Translations under genes and position numbers: made by a program
Source of the DNA: Lachnospiraceae bacterium
GTDB taxonomy: Bacteria > Bacillota > Clostridia > Lachnospirales > Lachnospiraceae
Assembly: GCA_021202335.1 (NCBI GenBank)
Contig: JAJQDE010000037.1
Span: 1-64,000 of the forward strand
Direction of reading: 5' to 3'
DNA: 64,000 bases
Shown here: positions 1 to 64,000 of the stretch, piece by piece
Layout of the letters: every line of letters begins with the position of its first letter
How positions within the stretch are numbered: the first letter of the stretch is position 1
Notes under the pieces: model-generated
Told to the model about the DNA's origin: nothing
Seen by the model: only the letters and a program-made list of their open reading frames with translations
The model's database searches: none

Positions 1-202
1 TCAAAAAAATGCAATGGAAAATGTAAAAAAAGTGCCTGAAATGTAAAAATTAATATAAAAATAAGCTAACTGTAAATGCTGACGTAGGAAAATGTAGTGA
101 CGATTTTGACAAGGCAATGTATATTGGCAGAATGGTTTAAACCTGCTATTATAATATGGAAGAAAGACAATATATTTCGATAGGATAAGGAAGGCATTGC
201 AT

Positions 203-1867
203 ATGGAGGAAAAGGAAAGCTGTCTGCCAAGCGGCACGATACTGAAAAAGAGATATGAGATTTCCGGCGTGCTGGGAACGGGAGGCTTTGGGATTACCTA
301 TCGGGCGTTGGACCGGATGCTGGATTACGAGGTGGCGGTCAAGGAGTTTTTTCCACAGGAGCTGGTGACCAGGGACTCCGCTCAGTCTGCAAAAATGATA
401 CTCCCAAAGGATATGAAAGCGCGGAAAACGCTGAAGGAATGTTTTGCGAATTTTCGCCACGAGGCAAAAATTTTGGAGGCAGTCAGGGATGTGTCGTACA
501 TTGCACGCCTGAAGGATTATTTTTCGGAAAACGCGACGGAATACATTGTCATGAATTTGGTTCAGGGGCAGTCGCTTTCGGAATATGCAAGGAGCAGGGG
601 CGGGAAGCTTCCGGAGCAGGAGGCGCTTTCTTTGCTGAAAAATACCTTCGATACATTGGCGCAGCTGCATGAAATAGGGATTATTCACAGGGATATCAGC
701 CCCGGGAATTTGATGCTTTCCGGGGACGGGGGAGTTTATCTGATTGATTTTGGTTCGGCAACCTCCTTCGACGGCAGGGCAGACCTTGAAAGCAGACAGG
801 TCTTTTTGCACAGGGGGCTTGAGGCACCGGAACATTCCCGCTCCGACAGACAGGGGCCGTGGACTGATATCTTTTCGCTGTGCGCGACAATCGTCTGCCT
901 GATTACAGGTGAAGGAATCGCGCAGGCAAAGGACAGGCAGCAGTTTGATTATCTGCCGCAGCTTTTGGCGCGAAGTGCGCTTTCCGCCGGGCAGCAAAAT
1001 GCGCTGATAAGGGGGCTTAATCCGGATATTGACCGCCGCTTTGCCGCCATAGAGCCGCTCTATGAGGAGCTGTATGGAGAGGAGCTTGCGCAAAAGCCGT
1101 TTTCCGGAGAATGGCGCGTGTTTTATCACGCAAAGACATGCATCGGCTCAAAGGCAGTTAATCAGGACAATTTCATGGTGGACACGGTCTGCTGCTATAA
1201 GGGAGAGGACTGCGAGCAGTCGGGGCATTTAAGCTGTCTGCCGGAGGAAATTCATGTGGCGGCAGTATGCGACGGCGTGGGCAGCTCAAGCCACGGAGAG
1301 CTGGCGTCAAAAGCGGCAATACAGGCGGTAATCCATTTTGTGGAGGCTTATCCTGAGCGGGATGTGGTGCCGGACAGGCTTTTGGAGGAGCTGTTGGATC
1401 AGGTGAATGAGAAAATCATTCAGCTTGGCGGGAAAATCGGCATGACCGCAACCACCCTGTCGCTGCTTATGTGGCGCGGAAACCGCTATTATGCGGTGAA
1501 TATTGGCGACAGCCCCATCTTTTTCCTGAGAAAAGGGAAGCTTAAGCGCATCAGCACGACGCACACGAAGGCGGCGATGAACATGGAGCTGCAAAAGCCC
1601 GTGCAGAGCGCTGATTGGAATACGCTTATGCGCTTTTTGGGAAAGAAGGGCATGGCGGGAAGCCTGATGGCATCATTCAGCTGCGGAAGGCTGCAGGAGG
1701 GAGATATATTTCTGATATGCTCCGACGGCGTTTCAAAAAAGCTTGAGGAGAGCCGTCTGAAAAGCTTTCTTGCCAAAAAAGAGGAAAAATCCATTCAGGC
1801 GATGTTTAAGACGATAGAAAAACATAAGAACAACGACAACTGCACTGCGATTGTGCTTAAGTTTTAG
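203..1867 (+). CDS. Ser/Thr protein kinase fused to PP2C-type protein phosphatase
   Basis: Residues about 18-290 form an eukaryote-like kinase: glycine loop GTGGFG (25-30), ATP lysine in VAVKEF (K47), HRDISPGN catalytic loop (H162-N169), DFG (182-184) and APE (208-210). Residues about 305-554 form a PP2C phosphatase: GSKAVNQDN, VCDGVG (D357), NIGDSP, CSDGV and DNCT, which carry the metal-binding aspartates. Both halves keep their catalytic residues, so one soluble protein could phosphorylate and dephosphorylate targets. No transmembrane segment or PASTA repeat is seen, unlike PrkC. ATG 203 is preferred over TTG 197 because AGGAAGG (188-194) sits 8 nt upstream. An ilvE unit separates it from the 3189-10180 cluster, which may be its substrate set (inference). 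Confidence 0.9.
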   Translation: MEEKESCLPSGTILKKRYEISGVLGTGGFGITYRALDRMLDYEVAVKEFFPQELVTRDSAQSAKMILPKDMKARKTLKECFANFRHEAKILEAVRDVSYIARLKDYFSENATEYIVMNLVQGQSLSEYARSRGGKLPEQEALSLLKNTFDTLAQLHEIGIIHRDISPGNLMLSGDGGVYLIDFGSATSFDGRADLESRQVFLHRGLEAPEHSRSDRQGPWTDIFSLCATIVCLITGEGIAQAKDRQQFDYLPQLLARSALSAGQQNALIRGLNPDIDRRFAAIEPLYEELYGEELAQKPFSGEWRVFYHAKTCIGSKAVNQDNFMVDTVCCYKGEDCEQSGHLSCLPEEIHVAAVCDGVGSSSHGELASKAAIQAVIHFVEAYPERDVVPDRLLEELLDQVNEKIIQLGGKIGMTATTLSLLMWRGNRYYAVNIGDSPIFFLRKGKLKRISTTHTKAAMNMELQKPVQSADWNTLMRFLGKKGMAGSLMASFSCGRLQEGDIFLICSDGVSKKLEESRLKSFLAKKEEKSIQAMFKTIEKHKNNDNCTAIVLKF

Positions 1868-1900
1868 GCTTGGGCAGTTTAAGGCTTCGACCAAAAAATA

Positions 1901-1928
1901 TTGCTTTTATGTATTTTAGTGATATAAT
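1901..1928 (+). promoter_or_regulatory. Candidate sigma-A promoter for ilvE
   Basis: TTGCTT (1901-1906), a 16-nt spacer and TATAAT (1923-1928) lie about 95 nt before the ilvE start. This suggests ilvE is transcribed independently of the kinase gene. Confidence 0.5.
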
Positions 1929-2023
1929 AAGAAATTAAGAGGCTGTGGATATTACAGATACAGCTTTGCATATGAAAAATGAAGAGGAAAGGAAGCGAAA
2001 ACTCTTCGGAATGGAGGAAAAAA

Positions 2024-3046
2024 ATGGAGAAGAAGAACTTGGACTGGTCGGGTCTTGGCTTTGGTTACAGGCAGACGGACAAAAGATATGTTTCAAACTT
2101 TAAGGACGGCGCGTGGGACGCCGGCGCGCTGACGGAGGATGCGACGGTTATGTTAAGCGAATGTGCGGGAGTTCTGCAATATGCGCAGACCTGCTTTGAG
2201 GGCTTGAAGGCCTATACCACGCAGGACGGAAGGACTGTTGTGTTCCGCCCGGATTTAAACGAGCAGAGAATGCATGACAGCTGCGTGCGTTTGGAGATGC
2301 CCACACTTCCGGAGGGGCGCTTTGTCGAGGCGGTAAAGCAGGTTGTCAAGGCAAATGAGGCGTATGTGCCGCCATTTGGCTCGGGAGCCACGCTCTACAT
2401 CAGACCTTATATGTTTGGCACTAATCCCGTTATCGGTGTAAAGCCCGCTGACGAGTATCAGTTCAGAGTATTCACGACGCCTGTCGGGCCTTACTTTAAG
2501 GGTGGCGCAAAGCCGCTTACAATTCGCGTGAGTGATTTTGACCGCGCCGCACCGCACGGGACAGGTCACATCAAGGCGGGGCTTAATTATGCTATGAGTC
2601 TTTATGCCATTGTGTCTGCCCATGAGGAGGGCTTTGACGAGAATATGTATCTCGACCCTGCGACACGCACAAAGGTAGAGGAAACCGGCGGTGCAAACTT
2701 CCTCTTTGTCACAAAGGACAATAAGGTGGTTACGCCGAAGTCGTCAAGTATTCTTCCCTCAATTACGCGCCGCTCTCTGATGATTGTGGCAAAGGAGTAT
2801 TTAGGCCTGGAGGTTGAGGAGCGCGAGGTGCTGTTTGATGAGGTAAAGGATTTTGCGGAGTGCGGACTTTGCGGAACGGCGGCAGTTATCTCACCTGTCG
2901 GAAAGATTTCCGACCATGGAAAGGAAATATGCTTCCCTTCAGGAATGGACAAGATGGGTCCCATAACGCAAAAGCTCTACGATACATTGACGGGAATCCA
3001 AATGGGACGTATTGAAGCGCCAAAGGGCTGGATTGTTGAGATTTAA
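2024..3046 (+). CDS. ilvE: Branched-chain amino-acid aminotransferase
   Basis: PLP-dependent class IV aminotransferase that interconverts Leu, Ile and Val with their 2-oxo acids in the cytoplasm. The 340-residue length fits the IlvE type II family. Visible family motifs are CFEGLKAY, RPYMFGT, the PLP-lysine segment GHIKAGLNYA, EETGGANFLFV and ECGLCGTAAVISPVG. An in-frame ATG at 1979 would add 15 residues. ATG 2024 is chosen because GGAGG (2013-2017) is 6 nt upstream and the product MEKKNLDWSGLGF matches the usual N-terminus. It has its own promoter and a following hairpin, so it is a monocistronic insert between the kinase and the cluster at 3189. Confidence 0.93.
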   Translation: MEKKNLDWSGLGFGYRQTDKRYVSNFKDGAWDAGALTEDATVMLSECAGVLQYAQTCFEGLKAYTTQDGRTVVFRPDLNEQRMHDSCVRLEMPTLPEGRFVEAVKQVVKANEAYVPPFGSGATLYIRPYMFGTNPVIGVKPADEYQFRVFTTPVGPYFKGGAKPLTIRVSDFDRAAPHGTGHIKAGLNYAMSLYAIVSAHEEGFDENMYLDPATRTKVEETGGANFLFVTKDNKVVTPKSSSILPSITRRSLMIVAKEYLGLEVEEREVLFDEVKDFAECGLCGTAAVISPVGKISDHGKEICFPSGMDKMGPITQKLYDTLTGIQMGRIEAPKGWIVEI

Positions 3047-3068
3047 ATACACGTACCGTATTTATTAA

Positions 3069-3107
3069 CGGCGGCAGGAGCCATAAGCTTCTGACGCCGC
3101 TAATTTT
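3069..3107 (+). terminator. Imperfect intrinsic terminator after ilvE
   Basis: CGGCGgCAG (3069-3077) pairs with CTGaCGCCG (3091-3099), with an inner AGC/GCT pairing, followed by TAATTTTTG. One mismatch makes it moderate. Confidence 0.6.
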
Positions 3108-3109
3108 TG

Positions 3110-3138
3110 TTGTCTTATGTCAACAAATATTGTATACT
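3110..3138 (+). promoter_or_regulatory. Candidate promoter of the 3189-10180 cluster
   Basis: TTGTCT (3110-3115), a 17-nt spacer and TATACT (3133-3138) lie 50 nt before the first gene. It is the only good promoter match seen for the four-gene run. Confidence 0.55.
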
Positions 3139-3188
3139 AAATAATGAGCGTAAAATAAAATGCAAAGAATTTTTAAGGAAGTGAACGA

Positions 3189-6100
3189 ATGGGGGAAAGC
3201 GGCAAGCAGCAGCGCAGTCTGGAATTTTCCTGTGAGAGCATAGAGCTGAACATCAGGGCAGGAGAGGTATTTGAGGGAAGCTTTTTTATATACGCGGACG
3301 GAAAGCACGCGGAAGGGCGCATTTATTCCTCAGATACCAGAATGTGTCTGTCAGGCGCTGAGTTTAGAGGAAATGAATTTGAAGTGAAGTATAGCTTTGA
3401 CGGGACTGCGGCGGAGGCTGGAAATACAATCCGCGGTGAGTTTGACATCATCAGCAATTGCCGGGAGTACACCATTGCGTTTAAGGTAAACGTGCGCAAA
3501 CCGCAGTTGGAATGTTCGCTTGGAATTGTCAAAAACATGTTCCATTTCACGAACCTTGCGCAGACAAGCTGGGACGAGGCAGTGGAGCTTTTTTATTCGC
3601 CTGACTTTTCGTCAATATTCCACAGAAGCGATAAAAACGCGAGGCTGTCATACATAGGGCTTTCCAGGGATAAGGGAAACCCGCAGAATGTCGAGGAATT
3701 TTTAATTGAAATCAGCAAAAAGACTCCGATTATCTATTCCTTTGATATTGAGGGCTTTCTGCTGGAGGATGTGCAGGAGAGCACGCAAAGGCAGGTATGC
3801 ATTACGAGAAGCAGTTGGGGCTACAGCCGGCTGAGTATTCGGGCGGAGGGCGGTTTCCTGCGCACGGACAGGGAAACGCTTGAGAATGGTGATTTTGAAA
3901 ATAACAGATGTGTTTTAACAATATACATCGACGCCAAAAAGCTGCATAACGGCATGAACAGCGGGAGTATTCTGCTGAGCGACGCGTGCAACGATTATAC
4001 AATACCGGTTGATATTCTTATGGATGACGAGCCGGAAAAAAGGAACAGGGTCAGAAAACAAAAGCAGGCGTTATGCAATATAACAAGGCTGTATGTGGAT
4101 TTGCGCTTTGATAAGATAACCAAACAGGAGTGGCTGACCGCGCTTGAGGAAAATTTGGAGATGCCGGGAGCTTTTGACGAGGACGACCTGACTTACACGC
4201 TGCTTCATATTCGGCTGCTTTTGGATAAGGGGCGTGCAAATGAGGCAAGGTGGTACCTTGAAAATCTTGAGGAGCGTCTGCAGGCTGAAAATGCCTCTGA
4301 TGAGGCAAAGGGCTGCTATCTGTACCTTACCACGTTTGAGGACAACAGCAGCGAATATGTGGAGCGCGTGTGCGGCGAGCTTGAGAAGGCATATTCGGAC
4401 AGCCCCGGGAACTGGCGCCTTGCGTGGTTTTTGCTGCAGCTTAAGGAATCCCTTTTAAGGGATATGTACCTGCGCTGGCATTTTATAGAAGAAATGTATC
4501 AAAACGGCTGCGCAAGTCCGCTGATGTTTTGCGAGGCAGTGCTTATTTTGCGGGAAAATCCGGCGTTTTTGATTAAGCTCGACGATTTTGAGGAGAAGGC
4601 TTTGTGGTTTGGCGCGAAAAACCGTCAGCTTGCGCCTGCCCTGATAGAGCAGCTTCAATATCTTGAGGCGAGAAAGGAAAGCTATTCGCCGCTTCTGCTG
4701 AGGTCGCTGTATGAGGTCTATTATACCTTTAAGTCGCCGCAGACGGCTGCGTCCATCTGCCATATGCTCATACTTGGGGATAAGAGGAGCCCGGACTATT
4801 TTGCATGGTATGCGCTTGGCGTTGAGTATGCGCTCCGGGTCACAAAGCTTTATGAATATTATATGATGTCTTTGGACCTCGACAGGTACGGCGGCGTGAA
4901 GGAGAAGTCGCTGGAAATTCCCAAACAGGTGCTTTTGTATTTTGCATATCAGAGCACGCTTGACTATGAGCTGAACGCGTTTTTGTATGCGTATATCATT
5001 AAAAACAGGGAAAAATATCCCGATTTGGAGCAGAGCTACCGCATTGCGATAGAGCGCTTTGTCATGGAGCAGATAAAGGCAGGGCATATCAACGAAAACC
5101 TCGCCTACCTTTATCAAAGGATTCTCACGAAGCAGATGGTAACGGAGGAAACAGCCTATGCGTATACGCCGCTTTTGTTCATGCACCGCATTTACGTTGA
5201 CAATCCGAGGGTAAAGAGCGTCGCCGTGATTCACGAGAAGGTAAACGGCGAGAGCAGCTATCCCGTGACGGACGGTATCTGTATGATGCCTGTATACGGA
5301 AGCGAGTATAAGCTTTTTTTGCAGGATGAAAACGGTAACAGATTTACAAAGAGTATTCATTACGAAAACAGGCAGCTTATGGTTCCGGAAAAGCAGTTCT
5401 CTTATGTGAGCGGCTATATGCAGGGCAGGCTCAGCTTTGATATTTACCTGTGCGAGATGGACAAAAACTATGTTACGATTACGCCCGACAATGTAAAGCG
5501 CTTTAAAAATCTTGCGGAGTCCGAACAGGTGGTGGAGAGCTTTAAGAAGGAAATACGCACGAAGCTGCTGAAATTCTACTACGACAGCGATATGATAGGC
5601 GAGCTTGACGCCTTTTTGGAGGATATAGAGGCGGATGAGATGGAGTCGGGTGAGCGGGCGGAGTTTATACGATACATGGTTTCGCGAGGCATGTTTGAAA
5701 AGGCATACTACTGGCTTCGCACCTACGGCGCGGCGGACGTTGAGCCAAAGGCGGTGGCAAGGCTTATCAGCAAGCGCATTGTGAGCCGCGAATATGAGTA
5801 TGACGAGTTCCTTGTCAATGTGTCGTACTACATTTATAAAAGCATGAAGTACGATGAAAATATATTAAGATATCTTCTCAGGCACTATGAGGGCAGAGTT
5901 ACTGCCTTAAAGAAGCTGTGGAAATCGGCGTGCGAGCTTGAGCTTGACACGGGCGGCATTATGTATCGGATTTTAAAGCAGATACAGTACACGGGCGTGT
6001 CGCTTGCGGAGCGTGACGAGCTTCTTTTGGCGTATGCTCAATATCCCAGCCACGACATACAGCTTGTAAACGCCCTGCTGGTTGATACGGCGTATGAATA

Positions 6101-6773
6101 TTTTGTGTCCGAGACAATCGTTGCGCCTGAGGTATTTGACATGCTGTACCGGGCGATGAAAGAAGGGCTTGCCCCGGCGCGGGTCTGCAAGCTTGCCATG
6201 CTGAAATTCTGGTCCGAAAAGCCCGACAATATGCCGCCCGGAGCTGCGGACGGCATGCTGCATGAGCTTTTGAGGGAGAATATTTATTTTCCGTTTTATA
6301 AAAAGCTTGCGGATTATGTGCCGGAGCTGCACTATATCAAAAACTGCGTGTTTGTCGAGTACAGGACAAGCCCGGGCACGCCTGTCCGCATACATTATAT
6401 CTGCCGCGATGATTTCAGGCAGGGACAGGCGGGGGAGGATGCCGGCGCAAGGAGCGGTGAACGCTATGAAGCCATGGAGATGCGGGAAATGTTTGAGGGA
6501 ATTTATGTGAGCATGTTCCGGATTTTTCAGGGTGAGGCGGTGCAGTATTACATTACGGAAACGGCTCCGGAGCAGTCGGAGGGAGCCTCTGAGTATGCAA
6601 CTCAGAGCGACACTCTGTATTACGATGCGAAGGAAGGCGGAGGCGACCGCTTTTCAATACTGAACGATATCATTGTGAGCCTCGGAATGCAGGACGAGGA
6701 AACCGCGCTTGGCATGCTTGGAGAATATATGTACCGTGATTTCTGCTCGAGAGAGCTTTTCAGGGTTTTGTAG
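3189..6773 (+). CDS. Large cytoplasmic helical-repeat protein (DUF5717-like)
   Basis: A 1194-residue protein with no signal peptide and no membrane segment. Residues about 1-285 look like beta-sandwich domains with alternating hydrophobic strands (SLEFSCESIEL, REYTIAFKVNVRKP). Residues about 290-1190 are mostly amphipathic helices in a TPR/solenoid-like pattern (ARWYLENLEERL, YYWLRTYG), with a short beta-rich insert near 680-770. The function is not recognised. From memory, databases label similar Lachnospiraceae proteins DUF5717. It heads a run with an Hsp70-like protein, a TPR protein and a coiled-coil membrane protein, and sits downstream of a kinase-phosphatase. A scaffold role is an inference. 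AAGGAAG (3175-3181) supports ATG 3189. Confidence 0.8.
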   Translation: MGESGKQQRSLEFSCESIELNIRAGEVFEGSFFIYADGKHAEGRIYSSDTRMCLSGAEFRGNEFEVKYSFDGTAAEAGNTIRGEFDIISNCREYTIAFKVNVRKPQLECSLGIVKNMFHFTNLAQTSWDEAVELFYSPDFSSIFHRSDKNARLSYIGLSRDKGNPQNVEEFLIEISKKTPIIYSFDIEGFLLEDVQESTQRQVCITRSSWGYSRLSIRAEGGFLRTDRETLENGDFENNRCVLTIYIDAKKLHNGMNSGSILLSDACNDYTIPVDILMDDEPEKRNRVRKQKQALCNITRLYVDLRFDKITKQEWLTALEENLEMPGAFDEDDLTYTLLHIRLLLDKGRANEARWYLENLEERLQAENASDEAKGCYLYLTTFEDNSSEYVERVCGELEKAYSDSPGNWRLAWFLLQLKESLLRDMYLRWHFIEEMYQNGCASPLMFCEAVLILRENPAFLIKLDDFEEKALWFGAKNRQLAPALIEQLQYLEARKESYSPLLLRSLYEVYYTFKSPQTAASICHMLILGDKRSPDYFAWYALGVEYALRVTKLYEYYMMSLDLDRYGGVKEKSLEIPKQVLLYFAYQSTLDYELNAFLYAYIIKNREKYPDLEQSYRIAIERFVMEQIKAGHINENLAYLYQRILTKQMVTEETAYAYTPLLFMHRIYVDNPRVKSVAVIHEKVNGESSYPVTDGICMMPVYGSEYKLFLQDENGNRFTKSIHYENRQLMVPEKQFSYVSGYMQGRLSFDIYLCEMDKNYVTITPDNVKRFKNLAESEQVVESFKKEIRTKLLKFYYDSDMIGELDAFLEDIEADEMESGERAEFIRYMVSRGMFEKAYYWLRTYGAADVEPKAVARLISKRIVSREYEYDEFLVNVSYYIYKSMKYDENILRYLLRHYEGRVTALKKLWKSACELELDTGGIMYRILKQIQYTGVSLAERDELLLAYAQYPSHDIQLVNALLVDTAYEYFVSETIVAPEVFDMLYRAMKEGLAPARVCKLAMLKFWSEKPDNMPPGAADGMLHELLRENIYFPFYKKLADYVPELHYIKNCVFVEYRTSPGTPVRIHYICRDDFRQGQAGEDAGARSGERYEAMEMREMFEGIYVSMFRIFQGEAVQYYITETAPEQSEGASEYATQSDTLYYDAKEGGGDRFSILNDIIVSLGMQDEETALGMLGEYMYRDFCSRELFRVL

Positions 6774-6806
6774 GGAATGTACATTTCATAAAAAGGGGAA
6801 ACGGAA

Positions 6807-8126
6807 ATGTTTACTGATGCGTTGAAAAAGAACAGAGTAGTGGTAGGGATTGATTTGGGGAATGATTATACACAGCTTAGCTATTGCAGGGCTGACCGGA
6901 GCATGCCGGACACTATGAGCCTTGTGCCGGGCGAGGAGCAGTATAATATACCCACCCTTCTGTGCAGAGCGCATGAGCCGGGCGAAGGCGGCGCGTGGTT
7001 TGCCGGGAAGGAAGCGCTTAAGTGCGCCTCGCAGGGGAAGGGGCTTCTTGTAGAGGATTTAGTCCTTTTGGCAAAAAACAACGTGTCGGTAAAGGCGGGT
7101 GGGGAGGATGTCACGCCCGCAAAGTTGCTTACGATATTTATGGAAAAGGTGTTTGCCCTTTTGTCCGCTTATATAAGAACTGATGATATCGGAGGCGTCG
7201 CTTTTACGATGCGGGACATGAGCGCGCAGCTTATGGAAAATATCAGGAGTGCCGTGGAGCCGCTTGGACTTAAAAACGCAGAGGTTTATTTCCTGAGCCG
7301 CGAGGACTGCTTTTTTCAATACATGATTCACCAGCCTGAGGAAATGTGGATACACGATGTGCTCCTGTATGATTACCGCAGCGACGGCGTTAGAAGCTAC
7401 GTGCTTCAGATGAACAGGAAAACGAGTCCCGCGGCGTGCTTTATTGAAGCCGATATGTTTCCGCAGATGAAGCGTCAGGATATGACGGAGAGTACCGACG
7501 CTTTAAAAAAGGCATTTTACGGGCAGCTTGATGCGGAGCTTTTGGAAATAGCAAAAAAGCAGTGCGAAGAGCATAATATAACGTCTGTATTTTTATTGGG
7601 GGATTACTTTTCGAAGGAATGGTGCAGGGAGTCGCTGAGATACCTGTGCAAGGGAAGGCGCGTGTTTCAGGGAAACAACCTTTTCAGTAAGGGAGCCTGC
7701 TACGGCGCAAGGGAGCGGGTATATCCCTCCACGCTGTCGTCCTCTTACATCTATCTCTCGGAGGATAAGCTTCGCGCAAACATCGGCATGACCTGCGACA
7801 GGGGTCAGACGGAAATTTATTTCCCGATTCTCGACGCCGGTACGAGCTGGTATGACGCAAAGCGCGAGTTTGACGTGATGCTTGTAAAAAATAACACCTT
7901 CACTTTAAATATCGCGCCTGTTGACGGAAGCAGGACAAGGCTTGCGAAAATATCACTGGAGGGGCTTAACGTGCGCGGAAACAAGACAAACAGGGTAGGG
8001 CTTAAATTCTTTATGGAAAATCCGCAGGCTGTTCAGATAGAAATAACAGACAAGGGCTTTGGAGAGTTCTTCCCGTCTGCCGGCAGAAGGTGGAGGGAGT
8101 GTCTGCCGCTGGAGGTTATAAGCTGA
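6807..8126 (+). CDS. Hsp70/actin-fold ATPase-like protein (DUF5716-like)
   Basis: The 439-residue protein begins with a phosphate-1-like motif, VGIDLGNDYTQ (13-23), as in DnaK and actin-fold ATPases. Later segments resemble the adenosine region (VFLLGDYFSKEW) and the DnaK-like FSKGACYGA. The C-terminal ~120 residues are beta-rich and might be a reduced substrate-binding domain. The full DnaK phosphate-2 motif is not clear, so nucleotide hydrolysis is uncertain. It starts 33 nt after the solenoid gene with its own GGGGAAACGGA ribosome site and overlaps the next gene. From memory, related proteins are called DUF5716. Confidence 0.75.
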   Translation: MFTDALKKNRVVVGIDLGNDYTQLSYCRADRSMPDTMSLVPGEEQYNIPTLLCRAHEPGEGGAWFAGKEALKCASQGKGLLVEDLVLLAKNNVSVKAGGEDVTPAKLLTIFMEKVFALLSAYIRTDDIGGVAFTMRDMSAQLMENIRSAVEPLGLKNAEVYFLSREDCFFQYMIHQPEEMWIHDVLLYDYRSDGVRSYVLQMNRKTSPAACFIEADMFPQMKRQDMTESTDALKKAFYGQLDAELLEIAKKQCEEHNITSVFLLGDYFSKEWCRESLRYLCKGRRVFQGNNLFSKGACYGARERVYPSTLSSSYIYLSEDKLRANIGMTCDRGQTEIYFPILDAGTSWYDAKREFDVMLVKNNTFTLNIAPVDGSRTRLAKISLEGLNVRGNKTNRVGLKFFMENPQAVQIEITDKGFGEFFPSAGRRWRECLPLEVIS

Positions 8127-8959
8127 TGAATAACGTATGCTTATGCGTGGGGAAATATGCAAAAAATCCGTTTTACGTGAAGCTTTCGGATATATATCTG
8201 TACTCAATGGAGGAGCTGTGCTATTATTTTTTGGAAAGAGTGCATCTGCTTGATGAATCCGTTATATCCTCGGAGCTTGTGGAGTGGATAAGGAACGAAT
8301 GTGAGCTGGGAGAGCTTGCGGACGAGCTGGAGCTTTGCGTCAGGAAACGCGTGTCGGCATCGGTCTTTGTGACCACGATCCTTGAACGGACGGGAATGTA
8401 TGACGAGAGCACGGTAAAGCGTGTGGAACGCATCCTGAAGGAGCAGGCTTCGCTTACCACCGCGCAGCGCTACAAAAAGCGCGCGGAGTATCTTTACGGG
8501 CAGGGGCGTTTCAGGCAGGCGCTCGCAATCTATTCGGAGCTTTTGGATTATCTGCCGGAGTCGGACATTGAGCAGAGGGCGCAGCTGTATTACAATATGG
8601 CGTCGATTTATGCGATGGATTTTGCGTATGCGGAGGCTGCGGAGATTTACCGGCAGTCCTATCTTTTAAGCCCCGCGCGGCAGACAAGGTTGAGTCTTAT
8701 TCTGGCAAAAAAGATGTCGCTTTCGGATTATGCCTTTGGAAGCTTCCAAAGGGAAAATCCCGGCTGGGAAGAGGATTTTGCGCGCGCGGAGGAGCTTGCG
8801 GGCGAGGCTGCGGATAAGTGGTCAGCTTCCCGGGAGAAGGGGCTTACGGAGGAAATATCCGGGCTTCGGACAGATGGGAAAAGGAGCGATTATGACAGGC
8901 GGATGGGTGAGCTTATCGGGCAGCTTAAGAAGGATTACAGGCGTCAGACGATGGAATAA
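8126..8959 (+). CDS. TPR-containing protein of the kinase-associated cluster
   Basis: This 277-residue protein overlaps the previous stop as TGATG (8124-8128), with GGAGG (8111-8115) upstream, so translation is coupled. An N-terminal helical domain of about 105 residues (SDIYLYSMEELCYYFLERVHLL) is followed by a TPR array from about residue 115 (AEYLYGQGRFRQALAIYSELL, YYNMASIYAMDFAYAEAAEIYRQSYLLSP). The C-terminus is charged and probably extended. TPRs point to a protein-binding adaptor. The partners are not known; its neighbours are the natural candidates. Confidence 0.8.
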   Translation: MNNVCLCVGKYAKNPFYVKLSDIYLYSMEELCYYFLERVHLLDESVISSELVEWIRNECELGELADELELCVRKRVSASVFVTTILERTGMYDESTVKRVERILKEQASLTTAQRYKKRAEYLYGQGRFRQALAIYSELLDYLPESDIEQRAQLYYNMASIYAMDFAYAEAAEIYRQSYLLSPARQTRLSLILAKKMSLSDYAFGSFQRENPGWEEDFARAEELAGEAADKWSASREKGLTEEISGLRTDGKRSDYDRRMGELIGQLKKDYRRQTME

Positions 8960-8992
8960 AGTCGTCGGTGCAGGATTTTAGGAGAATTGCGG

Positions 8993-10180
8993 ATGGGATT
9001 ATTTAATAAAATCAAAGATATTTTTACAAGGGACAGTCAGGACGCTTCGGACGAATTTGACGCTGACAGGGAAGTAAACGGCTTAAACCGTGACAGGGTT
9101 GACATGCACGACTCCCTGCAGAGAGAGGCGTACATAAAGGCGTGTCTTGAACAGATGTCGGAGGCGTCCGGTGAGCTTGACATTTTGGGCGGAGAATACA
9201 ATCTGGTGACGTCCTATCTGACCGATATGGAGGAGATTGAGGCGCTCTCCCCGGAGTACAGGGAGCAGCTGAAGGAGTATGCAAAGAAGCTCCTGGAGCT
9301 TGAGGGCAATAAGGAAAAGCTTGAGGAAAAAAAGGGGATTATGCGCGAGGACGATTTTGCCCATATGGAGCGCATAGAGCAGTTTATGCCCGAGGGCTAT
9401 GAAAAGCTTAAGGAGGCGGAGGAATATCAGGTTGCCGTAAAGAAGGATTTGGGCAGGCTTGACGGGGAGCGCCATGCATATTATTTCAGACGCAATGAGC
9501 TGATAAATTCCCAAAAGAACATGAAGGGGATTACGCTTATCTGCGTAAGCTCAATGATTGCGCTGGTGCTTATCCTTGCATGCATCAGCATGCTTTTGCA
9601 GCTTGACGTGACAATCGGCTACGCAATCGCGGTGGTGATCGCGGCGGTCGCCCTCACGCTGGTCTATGTCAGGTTCCACGAATCGCAGAGGGAGCTTGTG
9701 CGGGTCGAAAAGTCGATAAATAAGCTTGTGCTCCTGCAAAACACGGTCAAGATACGCTATGTAAACAACACAAACCTTTTGGAATATCTGTATGTTAAAT
9801 ATGACGTCAACAGCTCCGTTCAGCTTAAAAAGCTTTGGGACAAATACGTTGAGGAGCTTAAGCGGCGCGAGGAGGAAAAGCAGATGCAGATGGACATGGA
9901 CGAAAATCAGGCGGCTCTTATCCGCCTGCTCAGACGCTGCCGTATACAGGACCCCGGCGTATGGCTCCATCAGGTTCAGGCTCTGATTGACAGCAAGGAA
10001 ATGGTCGAAATCAGGCATGAGCTGATTTTAAGAAGACAGAAGCTGCGAAAGCAGATGGAATACAACGCGAACGTGGCGCAGGAGGCGCAGGGAGAGGTGA
10101 AGGATATTGTCGGGCAATATCCGGAATACGCGGAAAAAATATTGGATTTGGTGTCGGATTATGAAAAAGCACTTGCATAA
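8993..10180 (+). CDS. Coiled-coil membrane protein of the kinase-associated cluster
   Basis: The 395-residue protein has a cytoplasmic coiled coil (about 40-175, rich in Glu, Lys and Leu), two adjacent membrane segments (about 179-203 and 207-227) and a second coiled coil (about 228-395). Both long arms would face the cytoplasm with a very short outside turn, giving a hairpin-anchored scaffold. No enzymatic motif is seen. ATG 8993 is chosen over TTG 8987 because AGGAG (8980-8984) is 8 nt upstream. It is the only membrane-anchored member of the cluster, so it may fix the complex to the membrane (inference). Confidence 0.8.
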   Translation: MGLFNKIKDIFTRDSQDASDEFDADREVNGLNRDRVDMHDSLQREAYIKACLEQMSEASGELDILGGEYNLVTSYLTDMEEIEALSPEYREQLKEYAKKLLELEGNKEKLEEKKGIMREDDFAHMERIEQFMPEGYEKLKEAEEYQVAVKKDLGRLDGERHAYYFRRNELINSQKNMKGITLICVSSMIALVLILACISMLLQLDVTIGYAIAVVIAAVALTLVYVRFHESQRELVRVEKSINKLVLLQNTVKIRYVNNTNLLEYLYVKYDVNSSVQLKKLWDKYVEELKRREEEKQMQMDMDENQAALIRLLRRCRIQDPGVWLHQVQALIDSKEMVEIRHELILRRQKLRKQMEYNANVAQEAQGEVKDIVGQYPEYAEKILDLVSDYEKALA

Positions 10181-10184
10181 AAAG

Positions 10185-10262
10185 AAAAGACCGGGTATGA
10201 TACATTTGTGGTCATTATGGCGCTGTGCATTACGGCGCACAAAACAGAGTATCAGGTCTTTT
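10185..10262 (+). terminator. Long hairpin between the cluster and purC
   Basis: AAAAGACC (10185-10192) pairs with GGTCTTTT (10255-10262). TGATAC/GTATCA extends the stem, and TGTGC/GCACA forms an inner stem. It is symmetrical enough to terminate on either strand. An attenuator role for purC is possible. Confidence 0.6.
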
Positions 10263-10298
10263 GAATAAAAACATAAAATAAAAACAGGAGGAATCAGT

Positions 10299-11171
10299 AT
10301 GCAGCAGTTTACACCGATAAAAGAGGGAAAGGTACGTGAGGTTTATGATATCGGGGACAGCCTTGTCATTGTGGCGACCGACAGGATTTCTGCCTTTGAT
10401 GTGATTTTAAAGAACAGCATTGTGAAGAAGGGCGCCATTCTCACGCAGATGTCGAAATTTTGGTTCGACTATACGAAGGATGTAGTGCGCAACCACATGA
10501 TTTCAACTGATGTAAAGGACATGCCGGAGTTCTTCCGGAATGATAAATTTGACGGCAACAGTATGATGTGCAGAAAGCTTACCATGCTCCCGATTGAATG
10601 TATCGTGCGCGGCTATATAACGGGCAGCGGCTGGGCAAGCTATAAGGAAAACGGCACGGTCTGCGGAATAAAGCTTCCCGAGGGCTTAAAGGAGTCGCAG
10701 AAGCTTCCCGAGCCGATTTACACGCCGAGCACAAAGGCGGAGCTTGGGCTTCACGATGAGAATATTTCCTTTGAAAGAAGCATTGACGTGCTGGAAGAGA
10801 AATTCCCAGGGCACGGCGAGGAGTATGCAGCGCAAATTAAAGACTTAACGCTCGCGCTTTACAAAAAGTGCGCGGATTACGCATACGGCAAGGGCATTAT
10901 CATTGCCGATACGAAGTTTGAGTTTGGACTTGACGAAAACGGGAACGTTGTGCTTGGCGACGAGATGCTGACTCCCGACAGCTCGCGTTTTTGGCCGCTT
11001 GAGGGCTATGAGGCGGGAAAGGGGCAGCCTTCCTTTGACAAGCAGTTTGTGAGGGACTGGCTTAAGGCAAACCCCGACAGCGGATATCTGCTTCCGGACG
11101 AGGTTGTGGCAAAGACGGTCGATAAATATAAGGAAGCCTTTGCGCTTCTGACAGGCAGGAATTTTGATTAA
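10299..11171 (+). CDS. purC: SAICAR synthase
   Basis: Phosphoribosylaminoimidazole-succinocarboxamide synthase couples CAIR to aspartate with ATP in de novo purine synthesis. Motifs include KEGKVREVYD near the N-terminus, TDRISAFD, VRGYITGSGW, IIADTKFEFG and LGDEMLTPDSSR. The 290-residue length fits the eukaryote-like/Gram-positive long form. AGGAGG precedes the ATG. It is the first gene of a purC-purF-purB-purA series, with purF 17 nt downstream. Confidence 0.96.
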   Translation: MQQFTPIKEGKVREVYDIGDSLVIVATDRISAFDVILKNSIVKKGAILTQMSKFWFDYTKDVVRNHMISTDVKDMPEFFRNDKFDGNSMMCRKLTMLPIECIVRGYITGSGWASYKENGTVCGIKLPEGLKESQKLPEPIYTPSTKAELGLHDENISFERSIDVLEEKFPGHGEEYAAQIKDLTLALYKKCADYAYGKGIIIADTKFEFGLDENGNVVLGDEMLTPDSSRFWPLEGYEAGKGQPSFDKQFVRDWLKANPDSGYLLPDEVVAKTVDKYKEAFALLTGRNFD

Positions 11172-11188
11172 GCGGGAGCATATAAGCT

Positions 11189-12637
11189 ATGTACAATACA
11201 GGGATTGACACAAATGCCCCGGAAACAGGGCTGAATGAGGAATGTGGCGTCTTTGGCATCTATGACTTTGACGGTGGCAGCGTGGCGTCCACCATATATT
11301 ACGGACTTTTCGCACTGCAGCACAGGGGACAGGAGAGCTGCGGCATTGCTGTGAGCGAAACAAACGGTCCGAAAGGGAAAATAATGTCGCACAAGGGAAT
11401 GGGGCTTGTAAACGAGGTATTTACGCCTGACATTTTGGAACCTATGCGGGGAGATATCGGCGTGGGACATGTGCGCTATTCGACCGCGGGAGCGTCGACG
11501 CGTGAGAACGCGCAGCCCTTGGTGCTGAATTACGTAAAGGGCACGCTTGCGCTTGCGCATAACGGAAATCTGATTAATGCAACGGAGCTGCGCCACGATT
11601 TGGAGTATACGGGCGCTATTTTCCAAACCACCATAGATTCTGAGGTCATCGCCTATCATATCGCACGCGAGCGCCTGAACACGGGAACCGTTGAGGACGC
11701 AGTAAACAGGGCGTGCAAGAAGATAAAGGGCGCGTATTCGCTTGTGGTAATGAGCCCGCGAAAGCTTATCGGAGCGCGCGACCCGTTCGGCTTTAAGCCT
11801 CTTTGCATCGGAAAACGCGAAAACAGCTACATAATCACCTCCGAAAGCTGCGCGCTTGACACCATCGGCGCGGAGTTTGTGCGCGATGTGCTCCCGGGCG
11901 AAACGGTGACGATAACTGCCGACAAGGGCATTATCTCCGATATGTCGAGAGCGCTCCCGAAGGAGCAGGAGGCGCGGTGTATTTTTGAGTATATTTATTT
12001 TGCAAGACCCGACAGCCGCATTGACGGAGTGAGCGTATATGAATCAAGAATACGGGCGGGGAAATTCCTTGCAATGGATTCCCCCGTGGATGCGGATTTG
12101 GTGGTCGGCGTTCCGGAGTCCGGCAATGCCGCCGCGCTCGGATATTCGCAGCAGTCCGGAATACCCTACGGTACGGCGTTTGTCAAAAACAGCTATGTCG
12201 GCAGGACATTCATAAAGCCAAAGCAGAGCAGCCGTGAGTCGAGCGTAAAGGTAAAGCTTAACGTCCTGCGCGAGGCGGTGGACGGCAGACGGGTCATTAT
12301 GATAGACGACTCCATTGTCCGGGGGACGACCTCTGACAGAATCGTCAAAATGCTGCGGGACGCGGGCGCAAGAGAGGTGCATGTGCGGATAAGCTCGCCG
12401 CCGTTTTTATGGCCGTGCTATTTCGGGACGGACGTGCCCGCGAGCGACCAGCTGATTGCCTACAACAGGACTATTGAGGAAATCCGGGAGATTATCGGAG
12501 CCGATTCGCTGGGATATCTGAGCATAGACAGATTGCAGGAGATGGTTGACGGCCTTAAAATATGTAAGGGCTGCTTTAACGGAAGCTATCCGATAGAGCC
12601 TCCGACAGAGGATATCAGAGGCGATTTTGAAAAATAA
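11189..12637 (+). CDS. purF: Amidophosphoribosyltransferase
   Basis: This enzyme catalyses the first committed step of purine synthesis, making phosphoribosylamine from PRPP and glutamine. An 18-residue propeptide precedes Cys19 (NEE/CGVFG), which becomes the N-terminal nucleophile after cleavage. The PRPP loop is VIMIDDSIVRGTT. Cysteines matching the B. subtilis-type [4Fe-4S] ligands are visible in RCIFEYIYFARPDS, LWPCYFG and KICKGCFNGSYP, so an oxygen-sensitive cluster is expected. The 482-residue length is normal. GGGAG lies 10 nt before the ATG. Confidence 0.96.
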   Translation: MYNTGIDTNAPETGLNEECGVFGIYDFDGGSVASTIYYGLFALQHRGQESCGIAVSETNGPKGKIMSHKGMGLVNEVFTPDILEPMRGDIGVGHVRYSTAGASTRENAQPLVLNYVKGTLALAHNGNLINATELRHDLEYTGAIFQTTIDSEVIAYHIARERLNTGTVEDAVNRACKKIKGAYSLVVMSPRKLIGARDPFGFKPLCIGKRENSYIITSESCALDTIGAEFVRDVLPGETVTITADKGIISDMSRALPKEQEARCIFEYIYFARPDSRIDGVSVYESRIRAGKFLAMDSPVDADLVVGVPESGNAAALGYSQQSGIPYGTAFVKNSYVGRTFIKPKQSSRESSVKVKLNVLREAVDGRRVIMIDDSIVRGTTSDRIVKMLRDAGAREVHVRISSPPFLWPCYFGTDVPASDQLIAYNRTIEEIREIIGADSLGYLSIDRLQEMVDGLKICKGCFNGSYPIEPPTEDIRGDFEK

Positions 12638-12677
12638 GCAAACAAAAATACAGATTTGGCAAGTTTGGAGGTAATAT

Positions 12678-14129
12678 ATGAGTACAGACAGATACACCAG
12701 TCCTCTTTCAGAGCGATATGTAAGCAAAGAAATGCAGTATATCTTTTCGCAGGACATGAAATTCAGGACATGGCGGCGGCTTTGGATTGCGCTTGCGGAA
12801 ACGGAGATGGAGCTTGGGCTTTCGGAGAACGGAAAGCCCGTCATAACGCAGGAGCAGATTGATGAGATGAAGGCGCATGCGGAGGATATAAATTATGACG
12901 TGGCAAGAGAGCGGGAAAAGCTGGTGCGCCATGACGTGATGAGCCATGTATACGCATACGGGCAGCAGTGTCCGAAGGCGGCGGGCATCATCCACCTCGG
13001 CGCGACCTCATGCTATGTCGGCGACAACACGGACATCATCGTCATGAATGAGGCGCTTAAGCTTGTACACAAAAAGCTGGTAAACGTCATAGACGAGCTT
13101 TCGAAGTTTGCGGATAAATACAAAAACCTTCCAACGCTTGCCTTTACGCATTTTCAGCCGGCACAGCCCACCACCGTCGGAAAGCGCGCCACGCTTTGGC
13201 TTCAGGAGTTCCTGATGGATTTGGAGGATTTGGAATATGTCAAGGGAAGCCTGAAGCTGCTCGGCTCAAAAGGGACAACGGGCACGCAGGCAAGCTTTTT
13301 GGAGCTTTTTAACGGCGATAATGAAACCATCGACAAAATAGACCCTATGATTGCCAAAAAGATGGGCTTTTCGGAGTGCTATGCGGTGTCGGGACAGACC
13401 TACTCAAGAAAGGTTGACACGAGGGTTGCAAATATTCTTGCGGGCATTGCGGCAAGCGCGCATAAGATGTCGAACGACATTCGGCTTTTGCAGCATTTGA
13501 AGGAGGTCGAGGAGCCGTTTGAGAAAAATCAGATTGGTTCGTCGGCGATGGCGTACAAGAGAAACCCGATGCGTTCGGAGAGAATAGCGTCGCTGTCGCG
13601 CTATGTGATGATAGACGCGCTCAATCCGGCGATAACGTCAGCCACGCAATGGTTTGAGCGCACGCTTGATGATTCGGCAAACAAGCGTCTTTCCATTCCG
13701 GAGGCGTTTCTTGCGGTGGACGGTATATTGGATTTGTGCTTAAACGTTGTGGACGGGCTTGTGGTGTACGATAAGGTCATCACAAAGCATATGCTCGCGG
13801 AGCTTCCGTTTATGGCGACGGAAAATATAATGATGGATGCGGTGAAAAACGGCGGAAACCGTCAGGAGCTGCATGAGAAGATAAGGAAGCTCTCGATGGA
13901 GGCGGGAAGGAACGTCAAGGAGGAGGGGAAGGACAACAATCTTTTGGAGCTGATTGCGGCTGACCCCGAATTTAATCTGACGCTTGCGCAGCTTAGGGAG
14001 GCAATGGAGCCTGCAAAATATGTGGGACGCGCGCCCGTTCAGGTGGACGCCTTCCTTGAAAAGGCGGTCCGCCCCGTGCTTGAGGCAAACAGGGCGGAGC
14101 TTGGAATAAAGGCTGAGATAAACGTATAG
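12678..14129 (+). CDS. purB: Adenylosuccinate lyase
   Basis: Fumarase/aspartase-superfamily lyase acting twice in purine synthesis: it cleaves SAICAR to AICAR and adenylosuccinate to AMP, releasing fumarate. The signature loop SSAMAYKRNPMRSER and the conserved regions HLGATSCYVGDN and FTHFQPAQPTTVGKR are present. The 483-residue length resembles the longer clostridial and eukaryote-like forms. GGAGG lies 8 nt before ATG 12678. It is 40 nt from purF and 47 nt from purA. Confidence 0.95.
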   Translation: MSTDRYTSPLSERYVSKEMQYIFSQDMKFRTWRRLWIALAETEMELGLSENGKPVITQEQIDEMKAHAEDINYDVAREREKLVRHDVMSHVYAYGQQCPKAAGIIHLGATSCYVGDNTDIIVMNEALKLVHKKLVNVIDELSKFADKYKNLPTLAFTHFQPAQPTTVGKRATLWLQEFLMDLEDLEYVKGSLKLLGSKGTTGTQASFLELFNGDNETIDKIDPMIAKKMGFSECYAVSGQTYSRKVDTRVANILAGIAASAHKMSNDIRLLQHLKEVEEPFEKNQIGSSAMAYKRNPMRSERIASLSRYVMIDALNPAITSATQWFERTLDDSANKRLSIPEAFLAVDGILDLCLNVVDGLVVYDKVITKHMLAELPFMATENIMMDAVKNGGNRQELHEKIRKLSMEAGRNVKEEGKDNNLLELIAADPEFNLTLAQLREAMEPAKYVGRAPVQVDAFLEKAVRPVLEANRAELGIKAEINV

Positions 14130-14176
14130 TTATGCGCAAGGACAGTCTTGCAGCAGATAAAATTGGAGGTATTCTA

Positions 14177-15475
14177 ATGGTAAAAGCAGTAGTAGGAGCC
14201 AACTGGGGCGACGAGGGAAAAGGAAAGATTACGGACATGCTCGCACGTGAGGCGGACATCATAATCCGCTTTCAGGGCGGCGCAAACGCCGGACACACAA
14301 TCGTGAATAATTATGGGAAATTTGCGCTTCATACTCTGCCCTCGGGCGTGTTTTACAGCCACACCACAAGCATTATCGGAAACGGCGTCGCTTTAAACAT
14401 TCCTATTTTGATGGATGAGCTGAAATCCATTACGGACAGGAATGTGCCTATGCCGAAAATTTTAGTTTCGGACAGGGCGCAGATTGTAATGCCGTATCAT
14501 GTGCTTTTCGACCAATACGAGGAGGAACGGCTCGGCGGAAAATCCTTTGGCTCGACTAAATCAGGCATAGCGCCCTTTTACTCGGACAAATATGCCAAAA
14601 TCGGTTTTCAGGTAAGTGAGCTGTTTGACGAGGAGCTTTTAAAGGAGAAGGTTGAGCGCGTCGCTGAGCAGAAAAACGTTATTTTGGAGCATTTATACCA
14701 TAAGCCGGCGATAGATACGGACGAGCTTATGGATACGCTTTTGCGGTACAGGGATATGATAGCGCCGTTTGTGTGCGATGTTTCAAGCTATCTTGACGAT
14801 GCCTTAAAGGAAGGCAAAAATATATTGCTCGAGGGACAGCTTGGCACTCTCAAGGATCCCGACCACGGCATTTATCCGATGGTGACGTCCTCGTCGACGC
14901 TTGCAGCCTATGGCGCAATCGGCGCGGGTATTCCTCCATATGAAATCAAGGAGATTTATACGGTATGCAAGGCATATTCGTCGGCAGTAGGGGCAGGAGC
15001 CTTTGTTTCGGAAATCTTTGGCGATGAAGCCGATGAGCTTAGACGGCGCGGAGGCGACGGCGGAGAGTACGGCGCGACAACAGGCCGCCCGAGGCGTATG
15101 GGCTGGTTTGACTGCGTGGCGTCAAAATACGGCTGCCGCCTGCAGGGTACGATGGATGTATGCTTTACGGTGCTTGACGTTTTGGGATATTTGGATGAAA
15201 TCCCCGTCTGCACGGGCTATGAGATTGACGGCGAGGTCACGACACGCTTCCCGGTTACTGCAAAGCTTGCAAAGGCAAAGCCCGTTCTTACGACGATTCC
15301 GGGCTGGAAATGCGACATAAGAGGGATTAAAAACTATGAGGAGCTTCCGGAAAACTGCCGCAGATACGTGGAATTTATCGAGGAGCAGATTGGATATCCC
15401 ATCACGCTTGTAAGCAACGGACCGGCAAGGGACGATATTATTTACAGAAAAAGCCCGTTAAAAAATAAAAATTAA
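14177..15475 (+). CDS. purA: Adenylosuccinate synthetase
   Basis: GTP-dependent synthesis of adenylosuccinate from IMP and aspartate. The N-terminal P-loop-like GANWGDEGKGK, the GGANAGHT segment and GATTGRPRRMGWFD identify the family, and the 432-residue length is standard. The IMP loop reads GSTKSGIAPFYSDK rather than the common STxRGIGP form, which suggests a variant subfamily. ATG 14177 is preferred over an in-frame codon at 14132 because GGAGG (14165-14169) lies 7 nt upstream. Confidence 0.95.
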   Translation: MVKAVVGANWGDEGKGKITDMLAREADIIIRFQGGANAGHTIVNNYGKFALHTLPSGVFYSHTTSIIGNGVALNIPILMDELKSITDRNVPMPKILVSDRAQIVMPYHVLFDQYEEERLGGKSFGSTKSGIAPFYSDKYAKIGFQVSELFDEELLKEKVERVAEQKNVILEHLYHKPAIDTDELMDTLLRYRDMIAPFVCDVSSYLDDALKEGKNILLEGQLGTLKDPDHGIYPMVTSSSTLAAYGAIGAGIPPYEIKEIYTVCKAYSSAVGAGAFVSEIFGDEADELRRRGGDGGEYGATTGRPRRMGWFDCVASKYGCRLQGTMDVCFTVLDVLGYLDEIPVCTGYEIDGEVTTRFPVTAKLAKAKPVLTTIPGWKCDIRGIKNYEELPENCRRYVEFIEEQIGYPITLVSNGPARDDIIYRKSPLKNKN

Positions 15476-15490
15476 CGGAAAGAATGTATA

Positions 15491-15519
15491 TTGATATTTT
15501 TACATGATTGTGTTATAGT
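15491..15519 (+). promoter_or_regulatory. Promoter of the nucleoside-transporter operon
   Basis: TTGATA (15491-15496), a 17-nt spacer and TATAGT (15514-15519) sit 58 nt upstream of the BMP lipoprotein start. Confidence 0.7.
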
Positions 15520-15576
15520 GTTCAGGTAATTTGGCGCAAGCCGTGATTTATTGTTTTACAAATGGGAGGAATTATT

Positions 15577-16776
15577 ATGAAGAAAAAAACAGTATCGCTT
15601 ATTTTGGCAGCTTCCATGGTCGTTTCTTTAGCGGCATGCGGCAGCTCATCGGAAACGCAGTCGTCTGACACGGCTGAGGAAGCTGCAGTATCGGAAACGA
15701 CGACGGAAGCAGCGCAAACAACTGAAACAACAGCAGACACGGCGGAGGCAGATGCCGAAGCGCAGACGGTCGCGGTTGACGGTATGATCGCGCTTGTCAC
15801 CGATGTTGGAACGATTGACGACGAGTCCTTCAATCAGGCTACATGGGAGGGCGTTCAGCAGTTCGGAGATGCCAACGGCATTGAGTATACCTATTATCAG
15901 CCCACTGAGGACAGCACCGAGGAGAGGATTAACCAGATTGACCTTGCGGTCGCAGAGGGCGCTACGGTAGTCGTATTGCCGGGCTACTTATTCGGCGAAA
16001 CGCTTTCAGAGGTTCAGACTACCTATCCCGATGTCAATTTTATCGCGGTTGACGTTTCGGAGGGAGACATGACGGCTCCGATTGAGTCAAACGCTTACGC
16101 ATGTACATTCAGCGAGGAGCAGGCAGGCTATCTTGCAGGTTATGCGGCAGTAATGGACGGCTACACAAAGCTTGGTTTCCTTGGCGGAATGGCAGTGCCG
16201 GCAGTTATCAGATACGGCTACGGCTACATTCAGGGCATTGACGCGGCAGCGCAGGAGCTTGGCACGGAGGTAGAGGTTAAGTACACATACGGCGGACAGT
16301 TCTACGGCGACGCAAACATTACGGCAAAGATGGAGAGCTGGTATTCAGAGGGCACTGAAATTGTGTTTGCCTGCGGCGGCGGTATCTACACATCTGCGCT
16401 TGAGGCGGCTTTGAATTATGACGGCATGATTATCGGTGTTGATGTTGACCAACATTCGGTAGGCGAGGGCTATGACTACAACCCTGTGCTTACATCAGCG
16501 ATGAAGGGTCTTACCGCAACGGTTGTGGACAAGCTTGAGGGCTGCTTTGCGGGAAATTGGGACAGCTTTGGCGGACAGGTGGAAAATCTCGGACTTGAGG
16601 ACGGCGATTACCTCGGACTTCCCACGGACGGAGATTCATGGGCGTTTGATACCTTCAGCGTGGACGAGTATGAGGAGCTTCTTGCAGGCATCCGCGACGG
16701 TTCCATCGTAATCTCAAACGATACGGAAAGCCAGCCTGAGGTTAGTGAGGCAGTTTCTGTTTCATACATTGACTAG
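15577..16776 (+). CDS. BMP-family nucleoside-binding lipoprotein
   Basis: Substrate-binding lipoprotein of a BmpA/PnrA-type importer. The signal peptide ends in lipobox LAAC (Cys about residue 21), followed by a Ser/Thr/Glu/Ala-rich linker to about residue 68. The ligand domain begins at MIALVTDVGTIDDESFNQATWEG, the typical BMP opening, and contains CTFSEEQAGYLAGY and VFACGGGIYTSAL. The ATG at 15562 is rejected because GGGAGGA (15564-15570) is the ribosome site for ATG 15577. Purine nucleosides are the likely ligand given the family and the adjacent pur genes (inference). A terminator follows, so this gene is probably made in excess over the membrane components. Confidence 0.92.
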   Translation: MKKKTVSLILAASMVVSLAACGSSSETQSSDTAEEAAVSETTTEAAQTTETTADTAEADAEAQTVAVDGMIALVTDVGTIDDESFNQATWEGVQQFGDANGIEYTYYQPTEDSTEERINQIDLAVAEGATVVVLPGYLFGETLSEVQTTYPDVNFIAVDVSEGDMTAPIESNAYACTFSEEQAGYLAGYAAVMDGYTKLGFLGGMAVPAVIRYGYGYIQGIDAAAQELGTEVEVKYTYGGQFYGDANITAKMESWYSEGTEIVFACGGGIYTSALEAALNYDGMIIGVDVDQHSVGEGYDYNPVLTSAMKGLTATVVDKLEGCFAGNWDSFGGQVENLGLEDGDYLGLPTDGDSWAFDTFSVDEYEELLAGIRDGSIVISNDTESQPEVSEAVSVSYID

Positions 16777-16811
16777 GCATGAAAAAAATATTAAAATAAT
16801 GATATAGAGGG

Positions 16812-16840
16812 AAGGGATGGCATTACCCCGTCCCTTTTTT
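16812..16840 (+). terminator. Intrinsic terminator/attenuator inside the transporter operon
   Basis: AAGGGATGG (16812-16820) pairs with CC-GTCCCTT, with one G-U pair, followed by TTTTTT. It lies between the binding-protein and ATPase genes, where partial read-through is common. Confidence 0.85.
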
Positions 16841-16877
16841 CAACAGGATAATTGGGATTGGGAAAGGTTTGGTTGTT

Positions 16878-18425
16878 ATGGAAAATAATGATTACGTTAT
16901 CGAGATGTTGAATATCACAAAAGAATTTCCGGGCATTAAGGCTAATGACAATGTAACCCTTCAGCTTAAAAAAGGCGAAATACATGCATTGCTGGGCGAA
17001 AACGGCGCGGGGAAATCCACCCTTATGAGCATACTTTTCGGGCTTTACCAGCCGACAAGCGGCGTCATTAAGAAAAACGGCAAAGAGGTTAAGATAAATA
17101 ATCCGAACGATGCCAATGCCCTAAATATAGGTATGGTACATCAGCATTTTAAGCTTGTCGAGTGCTTTTCGGTATTGGATAACATTATCCTCGGCATTGA
17201 GCCGACAAAGGGGCTGTTTCTGAGCAAAAAAGGGGCGAGGGAAAAGGTGGTGGCGCTGAGCGACAAATACGGCCTTAAGGTTGACCCTGACGCAACGGTC
17301 AGCGATATTACCGTGGGCATGCAGCAGAGGACGGAAATCCTGAAAATGCTTTACCGCGACAATGAAATCCTTATTTTCGACGAGCCGACGGCGGTGCTCA
17401 CTCCCCAGGAAATCGACGAGCTTATGAAGATTATGAAAAATCTTGCAAAAGAGGGAAAATCCATTCTCTTCATCACACATAAGCTTAATGAGATTATGGC
17501 TGTGGCGGACCGCTGCACCATTCTCAGAAAGGGCAAATATATAGGAACGGTCGATATCAGGGACACCACAAAGGAGGAGCTGTCCAGAATGATGGTCGGA
17601 CGGAACGTGAGCTTCAAGGTGGACAAGCAGCCCGCAAAGCCCGGCTCCATCGTCCTTAAGGTACAGAATATGACAGTCCCCAGTAAGATGCATAAAAATA
17701 ATGCCGTGAGGAATGTTTCCTTTCAGGTGCGGCGCGGCGAGATTGTCTGCATAGCGGGCATTGACGGAAACGGTCAGACCGAGCTTGTGCATGCTCTTAC
17801 GGGGCTTGAGAAAATGACGGGCGGCAAAATCTTCTTTGACGGCAGGGATATCACGGATGCAAGCATTTTGGAGCGCTCAAAGAGCGGCATCAGCCACATA
17901 CCCGAGGACCGACATAAGCACGGGCTTGTGCTCGACTATACTTTAGAGCAGAACATGGTGCTGCAGCGCTATTGGGACGATGCGTTCCAAAAGGGCGGCT
18001 TTATCAAAAAGGGTGCGGTAAGGGAGTACGCGGAGCGCCTAATCCGGCAGTATGACGTGCGCAGCGGACAGGGACCTCTGACGCCGGCTCGAAGCATGTC
18101 GGGCGGTAATCAGCAAAAGGCGATTATTGCCCGCGAGATTGACAGAAATCCGGATTTGCTGGTGGCGGTCCAGCCCACAAGAGGCTTGGATGTGGGAGCG
18201 ATTGAGTACATTCACAGCCAACTGGTGGCGCAGCGGGACAAGGGTAAGGCGGTGCTTCTGATATCTCTTGAGCTTGATGAGGTGATGGATGTGTCGGACC
18301 GTATTCTTGTCATGTATGAGGGCGAGATTGTGGGGCAGCTCTATCCCGACCGGACGACGGTGGACGAGCTTGGGCTTTACATGTCCGGAGCAAAAAGGGA
18401 CATTGTGCCCGCAGAGATGAATTAG
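16878..18425 (+). CDS. ABC importer ATPase with two nucleotide-binding domains
   Basis: The 515-residue protein has tandem ABC domains as in NupA/RbsA-like importers. The first domain has Walker A GENGAGKST and Walker B ILIFDEPTAVL, with signature ITVGMQQR. The second has a degenerate Walker A, GIDGNGQTEL, but an intact MSGGNQQK signature and a VQPTRGLD Walker B. This asymmetry is normal in the family. ATG 16878 is supported by GGAAAGG (16861-16867). The permease gene follows after 9 nt. Confidence 0.93.
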   Translation: MENNDYVIEMLNITKEFPGIKANDNVTLQLKKGEIHALLGENGAGKSTLMSILFGLYQPTSGVIKKNGKEVKINNPNDANALNIGMVHQHFKLVECFSVLDNIILGIEPTKGLFLSKKGAREKVVALSDKYGLKVDPDATVSDITVGMQQRTEILKMLYRDNEILIFDEPTAVLTPQEIDELMKIMKNLAKEGKSILFITHKLNEIMAVADRCTILRKGKYIGTVDIRDTTKEELSRMMVGRNVSFKVDKQPAKPGSIVLKVQNMTVPSKMHKNNAVRNVSFQVRRGEIVCIAGIDGNGQTELVHALTGLEKMTGGKIFFDGRDITDASILERSKSGISHIPEDRHKHGLVLDYTLEQNMVLQRYWDDAFQKGGFIKKGAVREYAERLIRQYDVRSGQGPLTPARSMSGGNQQKAIIAREIDRNPDLLVAVQPTRGLDVGAIEYIHSQLVAQRDKGKAVLLISLELDEVMDVSDRILVMYEGEIVGQLYPDRTTVDELGLYMSGAKRDIVPAEMN

Positions 18426-18434
18426 GGAAATGAG

Positions 18435-19613
18435 GTGGCGGATGTGGATAATTCAACAAAAAACACAAAAACAAAAAAATTTGATTTGTCGTCCGGTGTA
18501 TTCTCCGTTCTGGCATCGCTTATCTGCATTGTGATTGGACTTTTGGTGGGGCTGATTATACTCTACTGCATTAATGCGGAGCAGGCGCTTGACGGCTTTG
18601 GCAGGATTGTAAAGGGCGGCTTTTATCTGATGCCAAAGGGGCTTGGAAGCGTGCTTGCGCAGACGGCTCCGCTGATAATGACGGGGCTTTCGGTTGCGTT
18701 TGCGTTTAAGACGGGACTTTTTAACATCGGCGCGTCAGGGCAGTATACGCTGGGTGCGCTGGGTGCGCTTTATTTTGCGCTGGTGCTTCATGCACCGTGG
18801 TGGCTCTGCCTGATTGCGGCAATGCTTTTCGGCGCTTTTTGGGGCGCAATTCCCGGGCTGTTTAAGGCGTATTTTAATGTCAACGAGGTCATCACCGCGA
18901 TTATGTTTAACTGGATAGGCTTATACGCGGTGAACGAAATTATATATAAGGGAACCTTCGGCGATATGTACGATATGAAAACGACGAAAACATATACCGT
19001 AAGGAGCGTTTCCGAAAGCTCCGTTATTCCCGATTTGGGCTTAAACAGCCTGTTTAACACCAAGTCGACCACCATCGCAATTTTTATCGCGGTTGTGATT
19101 GCGATAATTGTTTATATTGTTATCAACAAGACTACATTTGGGTATGAGCTTAAGGCGTGCGGCTACAATAAGGATGCGGCAAAATACGCGGGGATTAACG
19201 ACAGGAAAAACATTGTGCTTTCCATGACGATTGCGGGAGCGCTCTCAGGCATCGGGGCAGGGCTTTACTACCTTTCGGGAGTGGCGGAGTGGAATCCGCA
19301 GGTGAGTACCTCGCTCCCGGCAATGGGCTTTAACGGTATTCCCGTGGCGCTTTTGGCACTGAGCAATCCGATTGGCGTAATCTTTGCGGCGCTTTTTGTT
19401 TCGCATATTACCGTGGGCGGCGGATATCTTCCCACAAAGTATTTCCAGCCTGAGATAGCGGACGTTATCATTGCGGTTATAATTTATCTTTGCGCTTTTG
19501 TTATGCTCTTTAAGGGATTTGTGGTGAAGGCGATATCAGGAAAGCGTGAAAAGAATAAAAGACCGGCAGAACAGACAGATGCTTCAAATAATGGGAAGGG
19601 GGCGGCTCAATAA
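18435..19613 (+). CDS. Nucleoside-type ABC transporter permease 1
   Basis: A 392-residue inner-membrane permease of the BPD_transp_2 (RbsC/NupP-like) family with about eight to ten hydrophobic segments, FNIGASGQY near residue 95 and FGYELKACGYN in the cytoplasmic loop. Two in-frame GTG starts are possible. GTG 18435 has AGGG 7 nt upstream, and GTG 18444 has GAGG 8 nt upstream, so the start is uncertain by three residues. Its stop overlaps the start of the second permease by one base. Confidence 0.9.
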   Translation: MADVDNSTKNTKTKKFDLSSGVFSVLASLICIVIGLLVGLIILYCINAEQALDGFGRIVKGGFYLMPKGLGSVLAQTAPLIMTGLSVAFAFKTGLFNIGASGQYTLGALGALYFALVLHAPWWLCLIAAMLFGAFWGAIPGLFKAYFNVNEVITAIMFNWIGLYAVNEIIYKGTFGDMYDMKTTKTYTVRSVSESSVIPDLGLNSLFNTKSTTIAIFIAVVIAIIVYIVINKTTFGYELKACGYNKDAAKYAGINDRKNIVLSMTIAGALSGIGAGLYYLSGVAEWNPQVSTSLPAMGFNGIPVALLALSNPIGVIFAALFVSHITVGGGYLPTKYFQPEIADVIIAVIIYLCAFVMLFKGFVVKAISGKREKNKRPAEQTDASNNGKGAAQ

Positions 19614-20551
19614 TGCTTTTATTGTTAAAATATACCTTGCTTTACGCGGTCGTGCTGATGCTGGTGGCGCTCGGCGGCATGTTTTCGGAGCGAAGCGGAG
19701 TTATCAACATCGCGCTTGAAGGAATTATGGCAATCGGCGGTCTTGCGGGCATTTTGGTGCTTGTGCTTTTTGGCGGAACGCTCTCGCCCGCAATGCTTGT
19801 GGTTCTCTCGATTTTTGCAAGCGCCGTCGCCGGCATGCTGTATTCGCTGCTGCTTGGCTTTTCGGCAATCACGCTCAAGGCTGACCAGACGATAGGCGGC
19901 ACCGCGCTTAATATGTTAGCGACGGCAGCGGCAGTCGTGATTGTAAAGGCATACAATAACGCGGCAAGCGGCGGGAACGGTTCGGCGTCATCGAAGCTTT
20001 CATATTCCAACAATGCGTTTCTCTTTACGGTTGGACCGCTTACCTGCAATGTATTTCTGATTATAGGGATTGTGCTTTTGATTGCGGCATATGTTTTTCT
20101 CTACAAGACCAAATACGGTCTGCGCCTGCGCGCCTGCGGCGAGCATCCGCAGGCGGCTGATTCCGTTGGGATTAACGTATACAAATGGCGCTATGCCGGT
20201 GTAATGATATCCGGCTTTTTAGGCGGGCTGGGCGGCTTTGCATATATCGTGCCGTCAGTTTCCACCTGGAATTTTGAGGTCGGAGTCACGGGCTTTGGCT
20301 TTTTGGCTCTTGCCGTTATGATATTCGGTCAGTGGAAGCCCTTTAGGATTGCCGCGGCGGCAGTGTTCTTTGCGATATTTAAATCGCTTGCAAACATAGC
20401 GGATGCGACTGTGCTTTCCAATCTGCAGCTTTCGCAGAATATTTATAACATGATGCCGTTCATTGCTTCGATGATCATACTGGCGCTGACGTCGAAGAAC
20501 TCACAGGCGCCAAAGGCGGAAGGCATACCGTACGACAAGGGCGCAAGATAA
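19613..20551 (+). CDS. Nucleoside-type ABC transporter permease 2
   Basis: A 312-residue permease pairing with the upstream one. It has about eight membrane segments, with ERSGVINIALEGIM near residue 25, LKADQTIGGTALNM and the conserved cytoplasmic GLRLRACGEHPQAADSVGI. It starts within TAATG, overlapping the previous stop, so translation is coupled. Its 3' end is only 3 nt from a convergent small gene. Confidence 0.92.
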   Translation: MLLLLKYTLLYAVVLMLVALGGMFSERSGVINIALEGIMAIGGLAGILVLVLFGGTLSPAMLVVLSIFASAVAGMLYSLLLGFSAITLKADQTIGGTALNMLATAAAVVIVKAYNNAASGGNGSASSKLSYSNNAFLFTVGPLTCNVFLIIGIVLLIAAYVFLYKTKYGLRLRACGEHPQAADSVGINVYKWRYAGVMISGFLGGLGGFAYIVPSVSTWNFEVGVTGFGFLALAVMIFGQWKPFRIAAAAVFFAIFKSLANIADATVLSNLQLSQNIYNMMPFIASMIILALTSKNSQAPKAEGIPYDKGAR

Positions 20552-20554
20552 TAA

Positions 20555-20806
20555 TTATTCTTCCTTGTCCCGGTCATCTTCGGGAAACAGCTCCGCCATT
20601 GTGTGCCTGCCCTGCATCCTGCCGATGCAGAACAGCAGCAGCCATGCCAGGATGGGAATGGCAACGATGCAGCATAAAAGCGCCAAAAACCTGTTTCCCG
20701 CCGCACCCGGCTGCGCCGTGAACGAGGAAATGACAAACAGGACAATTAACAAAAAAATAGCGGCAAGCGCTATAATGGCAATCAGCCGTTTTAGATTTTT
20801 TTTCAT
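20555..20806 (-). CDS. Small membrane protein with two transmembrane segments
   Basis: An 83-residue protein of unknown function. It has a basic N-terminus (MKKNLKRL), two hydrophobic stretches (about 8-27 and 39-62) and an acidic C-terminus (FPEDDRDKEE). The start is set by GGAGGAG a few nt before the ATG at 20806; upstream in-frame starts lack a ribosome site. The hairpin GACGCAAAT/ATTTGCGTC (20843-20865) lies just upstream in its leader. It is convergent with the permease gene, and no family was recognised. Confidence 0.65.
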   Translation of the reverse strand: MKKNLKRLIAIIALAAIFLLIVLFVISSFTAQPGAAGNRFLALLCCIVAIPILAWLLLFCIGRMQGRHTMAELFPEDDRDKEE

Positions 20807-20910
20807 AAGCTCCTCCATTCGGAATGTTTTACGTGACGGGGCGACGCAAATGTCAGATTTGCGTCTGCCATCATTATAATAATAATTTACCACAAATGCA
20901 ACCGTTTCCT

Positions 20911-20939
20911 TTGACTTTCGAGCTGCTTTGGTATATACT
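20911..20939 (+). promoter_or_regulatory. Promoter for the SEC-C protein gene
   Basis: TTGACT (20911-20916), 17 nt, then TATACT (20934-20939), 70 nt before the start at 21009. Confidence 0.65.
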
Positions 20940-21008
20940 GATTACTGGTCAGCAGTTGCCCGGAGGACAAGCTGCTGCCGATAAAGACGAAAGGATGTAA
21001 TAAATATC

Positions 21009-21524
21009 ATGGCAGAGAACAAGACATTGTTGGAGAAATGGAGAAGCATCGCATACAATGAAAATACCGACAAAAATACGCTTCAAAAGCTTTGGATGGC
21101 TTATTTCCAAAAGGAAAAGGAAATTTATCAGCAGCTTTTAGTAAATCCTGACGAGGTAGTGACAGGCACCGTGAAGGAGCTTGCAGAGAAATATAATGTG
21201 GATATTATGACAATGACAGGCTTTCTTGATGGAATTAACGACAGCTTAAAGTCGCCCAATCCTATTGAGGAGATGGTTGAGGATACGCAGGTGAGCCTGG
21301 GCTTTGAGAAAGAGCTTTTGTATAAGAACATGGTGGCGGCTGAGGCGGATTGGCTGTACGGCTTGGAGGAATGGAACGCCATTTTTGACGAAAATAAAAA
21401 GAAAGAGCTTTACAGGGAGCAGAAGTCCTCGACGACGATTGTGAAGGACGCGAAGGTTTATCCAAATGACCCTTGTCCTTGCGGAAGCGGTAAGAAGTAT
21501 AAAAAGTGCTGCGGTAAAAAATAA
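21009..21524 (+). CDS. SEC-C motif protein
   Basis: A 171-residue cytoplasmic protein. The C-terminus carries a complete SEC-C zinc motif, [17 protein letters not shown] (about 153-169), as in the SecA tail. The N-terminal ~150 residues are helical and acidic with no recognised catalytic motif ([31 protein letters not shown]). SEC-C modules bind zinc and protein or ribosome partners. The role here is unknown. It has its own promoter and is followed by the thrS leader. Confidence 0.85.
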
Positions 21525-21527
21525 CGG

Positions 21528-21556
21528 TTTACATTTTTGATAATTGGGTTTATGAT
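21528..21556 (+). promoter_or_regulatory. Promoter for thrS leader
   Basis: TTTACA (21528-21533), 17 nt, TATGAT (21551-21556). It lies directly before the T-box leader. Confidence 0.65.
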
Positions 21557-21582
21557 ATTGAAAGTGGCAATAATAAGATAAC

Positions 21583-21828
21583 ACGGCGACGGGACGAGTA
21601 GAGTGCAGAATGTATCAGAGAGAGGCGCAAAAGCTGAAAGCGCCTTTGCGGGAAGCATTTGAAAACTACCCCTGAGTGACCCCAATCCGGTCCGTTGATT
21701 ACGTTACAATCATGAGTGGCTCGCGCAGGGCGCATTGTTTTGCGCATCAATGCGGGCAAGCAGGGTGGAACCGCGTTCATACGTCCCATGCATTACATAT
21801 TTATTTGTGATGCATGGGCTTTTATATT
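21583..21828 (+). ncRNA. T-box leader of thrS
   Basis: The T-box antiterminator motif AGGGTGGAACCGCG is at 21762-21775. GACGAGTAGAG near the 5' end fits stem I. The terminator CCCATGCATTACA (21785-21797)/TGTGATGCATGGG (21806-21818) is followed by a T-rich tract. Threonine codons ACT or ACC in the run at 21661-21670 are candidate specifiers. Uncharged tRNA-Thr would bind and allow thrS transcription. The T-box identity is clear; the exact specifier is not. Confidence 0.88.
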
Positions 21829-21850
21829 TTAAAGAAAGGAAGCAATAAAA

Positions 21851-23809
21851 ATGAAAATCACATTAAAGGATGGCTCCGTGAAGGAGTATGGCGAGGCGAA
21901 GTCGATTTACGACATCGCAAAGGAAATCAGCGAGGGGCTTGCGAGGGTTGCGTGCGCAGGCGAGGTAAACGGTGAAATCAAGGATTTGAGAACAGTTATA
22001 GACAGCGACTGCGAGCTTAATATCATCACGGCGACAGACGTTAAGGCGCTCCCCATTATCAGGCATACGGCGTCGCACGTGCTTGCGGAGGCTGTAAAAC
22101 GCCTTTTCCCGAATGCGAAGGTGACGATAGGTCCCGCTATTGACGAGGGCTTTTACTATGATTTTGACGCGGAGCCGTTCTCAAGGGAGGATTTGGATAA
22201 GCTTGAGGCTGAAATGAAGAAAATCATCAAGGAGGGGCATGAGATTACGCGCTTTACGCTTCCGCGCGACAAGGCGATTGCCTTTATGGAGGAAAAAGGC
22301 GAGCCGTACAAGGTTGAGCTTATAAAGGATTTGCCCGAGGACGCCGAGATAAGTTTCTATGACCAGGGCGGCTTTGTGGATCTGTGCGCGGGACCGCATC
22401 TTATGACCACAAAGGGCGTAAAGGCTTTTAAGCTTACATCATCATCAATGGCATATTGGAGAGGCGATTCAAACAAGGCAAGGCTTCAGCGCATTTACGG
22501 CACGGCGTACAACAACAAGGAGGAGCTTGCCGCGCATTTGGAGCGCATGGAGGACGCAAAGCGCCGCGACCACAATAAATTAGGGCGCGAGATGGGATTG
22601 TTTACGACGGTCGATGTGATTGGACAGGGGCTTCCGCTCTTTACCCCGAAGGGAACTAAAATCCTCATGAAGCTGCAAAGGTGGATTGAGGATTTGGAGG
22701 ACAATGAGTGGGGCTATATGAGGACAAAAACTCCTTTAATGGCAAAATCGGATCTGTATAAACTTTCGGGGCATTGGGATCACTATAAAGAGGGAATGTT
22801 TGTGTTTGGCGACGAGGAGAAGGATAAAGAGGTTTACGCGCTTCGTCCCATGACCTGTCCGTTCCAGTATTTTGTGTACAAAAATTCGCAGAAATCATAC
22901 CGCGATCTGCCCTGCCGTTACAGCGAAACCTCGACGCTTTTTAGGAACGAGGATTCGGGCGAGATGCACGGTCTTACCCGTGTTCGCCAGTTTACGATCA
23001 CAGAAGGCCATTTGATTGTAAGGCCTGACCAGATGGTGGAGGAGGTTAAGGGTTGTCTTGCCCTTGCGAAATACTGCCTTGAAACGCTTGGCGTAAATGA
23101 GGATGTGACATATCACCTCTCTAAGTGGGATCCCGATAACAAGGAAAAATATATCGGAGAACCCGAGGTTTGGGAGGAAACGCAGCAGCATTTGCGCGAC
23201 ATCATGAACGAGCTTCAGATTCCGTTTGTGGAGGATGTGGGAGAAGCGGCGTTTTACGGGCCAAAGATTGATATTAACGCCAGGAACGTGTACGGCAAGG
23301 AGGACACCATGATTACCATACAGTGGGATGCCCTGATTGCCGAAAAATTTGATATGTACTACATCGACCGGAACGGTGACAAAATACGTCCCTACATTAT
23401 ACACAGAACGTCTATGGGCTGCTATGAGCGCACGCTCGCGTGGCTGATTGAAAAGTACGCGGGCAAGCTTCCTACATGGCTCTGCCCTGAGCAGGTGAGG
23501 GTGCTTCCGATTTCCGACAAATACGAGGAGTATGCAAACGAGGTGTGCAGGACGCTTAAAAAGGCGGGGATTGACGCGACTGTAGACAGCCGTTCGGAGA
23601 AAATCGGCTTTAAGATACGTGAGGCAAGGCTTGATAAGCTGCCGTATATGCTTGTGGTAGGGCAGCAGGAGGAGGAAAGCAAGACTGTTTCCGTCAGAAG
23701 CCGCTTTGCGGGCGACGAGGGCGCAAAGACGCTTGATAGCTTTATCGCGGACATCACTGAGGAGATAAGGACAAAGGCGATACGAAAGGAAGAACAGCCC
23801 GAAAAATAA
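21851..23809 (+). CDS. thrS: Threonyl-tRNA synthetase
   Basis: Class II synthetase charging tRNA-Thr, 652 residues. An N-terminal TGS domain (1-62) is followed by the editing domain with HTASHVLAEAV (HxxxH) and CAGPH. The catalytic core has MTCPFQYFVYKNSQKSYRDLP (motif 2 region) and HRTSMGCYERTLAWLIE (motif 3), and the anticodon-binding domain starts near PEQVRVLPISDKY. All usual domains are present. The gene is controlled by the T-box leader immediately upstream, and AAAGGAAGC precedes the ATG. Confidence 0.97.
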   Translation: MKITLKDGSVKEYGEAKSIYDIAKEISEGLARVACAGEVNGEIKDLRTVIDSDCELNIITATDVKALPIIRHTASHVLAEAVKRLFPNAKVTIGPAIDEGFYYDFDAEPFSREDLDKLEAEMKKIIKEGHEITRFTLPRDKAIAFMEEKGEPYKVELIKDLPEDAEISFYDQGGFVDLCAGPHLMTTKGVKAFKLTSSSMAYWRGDSNKARLQRIYGTAYNNKEELAAHLERMEDAKRRDHNKLGREMGLFTTVDVIGQGLPLFTPKGTKILMKLQRWIEDLEDNEWGYMRTKTPLMAKSDLYKLSGHWDHYKEGMFVFGDEEKDKEVYALRPMTCPFQYFVYKNSQKSYRDLPCRYSETSTLFRNEDSGEMHGLTRVRQFTITEGHLIVRPDQMVEEVKGCLALAKYCLETLGVNEDVTYHLSKWDPDNKEKYIGEPEVWEETQQHLRDIMNELQIPFVEDVGEAAFYGPKIDINARNVYGKEDTMITIQWDALIAEKFDMYYIDRNGDKIRPYIIHRTSMGCYERTLAWLIEKYAGKLPTWLCPEQVRVLPISDKYEEYANEVCRTLKKAGIDATVDSRSEKIGFKIREARLDKLPYMLVVGQQEEESKTVSVRSRFAGDEGAKTLDSFIADITEEIRTKAIRKEEQPEK

Positions 23810-23927
23810 AATCAGTTTGAAACGATACAAAAACTATGTATAACACAGGTTAAGCCTTGGCATAATAACCGTAGGTTCATGCTTACAATGAGCCGAATCA
23901 AAAATGTGATAAAAGGAGATAGGCGAA

Positions 23928-24242
23928 ATGTCAGAATTAACCTGTGGAGTAACAAGTTGTACCTATAATAAAGACCGGTGCTGCTGCAAGGGGGATATCA
24001 TGGTGGGCGGAAAGCATGCCTGCGACTGCGACAATACGTGCTGTGAAAGCTTCCACAAGAGAAGCGGCGATACGTTTACAAGCGCGGTTTCGCACCCCAG
24101 CAACACCATCAGCATAGACTGCGAGGCGGTGAAATGCATCTACAACAACGATTACCGCTGCCATGCGGATCATGTTGACATTAAAGGTGGAAGCGCGGCG
24201 ACAAGCAGGGAAACCCTTTGCGCGACCTTTCAGGAGCGCTAA
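23928..24242 (+). CDS. DUF1540 cysteine-rich protein
   Basis: A 104-residue protein with two copies of a short Cys module, CGVTSCTYNKDRCCCKGDIMV and CEAVKCIYNNDYRCHADHVDI, each of the CxxxxCxYNxxxxC type named DUF1540. The cysteines suggest metal binding. The function is unknown; the family is common in Clostridia and often linked to sporulating species. AAAAGGAGATAGG upstream gives a strong ribosome site. It is unlinked to its neighbours in an obvious way. Confidence 0.85.
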   Translation: MSELTCGVTSCTYNKDRCCCKGDIMVGGKHACDCDNTCCESFHKRSGDTFTSAVSHPSNTISIDCEAVKCIYNNDYRCHADHVDIKGGSAATSRETLCATFQER

Positions 24243-24293
24243 AGCTTTCCGTGCGTTTTTCCCGTATCATTGTCGTATCATAAAAAAAATCAG

Positions 24294-24322
24294 TTGACAG
24301 GGCGGAATATCTGTGATATAGT
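24294..24322 (+). promoter_or_regulatory. Consensus promoter for infC-rpmI-rplT
   Basis: TTGACA (24294-24299), exactly 17 nt, TATAGT (24317-24322). Confidence 0.85.
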
Positions 24323-24329
24323 ATCGTTG

Positions 24330-24511
24330 TTTGGGTGTTTCAAACATATACAATAAAGCAGAGTATCCGCTCTCACCCTATGGCTTACTGCTGATAGGCG
24401 TTAATAATTTCAGAATTTAGTCTGTTATATGTGCGTGTATTATGGCATGGCGCGTATGGCAGGTATAAGACTGTAAAATTAAGTGGATAATTTGCGATTA
24501 TCCACTTTTTT
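24330..24511 (+). ncRNA. L20/infC-type ribosomal protein leader with terminator
   Basis: The 290-nt untranslated leader contains a structured stretch with GTATCCGCTCTCACC and ends in a strong terminator. AGTGGATAAT (24482-24491) pairs with ATTATCCACT (24497-24506), followed by TTTTTT. In Firmicutes the leader before infC-rpmI-rplT binds L20 to cause premature termination. Identity is inferred from position and terminator; the L20-binding fold was not modelled. Confidence 0.7.
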
Positions 24512-24544
24512 ATCGTACAGGAAGGTTCGTCCCATACGATAAAA
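24512..24544 (+). repeat. ATCGTA-palindrome repeat, copy 1
   Basis: ATCGTACAGGA, a short GGTTCG-containing loop and TCCCATACGAT, then AAAA. It begins right after the T-run of the infC leader terminator. Related copies occur at 32812-32843, 33237-33252 and 63704-63722. Confidence 0.7.
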
Positions 24545-24610
24545 GATGAAATATGTCGCAAGCGACTGCAATATTTTATTTTCTTATGAAGGTTTTGGAG
24601 GTGTAAGATT

Positions 24611-25117
24611 ATTAGCGATTTAATGATTAACGAACAAATTAGGGACAGAGAAGTGCGTGTCATAGGCACGAACGGTGAGCAGCTTGGCATCATGTCGCCT
24701 GCGGAGGCGATGAGGCTTGCGGATGAGGCAGGGGTCGATCTGGTTAAGATTGCGCCAACGGCAAAGCCGCCCGTGTGCAGAATTGTTGATTACGGTAAGT
24801 TCAAATATGAACAGACGAGAAAAGAAAAGGAAGCAAGGAAAAAGCAGAGGGTAATCGATGTAAAGGAAATACGCCTGTCGCCAAACATTGATACGAACGA
24901 TTTGAACACCAAAATAAATGCTGCCCGTAAATTCCTGACAAAGGGCGACCGCGTGAAAGTCACGCTGCGTTTCAGAGGCCGCGAGATGGCTCATATGCAG
25001 AACAGTAAGCATATACTGGTGGATTTCGGCGAAAGCCTGAGCGATATTGCCGTGGTTGAGAAGGAACCAAAGGTTGAGGGCAGAAGTATGACAATGTTTT
25101 TAGCTGAGAAGAGATAA
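24611..25117 (+). CDS. infC: Translation initiation factor IF-3
   Basis: IF-3 binds the 30S subunit and proofreads initiator tRNA and start codons. At 168 residues it has the N-domain (INEQIRDREVRVIGTNGEQLGIM), a linker, and the C-domain (VKEIRLSPNIDTNDLNTKINAARKFL, VTLRFRGREMAH). The start is taken as ATT 24611: GGAGGTG (24597-24603) is 7 nt upstream, while the in-frame ATG at 24623 would be 19 nt away. AUU starts on infC are a known autoregulation device, because IF-3 discriminates against them. It is first in the infC-rpmI-rplT operon. Confidence 0.93.
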   Translation: MSDLMINEQIRDREVRVIGTNGEQLGIMSPAEAMRLADEAGVDLVKIAPTAKPPVCRIVDYGKFKYEQTRKEKEARKKQRVIDVKEIRLSPNIDTNDLNTKINAARKFLTKGDRVKVTLRFRGREMAHMQNSKHILVDFGESLSDIAVVEKEPKVEGRSMTMFLAEKR

Positions 25118-25197
25118 GCGTTTATCCGTGATAGACAGCTTGAGTCAGTTAAAATATAGACAGATTTAGCAACACTATGATTTAGGAGGAAACGAAT

Positions 25198-25395
25198 ATG
25201 CCAAAAATGAAAACAAAAAGATCAGCAGCAAAGCGCTTTAAAGTAACGGGAACCGGTAAATTAAAGAGAGCGAAGGCTTATAAGAGCCATATCCTGACCA
25301 AAAAGTCTACAAAGAGAAAGAGAAATCTCAGAAAGCCCGCCATGACGGACTCGACAAATGTTAAGAACATGAAGAAGGTTTTACCGTATTTATAA
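25198..25395 (+). CDS. rpmI: Ribosomal protein L35
   Basis: A basic 65-residue 50S protein with the characteristic [21 protein letters not shown] opening and [17 protein letters not shown] lies 9 nt upstream. It is the middle gene of infC-rpmI-rplT, 80 nt after infC and 28 nt before rplT. Confidence 0.97.
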
Positions 25396-25423
25396 GTGCA
25401 GGAAAGGAATGGAGGAATAGAAA

Positions 25424-25780
25424 ATGGCAAGAATTAAAGGCGGATTAAATGCAAAAAAGAAGCACAACAGAGTATTAAAGCTCGCAAAGGGATACAGAGG
25501 AGCGCGTTCTAAGCAGTATCGCGTGGCTAAGCAGGCAGTCATGAGAGCGCTTGCATCCTCATACAAGGGAAGAAAAGAGAGAAAGCGTCAGTTCAGACAG
25601 CTTTGGATTGCGCGTATCAATGCGGCTGCAAGAATGAACGGCATCTCGTACAGCAAAATGATGCATGGCTTAAAGGTGGCAGGCGTTGATATCAACAGAA
25701 AGATGCTTGCCGAGATGGCAGTCAACGACGCAGAGGGCTTTAAGACTCTCGCAGAGCTTGCAAAGAGCAGCGTTGCATAA
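25424..25780 (+). CDS. rplT: Ribosomal protein L20
   Basis: A 118-residue 50S assembly protein. It shows [44 protein letters not shown] and [24 protein letters not shown]20 is also the expected repressor of this operon through the leader RNA. A strong terminator follows at 25816. Confidence 0.97.
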
Positions 25781-25815
25781 TCATCATAATCATATTAAAG
25801 TAAGCGTAAGCATTG

Positions 25816-25846
25816 GGGCAGACCATATGGCGGTCTGTCCTTTTTT
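25816..25846 (+). terminator. Intrinsic terminator of infC-rpmI-rplT
   Basis: GGGCAGACC (25816-25824) pairs fully with GGTCTGTCC (25832-25840, one G-U), followed by TTTTTT. Confidence 0.95.
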
Positions 25847-25909
25847 CGCGAAAAACATGCGCCGTGTGTAAAGTGTATGTAAAGTGTACAATTAATTTTT
25901 AAGATTGCA

Positions 25910-25938
25910 TTGCCTTTTGTGCAAAATGCGAGTACAAT
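25910..25938 (+). promoter_or_regulatory. Candidate promoter of the chemotaxis receptor gene
   Basis: TTGCCT (25910-25915), 17 nt, TACAAT (25933-25938), 44 nt before the ATG. No sigma-28 motility promoter was seen. Confidence 0.5.
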
Positions 25939-25982
25939 AATATTGTCATAAAAGCATTTTACAAACAAGGAGGGGCAAAAGG

Positions 25983-27707
25983 ATGAAAAGTATCGGCTCA
26001 AAGGTAATTACTATGATGGCAGTTTTTGGGGCAGTGTTTTTGGTCGAGATAGTGGCGAATATCATGGCATTGTCTACCATCAAAGAAAACAACAATATGG
26101 TCAACATGTATTTTGAAATGAATAAGGAAGAGAATGAAGCCATTGTTGCGTTTCAGCAGGCTCAGCTTTATTCAAATCTCAGTTATTTCAAGAAGGACAC
26201 GGATGAAATTGATTTGATGAGGCAGAAGCTTGATACAGCCATAACGGACATGGACGCTGCGATGGCGGATCTGGGCACGTTATGTGAGTTTGTCGGGGAC
26301 GGCGAGGTGCTCGCGTCATATCAGACAATGAGCGCTGCGATGGCAAGCTTTTCTGACTTTTGCTCTGAAGTGCTTGCGGCGTCGACGGCGGAGGATTTTG
26401 ATACCACAAAGGCGCTGGTGGACGATCAAAAATCGCATAAGGATCCTGTGCAGGACGCGATAGATGCGTATGATGAGCTTGTCGCCGTAAAGCAGACGGA
26501 CATTATGGACACAAGCGCGTCGACAAACAGTCAGACACGCGCTCTCAGCGGAGTGATCGTTGCGGTATTCATAATTGCAATGGTGCTGACGATAGCAGTA
26601 GCGATGATAACGATTGCAAGACCGGCAAAGGCTTCCAGAATGATGCTTGGGCAGATTGTGGACAAGATTGAGAATAATGAGGGAGATTTGACGGAGCGTA
26701 TTCCCGTCAGGACAAAGGATGAAATCGGTCAGATGGCAAGCGGCGTCAACGGATTCTTGGATCAGCTTCAGGAGGTTATGCGCAAGCTTAAGGAGGAATC
26801 AGCCAATATGATGCTTTCCGTGGAAACCGTTCAGGGCGAAATCAGCGAGTCAAACGAGAGCGCGGACAGCGTTTCGGCGGCTATGGAGGAAATGTCGGCA
26901 AGCATGCAGGAGATTGCAGCTACCTTGGGACAGCTTGCAACGGGAAGCGATAATGTGCTTAAGGAAATAAATGCGATTAAAGACGAGGTAAACAATGGCG
27001 TAGGGCTTGTGGAGGATATTAAGGAGCGCGCTCAGAGCATGCACCGCAATACCGTTTCGAGCAAGGAGGACGCGGGAAAGATTATGTCGGATATCCGCGT
27101 GTCATTAAAGACCTCCGTGGAGGAGAGCCGCAGCGCGGAGCAGATAAACAGGCTTACGGGAGAAATTTTGAACATCGCAAGTCAGACAAACCTCCTTGCG
27201 CTGAACGCTTCCATCGAGGCGGCGCGTGCGGGCGAGGCAGGAAAAGGCTTTGCGGTCGTGGCGGATGAGATACGCGTTCTGGCTGACAACAGTAAGGACA
27301 CGGCAAACAATATTCAGGAAATCAGCAATCAGGTGACGCGCGCAGTGGAGCAGCTTTCAAGGAACGCGGAGGGAATGATTAAGTTTATTGATGATAAGGT
27401 TATGAAGGATTACGACGGCTTCGTGGATGTGGCTGCGCAGTACGAAAAGGACGCGGACAGCGTAAACGATATCCTTTCAGAGTTTGCAAGGAATACCGGT
27501 GACATCAATGACACGATGGAGGCGATGAATTCCGGCATTAACGATATCGCGACGGCAGTTGACGAAAGCGCGAAGGGTGTGACAAGCGTGGCGGAAAATG
27601 CCGTAAATCTGGTGGAATCTATCACGCAGATTCAAAAGGAAACCGAGAACAATCAAAGCATATCTTCAAAGCTGAGCAGCGAGGTGAACCGGTTCAAGAA
27701 CGTATAA
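25983..27707 (+). CDS. Methyl-accepting chemotaxis protein
   Basis: A 574-residue transducer. Membrane segment 1 is at about 9-28, an extracellular helical sensor (4HB-like, Met/Asp-rich) spans about 29-185, membrane segment 2 is at about 188-210, then a HAMP domain (to ~265) and a signalling domain. The conserved hairpin tip reads [20 protein letters not shown], followed by [18 protein letters not shown]. It would pass ligand binding to CheA/CheW; no che genes are in the window. The ligand is not predictable. AGGAGGGG precedes the ATG. Confidence 0.93.
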
Positions 27708-27745
27708 AAACGGTCCGGATAATTATAATACATAAGTACCGAGGG

Positions 27746-27798
27746 TTAAGGTATCATGGGATAAAGCTGAAAGAAAAAGCTGTCCTTTGATACCTTAA
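27746..27798 (+). repeat. 11-bp perfect inverted repeat upstream of pepD
   Basis: TTAAGGTATCA (27746-27756) and TGATACCTTAA (27788-27798) enclose a loop with AGC/GCT pairing. TATAAT follows at 27804-27809. It could be the MCP terminator (no T-run), an operator or an RNA hairpin. Confidence 0.6.
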
Positions 27799-27856
27799 TG
27801 CTGTATAATGGTTATGCAAAGCATGTGCATCAGTTTTATGAAAAGAGGGAAAGTAT

Positions 27857-29320
27857 ATGAGAGCATTGGAAAATCTGAAGCCTGAAAAGGTATTTTATTA
27901 TTTTGAGGATATCTGCCGTATTCCGCACGGCTCGGGAAATTTGGACAAAATAAGCGGCTTCCTTGAGCGCTTTGCGCAGGATAGAGGTCTTTACCATATC
28001 AGGGATAAGGCAAACAATGTCATTATCGTAAAGGAAGCGACGGACGGCTATGAGGAAGCCGAGCCCATTATTCTGCAGGGACATATCGATATGGTGGCGG
28101 TAAAGAAAAAGGACTGCGACATTGATTTGGAAAAGGACGCGCTGCGCTTAAAGACAGAGGGCGATTATGTTTACGCGGAGGGAACAAGCCTCGGAGGGGA
28201 CGACGGTATTGCCGTTGCGTATATCCTTGCGCTGCTTGACTCGGACGATATTCCGCACCCGCGCATTGAGGCGGTGCTGACGGCGGATGAGGAGGTCGGA
28301 ATGGACGGCGCGTCCGCAATCGATTTGTCCGGGCTGAAAGCCCGCAGGATGCTGAATATCGACTCGGAGGAGGAGGGAATCCTTCTTACAAGCTGCGCAG
28401 GCGGAGTCAGAGTGGATTGCAAAATCCCCATAAAGCGGGTAAGCCGGTCCGCAGACATGCAATGCCTTGAATTAAAGGTGGGCGGACTGCAGGGCGGACA
28501 TTCGGGCACGGAGATTGATAAGGAGCGGGGAAACGCCATACAGCTTTTGGGAACTGCTCTGTGTCAGCTTATGCAGCACGATGATTTCGCGTTTAAGCTT
28601 GCCGATATACGCGGCGGCGATAAGGACAACGCCATACCGATTGAAGCGTCGGCAGTCCTGTGCGTTAATAAGGATAAGGTAAGTGAGCTTATGGCGGAAA
28701 CGGAAAAGATTGCCAAAGAAATGAAAAATGAATACCGCTCTAAGGAGAAAAAGCTTTTCGTGGAAGCATGCCTGTGTGAGGGCAATGCTGATATAAAAAA
28801 TACTTTTGACAGGGAGAGCACTCAAAGAGCTGTTGCGTTTCTTACTGCCATGCCTAACGGTGTGCAGGCGATGAGCGCGGATATTGAGGGGCTTGTGGAA
28901 ACCTCGCTCAACGCAGGGATTTTGACCTGCAATGAAAACGGGATGGTGGTGAGCTTTGCGCTTAGAAGCGCCATAGAAACAGCTAAGAAAAAGCTGAAGC
29001 TAAAGCTTGATACGCTTGCGGGGCTGGTCGGAGGCAGAACGCAGGAGCATGGCGATTACCCCGGGTGGCAGTTTAATCCCGACTCAAAGCTGCGCGCCGA
29101 TATGGTGAGAATTTATCAGGAAATGTTTGGCACGCCGCCTAAGGTGGAGGAGCTTCATGCGGGTCTTGAGTGCGGCATAATGATTTCCAAGCTGCCGGGG
29201 CTTGACTGCGTGTCCTTCGGACCTGATATTTTGGATATTCACACGACGGAGGAAAGACTCAGCATTTCCTCGACGAAAAGGATGTGGGATTATCTGCTGG
29301 AAATTCTGAAACAGAAATGA
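27857..29320 (+). CDS. pepD: Aminoacyl-histidine dipeptidase (M20C)
   Basis: Cytosolic zinc dipeptidase (carnosinase-type) of 487 residues. Metal and catalytic motifs are visible: LQGHIDMV (metal His and catalytic Asp), GTSLGGDDGI (metal Asp), TADEEVGMDGA (catalytic Glu), NIDSEEEG, GGLQGGHSG in the lid domain, and HAGLECGI near the C-terminus. It cleaves Xaa-His and related dipeptides for amino-acid salvage. Expression is likely monocistronic. GAGGGAAAG precedes the ATG. Confidence 0.93.
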   Translation: MRALENLKPEKVFYYFEDICRIPHGSGNLDKISGFLERFAQDRGLYHIRDKANNVIIVKEATDGYEEAEPIILQGHIDMVAVKKKDCDIDLEKDALRLKTEGDYVYAEGTSLGGDDGIAVAYILALLDSDDIPHPRIEAVLTADEEVGMDGASAIDLSGLKARRMLNIDSEEEGILLTSCAGGVRVDCKIPIKRVSRSADMQCLELKVGGLQGGHSGTEIDKERGNAIQLLGTALCQLMQHDDFAFKLADIRGGDKDNAIPIEASAVLCVNKDKVSELMAETEKIAKEMKNEYRSKEKKLFVEACLCEGNADIKNTFDRESTQRAVAFLTAMPNGVQAMSADIEGLVETSLNAGILTCNENGMVVSFALRSAIETAKKKLKLKLDTLAGLVGGRTQEHGDYPGWQFNPDSKLRADMVRIYQEMFGTPPKVEELHAGLECGIMISKLPGLDCVSFGPDILDIHTTEERLSISSTKRMWDYLLEILKQK

Positions 29321-29422
29321 TAAGTGAAAACAGTGCCGTGGAGAATGTCCCGATTAAGCCATTCTCCGCGGCAATTCATGATAATGCCCATGATGACATA
29401 TCATTATTTTGATATGCCATTA

Positions 29423-29638
29423 TTATGACTCGCTTGTTGTATTGCCAAGGCGCATGTAAAAGCATATCAGATAAAGACCGCATATGCCTACCAGGGCGTA
29501 AATGATTCTGGAAAACCAGGTCATGCTTCCAAAAATCGCGGCAACAAGATTAAAATCAAAAAATCCTATCAATCCCCAGTTTATTGCGCCGATTATGGCA
29601 ATCGTCAAAGCGATGCCGTCAATAATTTTATTACCCAT
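29423..29638 (-). CDS. DUF378 small membrane protein
   Basis: A 71-residue protein with two hydrophobic segments and the DUF378 pattern ALTIAIIGAINWGLIGFFDFNLV. The function is unknown; the family is widespread in Firmicutes. GAGG, in the leader sequence GAAATGAGG, lies 8 nt before the start. This leader belongs to a repeat family shared with groEL and three other genes. Confidence 0.85.
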   Translation of the reverse strand: MGNKIIDGIALTIAIIGAINWGLIGFFDFNLVAAIFGSMTWFSRIIYALVGICGLYLICFYMRLGNTTSES

Positions 29639-29640
29639 AT

Positions 29641-29750
29641 TTTTACCTCATTTCTGCGCTGCTCTTTGCGTATAAAGTAATGTCTTTGTGCATAATGCAA
29701 TGTTTGTGCGAGCTATGCGTAGCATAGCTTTGCAGCGCGCAGTCACAAAC
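29641..29750 (-). repeat. Leader repeat family, copy A (DUF378 gene)
   Basis: Read on the minus strand, it runs from GTTTGTGACTGCGCGCTGC through CACAAACATTGC to AAAGAGCAGCGCAGAAATGAGG just before the start codon. It matches the groEL leader (56821-56888) nearly base for base, with an extra hairpin AGCTATGC/GCATAGCT (29711-29729) inserted. Confidence 0.8.
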
Positions 29751-29826
29751 TTGCAGAACCAACATAGTTGCAGAACCAACATAGTTGCAGAACCAACATA
29801 GTTGCAGAACCAACATAGTTGGTTCT
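29751..29826 (+). repeat. Four tandem 17-bp repeats ending in a hairpin
   Basis: TTGCAGAACCAACATAG is repeated exactly four times (29751-29818). The last unit runs into TTGGTTCT, forming AGAACCAA-CATAG-TTGGTTCT. It is too short and has no spacers, so it is not CRISPR. Confidence 0.9.
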
Positions 29827-29966
29827 TTGGTCTTGTCAGGAGTAGTATTAGGAAAAAATCAAAAATTATACGTGAATATAAGGGGTTATTTTATAAAAAT
29901 TTGTCAATAATTAAGCTCTAAAGCAGTAAAATGCTGTTATAATTTCATAAACTTTACATAATTAAA

Positions 29967-29995
29967 TTGAAATAATTTCAGTTATGTGATACTAT
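29967..29995 (+). promoter_or_regulatory. Candidate promoter of the Lys/Ala-rich protein gene
   Basis: TTGAAA (29967-29972), 17 nt, TACTAT (29990-29995), 69 nt before the GTG start. The AT-rich remainder of 29830-30063 shows no gene. Confidence 0.45.
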
Positions 29996-30063
29996 AAAAA
30001 TACATTTGGAGCACACGACATTTTAGGCGGAAAAATCAGAGTATTAGTTCAGGAGAGGTTAAA

Positions 30064-30522
30064 GTGAGAACAGTGAAAGTAGAAAAAAATTTAGAAAAAA
30101 ACACAGCAGCAAAAAAAGCGGTAGAGAAGAAGGAAGTCAATGCGGCAGCCCCTGTTGAAACGGCAAAGACGGAGAAAGCGGCGACAGCACCGAAGGCATC
30201 TGTTGCGGCACCGAAAGTACCTGTTGCAGCGCCGGTAAAGAAGGAAGCTGCGGCAAAGCCCGTTAAGCCGGCAGCAAAGAAGGAAGCACCGGCAAAGACA
30301 ACAAAGGCAGCTAAAGCGTCGGTTTCTCAGAATATTGTCCTGCAGGTAAACGGCAGAGAAGATTTGACTATGGAAAGTCTTGTTGACCGTGTCAAGGAAG
30401 CCTATGCGGCGGAAGGTCATTCCACGGCTTCCATAAAGAGCGTGGATATCTACGTAAAGCCTGAGGAGAACATGGTTTACTATGTTATCGACGGCTATGC
30501 GTCAGGCATCAGCTTATATTGA
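30064..30522 (+). CDS. Lys/Ala-rich protein with C-terminal DUF6465-like domain
   Basis: A 152-residue protein. Residues 1-~88 are low-complexity Ala/Lys/Pro/Val (AAKKAVEKK, KPVKPAAKKEAPAK), resembling histone H1-like tails. The C-terminal ~64 residues (IVLQVNGREDLTMESLVDRVKEAY to the end) form a compact domain that I recall as DUF6465. DNA or RNA binding by the tail is an inference from composition. The GTG start has AGGAGAGG 6 nt upstream. A terminator follows at 30567. Confidence 0.8.
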   Translation: MRTVKVEKNLEKNTAAKKAVEKKEVNAAAPVETAKTEKAATAPKASVAAPKVPVAAPVKKEAAAKPVKPAAKKEAPAKTTKAAKASVSQNIVLQVNGREDLTMESLVDRVKEAYAAEGHSTASIKSVDIYVKPEENMVYYVIDGYASGISLY

Positions 30523-30566
30523 TTTGATTATTATTGATTATTTTATTATCTTTTGTCGGCGAGTTG

Positions 30567-30608
30567 AACCGTCCCCAAACCGTATTTACGGCTCAGGGGC
30601 GGTTTTTT
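30567..30608 (+). terminator. Intrinsic terminator
   Basis: AACCGtCCCC (30567-30576) pairs with GGGGCGGTT, with inner CCGT/ACGG pairing, then TTTTTT. Confidence 0.88.
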
Positions 30609-30655
30609 ACTTATTTGCGGATTGAAAAATCAGTGCGTCAGCATGTTTTTTCAAT

Positions 30656-30838
30656 CTATTCCCCAATGATATCATCGGGAAATATCAGGTTTAAGGCTTC
30701 CCGCTCCTCATAGGTAATGTTGGTAAAATAGTCAAGGACAGTAGTAATGTTGGTCTTTTTTGCCTTACATAGCAGGTATATTACATCAGAAAGCTGTGAA
30801 ATAATATCCTTCATGCGCATGGTATCGATTTTTTTCAT
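30656..30838 (-). CDS. Hypothetical 60-residue protein
   Basis: A short charged cytoplasmic protein (MKKIDTMRMKDIISQLSDVIYLL to PDDIIGE) with no recognised family and no membrane segment. Support comes from a good ribosome site (ATGAGGTAAAAT before the ATG), which is part of the dispersed leader repeat, and from its position in an otherwise empty gap. Helical prediction is plausible throughout. Confidence 0.6.
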   Translation of the reverse strand: MKKIDTMRMKDIISQLSDVIYLLCKAKKTNITTVLDYFTNITYEEREALNLIFPDDIIGE

Positions 30839-30840
30839 AT

Positions 30841-30892
30841 TTTACCTCATTTCTGCGCTGCTCTTTGCGCATAACGCAATGTTGGTGACTGC
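30841..30892 (-). repeat. Leader repeat family, copy B
   Basis: On the minus strand: GCAGTCACCAACATTGCG, then TTATGCGCAAAGAGCAGCGCAGAAATGAGG. TGCGC and GCGCA form a 5-bp hairpin just before the ribosome site of the 60-residue ORF. Confidence 0.8.
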
Positions 30893-31041
30893 GTTTCAGC
30901 CCTTTGCCTTTCCGCCGGATGCTGTTTGGCAGGGCAGCATATTTATTTTTACTTTATCACAGGATAACGATAATGTCCATAATGGTACCGGCGCGGAAAA
31001 AAGAAGGAAAATCCATTCATTGGAAAAGCGCTCATTTGCGC

Positions 31042-31070
31042 TTGACTTTGGCGGGCAATGCAGATAGGAT
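31042..31070 (+). promoter_or_regulatory. Candidate promoter of the pyrophosphatase gene
   Basis: TTGACT (31042-31047), 17 nt, TAGGAT (31065-31070). Confidence 0.45.
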
Positions 31071-31115
31071 ATAAATTGAAAAAAAATGTGGGCTTGAGTA
31101 AGAATGGAGATTATT

Positions 31116-32783
31116 ATGGAAAATTTATCAGGTACGGGGCGACCGGTTTTTATCGTGGGGCATAAAAATCCCGATACAGATTCAATCTGTTCGGCGATTG
31201 CATACGCATATCTTAAAAACGCATGTGACACGGATTGCGCTTATATTCCCGCAAGGGCGGGGCAGGTCAATCAGGAAACGCAGTACGTGTTAAACGCGTT
31301 TCATGCGGAACCGCCTGTATATCTGCATGACGTGATGACGGACGTGCGCGATATAGAAATTAATGATGTGGAGGGTGTGACGCAGGATGTGTCGCTCAAA
31401 AAGGCATGGCATCTGATGCGCGACAGGGGAGATGTGACGCTTCCCGTTATAGAAGGGAAAAAGCTTACGGGAATTATCACAATCGGCGACATCGCGACGG
31501 CATATATGGACGTGTATGATAACGGCATTTTGTCAAGAGCAAAGACCTCGTATAAAAATATTCTTGAAACGCTTGAAGCGCAGATGCCGGTGGGAGATGA
31601 AAACGGGTATTTTGAAAGCGGGGATGTGGTCATTGCAACGGCAAATCCGGATGTGCTTGAGGACTACATCCACGCGGGAGATATGGTAATCCTCGGAAAC
31701 CGTTATGAAACGCAGCTCTGTGCGATAGAGATGGGTGCGGCGTGCGTGATTGTCACGATGGGAGCAAAAATATCAAAGACCATTCAAATCTTTGCGGCAG
31801 AGCACGGCTGCGTGCTTATCAGCACCTCTTACGATACGGCGACGGTCGCAAGACTGGTGAACCAAAGCATGCCGATTGGTTATTTTATGAAAAGGGAGCG
31901 TCTCACCACCTTTAAAATTACGGACAAGACAGAGGATATCAAGGCAATCATGAAAAAGAAGCGCTATCATGATTTTCCTGTGCTTGATGAGAATGACAAT
32001 TACGTGGGAATGATTTCACGCCGCACGCTTTTGAACCTGCGCAAAAAGCAGCTTATCCTTGTCGACCACAACGAGCTGTCACAGACAGTGGATGGTATTG
32101 AATTTGCGGATATTTTGGAAATTATAGACCATCACAGGATAGGGACTCTCGAAACGGTATCGCCGGTTTATTTTAGAAATCAGCCGCTTGGCTGTACGGC
32201 GACGATTGTATATCAGATGTACCGTGAGAAGGGCGTGGAAATCCCTGAAAATATTGCGGGGCTTATGATGGCGGCGATTATTTCAGATACGCTGATGTTC
32301 CGTTCTCCGACCGTGACGGAGCCGGACAGGGAGGCGGCGTACAGGCTCTCCGAAATCTGCGGCGTTGAGCCGGAGGAATTTGCGGTTGACATGTTCGGCG
32401 CGGGCAGCAATTTGGGTGACAAGCCGGCGGACGAGATATTTAAGCAGGACAACAAAAGCTTTTCCGCAAACGGCTTTGAATTCAGCGTAGGTCAGATTAA
32501 TTCCATGAACAGCATTGAGCTGGATGAAATCAAGGAAAAGATTGTGCCTTATATAGAGGAGCAGTTTGCAAAGCTCAATGTGGATATGTGCTTTTTCATG
32601 CTGACCAATATCGGATATGAAAAGACAGAGCTGCTGTGCTTTGGAAACAGGGCGGACGAGCTTGTGCGGGAGGCGTTTATGATGCCAAAGGAGCAGAAGC
32701 GGTTTGTGCTCAAAAATTTAGTGTCGCGAAAGAAACAGCTTATTCCGGCGTTTGTGTCCGTGCTTCAGCAGTGGGAAAAATGA
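31116..32783 (+). CDS. ppaC: CBS-DRTGG-DHH family II inorganic pyrophosphatase
   Basis: The 555-residue protein hydrolyses pyrophosphate using Mn/Co. The DHH domain starts with VGHKNPDTDSICSA. It is split by a regulatory insert: CBS 1 (~65-125), a DRTGG domain (~130-245) and CBS 2 (~250-300). The DHH part resumes with LVDHNELSQTV and IIDHHRIG, and DHHA2 follows. This layout matches clostridial CBS-PPases, which are regulated by AMP/ADP and diadenosine polyphosphates. ATG 31116 is preferred over ATG 31104 because GGAGA (31106-31110) is its ribosome site. Confidence 0.9.
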   Translation: MENLSGTGRPVFIVGHKNPDTDSICSAIAYAYLKNACDTDCAYIPARAGQVNQETQYVLNAFHAEPPVYLHDVMTDVRDIEINDVEGVTQDVSLKKAWHLMRDRGDVTLPVIEGKKLTGIITIGDIATAYMDVYDNGILSRAKTSYKNILETLEAQMPVGDENGYFESGDVVIATANPDVLEDYIHAGDMVILGNRYETQLCAIEMGAACVIVTMGAKISKTIQIFAAEHGCVLISTSYDTATVARLVNQSMPIGYFMKRERLTTFKITDKTEDIKAIMKKKRYHDFPVLDENDNYVGMISRRTLLNLRKKQLILVDHNELSQTVDGIEFADILEIIDHHRIGTLETVSPVYFRNQPLGCTATIVYQMYREKGVEIPENIAGLMMAAIISDTLMFRSPTVTEPDREAAYRLSEICGVEPEEFAVDMFGAGSNLGDKPADEIFKQDNKSFSANGFEFSVGQINSMNSIELDEIKEKIVPYIEEQFAKLNVDMCFFMLTNIGYEKTELLCFGNRADELVREAFMMPKEQKRFVLKNLVSRKKQLIPAFVSVLQQWEK

Positions 32784-32811
32784 CGGACACGCAGCGCATC
32801 CGCGCGGAGCG

Positions 32812-32843
32812 TTTTATCGTATAGGACGAACCCTCCTATACGA
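32812..32843 (-). repeat. ATCGTA-palindrome repeat, copy 2
   Basis: Perfect 11-bp palindrome ATCGTATAGGA/TCCTATACGAT around a GGTTCG loop. On the minus strand it directly follows the T-run of the terminator at 32845-32873. Confidence 0.75.
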
Positions 32844-32844
32844 C

Positions 32845-32873
32845 AAAAAAGCATCGCGATAAGCGATGCTTTT
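32845..32873 (-). terminator. Bidirectional intrinsic terminator
   Basis: GCATCGC (32851-32857) pairs with GCGATGC (32863-32869), flanked by A6 and T4. It can end tRNA-Pro on the minus strand and the pyrophosphatase gene on the plus strand. Confidence 0.9.
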
Positions 32874-32904
32874 ATATGCGCAGGGCGCAAGAAAAATTAT
32901 ATAA

Positions 32905-32979
32905 TCGGAGTGACAAGATTCGAACTTGCGGCCTCCACCTCCCTAAGATGGCGCTCTAGCCAAACTGAGCCACACCCCG
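32905..32979 (-). tRNA. tRNA-Pro (anticodon AGG)
   Basis: A 75-nt cloverleaf. Acceptor CGGGGTG pairs with CACTCCG, the D-arm is GCTC/GAGC, anticodon stem CCATC/GGTGG holds loop TTAGGGA (anticodon AGG, G37), and the T-loop is TTCGAAT. The discriminator is A and CCA is not encoded. A34 would need deamination to inosine to read codons beyond CCU. Confidence 0.95.
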
Positions 32980-32999
32980 ATTGTCAAGCGACATGTATC

Positions 33000-33028
33000 A
33001 GTATACACATTAAAAGACAAATTGTCAA
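33000..33028 (-). promoter_or_regulatory. Promoter of tRNA-Pro
   Basis: On the minus strand TTGACA, 17 nt, TATACT, ending 21 nt before the tRNA. Confidence 0.8.
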
Positions 33029-33069
33029 CAGAAAAATAAATTTTTCAAAAATAAAATGTAAAACGACAT

Positions 33070-33130
33070 TGACAATTGTCAGACAATTTGATATATTGTT
33101 TGTATGACTGTGACAACTCCATCACAGTCA
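33070..33130. promoter_or_regulatory. Cluster of short palindromes
   Basis: TGACAATTGTCA (33070-33081) overlaps TTGTC-A-GACAA. Further on TGACTGTGA (33105-33113) pairs with TCACAGTCA (33122-33130). They are candidate operators or hairpins between the divergent tRNA-Pro and the DUF3810 gene. Confidence 0.5.
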
Positions 33131-33179
33131 ATAACTCTTTTTCGGTATAAATCTCCGGAAACAAGCGAGTTTATTTTTG

Positions 33180-33236
33180 AAAAAGCATCTTTCTGAATGT
33201 ATACCCCAAATTTATACATTCAGATCGATGCTTTTT
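33180..33236 (+). terminator. Long symmetric terminator hairpin
   Basis: AAAAGCATC and CTGAATGTATA pair with TATACATTCAG and GATGCTTTT. The structure is T-rich at one end and A-rich at the other, so it works in both directions. There is no obvious gene upstream on the + strand. Confidence 0.8.
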
Positions 33237-33252
33237 GTCGTATAGGAAAGCG
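33237..33252 (+). repeat. ATCGTA-palindrome repeat, copy 3 (left arm only)
   Basis: TCGTATAGGAAAGCGGG directly follows the T-run of the terminator at 33180-33236. The right arm is missing. Confidence 0.55.
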
Positions 33253-33355
33253 GGAAAGCGGTTTTGGTCAATGTTCACAATTTATTTATAATTTGATAAT
33301 AAAAATGTGATATTATATATAAAAATCGGTCTGCTTACAGGAACGGGGAATGTAG

Positions 33356-34534
33356 ATGAAAAAATTCAAAATCAGGGCGAAGCATATATTTGCGGCGGGA
33401 GCAGCGGGGGCTGTTCTGCTAAATGCCGTGTCGTGGAAAAGCGTTGCTTTTAGTGATTGGTATGTCGGGCATATTTTCCCTATTTGGCTGAATACGTATG
33501 CCCGCCTTACAAGTCTTGCCCCTTTTTCGGTAGGAGAGATCATGCTCGTGCTTGCCGTGCTCATAACTTTGTTTGGAGCAGGCTTTTTTGTATTTAATCT
33601 GTTCCAAAGAAACCGCTATAAAAACGCTCTGAAGCGGTTTGGGGCTGCCTACGCGTGGCTCGTGCTTGCCGTGTGTTATATTATGACCCTGAATTGCTTT
33701 ATTTTGTATCATGCATCCGATTTTTCACAAAAATACATGGCGAGCGAGGATAAGGAGGAGAGCAGCCTGCTTGCGGACGTGTCTGACAATGCGGCGGCTA
33801 AAGCGGATACAGGCAGCCATACTAAAAAGGAGCTGGCGCTGCTGCGCGATTTTTGGGTGGAAAAGTGCAACGCGCTGGCGCGGGAAATACCGCATGACGA
33901 CAGCGGGGAAGCATACTATGACGGAGATTTGGTGGAGGCGGCGATGCAAGCGATGAAAAAGCTCGGAGAGGAATACGGGCAGCTTTCCGGTTTTTACGTG
34001 ACGCCCAAATATCTTACCTGCTCGGAATTTTTCAGTCAGCAGTATATCATGGGATATTATTTTCCGTTCTCGCTTGAGGCAAACATTAATTCCGTTATGT
34101 ATATCACAAACGTGGCTCCTACGGTGTGCCATGAGCTTGCGCACACAAAGGGCTTTATCAATGAGGACGATGCAAATATGATTGCCTTTCTTGCATGTAC
34201 TCAGTCTGATGATAAATTTTTACGGTATTGCGGATATCTTAGCGTGTTAAACTATGTAAACAATGACTTTTATGAGTCGATAAACGAGGATGCGTCGGTA
34301 TACAGGTCACATGTGCGCATCAGCGATGTGGTTGCGGACGACAATATCTTTCTCACAAAGGAGGAGTGGCAGGCGGTCGAGAAAAAGGCGGTTGTAAAGA
34401 CTGCGACCGTGAAAAAGGTGTCAAACGCCTTTACGGAAACGACGCTTAAATTAAACGGCGTGGAAGAGGGGATGCAGCAGTACAGCAATGTCGTGGAGCT
34501 TCTGCTTGCATATTATGACGGAGAATTGTATTAA
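33356..34534 (+). CDS. DUF3810 membrane protein with HExxH metalloprotease motif
   Basis: A 392-residue protein. Three hydrophobic segments (about 10-30, 58-82 and 98-117) are followed by a large domain carrying HELAHTKGF (H259-E260-H263) and then EDDANMIAFLAC. That arrangement resembles a zincin active site (HExxH plus a downstream Glu). The overall pattern matches what I recall as DUF3810. Proteolysis is an inference. The next gene starts 33 nt downstream and may be cotranscribed. Confidence 0.82.
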   Translation: MKKFKIRAKHIFAAGAAGAVLLNAVSWKSVAFSDWYVGHIFPIWLNTYARLTSLAPFSVGEIMLVLAVLITLFGAGFFVFNLFQRNRYKNALKRFGAAYAWLVLAVCYIMTLNCFILYHASDFSQKYMASEDKEESSLLADVSDNAAAKADTGSHTKKELALLRDFWVEKCNALAREIPHDDSGEAYYDGDLVEAAMQAMKKLGEEYGQLSGFYVTPKYLTCSEFFSQQYIMGYYFPFSLEANINSVMYITNVAPTVCHELAHTKGFINEDDANMIAFLACTQSDDKFLRYCGYLSVLNYVNNDFYESINEDASVYRSHVRISDVVADDNIFLTKEEWQAVEKKAVVKTATVKKVSNAFTETTLKLNGVEEGMQQYSNVVELLLAYYDGELY

Positions 34535-34567
34535 TGTGCCGGTATGGTTGGGAGGAAGCTTTTAAAT

Positions 34568-35725
34568 ATGGGAAATGTCATTTCATATGTTGACGAATAT
34601 GGGGGCTTTACCTTTGCGGAAAAACCCTTTTGCGAGCTTGACGGCTTGATATTTGCGCATTTTTCGTACTTTATTTATACCGGTATTGTCCATGCGCCGG
34701 GAGATAACAGACCGGCGGTGCAGCTTAGCGATGTGGCGCAGAAAATCAATTGGGACAGGTTTATTTCCGTAAAATGGGAGCCTGAAAAAAACAGAGAGCT
34801 TTTTTATAAGACCGCGTTTTCGCGCAGATTCAGGAAAACGGGGCTGAATTTTTTGGTGGAGGAGCTTGACAGGGAAAGGGACGTTCAGTTTTGCGCCGTG
34901 ACATTCCTTTTGGGAAACGGAGATGTGTTTTTGTCGGTTAGGGGTACTGACGATGAGCTTATCGGCTGGCGCGAGGACTTTGACATGGCGTACCGCACGC
35001 CCGTGGAGGCGCAGATAAGGAGCACGGAATATGTCAATAGGGTTGCGGAGCTTTTGGCGAGGAAACGGGGGCTTCGGCTGTATCTTGGGGGACATTCAAA
35101 GGGAGGAAACCTTGCGGTTTATGCCGCGATGACCTGTAAAGAAAGCATTAAGCCCAAAATCGGGCGCATTTACGACATGGACGGTCCGGGCTTCCGCCCT
35201 GATTTTATGGAAACGCTGGATTATGCCGGGATGAGAGATAAGATATTAAAAATCGTGCCGGACGAGTCCTTTATCGGAATGTTGATGGAAACGGGAACGG
35301 ATTTTGAGCTGATCAAAAGCAGTGAAATCGGGCTGCGCCAGCATGCCTGCTTTTCGTGGAGCGTGGAAGGCGACCGTTTTGAACGCGCCGAAAATCAGGT
35401 GCCGAAGCGCAAGGAGCTTTACGATAAAATCAACAGGTGGATTTTTGAGCTTGACAGAGAGCTGGTGGGGGAATTTATTGACGCGCTGTTTGGGATGATA
35501 GAGGTGACTGAGGCGAGCACGCTTACGGAGCTGAAGGAGGCGGGAAATGAGATGCCTAAAAGGCTTCATGCGCTGATGCGGATATACGCGCAGATAAGCG
35601 ACGATACAAAGCGTGTGTTTTGGGACATCAGCCGGTTTATGGCGGAAATGATGGCGGCTGACGGTCAGGAGAGAATGAGGCGGGGGAAGGCGATAGATAA
35701 AATCAGACAGCGGCTTGAGCAGTAA
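34568..35725 (+). CDS. Lipase-fold protein (DUF2974/Mbeg1-like)
   Basis: The 385-residue cytoplasmic alpha/beta-hydrolase-like protein has a nucleophile elbow, LGGHSKGGNLAVYA (GHSKG, Ser near 178), preceded by FLSVRGTDDELIGWREDF. This pattern is typical of the Mbeg1/DUF2974 family of lipase-related proteins; the substrate is unknown. ATG 34568 is chosen over ATG 34544 because GGGAGGAAG (34550-34558) lies between them as its ribosome site. No signal peptide is seen. Confidence 0.85.
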   Translation: MGNVISYVDEYGGFTFAEKPFCELDGLIFAHFSYFIYTGIVHAPGDNRPAVQLSDVAQKINWDRFISVKWEPEKNRELFYKTAFSRRFRKTGLNFLVEELDRERDVQFCAVTFLLGNGDVFLSVRGTDDELIGWREDFDMAYRTPVEAQIRSTEYVNRVAELLARKRGLRLYLGGHSKGGNLAVYAAMTCKESIKPKIGRIYDMDGPGFRPDFMETLDYAGMRDKILKIVPDESFIGMLMETGTDFELIKSSEIGLRQHACFSWSVEGDRFERAENQVPKRKELYDKINRWIFELDRELVGEFIDALFGMIEVTEASTLTELKEAGNEMPKRLHALMRIYAQISDDTKRVFWDISRFMAEMMAADGQERMRRGKAIDKIRQRLEQ

Positions 35726-35766
35726 CCCAACTGTAAAAGCTTTCATAAAAAGTGCCCTAAATGTGG

Positions 35767-35793
35767 TTGACTTTCTGCTTAAAACGATATAAA
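35767..35793 (+). promoter_or_regulatory. Candidate promoter of the hexuronate operon
   Basis: TTGACT (35767-35772), then TATAAA (35788-35793) at 15 nt spacing. The spacing is short, so the exact -10 may differ. Confidence 0.45.
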
Positions 35794-35801
35794 ATTCAAA
35801 T

Positions 35802-35815
35802 TGTAAGTGCTTACA
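35802..35815 (+). promoter_or_regulatory. LacI/CcpA-type operator candidate
   Basis: TGTAAGTGCTTACA has perfect TGTAAG/CTTACA half-sites around a central TG. It resembles LacI-family and cre operators and lies just downstream of the candidate -10, a repression position. Confidence 0.6.
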
Positions 35816-35864
35816 GCTTTTTGGCGTAAGCGGCGAAAGATTTTAATTGATAGGAGATAACAGT

Positions 35865-37325
35865 ATGGAATTATTAAACGCAGCAATGACCGGAAAAAAA
35901 GAAAGACCCGTTAAAGTCCTTCAGTTTGGTGAAGGTAATTTTCTACGTGCATTTGTTGATTATTTTATCGACATTGCAAATGAAAAGGGAAAATTTGATG
36001 GAGATATCGTTTTGGTAAAGCCCATCGATTTTGGTAATCTTGATATGTTCCATAATCAGGATTGTCAGTACACAGTATGCTTAAGGGGTATCGTTGACGG
36101 CGAGCCCACAGTCCTGACAAGACAGATTACAAGCGTTGCTGACGCTGTTGACGCATACAAGGAGTACGATAAGTACAATGAATATGCGAAGCTTGATTCC
36201 ATAAGATTTATTGTTTCAAATACGACAGAGGCAGGAATTGTATTTGACGCTACGGACAAGTTTGAGGCGGAACCGCCTAAGACTTATCCCGGAAAGCTCT
36301 GCAAGCTCCTCTATAACAGATATAAGCATTTTAACGGCGCGGCGGACAAGGGTCTTGTGATTCTTCCCGTGGAGCTGATTGACGATAACGGTATTCAATT
36401 AAAGAAGTGCGTTGTTGAGTTCGCAAAGCTTTGGAAGCTGGAGGATGCGTTCCTTACATGGCTTGACGATGCGTGCGTATTCACATCTACTTTGGTAGAT
36501 CGTATTGTTACGGGCTATCCGAGGGACGAGGCAGAGGAAATCTGGAAGGAGTTCGGATATCGTGACAATATTGTTGTTACGGCAGAGCCTTTTGGACTTT
36601 GGGTTATTGAGAGCGCAAAGGATATCAGCGGAGAGTTCCCGCTTCCCGATGCAGGGCTTCCGGTAATATTTACTGACAATCAGAAGCCTTATAAGCAGAG
36701 AAAGGTCCGCATTTTGAACGGCGCGCATACTTCATTTGTCCTTGCATCTTATCTTGCGGGAAATGATTATGTGAGAGAGTCCATGGAGGACGAGATTATC
36801 GGCAACTTCATGCATCAGACAATATATGATGAGGTCATCCCCACGCTTGACCTTCCGAAGCAGGATCTGCTTGACTTTGCAGAGGCGGTTGACGGAAGAT
36901 TTAAGAATCCTTACATAAAGCATGCGCTGCTTTCCATCTCGCTTAACTCGGTATCAAAGTGGAGAGCAAGATGTCTGCCGTCGCTCCTTGGCTATGTGGA
37001 GAGAAAGGGTGAACTGCCTAAGCATCTTACTTTCTCGATTGCGGCGCTTATGGCATTCTACACCGGAAATGAAATCCGTGAGAAGGCGCTGATAGGTCAC
37101 AGGGACGGTCAGGAATACAATATTATGGACGATATGGCAGTGCTTGAGTTCTTTGCCGCAAACAGTGCAAAGCCCTCGGCGGAGTTCGTAAACGCTTATC
37201 TTAGCAACGCCGGCTTCCACGGTCAGGATTTGACTCAGGTGGCGGGGCTTGCGGATGCGGTTACTGCTTATCTTGAGGATATCAGAACGCTTGGCATGAG
37301 AAAGGCAATTGAAAAGAATTTCTAA
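35865..37325 (+). CDS. uxaB: Tagaturonate reductase
   Basis: NAD-dependent reduction of D-tagaturonate to D-altronate in galacturonate breakdown. The 486-residue protein belongs to the mannitol-dehydrogenase-like superfamily: VLQFGEGNFLRAFVDYF (nucleotide-binding), FIVSNTTEAGI, NGAHTSFVLASYLAG and KHALLSISLNSVSKWRAR. Fructuronate reductase (UxuB) is an alternative, but the adjacent altronate dehydratase favours UxaB. TTG 35847 is rejected for ATG 35865, which has AGGAG (35852-35856). Confidence 0.88.
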   Translation: MELLNAAMTGKKERPVKVLQFGEGNFLRAFVDYFIDIANEKGKFDGDIVLVKPIDFGNLDMFHNQDCQYTVCLRGIVDGEPTVLTRQITSVADAVDAYKEYDKYNEYAKLDSIRFIVSNTTEAGIVFDATDKFEAEPPKTYPGKLCKLLYNRYKHFNGAADKGLVILPVELIDDNGIQLKKCVVEFAKLWKLEDAFLTWLDDACVFTSTLVDRIVTGYPRDEAEEIWKEFGYRDNIVVTAEPFGLWVIESAKDISGEFPLPDAGLPVIFTDNQKPYKQRKVRILNGAHTSFVLASYLAGNDYVRESMEDEIIGNFMHQTIYDEVIPTLDLPKQDLLDFAEAVDGRFKNPYIKHALLSISLNSVSKWRARCLPSLLGYVERKGELPKHLTFSIAALMAFYTGNEIREKALIGHRDGQEYNIMDDMAVLEFFAANSAKPSAEFVNAYLSNAGFHGQDLTQVAGLADAVTAYLEDIRTLGMRKAIEKNF

Positions 37326-37344
37326 GTGTATAATGAGGATTGAT

Positions 37345-38826
37345 ATGGCAAATTTTATAAAAATAAATGAGAATGACAATGTGGCTGTGGCTTTGGAAGT
37401 CATTCCGGAGAACACCACGCTTGATGTGTCGGGCACGGCTGTGACGACCACAATGGAAATTCCCGCGGGTCATAAGTTTGCGCTGACGGACATGGCGGAG
37501 GCAACGCCCGTTATCAAATACGGATTTCGCATCGGCAACACGACTGCCGCAGTTAAAAAAGGCGAGTGGATACATACGCATAACTTAAAGACCGGCTTGG
37601 GAGATTTGCTGGATTACACCTACGAGCCGAAGCTTGCCGATGAGAAGTTTACAGAGGATGTTACATTTATGGGCTATAACCGCAAAAACGGCAGGGTTGG
37701 CGTCAGGAATGAGATATGGATTATGCCCACCGTTGGCTGTGTCAACAATGTGGCAAGCAAAATCGCGGAGCTGACACAGGATTTGGTCTGCGAAAACATC
37801 GAAGCGGTATGCGCTTTCCCTCATCCCTACGGTTGCTCGCAGATGGGCGACGACCAGGAGCATACAAGGCAGATTTTGGCAAATCTCATCAATCATCCCA
37901 ACGCGGGCGGCGTGCTTGTGCTCGGCTTGGGCTGTGAGAACAGCAATATTGATGTGCTAAAGGGATATATGGGCGAGATTGACACGGACAGGGTGAAATT
38001 CCTTGTGGCGCAGGAAAGCGATGACGAGATTGCGGATGGCGTTGGGATTGTCAGGGAGCTTGCAAAGTACGTGTCGCAGTTTAAACGCGAGCCTGTCAGC
38101 GTGTCTAAGCTTGTGATTGGAATGAAGTGCGGAGGAAGCGACGGATTTTCCGGCATTACCGCTAATCCCACGGTCGGACGGTTTTCGGACATACTTATAA
38201 GCAAAAAGGGTACAACCATTCTCACGGAGGTACCGGAGATGTTCGGTGCGGAAACGATTCTTATGAACCGATGCGCAAACGAAGAGCTGTTCCGGAAAAC
38301 GGTTGATTTGATTAATGACTTTAAAAATTATTTCAAGAGCCACAATCAGACGATTTATGAAAACCCTTCTCCCGGAAATAAAAAGGGCGGTATTTCAACG
38401 CTTGAGGATAAGTCGCTCGGCTGTACGCAGAAGTCGGGAAGCGCTGTCGTAAAGGGTGTTTTGGCTTACGGAGAAACGGTGAGCACGCCCGGGCTTAATC
38501 TGCTGAGCGCGCCCGGAAACGATTTGGTGGCGGCGACTGCGCTTGCGGCAAGCGGCGCACATATAGTGCTGTTCACTACGGGACGCGGCACACCGTTTGC
38601 ATGTCCTGTTCCTACGATGAAGATTTCAAGCAATTCAAGGCTTGCGGGCAAGAAGAATAATTGGATTGACTTTAACGCGGGCGTGGTTGCAGAGGGCGAG
38701 GATTTGGATGTGGCAGGACAGCGGCTCTTTGACGAGGTCGTGGCGGTTGCTTCCGGAAAGGAAGTAAAGAGCGAGCAGGCAGGCTTCCATGACATGGCAA
38801 TCTTTAAGCAGGGCGTGACACTGTAA
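37345..38826 (+). CDS. uxaA: Altronate dehydratase
   Basis: Converts D-altronate to 2-keto-3-deoxygluconate. The 493-residue protein joins an N-terminal SAF domain (about 1-90; GEWIHTHNLKTGL) to the altronate/galactarate dehydratase core (NGRVGVRNEIWIMPTVGCVN, GMKCGGSDGFSGITANP, TTGRGTPFACPVPTMKISSN). The metal-site cysteines are typical of the family. ATG 37345, with GAGGA 6 nt upstream, is chosen over an in-frame 37309. It lies 19 nt after uxaB. Confidence 0.93.
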   Translation: MANFIKINENDNVAVALEVIPENTTLDVSGTAVTTTMEIPAGHKFALTDMAEATPVIKYGFRIGNTTAAVKKGEWIHTHNLKTGLGDLLDYTYEPKLADEKFTEDVTFMGYNRKNGRVGVRNEIWIMPTVGCVNNVASKIAELTQDLVCENIEAVCAFPHPYGCSQMGDDQEHTRQILANLINHPNAGGVLVLGLGCENSNIDVLKGYMGEIDTDRVKFLVAQESDDEIADGVGIVRELAKYVSQFKREPVSVSKLVIGMKCGGSDGFSGITANPTVGRFSDILISKKGTTILTEVPEMFGAETILMNRCANEELFRKTVDLINDFKNYFKSHNQTIYENPSPGNKKGGISTLEDKSLGCTQKSGSAVVKGVLAYGETVSTPGLNLLSAPGNDLVAATALAASGAHIVLFTTGRGTPFACPVPTMKISSNSRLAGKKNNWIDFNAGVVAEGEDLDVAGQRLFDEVVAVASGKEVKSEQAGFHDMAIFKQGVTL

Positions 38827-38895
38827 GCCTTCGGGGCTTACGGTGCGGCAATATAAGCACTATTTCATTAAAACAATAAACGGAGGATTATTATC

Positions 38896-39930
38896 ATGGC
38901 AAAAAAAGTAGTTACAATGGGCGAGATTATGTTAAGGCTTTCAACACCCAACAATGAGAAGTTTATTCAGGCGGACGAGTTTGACATCAACTATGGCGGC
39001 GGCGAGGCAAATGTGGCGGTGTCGCTTGCAAACTATGGACATGATGCAAGCTTTGTTACGGCTGTGCCTGATAACGAGTTGGGCGAGTGTGCCATCGCGG
39101 CTTTAAGAAAGTACGGCGTGGACACAAGCAATATCGCAAAGTGCGGAGAAAGACTTGGCATTTATTATTTGGAGTCAGGCTCGTCAATGCGTCCCTCAAA
39201 GGTTGTATATGACAGAGCGCACTCTTCAATCTCGACGGCTACGGCGGCAGATTTTGATTTTGATAAGATTTTTGAGGGCGTTGACTGGTTCCACTTTACG
39301 GGCATTACACCCGCGGTATCGGATTCAGCGGCAGTCCTTACGGAGGAAGCGTTAAAGGCGGCAAAGAAGCATGGCGTTAAGGTTTCCGTGGATTTAAATT
39401 TCAGAAAGAAATTATGGTCATCAGAGAAAGCGCAGAAGGTTATGAAGAACCTGATGCAGTATGTTGACGTATGCATCGGAAACGAGGAGGACGCGGAGCT
39501 TGTGTTGGGCTATAAGCCGGGCAGCACGAATGTTACAAGCGGCGACCTTGAGCTTGCGGGATATCAGTCAATCTTTGAGCAGATGGTAGCGGATTACAAT
39601 TTTGAGTATTGTATTTCGTCGCTCAGGGTAAGTCATTCAGCATCTGACAACGGCTGGTCTGCATGCATTTATTCAAGAGATACAAAGGAATTTTATCATT
39701 CAAAGGAGTACAGTATTCATCCCATCGTAGACCGCGTGGGCGGCGGCGACTCTTTTGCAGGCGGCGTTATCTGCGGACTGCTTGACGGAAAGAACTTTAA
39801 GGATGCTTTGGAGTACGGCGTTGCGGCGTCCGCATTAAAGCATACAATCCCCGGCGACTTCAACCTTGTGTCAAGAAAAGAGGTTGAAACGCTTGCAGGC
39901 GGCGATGCATCAGGAAGAGTGCAGCGTTAG
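38896..39930 (+). CDS. kdgK: 2-keto-3-deoxygluconate kinase
   Basis: A PfkB-family sugar kinase of 344 residues, phosphorylating KDG to KDPG with ATP. Motifs are MGEIMLRLSTP at the start, YGGGEANVAVSLANYG (substrate lid), SVDLNFRKKLWS and the anion-hole/catalytic DRVGGGDSFAGGVI. The position between altronate dehydratase and KDPG aldolase fixes the likely substrate. GGAGG precedes the ATG, 69 nt after uxaA. Confidence 0.92.
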   Translation: MAKKVVTMGEIMLRLSTPNNEKFIQADEFDINYGGGEANVAVSLANYGHDASFVTAVPDNELGECAIAALRKYGVDTSNIAKCGERLGIYYLESGSSMRPSKVVYDRAHSSISTATAADFDFDKIFEGVDWFHFTGITPAVSDSAAVLTEEALKAAKKHGVKVSVDLNFRKKLWSSEKAQKVMKNLMQYVDVCIGNEEDAELVLGYKPGSTNVTSGDLELAGYQSIFEQMVADYNFEYCISSLRVSHSASDNGWSACIYSRDTKEFYHSKEYSIHPIVDRVGGGDSFAGGVICGLLDGKNFKDALEYGVAASALKHTIPGDFNLVSRKEVETLAGGDASGRVQR

Positions 39931-39981
39931 CATGAAGAGATTTATTTGTAAATCAATAATATAATAGGAGGAAGATCAAAC

Positions 39982-40785
39982 ATGGCAAACACAAATCCAT
40001 TTTCACTTGAAGGCAAAATCGCACTTGTAACAGGAGCATCTTATGGCATCGGTTTTGCAATTGCAAAGGCTATGGCGGGTGCGGGAGCTACCATCTGCTT
40101 TAACGATATTAAGCAGGAGCTTGTAGACAAGGGGCTTGCATCATATAAGGAGGCAGGCATTGAGGCTCACGGATATGTATGCGACGTTACAAACGAGGAT
40201 GCGGTAAATGAGCTGGTTGCTACCATTGAGAAGGAAGTCGGAGTGATTGATATTCTTGTAAATAATGCAGGTATCATTAAGAGAATTCCGATGTGCGACA
40301 TGACGGCTGCGGAGTTCAGACAGGTTATTGATGTTGACTTGAACGCTCCGTTTATTGTATCAAAGGCGGTTATTCCTTCCATGATTAAGAAGGGACACGG
40401 AAAGATTATAAACATCTGCTCTATGATGTCAGAGCTTGGACGTGAAACGGTTTCCGCATATGCGGCGGCAAAGGGCGGCTTGAAGATGCTTACAAGAAAC
40501 ATCTGCTCTGAGTATGGTCAGTACAATATCCAGTGCAACGGCATCGGACCGGGCTATATTGAAACACCGCAGACAGCTCCCCTGCGTGAGAAGCAGCCGG
40601 ACGGAAGCAGACATCCGTTCGATACCTTTATCTGTGCAAAGACTCCGGCAAACAGATGGTTACAGCCGGACGAGCTTGGCGGACCGGCGGTATTCCTTGC
40701 CTCAGAGGCTTCAAACGGCGTAAACGGACATATCCTTTATGTTGACGGCGGTATTTTGGCATACATCGGAAAGCAGCCGCAGTAG
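39982..40785 (+). CDS. SDR oxidoreductase (gluconate 5-dehydrogenase/KduD-like)
   Basis: A 267-residue classical short-chain dehydrogenase. It has the Rossmann motif TGASYGIG (17-24), NNAGI (about 93), and catalytic Ser-Tyr-Lys in ICSMMSELG and YAAAKGG. The sequence resembles gluconate 5-dehydrogenase and KduD. Within this operon it may interconvert 5-keto or 2,5-diketo uronate-derived acids, feeding KDG (inference). AGGAGGAAG precedes the ATG. Confidence 0.88.
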   Translation: MANTNPFSLEGKIALVTGASYGIGFAIAKAMAGAGATICFNDIKQELVDKGLASYKEAGIEAHGYVCDVTNEDAVNELVATIEKEVGVIDILVNNAGIIKRIPMCDMTAAEFRQVIDVDLNAPFIVSKAVIPSMIKKGHGKIINICSMMSELGRETVSAYAAAKGGLKMLTRNICSEYGQYNIQCNGIGPGYIETPQTAPLREKQPDGSRHPFDTFICAKTPANRWLQPDELGGPAVFLASEASNGVNGHILYVDGGILAYIGKQPQ

Positions 40786-40810
40786 AGATAAATTCAGATT
40801 AATAGTAAGA

Positions 40811-40869
40811 GTGAAAATAAATTTTCACTTGGAAAAATCAGCGGACTAAAGTTCGCGGAAATGAGGAAG
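40811..40869 (+). repeat. Leader repeat family, copy E (aldolase gene)
   Basis: Hairpin GTGAAAAT/ATTTTCAC (40811-40828) is followed by a second hairpin GCGGAC-TAAA-GTTCGC (40841-40856) and GGAAATGAGG, whose GAGG is the ribosome site. Copy D at 60978-61009 matches it closely. Confidence 0.7.
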
Positions 40870-40872
40870 ATA

Positions 40873-41835
40873 ATGAACGAAGTATTGGAAAAAATCAGTA
40901 AAATAGGTATTGTACCTGTTGTTGTGCTTGATGATGCAAAGGACGCAAAGCCGTTGGCGGAGGCTCTTGTAAAGGGCGGACTTCCCTGTGCGGAGGTTAC
41001 TTTCAGAACTGCGGCGGCAGAGGAGTCTATCCGGATTATGGCAAACGAGTTTCCTGAGATGCTTGTAGGCGCAGGTACAGTGCTCACGACAGAGCAGGTT
41101 GACCGTGCAGTCAATGCCGGAGCAAAGTTTATCGTCAGCCCGGGCTTAAATCCTAAGATTGTGAAGTATTGCGTTGACAAGGGCATCCCGGTAACTCCCG
41201 GTACGGCAAATCCTTCGGATGTGGAGCAGGCAATAGAGCTTGGCCTTGAGGTGGTTAAATTCTTCCCCGCAGAGGCGGCAGGCGGCTTAAACATGATTAA
41301 GTCAATGGCAGCTCCTTATACACAGATGAAGTTTATGCCTACGGGCGGTATTTCCGCAAAGAATATCTGCGAGTATCTTGCGTTTGACAAGATTATCGCA
41401 TGCGGCGGTTCATGGATGGTTAAAAAGGATCTTGTGGCAGCAGGAAAGTATGACGAAATTCAGGCGCTTACTGAGGAGGCTGTCAGGACAATGCTCGGCT
41501 TTGAGCTTCGCCATATCGGCGTAAACTGTGAGGACGAGGCGAAAGCGGATGCGGCGGCTTCAAGATACGATGAGTTATTCGGCTTTACCAAGAAGATAGG
41601 CAACAGCTCGATTTTTGCCGGCATTGAGGTTGAGGCTATGAAGAAGCCGGGCCGCGGCACAAACGGTCATATCGCTATCGGCACAAACAGCGTAGCGCGT
41701 GCAAAGAACTACTTAGAGTCAGTCAAGGGCGTTAAGTTTATTGAGGATTCTGCAGTGGTAAAGAACGGCAAGCTGACGGCAATCTATTTGGATGAGGAGA
41801 TTGGCGGTTTTGCCATTCATCTTGTGCAGAAGTAA
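40873..41835 (+). CDS. eda: KDPG/KHG aldolase fused to a VOC (glyoxalase-like) domain
   Basis: Residues 1-~205 are a class I KDPG aldolase that splits KDPG into pyruvate and glyceraldehyde-3-phosphate. The motifs are LPCAEVTFRT (catalytic Glu region), GAGTVLT, FIVSPGLNP, VVKFFPAE (Schiff-base Lys) and FMPTGG. Residues ~210-320 form a VOC-like domain (LRHIGVNCEDEAKA, NGHIAIGTNSVARAKNYLES) of unknown function. ATG 40873 is chosen because GAGGAAG sits just upstream; ATG 40861 lies within the leader repeat. It is the last gene of the operon, with a terminator 36 nt on. Confidence 0.9.
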   Translation: MNEVLEKISKIGIVPVVVLDDAKDAKPLAEALVKGGLPCAEVTFRTAAAEESIRIMANEFPEMLVGAGTVLTTEQVDRAVNAGAKFIVSPGLNPKIVKYCVDKGIPVTPGTANPSDVEQAIELGLEVVKFFPAEAAGGLNMIKSMAAPYTQMKFMPTGGISAKNICEYLAFDKIIACGGSWMVKKDLVAAGKYDEIQALTEEAVRTMLGFELRHIGVNCEDEAKADAAASRYDELFGFTKKIGNSSIFAGIEVEAMKKPGRGTNGHIAIGTNSVARAKNYLESVKGVKFIEDSAVVKNGKLTAIYLDEEIGGFAIHLVQK

Positions 41836-41870
41836 GGCGTGCCATTGCGGTGCGTATACAGATTATTGAG

Positions 41871-41902
41871 AAAAGGGCATCAATTTATGGTGGTGCCTTT
41901 TT
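41871..41902 (+). terminator. Terminator of the hexuronate operon
   Basis: AAAAGGGCATCA (41871-41882) pairs with TGGTGCCTTTTT (two G-U pairs), with the T-run as part of the stem. Confidence 0.85.
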
Positions 41903-41959
41903 GACAAGGAAAGCCTGCCGGATTATTGTAAATTTGCAGCAGGAATGGAGGATTATCGC

Positions 41960-42262
41960 ATGTATTATAAAATCAGTATGGTGACTGAGGAGGACGGCTG
42001 GATAGTGATAGATACTGATGACCGCGCTTCGGAGCCTGTGAGGGCGCTCTGTGCAAGCGTGGCGGAGGAGCTTGGAAAGGAAATGTTCCAGCCTTATGAG
42101 GGCGACGCACAGTTTATGATAAAGGGCGACCCGTATAAGCTTATTTTTCAATATGATTCCCTGTTTGGGACGGTGGTCATATTGGATAAGCCTGAGGATA
42201 AGGATGCGGTGGTGGCGCTTTTGGAGCGTCATTTTGAGAAACTGAAGGATAAAAAATTTTAA
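41960..42262 (+). CDS. Hypothetical 100-residue acidic protein
   Basis: A small cytoplasmic protein beginning MYYKISMVTEEDGWIVIDTDD, with a mixed alpha/beta pattern and no catalytic motif that I recognise. The start at 41960 is set by GGAGG about 9 nt upstream; an in-frame ATG at 41945 lies before that site. It is followed by a palindromic insertion and then the HIT gene, so the two may be cotranscribed. Confidence 0.7.
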   Translation: MYYKISMVTEEDGWIVIDTDDRASEPVRALCASVAEELGKEMFQPYEGDAQFMIKGDPYKLIFQYDSLFGTVVILDKPEDKDAVVALLERHFEKLKDKKF

Positions 42263-42273
42263 ATGGAGGATTA

Positions 42274-42396
42274 GTGTGAAAAATAAGCTCGATAGCTTAT
42301 TTTTCACACACAAATTTGTGCCGGAGCGTCACAAATTTGCATCGCAGAGCCGAATTTGATATTCGGCTCGCGGACCTGCGAGATAAATCGCTCCGG
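42274..42396. repeat. Multi-hairpin palindromic element between two genes
   Basis: Three nested or serial stems: GTGAAAAATAAGCT/AGCTTATTTTTCAC, CCGGAGCG/CGCTCCGG, and inner GAGCCGAAT/ATTCGGCTC. It is bordered by copies of AATGGAGGATTA, so the ribosome site looks duplicated around it. Confidence 0.75.
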
Positions 42397-42410
42397 AATG
42401 GAGGATTAAT

Positions 42411-42833
42411 ATGACGGATAATAATTGTTCTTATTGTGTGGAAGGCGAGCTTGTTGCAAAATTCGGAATAAAGATTTGTGAGCTGAACGCAACAAAGGTG
42501 TATTTATTTAAGGAGCAGAGCCATAAGGGCAGAGTGATTGTTGCAAGTAAATTTCATGTGAGTGAAATGACGGAGCTTTCCGATGAGGACAGGAAAGCTT
42601 TCTTTGCCGACGTAAATCATGTGGCAAACGCAATACACAAGGCATTTGCGCCCGATAAGGTAAATTATGGCGCTTACGGCGACACGGGACATCATCTGCA
42701 TTTTCATTTGGTGCCGAAATACAAGGAGGATTCGTTTGAGTGGGGAGGAACCTTTGCGATGGATCCGAAAAGAAAGACGCTTTCCGACGCCGAGTACGAC
42801 GAGATCATCGCGGAGCTGAAAAAGTTTCTGTAA
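42411..42833 (+). CDS. HIT family nucleotide-binding hydrolase/transferase
   Basis: A 140-residue histidine-triad protein. The triad GHHLHFHLV (H95-x-H97-x-H99) is the nucleophile loop, and an N-terminal CSYC may bind metal. HIT proteins hydrolyse nucleoside phosphoramidates or dinucleotides (Ap4A-like). Which substrate applies here cannot be read. GGAGG lies 9 nt before the ATG, supplied by the distal copy of the duplicated AATGGAGGATTA. Confidence 0.9.
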   Translation: MTDNNCSYCVEGELVAKFGIKICELNATKVYLFKEQSHKGRVIVASKFHVSEMTELSDEDRKAFFADVNHVANAIHKAFAPDKVNYGAYGDTGHHLHFHLVPKYKEDSFEWGGTFAMDPKRKTLSDAEYDEIIAELKKFL

Positions 42834-42872
42834 ATGAAGCTTTACCGAAGACCCTTTTAAGGGTATAAAAAA

Positions 42873-42956
42873 TGCAGGAGATGGGACTTGAACCCACACG
42901 GTATTGCTACCACAGGCACCTGAAGCCTGCGCGTCTGCCAATTCCGCCACTCCTGC
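42873..42956 (-). tRNA. tRNA-Leu (anticodon CAG)
   Basis: An 84-nt class II tRNA. Acceptor GCAGGAG/CTCCTGC, anticodon stem CAGGC/GCCTG around TTCAGGT (CAG), long variable arm GGTAGCAATACC, T-loop TTCAAGT, discriminator A. Confidence 0.95.
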
Positions 42957-42967
42957 AAACAAATAAT

Positions 42968-42996
42968 ATTTTAACCTGTTTTGGAAGGTATGTCAA
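42968..42996 (-). promoter_or_regulatory. Promoter of tRNA-Leu(CAG)
   Basis: On the minus strand TTGACA, 17 nt, TAAAAT. Confidence 0.75.
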
Positions 42997-43071
42997 CCTG
43001 TTTTTTGAAAAATTTTTCGTGCTAAAATGTGCAAATAAAAATGAAAAAAAATGCAAAGAAATATGGTCATA

Positions 43072-43100
43072 TTGACATTTTGCAGGAGGTAGCTTATAAT
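43072..43100 (+). promoter_or_regulatory. Consensus promoter of the sugar-importer operon
   Basis: TTGACA (43072-43077), 17 nt, TATAAT (43095-43100); both hexamers are perfect. The leader to 43228 is about 120 nt, and no clear operator was seen. Confidence 0.9.
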
Positions 43101-43227
43101 GTAAAAAGAATATCCGGTATGCAGTTTAGCGCATGTTTTCGTGCATATTTCAGACTATGGCTGCGTATATGGAGCTTCAAGGGTGTATACCACAAATTCT
43201 TTATTATATCACAGGGAGGAAATAAAA

Positions 43228-44538
43228 ATGAAGAAAAAGGTATTGAGCATGGTACTGTGTGCATCAATGACGGCGGCAATGCTGGCAGGCTGCGGCAGCT
43301 CAAGCAGTAACACAACAGATACAAGCGATTCGTCAGCATCAGGCAGCGCTGACACGGCTGCGGACAGCGCTTCAAATGAGGCGGCATCTCCTGCGGCAAG
43401 CGGCGAAACGGTTACATTAAGAGTATGGGCAGCGGAGGAGGATCAGACCTTAACGAACGAGCTGGTCGAAAAGTTTAAGGAAGCAAATCCCGACCAAAGC
43501 TTTGATATTACTATCGGAGTAGAGTCTGAGGCAAACGCAAAGGACGATATTTTGGTTGACCCTGAGGCTGCGGCAGATGTATTTGCATTTGCAAGCGATC
43601 AGATTACGGATTTGGTTAAGGCGGGCGTATTACAGCCGGTGCAGGATACGGACACGGTTTCAAGTGAAAACGCTGCCGGCTCGGTAGAGGCTGCAACGGT
43701 GGACGGCACATTATATGCATATCCGATGTCAGCAGACAACGGTTATTTCCTGTATTATGACAGCACGGTCGTGACAGATCCTTCAAGCTGGGATGCAATT
43801 CTTGCAGACTGCGAAGCGGCAGGCAAAAAGGCGGGAATGGTATTTGCATCAGGATGGTATAATGCAGGCTTCTTCTACGGCGCCGGATTTACAACCGCTT
43901 TGAATGAGGATGGCGGTACGGCTCTTGACTGGAACGGTACTTCACCGGACGGTATTGCGGGTGTGGACGTTGTACAGGGAATGCTTGACATCGCAAACAA
44001 TTCCGCATTCCTTCCGATTACGGACGGCGATACGGCAAATCAGATTGCATCAGGCTCTTTAGCGGCAATCGTTTCAGGTACATGGGATTCTTCTGCAGCA
44101 CAGGAAGCGTTTGGCGACGGATATGCGGCAACAAAGCTTCCGACCTTCACATGTGCGGGTGAGCAGGTGCAGATGGGTTCTGTTGCAGGCTATAAGTTTG
44201 TCGGCGTAAACGCAAACTCCGAGTATGTAGGCTGGGCTATGGAGCTGGCGCTGTTCTTAACAAATGAGGAAAGTCAGGCGGAGCGTTTCGATCAGAGAGA
44301 AATCGGACCTTCCAATACAAATGTGTCAGAATCGGCTGAGGTACAGGAAAATGTTGCGCTTGCGGCATTGTCTGCACAGAGTGCATACGGCTTCGTTCAG
44401 GATGGAACGGTAGGTTCGGGCTTTTGGGATCCGACACAGACCTTTGGCGAGATTATTGCACAGGGAAATCCGAGCGGAACAGACCTGCAGGAGCTTTTGG
44501 ATAACCTTGTAGAGTCTGCTGCACAGCCTATCGAGTAA
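43228..44538 (+). CDS. Maltose-type sugar-binding lipoprotein
   Basis: A 436-residue solute-binding protein of ABC cluster CUT1. The signal peptide ends in lipobox LAGC (MLAGCGSS, Cys about 23), with a Ser/Asp/Ala linker to ~55. The mature domain starts VTLRVWAAEEDQTLTNELVEKFKEAN, with NGYFLYYDSTVV and FLTNEESQAERF as in MalE-like proteins. Malto-oligosaccharides are the likely ligand because the permeases resemble MalF/MalG (inference). GGGAGG lies 9 nt upstream. A terminator after it probably reduces permease expression. Confidence 0.9.
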   Translation: MKKKVLSMVLCASMTAAMLAGCGSSSSNTTDTSDSSASGSADTAADSASNEAASPAASGETVTLRVWAAEEDQTLTNELVEKFKEANPDQSFDITIGVESEANAKDDILVDPEAAADVFAFASDQITDLVKAGVLQPVQDTDTVSSENAAGSVEAATVDGTLYAYPMSADNGYFLYYDSTVVTDPSSWDAILADCEAAGKKAGMVFASGWYNAGFFYGAGFTTALNEDGGTALDWNGTSPDGIAGVDVVQGMLDIANNSAFLPITDGDTANQIASGSLAAIVSGTWDSSAAQEAFGDGYAATKLPTFTCAGEQVQMGSVAGYKFVGVNANSEYVGWAMELALFLTNEESQAERFDQREIGPSNTNVSESAEVQENVALAALSAQSAYGFVQDGTVGSGFWDPTQTFGEIIAQGNPSGTDLQELLDNLVESAAQPIE

Positions 44539-44582
44539 TTGAATAAATAGCAGATACGAAGGTACTGAATAGTTACGTGAGG

Positions 44583-44622
44583 AAAAAACCACATACGGCA
44601 ATTTTAACGGAGTGGTTTTTTT
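44583..44622 (+). terminator. Intra-operon terminator after the binding-protein gene
   Basis: AAAAAACCAC (44583-44592) pairs with GTGGTTTTTT (44612-44621). Partial read-through to the permeases is likely. Confidence 0.85.
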
Positions 44623-44656
44623 CTTGCGATACAAGTATGAAAGGCGTGGGGATTGC

Positions 44657-46108
44657 ATGAATAAAGGTAAAGTGAAGGCCAATCCGGCAGTTGAATTTTT
44701 TCAGGCGATTGGAAGGTTTTTTAAGGAATTTGGAGAGGCTGTTTCAAAAGGAGATGCAGCAGTTAAGGCGTCCCTGCTTGTGACAGGCGCCGGCTATTGG
44801 AGAAGAAAACAGATTGTAAAGGGAATTTTGGTAACTCTTTTGGAGTTAGGGGTTATTTTGTATACGTGTTTTATCGGACTTCCGTACATGGGGAAGCTGG
44901 GCACGCTCGGAACGGTTGAGCGGACGATGGTTTATAATCCGCAGACCATGAAAAATGAAGTAAATGATTATGACAATTCACTGCTGATTCTTTTGTTTGG
45001 AATCATCAGCTTATGCTTTTTGATAGTGGCGATTGTGCTGTGGATGGCTAACATGCGCAGCGTGTACCGTTTGCAGTTGAGGGCAGAGCAGGGGAAGCAT
45101 ATCAATTCCTTTAAGGAGGACTGCTCTTCCATGCTGAACGATAAGTTCCATTTTACGCTGCTTGCGCTGCCTGTGCTCGGCGTCATTATCTTTAATATTA
45201 TGCCGTTGATTGTCATGATTTGTATTGCATTCACAAATTATGACACGAATCATATGCCGCCGAACACGCTGTTTACATGGACGGGGTTAGCGAACTTTAA
45301 AAGCCTGTTTACGACGAGTCTGACGTCAACCTTCGGCTATACGTTCCGCAAGGTATTGGTATGGACGCTTCTGTGGGCGGTGCTGGCTACCTTCACAACA
45401 TATTTTGGCGGCATCATTTTGGCGCTGCTTATCAACAGTAAGGTGACGAAGGGTAAAAAAATCTGGAGGACGATTTTCGTGGCTTCAATTTCCGTGCCGC
45501 AGTTTGTAACCTTGCTGCTGCTGCGTAACTTTTTTGCGAATACCGGTATTGCCAATACCTTCTGCGCAAATATCGGTCTGACGGATTTTCTGAGGAATAT
45601 CGGTCTGATTTCGACGAGCTACATTCCTTTTCTGACAGACCCAACATGGGCGAAGATTACGATTGTCGTCATCAATATTTGGGTCGGCGTTCCGTATCTG
45701 ATGCTGATTGCAACAGGCGTGCTTATCAACATTCCCGAGGAATTAAAGGAGAGTGCAAAGATTGACGGCGCGAACGCGTTTCAGATTTTTCGTAAAATTA
45801 CGATGCCGTATATGTTCTTTATCACGGGACCGTATTTGGTAACACAGTTTACGGCGAATATCAATAACTTCAATGTAATCTATCTGCTGACGCAGGATGT
45901 GTATACGACGACTGACCAAAAGCTTGCGGCTTCATGGGGTAAGGAAATTGACCTTTTGGTAACATGGCTGTACCGTCTGACAAGCGAGCAGTATAATTAT
46001 AAAATGGCGTCGGTTATCGGTATCTGCGTATTTGTTGTCTGTGCAGTGATTACGCTGTTTGCCTTTAACTTCTTGATTAAGGGAGATAAGGAGGAAACAT
46101 TCAGATGA
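44657..46108 (+). CDS. Maltose-type ABC permease (MalF-like)
   Basis: A 483-residue inner-membrane protein with about eight membrane segments. An N-terminal extension with an early hydrophobic pair (about 58-80 and 110-135) precedes the BPD_transp_1 core. The EAA-like cytoplasmic loop is IPEELKESAKIDGANAFQIFRKITMP, typical of MalF. ATG 44657 is preferred over an upstream in-frame codon at 44612 that overlaps the terminator. The stop overlaps the next start by four bases. Confidence 0.9.
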   Translation: MNKGKVKANPAVEFFQAIGRFFKEFGEAVSKGDAAVKASLLVTGAGYWRRKQIVKGILVTLLELGVILYTCFIGLPYMGKLGTLGTVERTMVYNPQTMKNEVNDYDNSLLILLFGIISLCFLIVAIVLWMANMRSVYRLQLRAEQGKHINSFKEDCSSMLNDKFHFTLLALPVLGVIIFNIMPLIVMICIAFTNYDTNHMPPNTLFTWTGLANFKSLFTTSLTSTFGYTFRKVLVWTLLWAVLATFTTYFGGIILALLINSKVTKGKKIWRTIFVASISVPQFVTLLLLRNFFANTGIANTFCANIGLTDFLRNIGLISTSYIPFLTDPTWAKITIVVINIWVGVPYLMLIATGVLINIPEELKESAKIDGANAFQIFRKITMPYMFFITGPYLVTQFTANINNFNVIYLLTQDVYTTTDQKLAASWGKEIDLLVTWLYRLTSEQYNYKMASVIGICVFVVCAVITLFAFNFLIKGDKEETFR

Positions 46109-46950
46109 GTAAAAAATCAATTAAGGTCGCATTACATCATCTTTTGCTGGCGGTGCTTGCAATTGTTTGGATTACACCGATTGTGTGGCTTGTCGTAACC
46201 TCCTTCAGCGGTTATGACGGCATGAATACAAGCAGATTTTTCCCGGAAACATGGTCGCTCAGGAATTTTTACCGCGTATTGTTTGAGTCGGACACGGTTT
46301 CACAGTTCCCGGTGTGGTTTAAGAATACGTTTATTATCGCGGTTTTTACCTGCCTGATATCGACCTCGTTCGTGCTGATGGTCAGCTATGCAATAAGCTG
46401 TATGCGTTTTAAGGGAAGAAAAGCGCTTATGAATATGGCGGTTATGCTGCAGCTGTTCCCGGGCTTTCTTTCCATGATTGCGATTTATTTTATCTTAAAA
46501 TCCGTAAACCTGACAAACAGCCATATTGGTATGATTTTGGTATATTCGGGCGGTTCGGGACTCGGATATTTGGTGGCGAAGGGATTTTTTGACACAATCC
46601 CGACCTCTCTGCGCGAAGCTGCATATCTTGAGGGCGCATCAGAGGCAAGAACCTTTTTCACGATTGTATTGCCGCTGTCAAGGCCTATTATTGTGTACAC
46701 GGTTATCAGCTCCTTCCTTGTGCCGTGGACGGATTTCGTATTTGCCAAGATTATTTTAAATTCCGGCATTTCGACAGATTGGACGGTTGCAATCGGGCTT
46801 TATAACATGCTCAACCGAACCCTGATTCCGACGTATTTTTCAAGGTTCTGCGCGGGCGGCGTTTTGGTAGGTATTCCGATTGGCATACTGTTTGTGCTTA
46901 TGCAGAAATTCTATGTCGAAGGTATTACGGGAGGCTCGGTTAAGGGGTAA
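46105..46950 (+). CDS. Maltose-type ABC permease (MalG-like)
   Basis: A 281-residue permease with six predicted membrane segments and an EAA loop IPTSLREAAYLEGASEARTFFTIVLP. It ends GGSVKG, as in MalG proteins. The ATG overlaps the MalF-like stop (ATGA), so translation is coupled. No ATPase gene follows. Such importers usually borrow a shared MsmK-type ATPase encoded elsewhere. Confidence 0.92.
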   Translation: MSKKSIKVALHHLLLAVLAIVWITPIVWLVVTSFSGYDGMNTSRFFPETWSLRNFYRVLFESDTVSQFPVWFKNTFIIAVFTCLISTSFVLMVSYAISCMRFKGRKALMNMAVMLQLFPGFLSMIAIYFILKSVNLTNSHIGMILVYSGGSGLGYLVAKGFFDTIPTSLREAAYLEGASEARTFFTIVLPLSRPIIVYTVISSFLVPWTDFVFAKIILNSGISTDWTVAIGLYNMLNRTLIPTYFSRFCAGGVLVGIPIGILFVLMQKFYVEGITGGSVKG

Positions 46951-46997
46951 GAAAACATCTTACGAAAACATTTTCCGAAAATATTTTCAGAAAGCTG

Positions 46998-47026
46998 TTG
47001 ACATATTTAATCAGAAGTGATATGAT
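46998..47026 (+). promoter_or_regulatory. Promoter of tRNA-Leu(AAG)
   Basis: TTGACA (46998-47003), 17 nt, TATGAT (47021-47026). A strong hairpin GAGCGGCGTA/TACGCCGCTC (47036-47064) lies between it and the tRNA. Confidence 0.85.
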
Positions 47027-47084
47027 ATTTGTTGTGAGCGGCGTAAGAGCTTGATACGCCGCTCGCATGATGATATTTTAAGAT

Positions 47085-47168
47085 GCGGAAGTGCTGGAAT
47101 TGGCAGACAGGCAAGACTAAGGATCTTGTGCTAGTAATAGCGTGTGGGTTCAAGTCCCATCTTCCGCA
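47085..47168 (+). tRNA. tRNA-Leu (anticodon AAG)
   Basis: An 84-nt class II tRNA. Acceptor GCGGAAG/CTTCCGC, anticodon stem CAAGA/TCTTG around CTAAGGA (AAG), long variable arm, T-loop TTCAAGT, discriminator A. A34 is unusual for bacterial leucine tRNAs. Confidence 0.95.
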
Positions 47169-47183
47169 TTGATGAAAACGGTG

Positions 47184-47218
47184 GAAATTCTTATTTGATA
47201 AGGGTTTCTTTTTTTTTG
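47184..47218 (+). terminator. Terminator of tRNA-Leu(AAG)
   Basis: GAAA-CTTAT pairs with ATAAG-TTTC across a TTG loop, with a small internal mismatch, then T8. Confidence 0.75.
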
Positions 47219-47252
47219 CAGCGATTCCGGTTTACTTAATGCCGGAGTAATA

Positions 47253-47299
47253 AAAAGAGGACTTCCGATACACGAATGTGTAACCGGGAGTCCTCTTTT
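47253..47299 (-). terminator. Terminator of the tannase-like gene
   Basis: AAAAGAGGACT (47253-47263) pairs with AGTCCTCTTTT (47289-47299). The hairpin is symmetric and is placed just after the minus-strand stop at 47317. Confidence 0.9.
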
Positions 47300-47316
47300 G
47301 TATGCAAGCGCCGGGC

Positions 47317-49689
47317 TTAATTATTATTAAACAACGGTTCCAGTACGTCAGCGTATTCACTGAAAATTTCAAGCAGATATTTATTCCAATGACGGGCGTC
47401 CTGCTCGGAGCTGCCAAACACATAATCCTCCTGACCGTAGTCGATTACATCAAAGCCGGGGATTGCCTTGCTTGCGCCTTTTGTCCGGTAAGCAGCGGCG
47501 TCTGCCAAAGTGAATGACACATTGCTTATATCAGAGTATTCTACCCAACTGCTCAAATCGGTCCCGGACGCTTCGGAGGCTGTGCCGTTTTCGGTCTGAG
47601 CCGCGGCGGCAGGCGTATCAATGTCATTGCCGTTTACATGCTTCCCGTACATTTGGTCTACATACAGAGAAAACGATTCGCTTAGAATTTCGGAAGGAAC
47701 ATGTCCGCCATCCCACTGCCATTCAATGTTTGCGTCAATTCCCGTATTCAGCATGGCAATCTGCAGGTTCAGAGAAGAAAACATCGACATGTCGCCTTCG
47801 GAGGCGCCCATCAAAATTCTGACCCATGTCGGGTTTTGAGTGCCGCTGTCGCCGATATAGTTAAGCGGATTGTATAATTCAACAATATTGTTGCCGTATT
47901 TATCCCCGGCTTCAATTTCCGCGATATCTTCCTTATAGGCGGCAAGCATATCCTCGTAGGTGGAATAGTCGGATGAATCCACGCTGCTTCCGGCTGCCTG
48001 TGTGGTACCGGCATCCGGCGTGCCCACATCCATTGCGTCGCCCTTGCTGTTTTCAGCTACTGCGTCATTGTCAAAGCCGCGTCCGCCGTCAGCTCCGCGC
48101 TCCATGCCGCCGTCAGGCATACCGCCGTCAGGAAGGTTGCCGCCGTCAGGAAGGCTGCCGCCGTCAGCTCCGCGTCCCATGCCACCGTCAGGAAGGCTGT
48201 CGCCGTCAGGAAGGTTGCCGCCGTCAGGCATACCGCCGTCAGGAAGGTTTCCGCCGCCCGGCATACCGCCACCCGGCATACCGCTGCCGGAGCTGCTCTT
48301 TGCGTAACGTCCTTCTATGAAAGCAGCCGCCTTATCGGAAACGGTCATGTCGGCAACCTGTTCGTCGCTCAACGCGTTTCCGTCTGCGTCAAACCATGTC
48401 CAGCCCTCCGCATAATCCAAATTGTCCAAATACCACTGAAGGTTGGATTGGAACTCGGCAAGATACAGGTCAAGGTATGTCCCGTAGTAGCCGTTTGTTT
48501 CCGGATAAGCCTCCAAATCGTATTCAATGGTAAGAGCAACGGTATCATCCGTGTCGCCGTCGCCGTTTAAATCAAAGCCGACCGCCGATTCGGCGACAGT
48601 CAGGCTTTGCCCGTTGATATATTCCATGTAGGCGGAGGAGAGATATTGCGCCAACTGCGCCTGAAACGGAGTGCCAAAATCATAGGTGGTATCCATATAA
48701 TATTCAAACGCCATAGCCATATCCGCTTCGGCAAGCGAGGTGATGGCGCTGTATGCGATGCAGCCCCAAGCGCCGTCGGAAATTTCAGAGTCCGCGCCGT
48801 CAATCGTCACTGTCGTGGTGTAGCTTCCGTCCTCAAGCTGATAAACGCCTACGGCTCCCGCTTCGACTTCATACGCGTAAAAATCCGGATTGTTGGAGGT
48901 AGCGGCAAACATGGTTGCGTGCGCTCCGCCTCCGGAACCGCCGGTGGAAACAAAATATTCCGTATTTCCGGGAAGATTTCCGAGTAAAATGTTATATTTT
49001 ACGAAACGCGCCGCATTTTTCTGGTCTGTAAGGCAGGAGGGCGCATCGCCCGTATAGTAAGTGTTTCCGCTTTCATCTGTTGCGGTATCCTGCTTGCCGC
49101 GGTTGCCGCAGGCAATATTGATATAGCCTTCATTTGCGTAGGTCGTGGCGGCCAGGGTGTTTGTGCTCGAAGAATAACCGGCGGCGCCCGTATTCAGTAT
49201 GACGGGTGCGGTGGCGGCTGTGTACGTTTGACCGTTTGTGCTGATTATCTTGGCATCGTAGTCGATTACCAAAGAACCCTTCACAGCCTCCGTGTATGTG
49301 TCCGCGGTCACGTCCGCTGCCGCGTCGCCGTCAGTGTCAATTCCGATGACATAGGCGCCGGGTACGCATACGGAAACACCCTGCTGATCCTCGATTTCCG
49401 GATAGACTACGGCAGATACAATGGAAAGCACCCATGCGTCTGCGGAATCCGAGTAAGACCATTCCTGATTTTCATTGTTGGCGAGATTTAATGTGCTTTC
49501 AATGTACTCCTTGTCCGATACTACGGCAGCCTCCGTCTGCGCGGAAGCTTCCTCCTCGCCCGCCGTTTCGCCGGAAGTGGCTTCGTCGGTTTCGGCCTGT
49601 GAGCCGGCTTCGGCATTTTCGCTGCCCGTGCAGCCGGATAAGCTTGCAGTCACAGCCATAATGAGAGCAATTGCAGTAAGCTTTCTCAT
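47317..49689 (-). CDS. Tannase/feruloyl-esterase-like secreted lipoprotein
   Basis: A 790-residue exported protein. The signal peptide ends in lipobox LSGC (Cys20), followed by an acidic Thr/Glu/Ala linker to ~57. The hydrolase core has a nucleophile loop GGSGGG (Ser252), and near the C-terminus GASEGDMSMF and WDGGHVP, which fit the Asp and His positions of subtype B tannases. Two Asp-rich stretches (GIDTDGD, DLNGDGDTDD) look like calcium loops. A low-complexity insert rich in LPDGG and MPDGG repeats spans ~466-540. It is probably a surface esterase for gallate or other plant phenolic esters; the substrate is unproven. AGGAGG precedes the ATG. Confidence 0.72.
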   Translation of the reverse strand: MRKLTAIALIMAVTASLSGCTGSENAEAGSQAETDEATSGETAGEEEASAQTEAAVVSDKEYIESTLNLANNENQEWSYSDSADAWVLSIVSAVVYPEIEDQQGVSVCVPGAYVIGIDTDGDAAADVTADTYTEAVKGSLVIDYDAKIISTNGQTYTAATAPVILNTGAAGYSSSTNTLAATTYANEGYINIACGNRGKQDTATDESGNTYYTGDAPSCLTDQKNAARFVKYNILLGNLPGNTEYFVSTGGSGGGAHATMFAATSNNPDFYAYEVEAGAVGVYQLEDGSYTTTVTIDGADSEISDGAWGCIAYSAITSLAEADMAMAFEYYMDTTYDFGTPFQAQLAQYLSSAYMEYINGQSLTVAESAVGFDLNGDGDTDDTVALTIEYDLEAYPETNGYYGTYLDLYLAEFQSNLQWYLDNLDYAEGWTWFDADGNALSDEQVADMTVSDKAAAFIEGRYAKSSSGSGMPGGGMPGGGNLPDGGMPDGGNLPDGDSLPDGGMGRGADGGSLPDGGNLPDGGMPDGGMERGADGGRGFDNDAVAENSKGDAMDVGTPDAGTTQAAGSSVDSSDYSTYEDMLAAYKEDIAEIEAGDKYGNNIVELYNPLNYIGDSGTQNPTWVRILMGASEGDMSMFSSLNLQIAMLNTGIDANIEWQWDGGHVPSEILSESFSLYVDQMYGKHVNGNDIDTPAAAAQTENGTASEASGTDLSSWVEYSDISNVSFTLADAAAYRTKGASKAIPGFDVIDYGQEDYVFGSSEQDARHWNKYLLEIFSEYADVLEPLFNNN
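48070..48294 (-). repeat. In-frame PDGG-coding tandem repeat
   Basis: About a dozen imperfect units of 15-18 nt encode variants of LPDGG, MPDGG and MPGGG inside the tannase-like gene. The length is likely to vary between strains by slippage or recombination. Confidence 0.85.
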
Positions 49690-49814
49690 GATAAAATTCC
49701 TCCTGTTTTATATTTTGTTTTATTAAAGAATGCAGCGTTTTGCGGCATCCTGAAAGTATCTTACCAAATTAAGATTGAAATTAGATTGAAAAATCTCTTC
49801 TGTTTGTGAAACAT

Positions 49815-51047
49815 TTATGAACTTGCCGGAATGGAAACCGTAAAGGTAATCTGACCCGCTTGGCAGGAAACTTCGATTTTCCCCTGATGTGAGGTCACAA
49901 TTGCCTTTGCGATGGCAAGCCCCAGACCGTAGTGGGAGGAATTGCCGCCGCGTGCGCTGTCTGCCCGATAGAAGCGCTCAAAAAGGCTTTTTTGCTGCTC
50001 CTTTGAAATTTCAGGACCTTCGTTGGTGACGGAAAAATATGCCCTGCCGCGTTCCGACCATAATGCCGCCGTGACGACGCTGTGCTTTGGCGCATAGCTT
50101 AACGCGTTGTCCGTCAGAATGGATACAAGATTTCCGAGCTGCCCCGCATCGCCTGAAACATAAATTTCATCACGGATTTCCGATACAAGCTGCAGCTCCT
50201 TTTCATACGCTGTGCTTTCAAATGCAAGGATTCCGCCCGTAGCGATGCGGCTGAAATTGACTCGGAGCATTTGAGGGCGCGCGTTTTCAGCCCGCGTAAG
50301 CTCTAAAAGCCGGCGCACCAGCTCCGTCATCCGGCTGTTTTCGTACCGGATATTGTCAAGCCATTTATTCTGACCGAATTTACGCTCCAGCATTTCCGCA
50401 TTGGTGCTTATGACCGCAAGAGGGGTTTTAAGCTCATGGCCTGCGTCAGAGATAAACTGCTTTTGTTTCTGATATCCCTCCTCTAAGGGCTGCACGATGC
50501 GCCGCGCTAAATACAGAGATATGAAAAACAGCAGGAAAATTACGATGCCGCCGAAAAAAACAGTGTATCTGAGCAGAGTTCCCATGCTTCCGCTCAAAAT
50601 CATGTTGTCCATAAGCACGACAAGGGTAATCTCCCTGCCGCCCTCGATAAGATATACCCAACTGCCATATACGCCGCTTTGGCTTTCGCCGGCAATCAGC
50701 TGCCCGGCAAGCGCAATGAGGGCTTCGTCGGAAAGCCCCATGTCGGGGTCGTTGTCGATGCTGATTATTGCTCCGCTTTCGGAAAAGGCTGCGGAATGAA
50801 AGGATAAAAGCCTGTATGCGTGCTCCGCTTGAAAATCCTGCATGTCGGAGTCGGGCGGCAGCTCGCCGGTTCCTGCCGGGTTTCCGTTTTGCCAATATGC
50901 CTGAGCGTACCGCAGAAGCATTTCGCGGTTTTGGCGGTATACCTCCTGATAACTGCAATAATAAATGATGCACAGAGTTCCGGCAAACAGAGCTATGAAA
51001 ATACTCATTATGACGGCTATGATTTTTCTTCTGGATTTTTTAAACAT
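49815..51047 (-). CDS. Sensor histidine kinase
   Basis: A 410-residue membrane kinase. TM1 is at about 9-30, an extracellular sensor of ~125 residues follows, and TM2 is at ~160-181. HisKA has DAGHELKTPL (His204), and HATPase_c has LTDNALSYAP (N box) and GLGLAIAKAIV (G box). A HAMP domain is absent or very short. The start overlaps the response-regulator gene by 8 nt, and its AGGGAAAG ribosome site lies inside that gene. The stop is ~125 nt from the tannase-like gene, a possible target. The signal is unknown. Confidence 0.92.
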   Translation of the reverse strand: MFKKSRRKIIAVIMSIFIALFAGTLCIIYYCSYQEVYRQNREMLLRYAQAYWQNGNPAGTGELPPDSDMQDFQAEHAYRLLSFHSAAFSESGAIISIDNDPDMGLSDEALIALAGQLIAGESQSGVYGSWVYLIEGGREITLVVLMDNMILSGSMGTLLRYTVFFGGIVIFLLFFISLYLARRIVQPLEEGYQKQKQFISDAGHELKTPLAVISTNAEMLERKFGQNKWLDNIRYENSRMTELVRRLLELTRAENARPQMLRVNFSRIATGGILAFESTAYEKELQLVSEIRDEIYVSGDAGQLGNLVSILTDNALSYAPKHSVVTAALWSERGRAYFSVTNEGPEISKEQQKSLFERFYRADSARGGNSSHYGLGLAIAKAIVTSHQGKIEVSCQAGQITFTVSIPASS

Positions 51048-51723
51048 GGCTTTCCCTCAATTCATATCCGCGCCCGCGCAGCGCCTTGATTTCCACATGG
51101 GAGCCGATAAATGCGAGCTTTTTGCGCGTAAACGACAGATATACCTCGACGTTGTTATATTCGGCTTCGTTTTCGTAGCCCCATATTTGGAGGGCGAGCT
51201 GCTCCCGCGTCAGGATTTGGTTTTGGTTTGCCATAAAAATTTCTAAAATCCGGAACTCCCGTTTACTGAGGTGGACGGATTGACCGCTTGAGGTGCAGTG
51301 CAGCTCAAACGTACCGGGGATAAGAGAAATGTCCCCAAAGACAAAAGCGCTGCCCGGCGCGTTTACATTCCTGCGTGTCAGTGCGCGCAGACGCGCCAGC
51401 AGCTCCTTCACCTCGAAGGGCTTTGTCAGATAGTCGTCCGCGCCGCTGTCAAGCCCTTTTACCTTGTCGTCCACATCACTTTTTGCCGTAAGCATTAAAA
51501 CAGGCGTTTTGATGCCGAGCCGGCGAATACTTCCGGCAATTTCAAAGCCGGACAGCCCGGGCAGCATAACGTCCAAAATCAGAACGTCGTAATCGCCGCA
51601 CTGCGCCGCCTCCAATCCGGAGATTCCGTCATTACGCACATCTACATCATATTGCTCCATGCCGAGCAGCTCCGAAAGAGCCTCCGCCATACGCGTTTCG
51701 TCCTCAACCAACAGCAGCCGCAT
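51040..51723 (-). CDS. OmpR-family response regulator
   Basis: A 227-residue regulator. The receiver domain has acidic residues in LLLVEDE, phospho-acceptor D51 (LILDVMLPG), a Thr in LMLTAKSD and Lys in LTKPFE. The C-terminal winged helix has HLSKREFRILEIFM and LSFTRKKL. It is cotranscribed with the kinase downstream and read first. GGGGGGATTG lies before the ATG. Confidence 0.93.
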   Translation of the reverse strand: MRLLLVEDETRMAEALSELLGMEQYDVDVRNDGISGLEAAQCGDYDVLILDVMLPGLSGFEIAGSIRRLGIKTPVLMLTAKSDVDDKVKGLDSGADDYLTKPFEVKELLARLRALTRRNVNAPGSAFVFGDISLIPGTFELHCTSSGQSVHLSKREFRILEIFMANQNQILTREQLALQIWGYENEAEYNNVEVYLSFTRKKLAFIGSHVEIKALRGRGYELRESHV

Positions 51724-51812
51724 CGCAATCCCCCCATTCCTGTGTTCACAATACCATACTCTAAGGTGAAAGACAAGAGAACGGTCGATTATAAATTAAT
51801 ATGGAAAATGCG

Positions 51813-51840
51813 TTGAAAAATTTCGGTTTTTATGTATAAT
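51813..51840 (+). promoter_or_regulatory. Promoter of the ABC-F gene
   Basis: TTGAAA (51813-51818), 16 nt, TATAAT (51835-51840). Confidence 0.7.
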
Positions 51841-51889
51841 GAAAAAGGTATCACAAATAATACAAGCAGGAATTAAGAGGGTTTTGAGA

Positions 51890-53536
<1,647 letters not shown>

Positions 53537-53542
53537 ATTTTT

Positions 53543-53578
53543 ACAGGCAGATGCAGTGATTACATCTGTCTGTTTTTA
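53543..53578 (+). terminator. Terminator after the ABC-F gene
   Basis: ACAGGCAGATG (53543-53553) pairs with CATCTGTCTGT (one G-U), then TTTTTAT. It ends only 20 nt before the next start codon, so it may attenuate rather than fully separate the genes. Confidence 0.85.
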
Positions 53579-53597
53579 TAAAGGAAGGGTTTGCGAA

Positions 53598-55301
53598 ATG
53601 GGAGCAATTGATTTGCATGTTCATTCTGTCCGTTCGGACGGAACCTATACGCCCCGGGAGCTGGTTGATTATGCCGTTCAAAAGGGGCTAAAGGCGATGG
53701 CGCTTACGGATCACGACACGGTGGACGGCTTGGAGGAGATAATCGAATACGCAAAGGACAAGCCAATAGAAATCATTCCGGGGATTGAGTATTCCACGGA
53801 ATATAATGGGCGAGATGTGCATATTGTGGGGCTTTTTATCGACTATAAGGCGCCGGTGTTTTCGGATTATCTTGCGCGTTTTTTGCAGTCGCGTACAGAC
53901 AGGAACCTCAAGCTCTGTGCTAATTTGAGGAATGTGGGCATAGATATTGCCTATGAGGATTTGCTTGCGGCATATCCGGGCGCGGTGATCACAAGGGCGC
54001 ATTACGCCGGCTGGCTTTTGGATAATGGCTATGTGAAAAGCAGAAACGAAGCGTTTGACCGTTATTTGGGCGACCACACGCCGTATTTTGTGCATCGGGA
54101 AAAAATCACGCCCGAGGAAGTGATTGACGTGACGAGGAGAGCGGGGGGAATACCGATATTGGCGCACCCGACGCTTTACGGGCTTGGGAGTGAGCAGCTT
54201 GACCTGCTGGTGAAGCGGTTAAAGGCGGCGGGGCTTATGGGAATCGAAACCGGTTACAGCTCATACTCGCCCGCGGATGAGCGGATGATTAAGGCGCTTG
54301 CCAAAAAGTACAGGCTGCTTCAAAGCGGAGGCTCTGATTTTCACGGAGAAAATAAGCCGGGGCTCGACCTTGCCAACGGATACGGAAGGCTGTATGTGCC
54401 GGAAAAATTTCTCGACGCGCTTAAAGGGGCGCTGAAAACGAAAATACTTTTCACGGATTTGGACGGTACGCTTTTGACGTCGGACAAAACAATTTCCGAG
54501 CGCACGCGCGCAAGGCTTTTGGATATGATACGGGAGGGCAATTCCCTTGCGCTTGCAAGCGGCAGACCGCTGGAGAGCATTTTAGAGGTGCTTGACCGGC
54601 TTGACATCAAAGAGGAGGTCGGGAAAATGCAGGCGGACGGTGCGGGCGGAATTTATATTACGGCATACAACGGCGCAATGCTTTACGACTGCATGAAGGA
54701 TGAGCTGATATCCGAATCCTGTGTGTCCGCGGAAGCCGTGCAGAGAATTTTCGACATGGCGCGCGAACGGGGTATGCATGTCCATACCTATGCGGACGGC
54801 GCGCGGATTGTGAGCATTGCGGAGGATAAGGAGCTTGCATATTACAGGCAGTACATTCATTTGCCATATGCGGTTACGGAGCGTCCGAAGGAATTCCTTT
54901 CGCATGAGGCGTATAAGCTGGTCGCAATAGACCTGGAAAACAGGGAGCGGCTTGAGGATTTCCGCAGGGCTGTTGAAGCCTCGGAGCTTGGAGAAGGGCT
55001 TACATGCGCGTTCTCAAACAATTCTTATCTTGAGATATATAATAAGGACGCAGGCAAAGGGAACGCGCTGATAAAGCTGTGCAGGGAACTGAACATACTG
55101 ATACGGAACGCGGCGGCAGCAGGCGACGAGGAAAATGATATTTCCATGATTGAGGCTGCGGGAACAGGCGCGGCGATGGCAAATGCAGGTCCTAAGCTCA
55201 AGGCATGCGCGGATTATGTCACGAAAAGGGATAATGATAACGACGGCATTGCGGAGCTTATTGACTTATTTGTTTTAGGAATGGAGGAAAGAGGATTATG
55301 A
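53598..55301 (+). CDS. PHP phosphoesterase fused to Cof-type HAD phosphatase
   Basis: A 567-residue two-enzyme fusion. Residues 1-~275 form a PHP domain of the YciV/RNase AM type: HVHSVRSDGTY (H8, H10, D14), LTDHDTVDG, PGIEYS, AHPT and SDFHG give the metal ligands. Residues ~281-567 form a HAD hydrolase: DLDGTLL (D287 nucleophile, D289), ASGRP and GDEENDISMI. The PHP half may cleave small phosphodiesters or nucleotides and the HAD half may dephosphorylate a product (inference). ATG 53598 has AGGAAGGG upstream. It overlaps the next gene by ATGA. Confidence 0.88.
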   Translation: MGAIDLHVHSVRSDGTYTPRELVDYAVQKGLKAMALTDHDTVDGLEEIIEYAKDKPIEIIPGIEYSTEYNGRDVHIVGLFIDYKAPVFSDYLARFLQSRTDRNLKLCANLRNVGIDIAYEDLLAAYPGAVITRAHYAGWLLDNGYVKSRNEAFDRYLGDHTPYFVHREKITPEEVIDVTRRAGGIPILAHPTLYGLGSEQLDLLVKRLKAAGLMGIETGYSSYSPADERMIKALAKKYRLLQSGGSDFHGENKPGLDLANGYGRLYVPEKFLDALKGALKTKILFTDLDGTLLTSDKTISERTRARLLDMIREGNSLALASGRPLESILEVLDRLDIKEEVGKMQADGAGGIYITAYNGAMLYDCMKDELISESCVSAEAVQRIFDMARERGMHVHTYADGARIVSIAEDKELAYYRQYIHLPYAVTERPKEFLSHEAYKLVAIDLENRERLEDFRRAVEASELGEGLTCAFSNNSYLEIYNKDAGKGNALIKLCRELNILIRNAAAAGDEENDISMIEAAGTGAAMANAGPKLKACADYVTKRDNDNDGIAELIDLFVLGMEERGL

Positions 55302-56245
55302 ACATAAAAAAGACGGCGTTTGCGCAGAGAGTGAGTCAGAACAGCAAAAATTATTTTCCGCGGGATTTATTTGACTTGGAGGCTGCGGGCGCGTTCCTTG
55401 AGAGTATGCATGCAATGTTTGGTCTGGATACGCTTATGACGGACCGCCACGGGGCAATTTTGATGGTGCATGGAGCCTTTGACGGCTTTGTGCCGGACGT
55501 TAAGAATAAGCCCGGCAATAAAATCAGGGTCAGGGAGAGGACTGTCTGCCATATTTATGCGCGCTATGACAATGTGGCGCAGGAGAAACATGATGAAGTA
55601 AAAACGCTGCTGGACGCATATATTAAAACATTGGAGGGCTTTAGCGAAAAATCATATCTGGCAAGCGAGCAGGCGGTGTACATAGATGAGCTGGAGCAGC
55701 AGGTGGAAAAGGACGCTTATCAGGTAAAGTATTCAGAGCAGAACGACCCGCTTACCGGCGTGCTCAACAGGAACTACTTTATGAGCCGTATGCGGCAGCT
55801 TGAGGAGCGGGAGGGGGTTCCGACAGCGGTAATCTGTGTAAATATCAACGACTGGAAATTTTTTGACGACCGGTTCGGGGAGGAGGAGAGCGACAGGCTT
55901 GTCATAACGGTGGCGGATATTTTGAGGACAGAGGCACGGGAGGCAGGCTTTGACAAGGCGGTTATCGGCAGGATTGAGGGCGATGTGTTTAATGTGCTTT
56001 TGCCGGATGCCTCGGAAAGCGCGGCGGCAGCCTATTGTGAAAGCATACAGAGGGCTTGCGACTGCTTTGAGGATGAGCGGCTTGTGCCGAGCATCGCGGT
56101 GGGCTGCGTGATGCGCACGAACGTGGAGGAGAGCTATAAGGATGTCCTTTCCGACGCGGAATACGCCATGCTTGAAAACAAGTTTGAAATCAAGAATACG
56201 CCCGGATACAGGCAAAAAATTGAGAAAGCCATAAACAAATCATAA
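55298..56245 (+). CDS. Sensor-like protein with degenerate GGDEF domain
   Basis: A 315-residue protein. The N-terminal ~120 residues (LFDLEAAGAFLESMHAMFGLDTLMTD) resemble a PocR-type ligand domain. A short coiled coil (120-140) leads to a GGDEF fold starting at NDPLTGVLNRNYF. The active-site motif reads IEGDVF (E227-F231) instead of GGDEF, so cyclic-di-GMP synthesis is doubtful; GTP binding or a regulatory role is possible. It is translationally coupled to the PHP-HAD gene through an ATGA overlap, suggesting a joint nucleotide-related function. Confidence 0.8.
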   Translation: MNIKKTAFAQRVSQNSKNYFPRDLFDLEAAGAFLESMHAMFGLDTLMTDRHGAILMVHGAFDGFVPDVKNKPGNKIRVRERTVCHIYARYDNVAQEKHDEVKTLLDAYIKTLEGFSEKSYLASEQAVYIDELEQQVEKDAYQVKYSEQNDPLTGVLNRNYFMSRMRQLEEREGVPTAVICVNINDWKFFDDRFGEEESDRLVITVADILRTEAREAGFDKAVIGRIEGDVFNVLLPDASESAAAAYCESIQRACDCFEDERLVPSIAVGCVMRTNVEESYKDVLSDAEYAMLENKFEIKNTPGYRQKIEKAINKS

Positions 56246-56350
56246 AAGTCTAAAATAATTATTAAGTACTTTGATTTATAAAAACGAGAGAAAAAAAGAG
56301 AAAAACAGAGTTAAAATCAGAAAATGGAATAAAATAACATTTAAATCCGT

Positions 56351-56379
56351 TTGCACAACTTTCGCCAAATAACTATGAT
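56351..56379 (+). promoter_or_regulatory. Promoter of groES
   Basis: TTGCAC (56351-56356), 17 nt, TATGAT (56374-56379), immediately before CIRCE. Confidence 0.8.
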
Positions 56380-56387
56380 ATGTTTTG

Positions 56388-56414
56388 TTAGCACTCAATT
56401 AAACAGAGTGCTAA
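56388..56414 (+). promoter_or_regulatory. CIRCE operator (HrcA)
   Basis: TTAGCACTC-N9-GAGTGCTAA is a perfect consensus and lies at the transcription start region. It implies HrcA repression of groES. Confidence 0.97.
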
Positions 56415-56467
56415 TCAAAAAAAACGGAAACAAATTATTATAATAAATTATTAAGGAGGCATTTAAC

Positions 56468-56752
56468 ATGAAATTAGTACCATTGGGCGACAGAGTCGTA
56501 TTAAAGCAGTTGATTGCTGAGGAAACAACAAAGTCAGGTATTGTATTACCGGGACAGAGCAAGGAAAAGCCGCAGCAGGCGGAGGTTATTGCAGTAGGTC
56601 CGGGCGGTGTTGTTGACGGCAAGGAAGTGAAGATGGAGGTTAAGGCAGGCGATAACGTAATCTACTCAAAATATTCCGGCACGGAGGTCAAGATTGACGA
56701 TGAGGAGTACATTATCGTAAAGCAGAACGATATCTTAGCAGTCATTCAGTAG
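56468..56752 (+). CDS. groES: Co-chaperonin GroES
   Basis: A 94-residue Cpn10 that caps the GroEL ring. It has VPLGDRVVLKQL at the N-terminus, the mobile loop ETTKSGIVLPGQS, and GDNVIYSKYSGTEVKIDDEEYIIVKQNDILA. AAGGAGG precedes the ATG. It is heat-shock controlled through CIRCE. A 139-nt gap with a dispersed leader repeat separates it from groEL. Confidence 0.97.
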   Translation: MKLVPLGDRVVLKQLIAEETTKSGIVLPGQSKEKPQQAEVIAVGPGGVVDGKEVKMEVKAGDNVIYSKYSGTEVKIDDEEYIIVKQNDILAVIQ

Positions 56753-56792
56753 TGTGTGTAAGAAACCGGATAAAAAATTTTAATTGGATAAA

Positions 56793-58517
<1,725 letters not shown>

Positions 58518-58552
58518 CCATGTAACCGCATGGAATATGATCAGATGTATAT

Positions 58553-58587
58553 AAAGGGTGCCGGTAACTGAACGGCGCCCTTTATTA
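58553..58587 (+). terminator. Terminator of groESL
   Basis: AAAGGGTGCCG (58553-58563) pairs with CGGCGCCCTTT (58573-58583); the T-tract TTTATTAT is short. Confidence 0.85.
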
Positions 58588-58699
58588 TCGTTAATTTATT
58601 TGTTTTTATTTTATTTGTGTAAAAAACATTGTATTGGACGAAAATATGAAGTAAGATGTATCTGAGGCTGCCGAATATTTCAGATAGGAGGGTATATTG

Positions 58700-59149
58700 A
58701 TGAATACAATGGTGTGGCTTGCGGCTATGATAATACTGATTGTCATAGAAATTGTGACTGTCGGCATTGGGGCAATTTGGTTTGCCATCGGCTCGCTTGC
58801 GGCAGTAATGGTGTCGCTGCTCGGAGGAGGAACAACGCTTCAGATAACAGCATTTTTGGCGGTGTCGTTTGCGACGCTGATTTTCACAAGACCGTATGCG
58901 GTGAAGTACATAAATTCAACGCGTACAAAGACAAATTATGAGGGCATCATCGGCAAGGTGGTGCGCGTCACGCAGGATGTTGACAATGTTTTGGAAACCG
59001 GATGCGCCGTGGTAAACGGTTCGGACTGGACTGTCAGGGCGGCGGACAACAACTGTAAGATAGCGGCGGGAAGCCTTGCAAAGGTGGTTGACATCAAGGG
59101 CGTAAAACTGATTGTTGAGAGGTATGAGGAGGGAACGGACAAATGTTGA
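58700..59149 (+). CDS. NfeD-like membrane protein
   Basis: A 149-residue short NfeD. Two or three N-terminal membrane segments (about 3-50 and 55-72) are followed by a C-terminal OB-fold (GIIGKVVRVTQDVDN, VVNGSDWTVRA, AKVVDIKGVKLIVE). NfeD proteins partner with SPFH proteins in membrane microdomains. The gene overlaps the SPFH gene by 7 nt. The ATG at 58700 has GGAGGG 8 nt upstream. Confidence 0.9.
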   Translation: MNTMVWLAAMIILIVIEIVTVGIGAIWFAIGSLAAVMVSLLGGGTTLQITAFLAVSFATLIFTRPYAVKYINSTRTKTNYEGIIGKVVRVTQDVDNVLETGCAVVNGSDWTVRAADNNCKIAAGSLAKVVDIKGVKLIVERYEEGTDKC

Positions 59150-60054
59150 TTGTTTTATTTATTTTATTTATCATCGTTTTGCTGCTTGCGGCAAATGTAC
59201 GCATCGTGCCGCAGGCGTCGGCGTATGTCATCGAGCGTCTTGGCGGTTATGACGCTACATGGGGAGTGGGACTGCATTTTAAAATTCCATTTCTTGATAA
59301 GGTCGCAAAAAGAGTGAACTTAAAGGAGCAGGTGGTGGATTTTCCGCCTCAGCCGGTGATTACAAAGGATAACGTTACCATGCAGATTGATACGGTGGTA
59401 TTTTTCCAAATTACGGATCCGAAGATGTATGCATACGGCGTTGACAATCCGATCATGGCAATTGAGAAGCTGACGGCGACGACGCTCAGAAACATTATCG
59501 GTGAGATGGAGCTTGACCAGACATTGACGTCAAGGGAGGTAATTAACACCAACATGCGCGCTGCGCTTGACGTTGCAACGGACCCTTGGGGCATCAAGGT
59601 AAACCGCGTAGAGCTTAAGAACATCATTCCGCCCGAGGCTATCAGGAACGCGATGGAGAAGCAGATGAAAGCGGAGCGTGAGCGCCGCGAGGCAATTCTG
59701 CGCGCGGAAGGTGAAAAGAAGTCCACAATCCTTGTGGCGGAGGGACAAAAGGAGTCGGCAATTTTGGAGGCTGAGGCTGAAAAGCAGGCTGCAATCCTGC
59801 GCGCGGAGGCGGAGAAGGAAAGAAGAATACGTGAGGCAGAGGGTCAGGCTGAGGCAATCAGAGTCGTACAGATGGCGAACGCGGAGGGTATTAAGTTCCT
59901 TAAAGACGCCGGCGCGGACGAGGCGGTGCTGACCATTAAGAAGCTTGAGGCCTTTGAGAGGGCTGCAAACGGCAATGCCACAAAGATTATTGTGCCGTCG
60001 GAAATTCAAGGCGTGGCAGGGCTTGCAAAGTCGGTCGGAGAAATCCTCAAATAA
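59143..60054 (+). CDS. SPFH/Band 7 protein (QmcA-like stomatin)
   Basis: A 303-residue protein with an N-terminal membrane anchor (1-17), then a Band 7 domain (PQASAYVIERLGGYDATWGVGLHFKIPF, LDQTLTSREVINTNMR). An Ala/Glu-rich coiled coil spans ~170-245 (AEGEKKSTILVAEGQKESAI). It likely assembles with the NfeD partner as an oligomeric ring at the membrane, affecting protein quality control or membrane order (family knowledge). GGAGGG upstream lies inside the nfeD reading frame. Confidence 0.92.
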   Translation: MLIVLFILFIIVLLLAANVRIVPQASAYVIERLGGYDATWGVGLHFKIPFLDKVAKRVNLKEQVVDFPPQPVITKDNVTMQIDTVVFFQITDPKMYAYGVDNPIMAIEKLTATTLRNIIGEMELDQTLTSREVINTNMRAALDVATDPWGIKVNRVELKNIIPPEAIRNAMEKQMKAERERREAILRAEGEKKSTILVAEGQKESAILEAEAEKQAAILRAEAEKERRIREAEGQAEAIRVVQMANAEGIKFLKDAGADEAVLTIKKLEAFERAANGNATKIIVPSEIQGVAGLAKSVGEILK

Positions 60055-60071
60055 TAAATCCGTAATATCAG

Positions 60072-60123
60072 ACAGTCCGAAGGAGACTGCACCCGGCGGG
60101 GCGCGGCAGCTTCTTCGGGCTGT
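60072..60123 (+). terminator. Long hairpin after the SPFH gene
   Basis: ACAGTCCGAAGGAG pairs with CTTCTTCGGGCTGT (G-U pairs), followed by only three T. It is a strong stem with a weak T-run. Confidence 0.65.
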
Positions 60124-60203
60124 TTCGGTTGGTTGCATTTTTGGAGAATTTTGGGTATACTTGAATAATGGAACCGATACATCATGGAAGGGAGGCAAAA
60201 TAC

Positions 60204-60938
60204 GTGCTGGAGCTAAAAAACATTTCCTATCATGTTGAAACCGGAAATGGAAGGGACATTCTGAATCACGTTAATTTAAAGATAGATGACAGATTTACGG
60301 CGATTACCGGTCCAAACGGAGGCGGAAAATCCACGCTTGCGAAAATGATAGCGGGGATTATACAGCCGACGGAGGGGCAGATTTTCTTTGACGGACAGGA
60401 TATTACCGGCGTTTCGATTACCGAAAGGGCAAGGCTGGGAATAAGCTATGCCTTTCAGCAGCCGGTCCGCTTTAAGGGCATTACGGTTCTTGACCTTATC
60501 CGCCTTGCGTCCGGAGAGAAGCTGAGCGTTGAGGGCGCGTGCAGGTATCTGTCCGAGGTAGGGCTTTGCGCGAGGGATTATATTAACCGCGAGGTGGATG
60601 CAAGTCTGTCGGGCGGCGAGCTTAAAAGGATAGAGATTGCGACGGTGATAGCGCGCGGCAGCAGACTTTCGGTGTTTGACGAGCCTGAGGCGGGAATCGA
60701 TTTGTGGAGCTTTCAAAATCTGATTGCGGTGTTTGAGAGTATGCATGAGCAGACGCAGGGAAATATCGTGATTATTTCGCATCAGGAGAGGATATTGAAT
60801 ATTGCGGATAAAATCGTAGTGATAGCCGACGGGGAAATCAAAAAGGAAGGTGCAAAGGATGAAATCCTGCCGCAGCTTTTAAACGGAAGTCCCGAGACCG
60901 GACAACAGCTCCGCGGGGCGTGCCATCGTTTTGCGTGA
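60204..60938 (+). CDS. SufC-like ABC ATPase
   Basis: A 244-residue ATPase. Walker A GPNGGGKST, Q-loop FQQPVRFKG, signature LSGGELKRIE and Walker B LSVFDEPEAGID are all present; the ELKR signature and DEPEAGID are SufC-like. With the next gene it forms a SufBC-type pair for Fe-S cluster assembly. The start is placed at GTG 60204 because GGGAGG (60191-60196) lies 7 nt upstream. ATG 60168 is in frame but has no ribosome site. The C-terminus is extended beyond the usual SufC end. Confidence 0.82.
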   Translation: MLELKNISYHVETGNGRDILNHVNLKIDDRFTAITGPNGGGKSTLAKMIAGIIQPTEGQIFFDGQDITGVSITERARLGISYAFQQPVRFKGITVLDLIRLASGEKLSVEGACRYLSEVGLCARDYINREVDASLSGGELKRIEIATVIARGSRLSVFDEPEAGIDLWSFQNLIAVFESMHEQTQGNIVIISHQERILNIADKIVVIADGEIKKEGAKDEILPQLLNGSPETGQQLRGACHRFA

Positions 60939-60960
60939 GCGGCATAGCAGGAGGCTGAGA

Positions 60961-61009
60961 TTTATACGCAAAAAAGCATCAGTGAACTAAGGTTCGCAGA
61001 AATGAGGGA
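60961..61009 (+). repeat. Leader repeat family, copy D (SufB-like gene)
   Basis: TTTATACGCAAA, then hairpin GTGAAC-TAAG-GTTCGC and AGAAATGAGGG before the start. The hairpin replaces G-U and G-C pairs of copy E with U-G and A-U pairs, keeping the fold. Confidence 0.7.
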
Positions 61010-61013
61010 AGCT

Positions 61014-61931
61014 ATGGATGAAATTCAGAAAACATTGCTGATGCAGGTGGCTGATTTGCATGAGGTGCCTGCGGGCGCATACAATATCCGCTCCAATGGG
61101 CAGTCGGTGGACAGACGCTCGACAGAGCATATTGAGATTGTCACAAAGGAGGATAAGCCGGGAATTGATATCTTCATTAAACCGGGCACAAAAAAGGAGA
61201 GCGTTCACATACCGGTGCTTATGACGCAGACGGGCTTAAAGGAGCTGGTGTATAACGACTTTCACATCGGTGATGATTGTGACATCACCATTGTCGCGGG
61301 CTGCGGGATTCATAACGGCGGCGATAAGACGAGCGAGCACAGCGGTATTCACACCTTTTATGTGGGTAAAAATTCAAAGCTTAAATATGTGGAAAAGCAC
61401 TATGGCTCGGGCGAGGGAACGGGCGAGAGTATCATGAACCCTGAAACGGTAGTCGAGCTTGATGAGAACAGCTATATGGAGATGGACACCGTGCAGATAA
61501 GGGGCGTGGATTCCACGGAGCGCGTCACAAGGGCAAAGCTTGGCAGAGGCGCGCAGCTTGTCGTAAAGGAAAAGCTGATGACGCACGGCAGGCAGAAGGC
61601 GGTCACAAGCTTTTACGTGGATTTGGACGGAGAAGGCTCGAGCGCCAATGTTATTTCGCGCTCGGTGGCAAGGGACGAGTCGGAGCAGACATTTTATTCC
61701 CATATTAACGGAAACAATCAGTGCGCCGGACATTCCGAGTGCGATGCGATTATCATGGACAGGGCGGTGGTGCGGGCAATCCCTGAAATTACGGCAAATC
61801 ACATTGACGCAAGTCTGATACATGAGGCGGCAATCGGAAAGATTGCGGGCGAGCAGCTTATAAAGCTTATGACCTTAGGGCTGACGGAAACCGAGGCCGA
61901 GGAACAGATTGTAAACGGATTTTTAAAATAA
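61014..61931 (+). CDS. SufB/SufD-like Fe-S scaffold protein
   Basis: A 305-residue beta-helix protein, shorter than classic SufB (~465). The core shows the SufBD pattern (CDITIVAGCGIHNGG, SEQTFYSHINGNNQCAGHSECDAI), and the C-terminus has ITANHIDASLIHEAAIGKIAGEQL with the conserved His-Glu. It is paired with the SufC-like ATPase. No sufS or sufU is nearby, so it fits the two-gene minimal SUF/SMS-like arrangement (inference). ATG 61014, with GAGGGAAG just upstream, is used rather than ATG 61002. Confidence 0.82.
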   Translation: MDEIQKTLLMQVADLHEVPAGAYNIRSNGQSVDRRSTEHIEIVTKEDKPGIDIFIKPGTKKESVHIPVLMTQTGLKELVYNDFHIGDDCDITIVAGCGIHNGGDKTSEHSGIHTFYVGKNSKLKYVEKHYGSGEGTGESIMNPETVVELDENSYMEMDTVQIRGVDSTERVTRAKLGRGAQLVVKEKLMTHGRQKAVTSFYVDLDGEGSSANVISRSVARDESEQTFYSHINGNNQCAGHSECDAIIMDRAVVRAIPEITANHIDASLIHEAAIGKIAGEQLIKLMTLGLTETEAEEQIVNGFLK

Positions 61932-61949
61932 TAAATGGAGGGATTTTTT

Positions 61950-62495
61950 ATGGAAGCATTAAAATGTATTGAAACAAGAAGGAGCATCAGGAAATTCAAG
62001 GAGCAGCAGGTGCCGCACGAAACGATGCGTGAAATCGTGGCGGAGGCCGCGTTTGCGCCCTCATGGAAGAACACGCAGGTGACAAGGTACATAGTCGTCG
62101 AGGACAAGGCGGTTTTGGCAAGGATTGCGGACGAGGCGGTTTTGGGCTTTGCGCACAATACGGACATCATTAAGGGCGCGCCCGCGCTTGTCGTTGTGAC
62201 CATGGTACATGGCAGAAGCGGATTTGAGAGGGACGGTTCGTTTTCTACCTCAAAGGAGGACCGCTGGGAGGTATTTGACGCCGGACTTGCGACGCAGACC
62301 TTCTGTCTTGCCGCGCACGACAAGGGCGTAGGCTCCGTGATACTTGGCATTTTTGACGAGGCGAAGGTAGCTGAAATCATTGGGCTTGACGAGGGGCAGA
62401 GAGTTGCCGCGCTTGTGGCGGCAGGTTATGCGGACGAAGCGCCCGAAGCGCCGAAGCGCAAGGAGGCAGGGGAGCTTGTGAGGTTTTTGGATTGA
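61950..62495 (+). CDS. Nitroreductase-family flavoprotein
   Basis: A 181-residue FMN-dependent oxidoreductase. It opens with ALKCIETRRSIRKFKEQQV, the classic FMN-binding RRSIRKF, and has FAPSWKNTQVTRYIVV and LAAHDKGVGSVILGIFDE. The substrate is not predictable. ATG 61950 follows GGAGGG by 7 nt. Its stop overlaps the TTG start of the patatin gene, so it may be coupled to it. Confidence 0.9.
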   Translation: MEALKCIETRRSIRKFKEQQVPHETMREIVAEAAFAPSWKNTQVTRYIVVEDKAVLARIADEAVLGFAHNTDIIKGAPALVVVTMVHGRSGFERDGSFSTSKEDRWEVFDAGLATQTFCLAAHDKGVGSVILGIFDEAKVAEIIGLDEGQRVAALVAAGYADEAPEAPKRKEAGELVRFLD

Positions 62496-63370
62496 AAACG
62501 GGACTGGTACTGGAGGGCGGCGCAATGCGCGGCATGTACACGGCAGGCGTTTTGGACGTGTTTATGGAAAAAAACTTCAGCTTTGACGGAGTAATCGGCG
62601 TTTCGGCAGGGGCGCTTTTCGGCATAAATCTTCTGTCGGGGCAGAAGGGGCGCGTGATACGCTACAGCAAAAGGTATAACAGCGACAGGAACTATATGGG
62701 TGTCAGACCGCTGCTGAGGACAGGCAACATAATTGACACGCAGTATGCGTATGACACCGTGCCAAAAAAGCTTGATGTTTTTGATAACGCGGCGTTTATG
62801 GAGTCGGGGATTCCGTTTTATGCGGTAGTGACAAATGTCGATACGGGTGAGGCGGAGTATGTGCAGATTACGGATGTTTTTAAACAGATGGATATACTCC
62901 GGGCGTTGGGTTCCATGCCCTTTGTGTCAAGACCTGTGGAAATAAACGGAAAGCGGTATTTGGACGGCGCGGTGGCAGACAGTATTCCCTTCGAGAAATT
63001 CTCTAAGATGGGCTACGACAGACAGGTGGTAGTGCTGACAAAGCCTGCAGACTATGTAAAGAGTCCGGTTTCACCGGCTCTGACAAGGGCAGCTTACGGG
63101 AAAAAGTACGCTGATTTTGAGTGCAGGCTGCGAAACAGGCACAGCAATTAAAACAGCTGTATGGAGCGTCTTAGGGAAAAGGAAAAGGCGGGGGAGGTTT
63201 TTGTCATTCGCCCGTCCCAAAAGCTTAATATAAAGCGGATGGAAAAAAATCCCGAAAAAATGCAGGCTGCGTATGAGCTTGGCATGAGGGACGCCGGCAG
63301 CGCGCTGGACGGACTCAGGGAATATCTTTGCGGAAGCCCGGCGGCTGAAAAAATAAAAACAGATTATTGA
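62492..63370 (+). pseudogene. Patatin-like phospholipase interrupted by an in-frame TAA
   Basis: The reading frame is continuous from TTG 62492 to 63370 (about 292 codons) except for TAA at 63149-63151. Before it lie the patatin oxyanion GGAMRG, the nucleophile GVSAG and the catalytic DGA (LDGAVADSIP). After it, in the same frame, comes the usual C-terminal part (EKAGEVFVIRP, AYELGMRDAGSAL). Family members typically have RHxxYN where this reads RHSN-stop-N, so one base change from TAT or TAC explains it. The 219-residue product keeps the catalytic dyad and might still fold. Confidence 0.85.
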
Positions 63371-63395
63371 CATCTGAACAAAAAGTGTATATGAT
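63367..63395 (+). promoter_or_regulatory. Promoter of the trp leader
   Basis: TTGACA (63367-63372), 17 nt, TATGAT (63390-63395). It overlaps the end of the patatin frame. Confidence 0.85.
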
Positions 63396-63427
63396 AAAGT
63401 ATATGGTTATATTTGATTTTAAACTGA

Positions 63428-63702
63428 TGACCGAGAGGAGTACATACTTTAGCAGACTTTCAGAGAGCCGCAGGCGGTGGGATTGCGGCAGTTGAGTAAG
63501 TGTGGAATGGACTTGGGAAGGTGGGAGCAACGAGCCGGACATAAAATGGCTTTAGTAATGCCCAACGGGATTTCCGCCCGTTATCAAGGGAAAGCGTATG
63601 ACAGTACGTGTGGTGAGTGGATGCAAATGCATCAAATTAGGTGGTATCGCAGAAGTTTTAAGCTTTTGTCCTAATAGTCATATTAGGGCAGAAGCTTTTT
63701 TT
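63428..63702 (+). ncRNA. T-box leader of trpE
   Basis: It has a 5' GACCGAGAGGAGTACAT region, the antiterminator motif TAGGTGGTATCGC (63638-63650) and a strong terminator AAGCTT...CCTAATA (63660-63676)/TATTAGG...AAGCTT (63681-63697) with a T-run. TGG triplets in stem I (around 63504-63515) are candidate Trp specifiers. It controls trpE by tRNA-Trp charging. Confidence 0.85.
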
Positions 63703-63703
63703 C

Positions 63704-63722
63704 ATCGTATAGGAAGGTTCGT
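63704..63722 (+). repeat. ATCGTA-palindrome repeat, copy 4 (left arm)
   Basis: ATCGTATAGGAAGGTTCGT directly follows the T-run of the trp T-box terminator. The right arm has decayed to TATATAAA. Confidence 0.65.
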
Positions 63723-63768
63723 TATATAAATATATTCTTTTTAATAATCAATAAGGAGGTTCGGATTT

Positions 63769-64000
63769 ATGATTAAGCCGACGTATGAACAGGTAAGGCA
63801 GTATGAGAGCGATTATACATATGTGCCTGTCTGTAAGGAAATTTTAGCAGATGACATCACTCCGATACTGATGCTTCGCAAGCTTGCGGCGTTAGACGGG
63901 CAATATTTCCTGCTTGAGAGCGTGGAGGGAGGAAGCCTTGGCAGATATTCTTTTTTAGGCTATCATCCAAAGCTTTCCGTTTCCTGCAAGGACGGCGTGA
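63769..64000 (+). CDS. trpE: Anthranilate synthase component I (5' part)
   Basis: The first 77 codons are visible and run off the window. MIKPTYEQVRQYESDYTYVPV, then TPILMLRKLAALDGQYFLLESVEGGSLGRYSFLGYHP, is the typical TrpE N-terminal domain with the LLES tryptophan-feedback region. It makes anthranilate from chorismate with TrpG. AAGGAGGT (63753-63760) is a perfect ribosome site, and the T-box upstream gives Trp control. Confidence 0.93.
   Translation, partial: MIKPTYEQVRQYESDYTYVPVCKEILADDITPILMLRKLAALDGQYFLLESVEGGSLGRYSFLGYHPKLSVSCKDGV

Follow-up and report, generated by a model that had tools for sequence, protein, structure and literature searches.

Four genes on the forward strand of the window (the whole 64,000-nucleotide stretch analysed) form a compact, conserved run at positions 3189 to 10180, encoding in order a DUF5717 protein, a DUF5716 protein, a TPR protein and a coiled-coil protein with a membrane hairpin. 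The first (1194 aa; 3189..6773) matches Pfam families PF18984 (5.6e-275, 914.9 bits) and PF18983 (8.6e-75, 252.2 bits), both against a gathering cut-off of 25, and the second (439 aa; 6807..8126) matches PF18980 (3.7e-99, 331.8 bits versus a cut-off of 34.7), making them members of DUF5717_N/DUF5717 and DUF5716_C well above the cut-offs. The TPR gene (277 aa; 8126..8959) overlaps the DUF5716 stop by one base at its start and is followed by the coiled-coil gene (395 aa; 8993..10180), for which the ATG at 8993 was preferred over a TTG at 8987. On the same strand, a gene for a Ser/Thr kinase–PP2C fusion (203..1867) and the branched-chain aminotransferase gene ilvE (1979..3046; NCBIfam 5.6e-138) lie upstream, while the unrelated downstream neighbours (10299..12637) are presumably purC and purF. 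The five proteins claimed in a preliminary description of this DNA, namely the kinase fusion and the four products of the run, were all present at the stated positions (open reading frames, Pfam). A promoter and terminator scan gave counts near chance.

The preliminary description had joined all five proteins into a chaperone or signalling assembly tethered to the membrane and under the control of reversible phosphorylation. The kinase is indeed an intact kinase joined to an intact PP2C domain, with a single 554-aa frame from the ATG at 203 containing Pkinase (2.5e-31) and then PP2C_2 (4.7e-18), and it shares a strand with the run inside 10 kb. Kinase, PP2C, VWA and Hsp70 modules also meet in the published TerY-P (PMC11090510) and GAP1-N2 (PMC7159879) systems. 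However, approximately 1.3 kb and ilvE separate the kinase from the run, and in a neighbourhood check set beforehand the fusion was found in none of 60 homologous loci, leaving both the joint system and the proposed phosphorylation control unsupported. Only one locus (L120) had any match, with PP2C and kinase encoded separately a few kb upstream of the run, and among the matches listed in a search of 60 relatives, none spanned both domains except the window itself. All eight kinases scanned from the 10 nearest loci were without PP2C, and six of them carried MORN, YARHG, DUF285 or NADase-translocation parts; PADLOC returned generic kinase matches for the window kinase. As the contig ends at base 1 of the window, the other side of the kinase lies outside view. 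The kinase was rejected as a member and does not seem to belong to the operon, and its control of such an assembly is highly improbable. ilvE was likewise rejected: it lies directly upstream of the run in 8/20 same-genus loci (one a fragment at a contig start), and the upstream genes are not the same across genera, with an ABC transporter with MacB/FtsX permeases at L037 and amidohydrolase and SIS genes at L059.

The conserved unit is instead the four-gene run, whose Hsp70 ancestry and conservation are borne out by profile comparison and the 60 homologous loci. DUF5717, DUF5716 and the TPR protein were each encoded in 40/40 loci of the window's own family. DUF5717 occurred in all 22 sampled genomes of this family and in 94/196 of the order, which one named relative identifies as Lachnospirales; it was close to absent from the other genomes sampled. 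Its initial characterisation as solenoid-like was not confirmed, as the repeat signal consisted of stray TPR-type matches, each in one of 38 members (TPR_19 0.071, PknG_TPR 0.13, ANAPC3 0.77), and a weak match to SRP72 in a PDB sequence search (E = 0.061). The Pfam descriptions give no function for DUF5717 or DUF5716, and the one paper found under either family name was unrelated, judging by its title. The literature searched also contained no account of the run, in agreement with its earlier designation as a candidate for an undescribed system.

In other families of the order, DUF5717 is found in a long operon with the order DUF5717, Hsp70-A, GrpE fusion, Hsp70-B, Hsp70-C, Hsp70-VWA fusion and TPR. 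Across 20 such loci, DUF5717 and Hsp70-B (the latter assigned by position and alignment) were present in all and the TPR protein in 17. The ATPase residues examined (T-T of phosphate 1, GGG-T and D of phosphate 2, and the catalytic lysine) are intact in Hsp70-A, -C and -VWA (20/20, 20/20 and 17/17 rows, respectively), while Hsp70-B is without them. None of the four has a helical lid in the aligned rows, and in one of them the VWA domain sits in its place. The operon resembles DnaK/Hsp70 with GrpE in that DUF5716 and Hsp70-A, -B, -C and -VWA are all Hsp70 homologues and a GrpE-type domain is encoded within it (19/20 GrpE-fusion members), but differs in its lidless Hsp70s, in the missing ATPase residues of DUF5716 and Hsp70-B, and in that the L055 locus showed no J protein.

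Outside the window's family, the Hsp70-VWA fusion was present in 67/72 genomes with DUF5717 versus 1/102 without, and the GrpE fusion in 67/72 versus 2/102, each being missing from five DUF5717-positive genomes; neither was found in any of the 22 own-family genomes. In 30 of the 67 genomes, DUF5717 and Hsp70-VWA were on separate contigs, which may reflect either fragmentation or real splitting. A scan of named genomes with the Hsp70-VWA alignment caught mostly ordinary DnaK, and of the 80 loci kept, judged by identity, only L121 (77%) was counted as the system, the other 79 being 34–38% identical. The window genome encodes three other Hsp70s, all DnaK-like in the tree, and in this genome, the only one checked, no Hsp70 grouped with A or C.

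Within this set, the DUF5716 protein is best read as a degenerate, lidless Hsp70. It has no HSP70 match in Pfam, though profile comparison supports the Hsp70/actin-fold identity first proposed, with homology extending over the nucleotide-binding domain and the beta substrate domain. Among Hsp70-A, -B and -C, the three compared by hhalign, its best match by profile and tree is Hsp70-B (3.1e-53 over 428 columns), ahead of Hsp70-C (2.6e-20 over 417 columns) and Hsp70-A (2.0e-6); a PDB sequence search gave a weak match to DnaK (0.017). The phosphate-1 loop remnant reads GIDLGND (6846..6866) against GIDLGTT in Hsp70, and the phosphate-2 remnant DYRSDGVR (7371..7394) against DLGGGTFD. Other residues occupy the T-T and GGG-T positions in nearly all of 36 DUF5716 rows, and the catalytic lysine is in none of these or of 20 Hsp70-B rows. 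The span from phosphate 2 to the adenosine motif is 58–75 residues in the 36 rows, compared with 130–150 in Hsp70-B and 141 in the genome's own DnaK. By alignment, the approximately 70 residues missing downstream of phosphate 2 correspond in size and place to subdomain IIB, the GrpE-docking lobe, with boundaries taken from E. coli DnaK. In six rows aligned to DnaK the chain stops after the beta domain, with no helical lid, and this beta end is conserved (D-x-GFGE-x-FPS). The best reading of these sequences is that DUF5716 would act independently of nucleotide, although loss of the motifs is still compatible with nucleotide binding. The term chaperone is doubtful for the window version, whose Hsp70 is without the ATPase residues. 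To our knowledge, such dead Hsp70s have been little studied in bacteria.

The four genes appear to be a remnant of a larger cluster with ATPase-intact Hsp70s and a helper, and we infer that loss gave rise to the short form. DUF5716 forms one group (100/99) in the Hsp70 tree, adjoining Hsp70-B of G003 (100/99), and with DnaK as outgroup it falls inside Hsp70-B, with B sequences of L062, L063 and other families branching earlier; B and DUF5716 are on long branches here, where the tree program cautions that sequences may be joined falsely, and support for the deepest B forks is low (79/26). G003 and the window's family are likewise joined in the DUF5717 tree (100/100), which separates the two only at 85/70. 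Unrooted, this tree is equally compatible with loss and with gain, each requiring a single change, and its midpoint root falls between the window's family plus G003 and the rest, both of which are consistent with the opposite course, namely an ancestral short form to which other families added the active Hsp70s and the GrpE fusion. Against this stand the nesting of DUF5716 inside Hsp70-B and the earlier B branches, subject to the same long branches, as well as the IIB-sized gap, which is a derived state when set against all the other Hsp70 groups measured, though it dates the protein and not the gene loss. We consider an ancestral short form unlikely.

The start of the TPR adaptor gene overlaps the preceding stop, as stated in the preliminary description. 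The TPR matches of its product are below the Pfam cut-offs (best 0.0011), compared with a TPR_2 match of 5e-26 in the L055 homologue. Over its N-terminal ~185 residues, the protein aligns with the ~387-aa TPR protein encoded in the long operon (hhalign 2.7e-29, 179 columns). In the coiled-coil protein, the presumed hairpin consists of two adjacent hydrophobic stretches, seen by eye at residues ~180–202 and ~208–226 (9530..9670); the hydrophobic-segment script merged both in the window protein, and two were seen in the homologue at L057. This protein aligns with an other-family homologue over 334 columns (1.8e-42), and in the PDB sequence search it had weak matches to a designed protein (0.00074) and keratin (0.095). 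A membrane tether fits the window and 35/40 own-family loci. However, the hairpin protein is missing from 5/20 own-family loci outside the window's genus, and was seen in at least 5/20 other-family loci (long form), a lower bound, as the sequence stops before the TPR gene or no more than ~1 kb past it in at least six of the remaining 15 stretches. Membrane anchoring is therefore not general.

In gene content, the long operon recalls the GAP1-N2 GTPase-centred systems (PMC7159879), which combine HSP70, GrpE, an SBD-less HSP70 and an FNIII/TPR theme and share TPR and VWA parts with the operon; in the operon, DUF5717 takes the place of the FNIII component. This kind of conflict or defence system was nevertheless rejected and is very unlikely, as GAP1-N2 was found in only 1/25 DUF5717-positive genomes, on a different contig, and DUF5717 is in 22/22 sampled own-family genomes, unlike a defence island. 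None of the four proteins of the run was matched by PADLOC, and two of five long-operon proteins scanned, Hsp70-C and Hsp70-VWA, had weak PDC-M61B matches. No match to the GTPase (TRAFAC with zinc ribbons) was found in nine genes scanned, all at locus L055. TerY-P triads, described in the CoCoNuT paper (PMC11090510) as VWA, PP2C and kinase, share these domains with our material, but here the domains are not in one conserved locus and VWA is fused to Hsp70; the four-gene run has no Pfam VWA match. A role in sporulation or spore-coat assembly is more unlikely still: SpoIVA is common in the order (144/196 genomes), but in the window's family DUF5717 is in 22/22 genomes and SpoIVA in only 10/22, on which grounds this role was rejected, and many genomes in other families of the order have SpoIVA but not DUF5717.

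We therefore favour, with a probability of roughly 0.58 and from sequence comparison, a reduced operon in which a dead Hsp70 would be kept as a nucleotide-independent scaffold after loss of the active Hsp70s in the window's family. The full operon would be a dedicated Hsp70 machine, its lidless Hsp70s and own GrpE working on a DUF5717-centred complex, with DUF5716/B as a non-cycling adaptor that may hold DUF5717 and TPR via its substrate-domain-like beta end. In the window's family, the engine would have been lost and a static scaffold of DUF5716, DUF5717 and TPR retained, tied to the membrane by the hairpin protein in those loci that encode it. Alternatively, DUF5716 could supply the cell's DnaK/GrpE with a substrate or adaptor site in the form of its beta domain, the four genes forming a client-specific co-chaperone set. 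TPR proteins are common Hsp70 partners, the genome has three DnaK-like Hsp70s and the beta end is conserved, all in keeping with this alternative, but Pfam found no J domain in the run and DUF5716 is without the IIB-sized lobe and ATPase residues, so that we judge it improbable.

Under the reduced-scaffold reading, two Pfam families with no function in their descriptions, both encoded by every one of the 22 genomes sampled from the window's family, become a testable system. More tentatively, and with some doubt on our part, the order may possess an undescribed machine of three lidless active Hsp70s (one VWA-tipped), a dead Hsp70 and GrpE around DUF5717, whose core would work ATPase-free, with the pseudo-Hsp70 indispensable and the active chaperones accessory. 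Around the same scaffold, the motor (three Hsp70s and GrpE) is present in some lineages and missing from one, which provides a natural experiment in which a dead Hsp70 appears to outlive its active paralogues in the window's family.

The genes named in the preliminary description were present where it had placed them on contig C58 of this 2.74 Mb genome: a kinase-PP2C fusion (203-1867), ilvE (1979-3046) and a four-gene run encoding DUF5717 (3189-6773), DUF5716 (6807-8126), a TPR protein (8126-8959) and a coiled-coil hairpin protein (8993-10180). Intergenic gaps within the run are 33, -1 and 33 bases, with 142 bases separating it from ilvE and 118 from its downstream neighbour, by its sequence a putative purC. 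Because a terminator scan found no forward terminator-like site at the run's junctions, a single transcript is plausible for the four genes. The solenoid nature proposed for DUF5717 was not confirmed.

DUF5717_N was identified in all 22 sampled genomes of the window's own family and in 94 of 196 in the sample of the order (93 above cut-off), many sampled genomes being fragmented. Within the genus it occurred in 35/38 genomes, including 18/18 good assemblies. Wider sampling recovered it in 10/245 genomes of the class (nine from the own family, one below cut-off) and 4/299 of the phylum, from the own family in every case. DUF5716_C showed a parallel distribution (89/196 order genomes).

In loci from other families of the order, where gene calls were mechanical, DUF5717 is often divided between two genes (~390 aa and ~900 aa) and five genes lie between it and the TPR gene. 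These encode, in order, Hsp70-A (~559 aa), a fusion protein with a C-terminal GrpE domain (~560-645 aa), Hsp70-B (~460-565 aa), Hsp70-C (~550 aa) and Hsp70-VWA (~692 aa), with a VWA domain where the lid would be. Pfam recognised the GrpE domain in 19/20 GrpE fusion members and both HSP70 and VWA domains in 17/17 Hsp70-VWA members. Mean column identity was high for A (77%), VWA (76%) and C (72%), and lower for B (43%) and the GrpE fusion (33%). All five genes stood in order at 17 of 20 loci, among them L067, where the stretch stops within the VWA gene. Of the other three loci, L064 has no VWA gene at the locus and the L070 stretch stops ahead of its position. The third (L056; G003:C25:34000-53500) comes from the genome that the trees place nearest the window's family; here Hsp70-VWA and TPR are each spread over two frames, overlapping or adjacent, and the GrpE protein measures only 279 aa, reflecting either assembly errors or an operon being reduced. 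A Defluviitaleaceae MAG (L121) also carried, in this order, the end of Hsp70-B (34% identity to L055), Hsp70-C (76%) and the start of Hsp70-VWA (77%); if this single named relative is representative, the order is Lachnospirales.

Outside the own family, Hsp70-VWA occurred in 67/72 DUF5717-positive versus 1/102 negative genomes (Fisher p = 6e-41) and the GrpE fusion in 67/72 versus 2/102 (p = 2e-39), p values that overstate independence as the species are related. Both fusions were missing from the DUF5717-positive genomes G016, G111, G162 and G167, Hsp70-VWA also from G006 and the GrpE fusion from G186. With one or two DUF5717 positions taken from each genome, DUF5717 and Hsp70-VWA lay on the same contig, at most 30 kb apart, in 37 of the 67 genomes and on different contigs in 30. 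Within the own family, each fusion was found in 0/22 sampled genomes.

Judged by its sequence, DUF5716 is a dead Hsp70-B. A profile comparison covering Hsp70-A, -B and -C ranked B first (3.1e-53), then C (2.6e-20) and A (2.0e-6). The tested ATPase residues are complete in every A, C and VWA row and lost in B and DUF5716. From the phosphate-2 to the adenosine region DUF5716 is also ~70 residues short; the missing stretch corresponds in place to most of DnaK's subdomain IIB, the part gripped by GrpE, and this gap goes in step with absence of the GrpE fusion. Its best-conserved part is the beta-domain end, D-x-GFGE-x-FPS, common to DUF5716 and B and in part to C. A 79-member Hsp70 tree recovered DUF5716, A, C, VWA and DnaK as one group each. 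DUF5716 divided the B sequences and lay next to that of G003 (100/99), an other-family genome with the long operon; the program issued a long-branch warning for this tree, and its deepest B forks are weak. The DUF5717 tree joined G003 to the own family (100/100), separating it only at 85/70. As that tree is unrooted and compatible with loss or gain, the direction is taken from the DnaK side of the Hsp70 tree; we infer that the short form derived from the long by loss. Hsp70-A and -C were absent from the window's own genome, the one covered by this check. Besides DnaK it encodes two Hsp70s of ~578 and ~583 aa (G000:C23:17702-19384 and G000:C27:13303-15015), both clustering with DnaK rather than with the Hsp70s of the operon.

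The remaining two genes of the run also have counterparts in the long form. In the long operon the TPR protein shows clear TPR repeats, and its N-terminal part is matched by the window's TPR protein (2.7e-29). The hairpin protein is present in 35/40 own-family loci; at least 5/20 long-form loci encode a homologue (1.8e-42 over 334 columns), a lower bound as several stretches end too early. No hairpin gene was found in locus L046 (genus g7), where a class I tRNA synthetase with a valyl-type C-terminal arm directly follows the TPR gene (L046:2222-4972).

The kinase-PP2C fusion had been proposed to place the run under phosphorylation control, but we reject it as a member of the system: it occurred in 0/60 loci homologous to the run (40 from the own family, 20 from other families). 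A kinase match of some kind was found in all 60 relatives searched, though among the matches listed none except the window itself covered both kinase and PP2C, and the best reached 40% over the kinase part. Eight of the ten nearest kinase loci were scanned (L082-L088 and L091, from same-genus genomes and G018). Their kinase domains are similar and their C-terminal parts differ, with MORN repeats in two, YARHG in two, DUF285 in one, NADase-translocation in one, no further known domain in two and a PP2C match at 1e-5 in none. The window's fusion looks like one more kinase/C-terminal combination. At L120 (G224:C2:58900-75000), separate PP2C and kinase matches (1143-2385) precede the run, whose DUF5717 is at 5987, by a few kb; we presume an ordinary PP2C/PASTA-kinase pair, probably a chance neighbour. 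The gene ilvE lies directly upstream of the run in 8/20 same-genus loci (one a fragment at a contig start), and two further loci checked had other upstream neighbours.

Searched by name, DUF5717 and DUF5716 yielded no related paper, judged by title, in the open-access literature covered. The closest published systems in that literature are the GAP1-N2 HSP70/GrpE theme (PMC7159879) and TerY-P (PMC11090510), and the terms Lachnospir, Clostridi and VWA do not occur in a DnaK duplication survey (PMC11019930).

A spore role is spoken against by the occurrence of SpoIVA in 10/22 own-family genomes versus DUF5717 in 22/22. As 12 of the 22 nearly complete own-family genomes had no SpoIVA match, some of the family's genera may have lost the ability to sporulate. 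The encoded proteins would assemble as one complex, driven by active Hsp70s in lineages elsewhere, in which DUF5716 would serve as a non-cycling adaptor and the hairpin protein, where present, would provide the anchor at the membrane.
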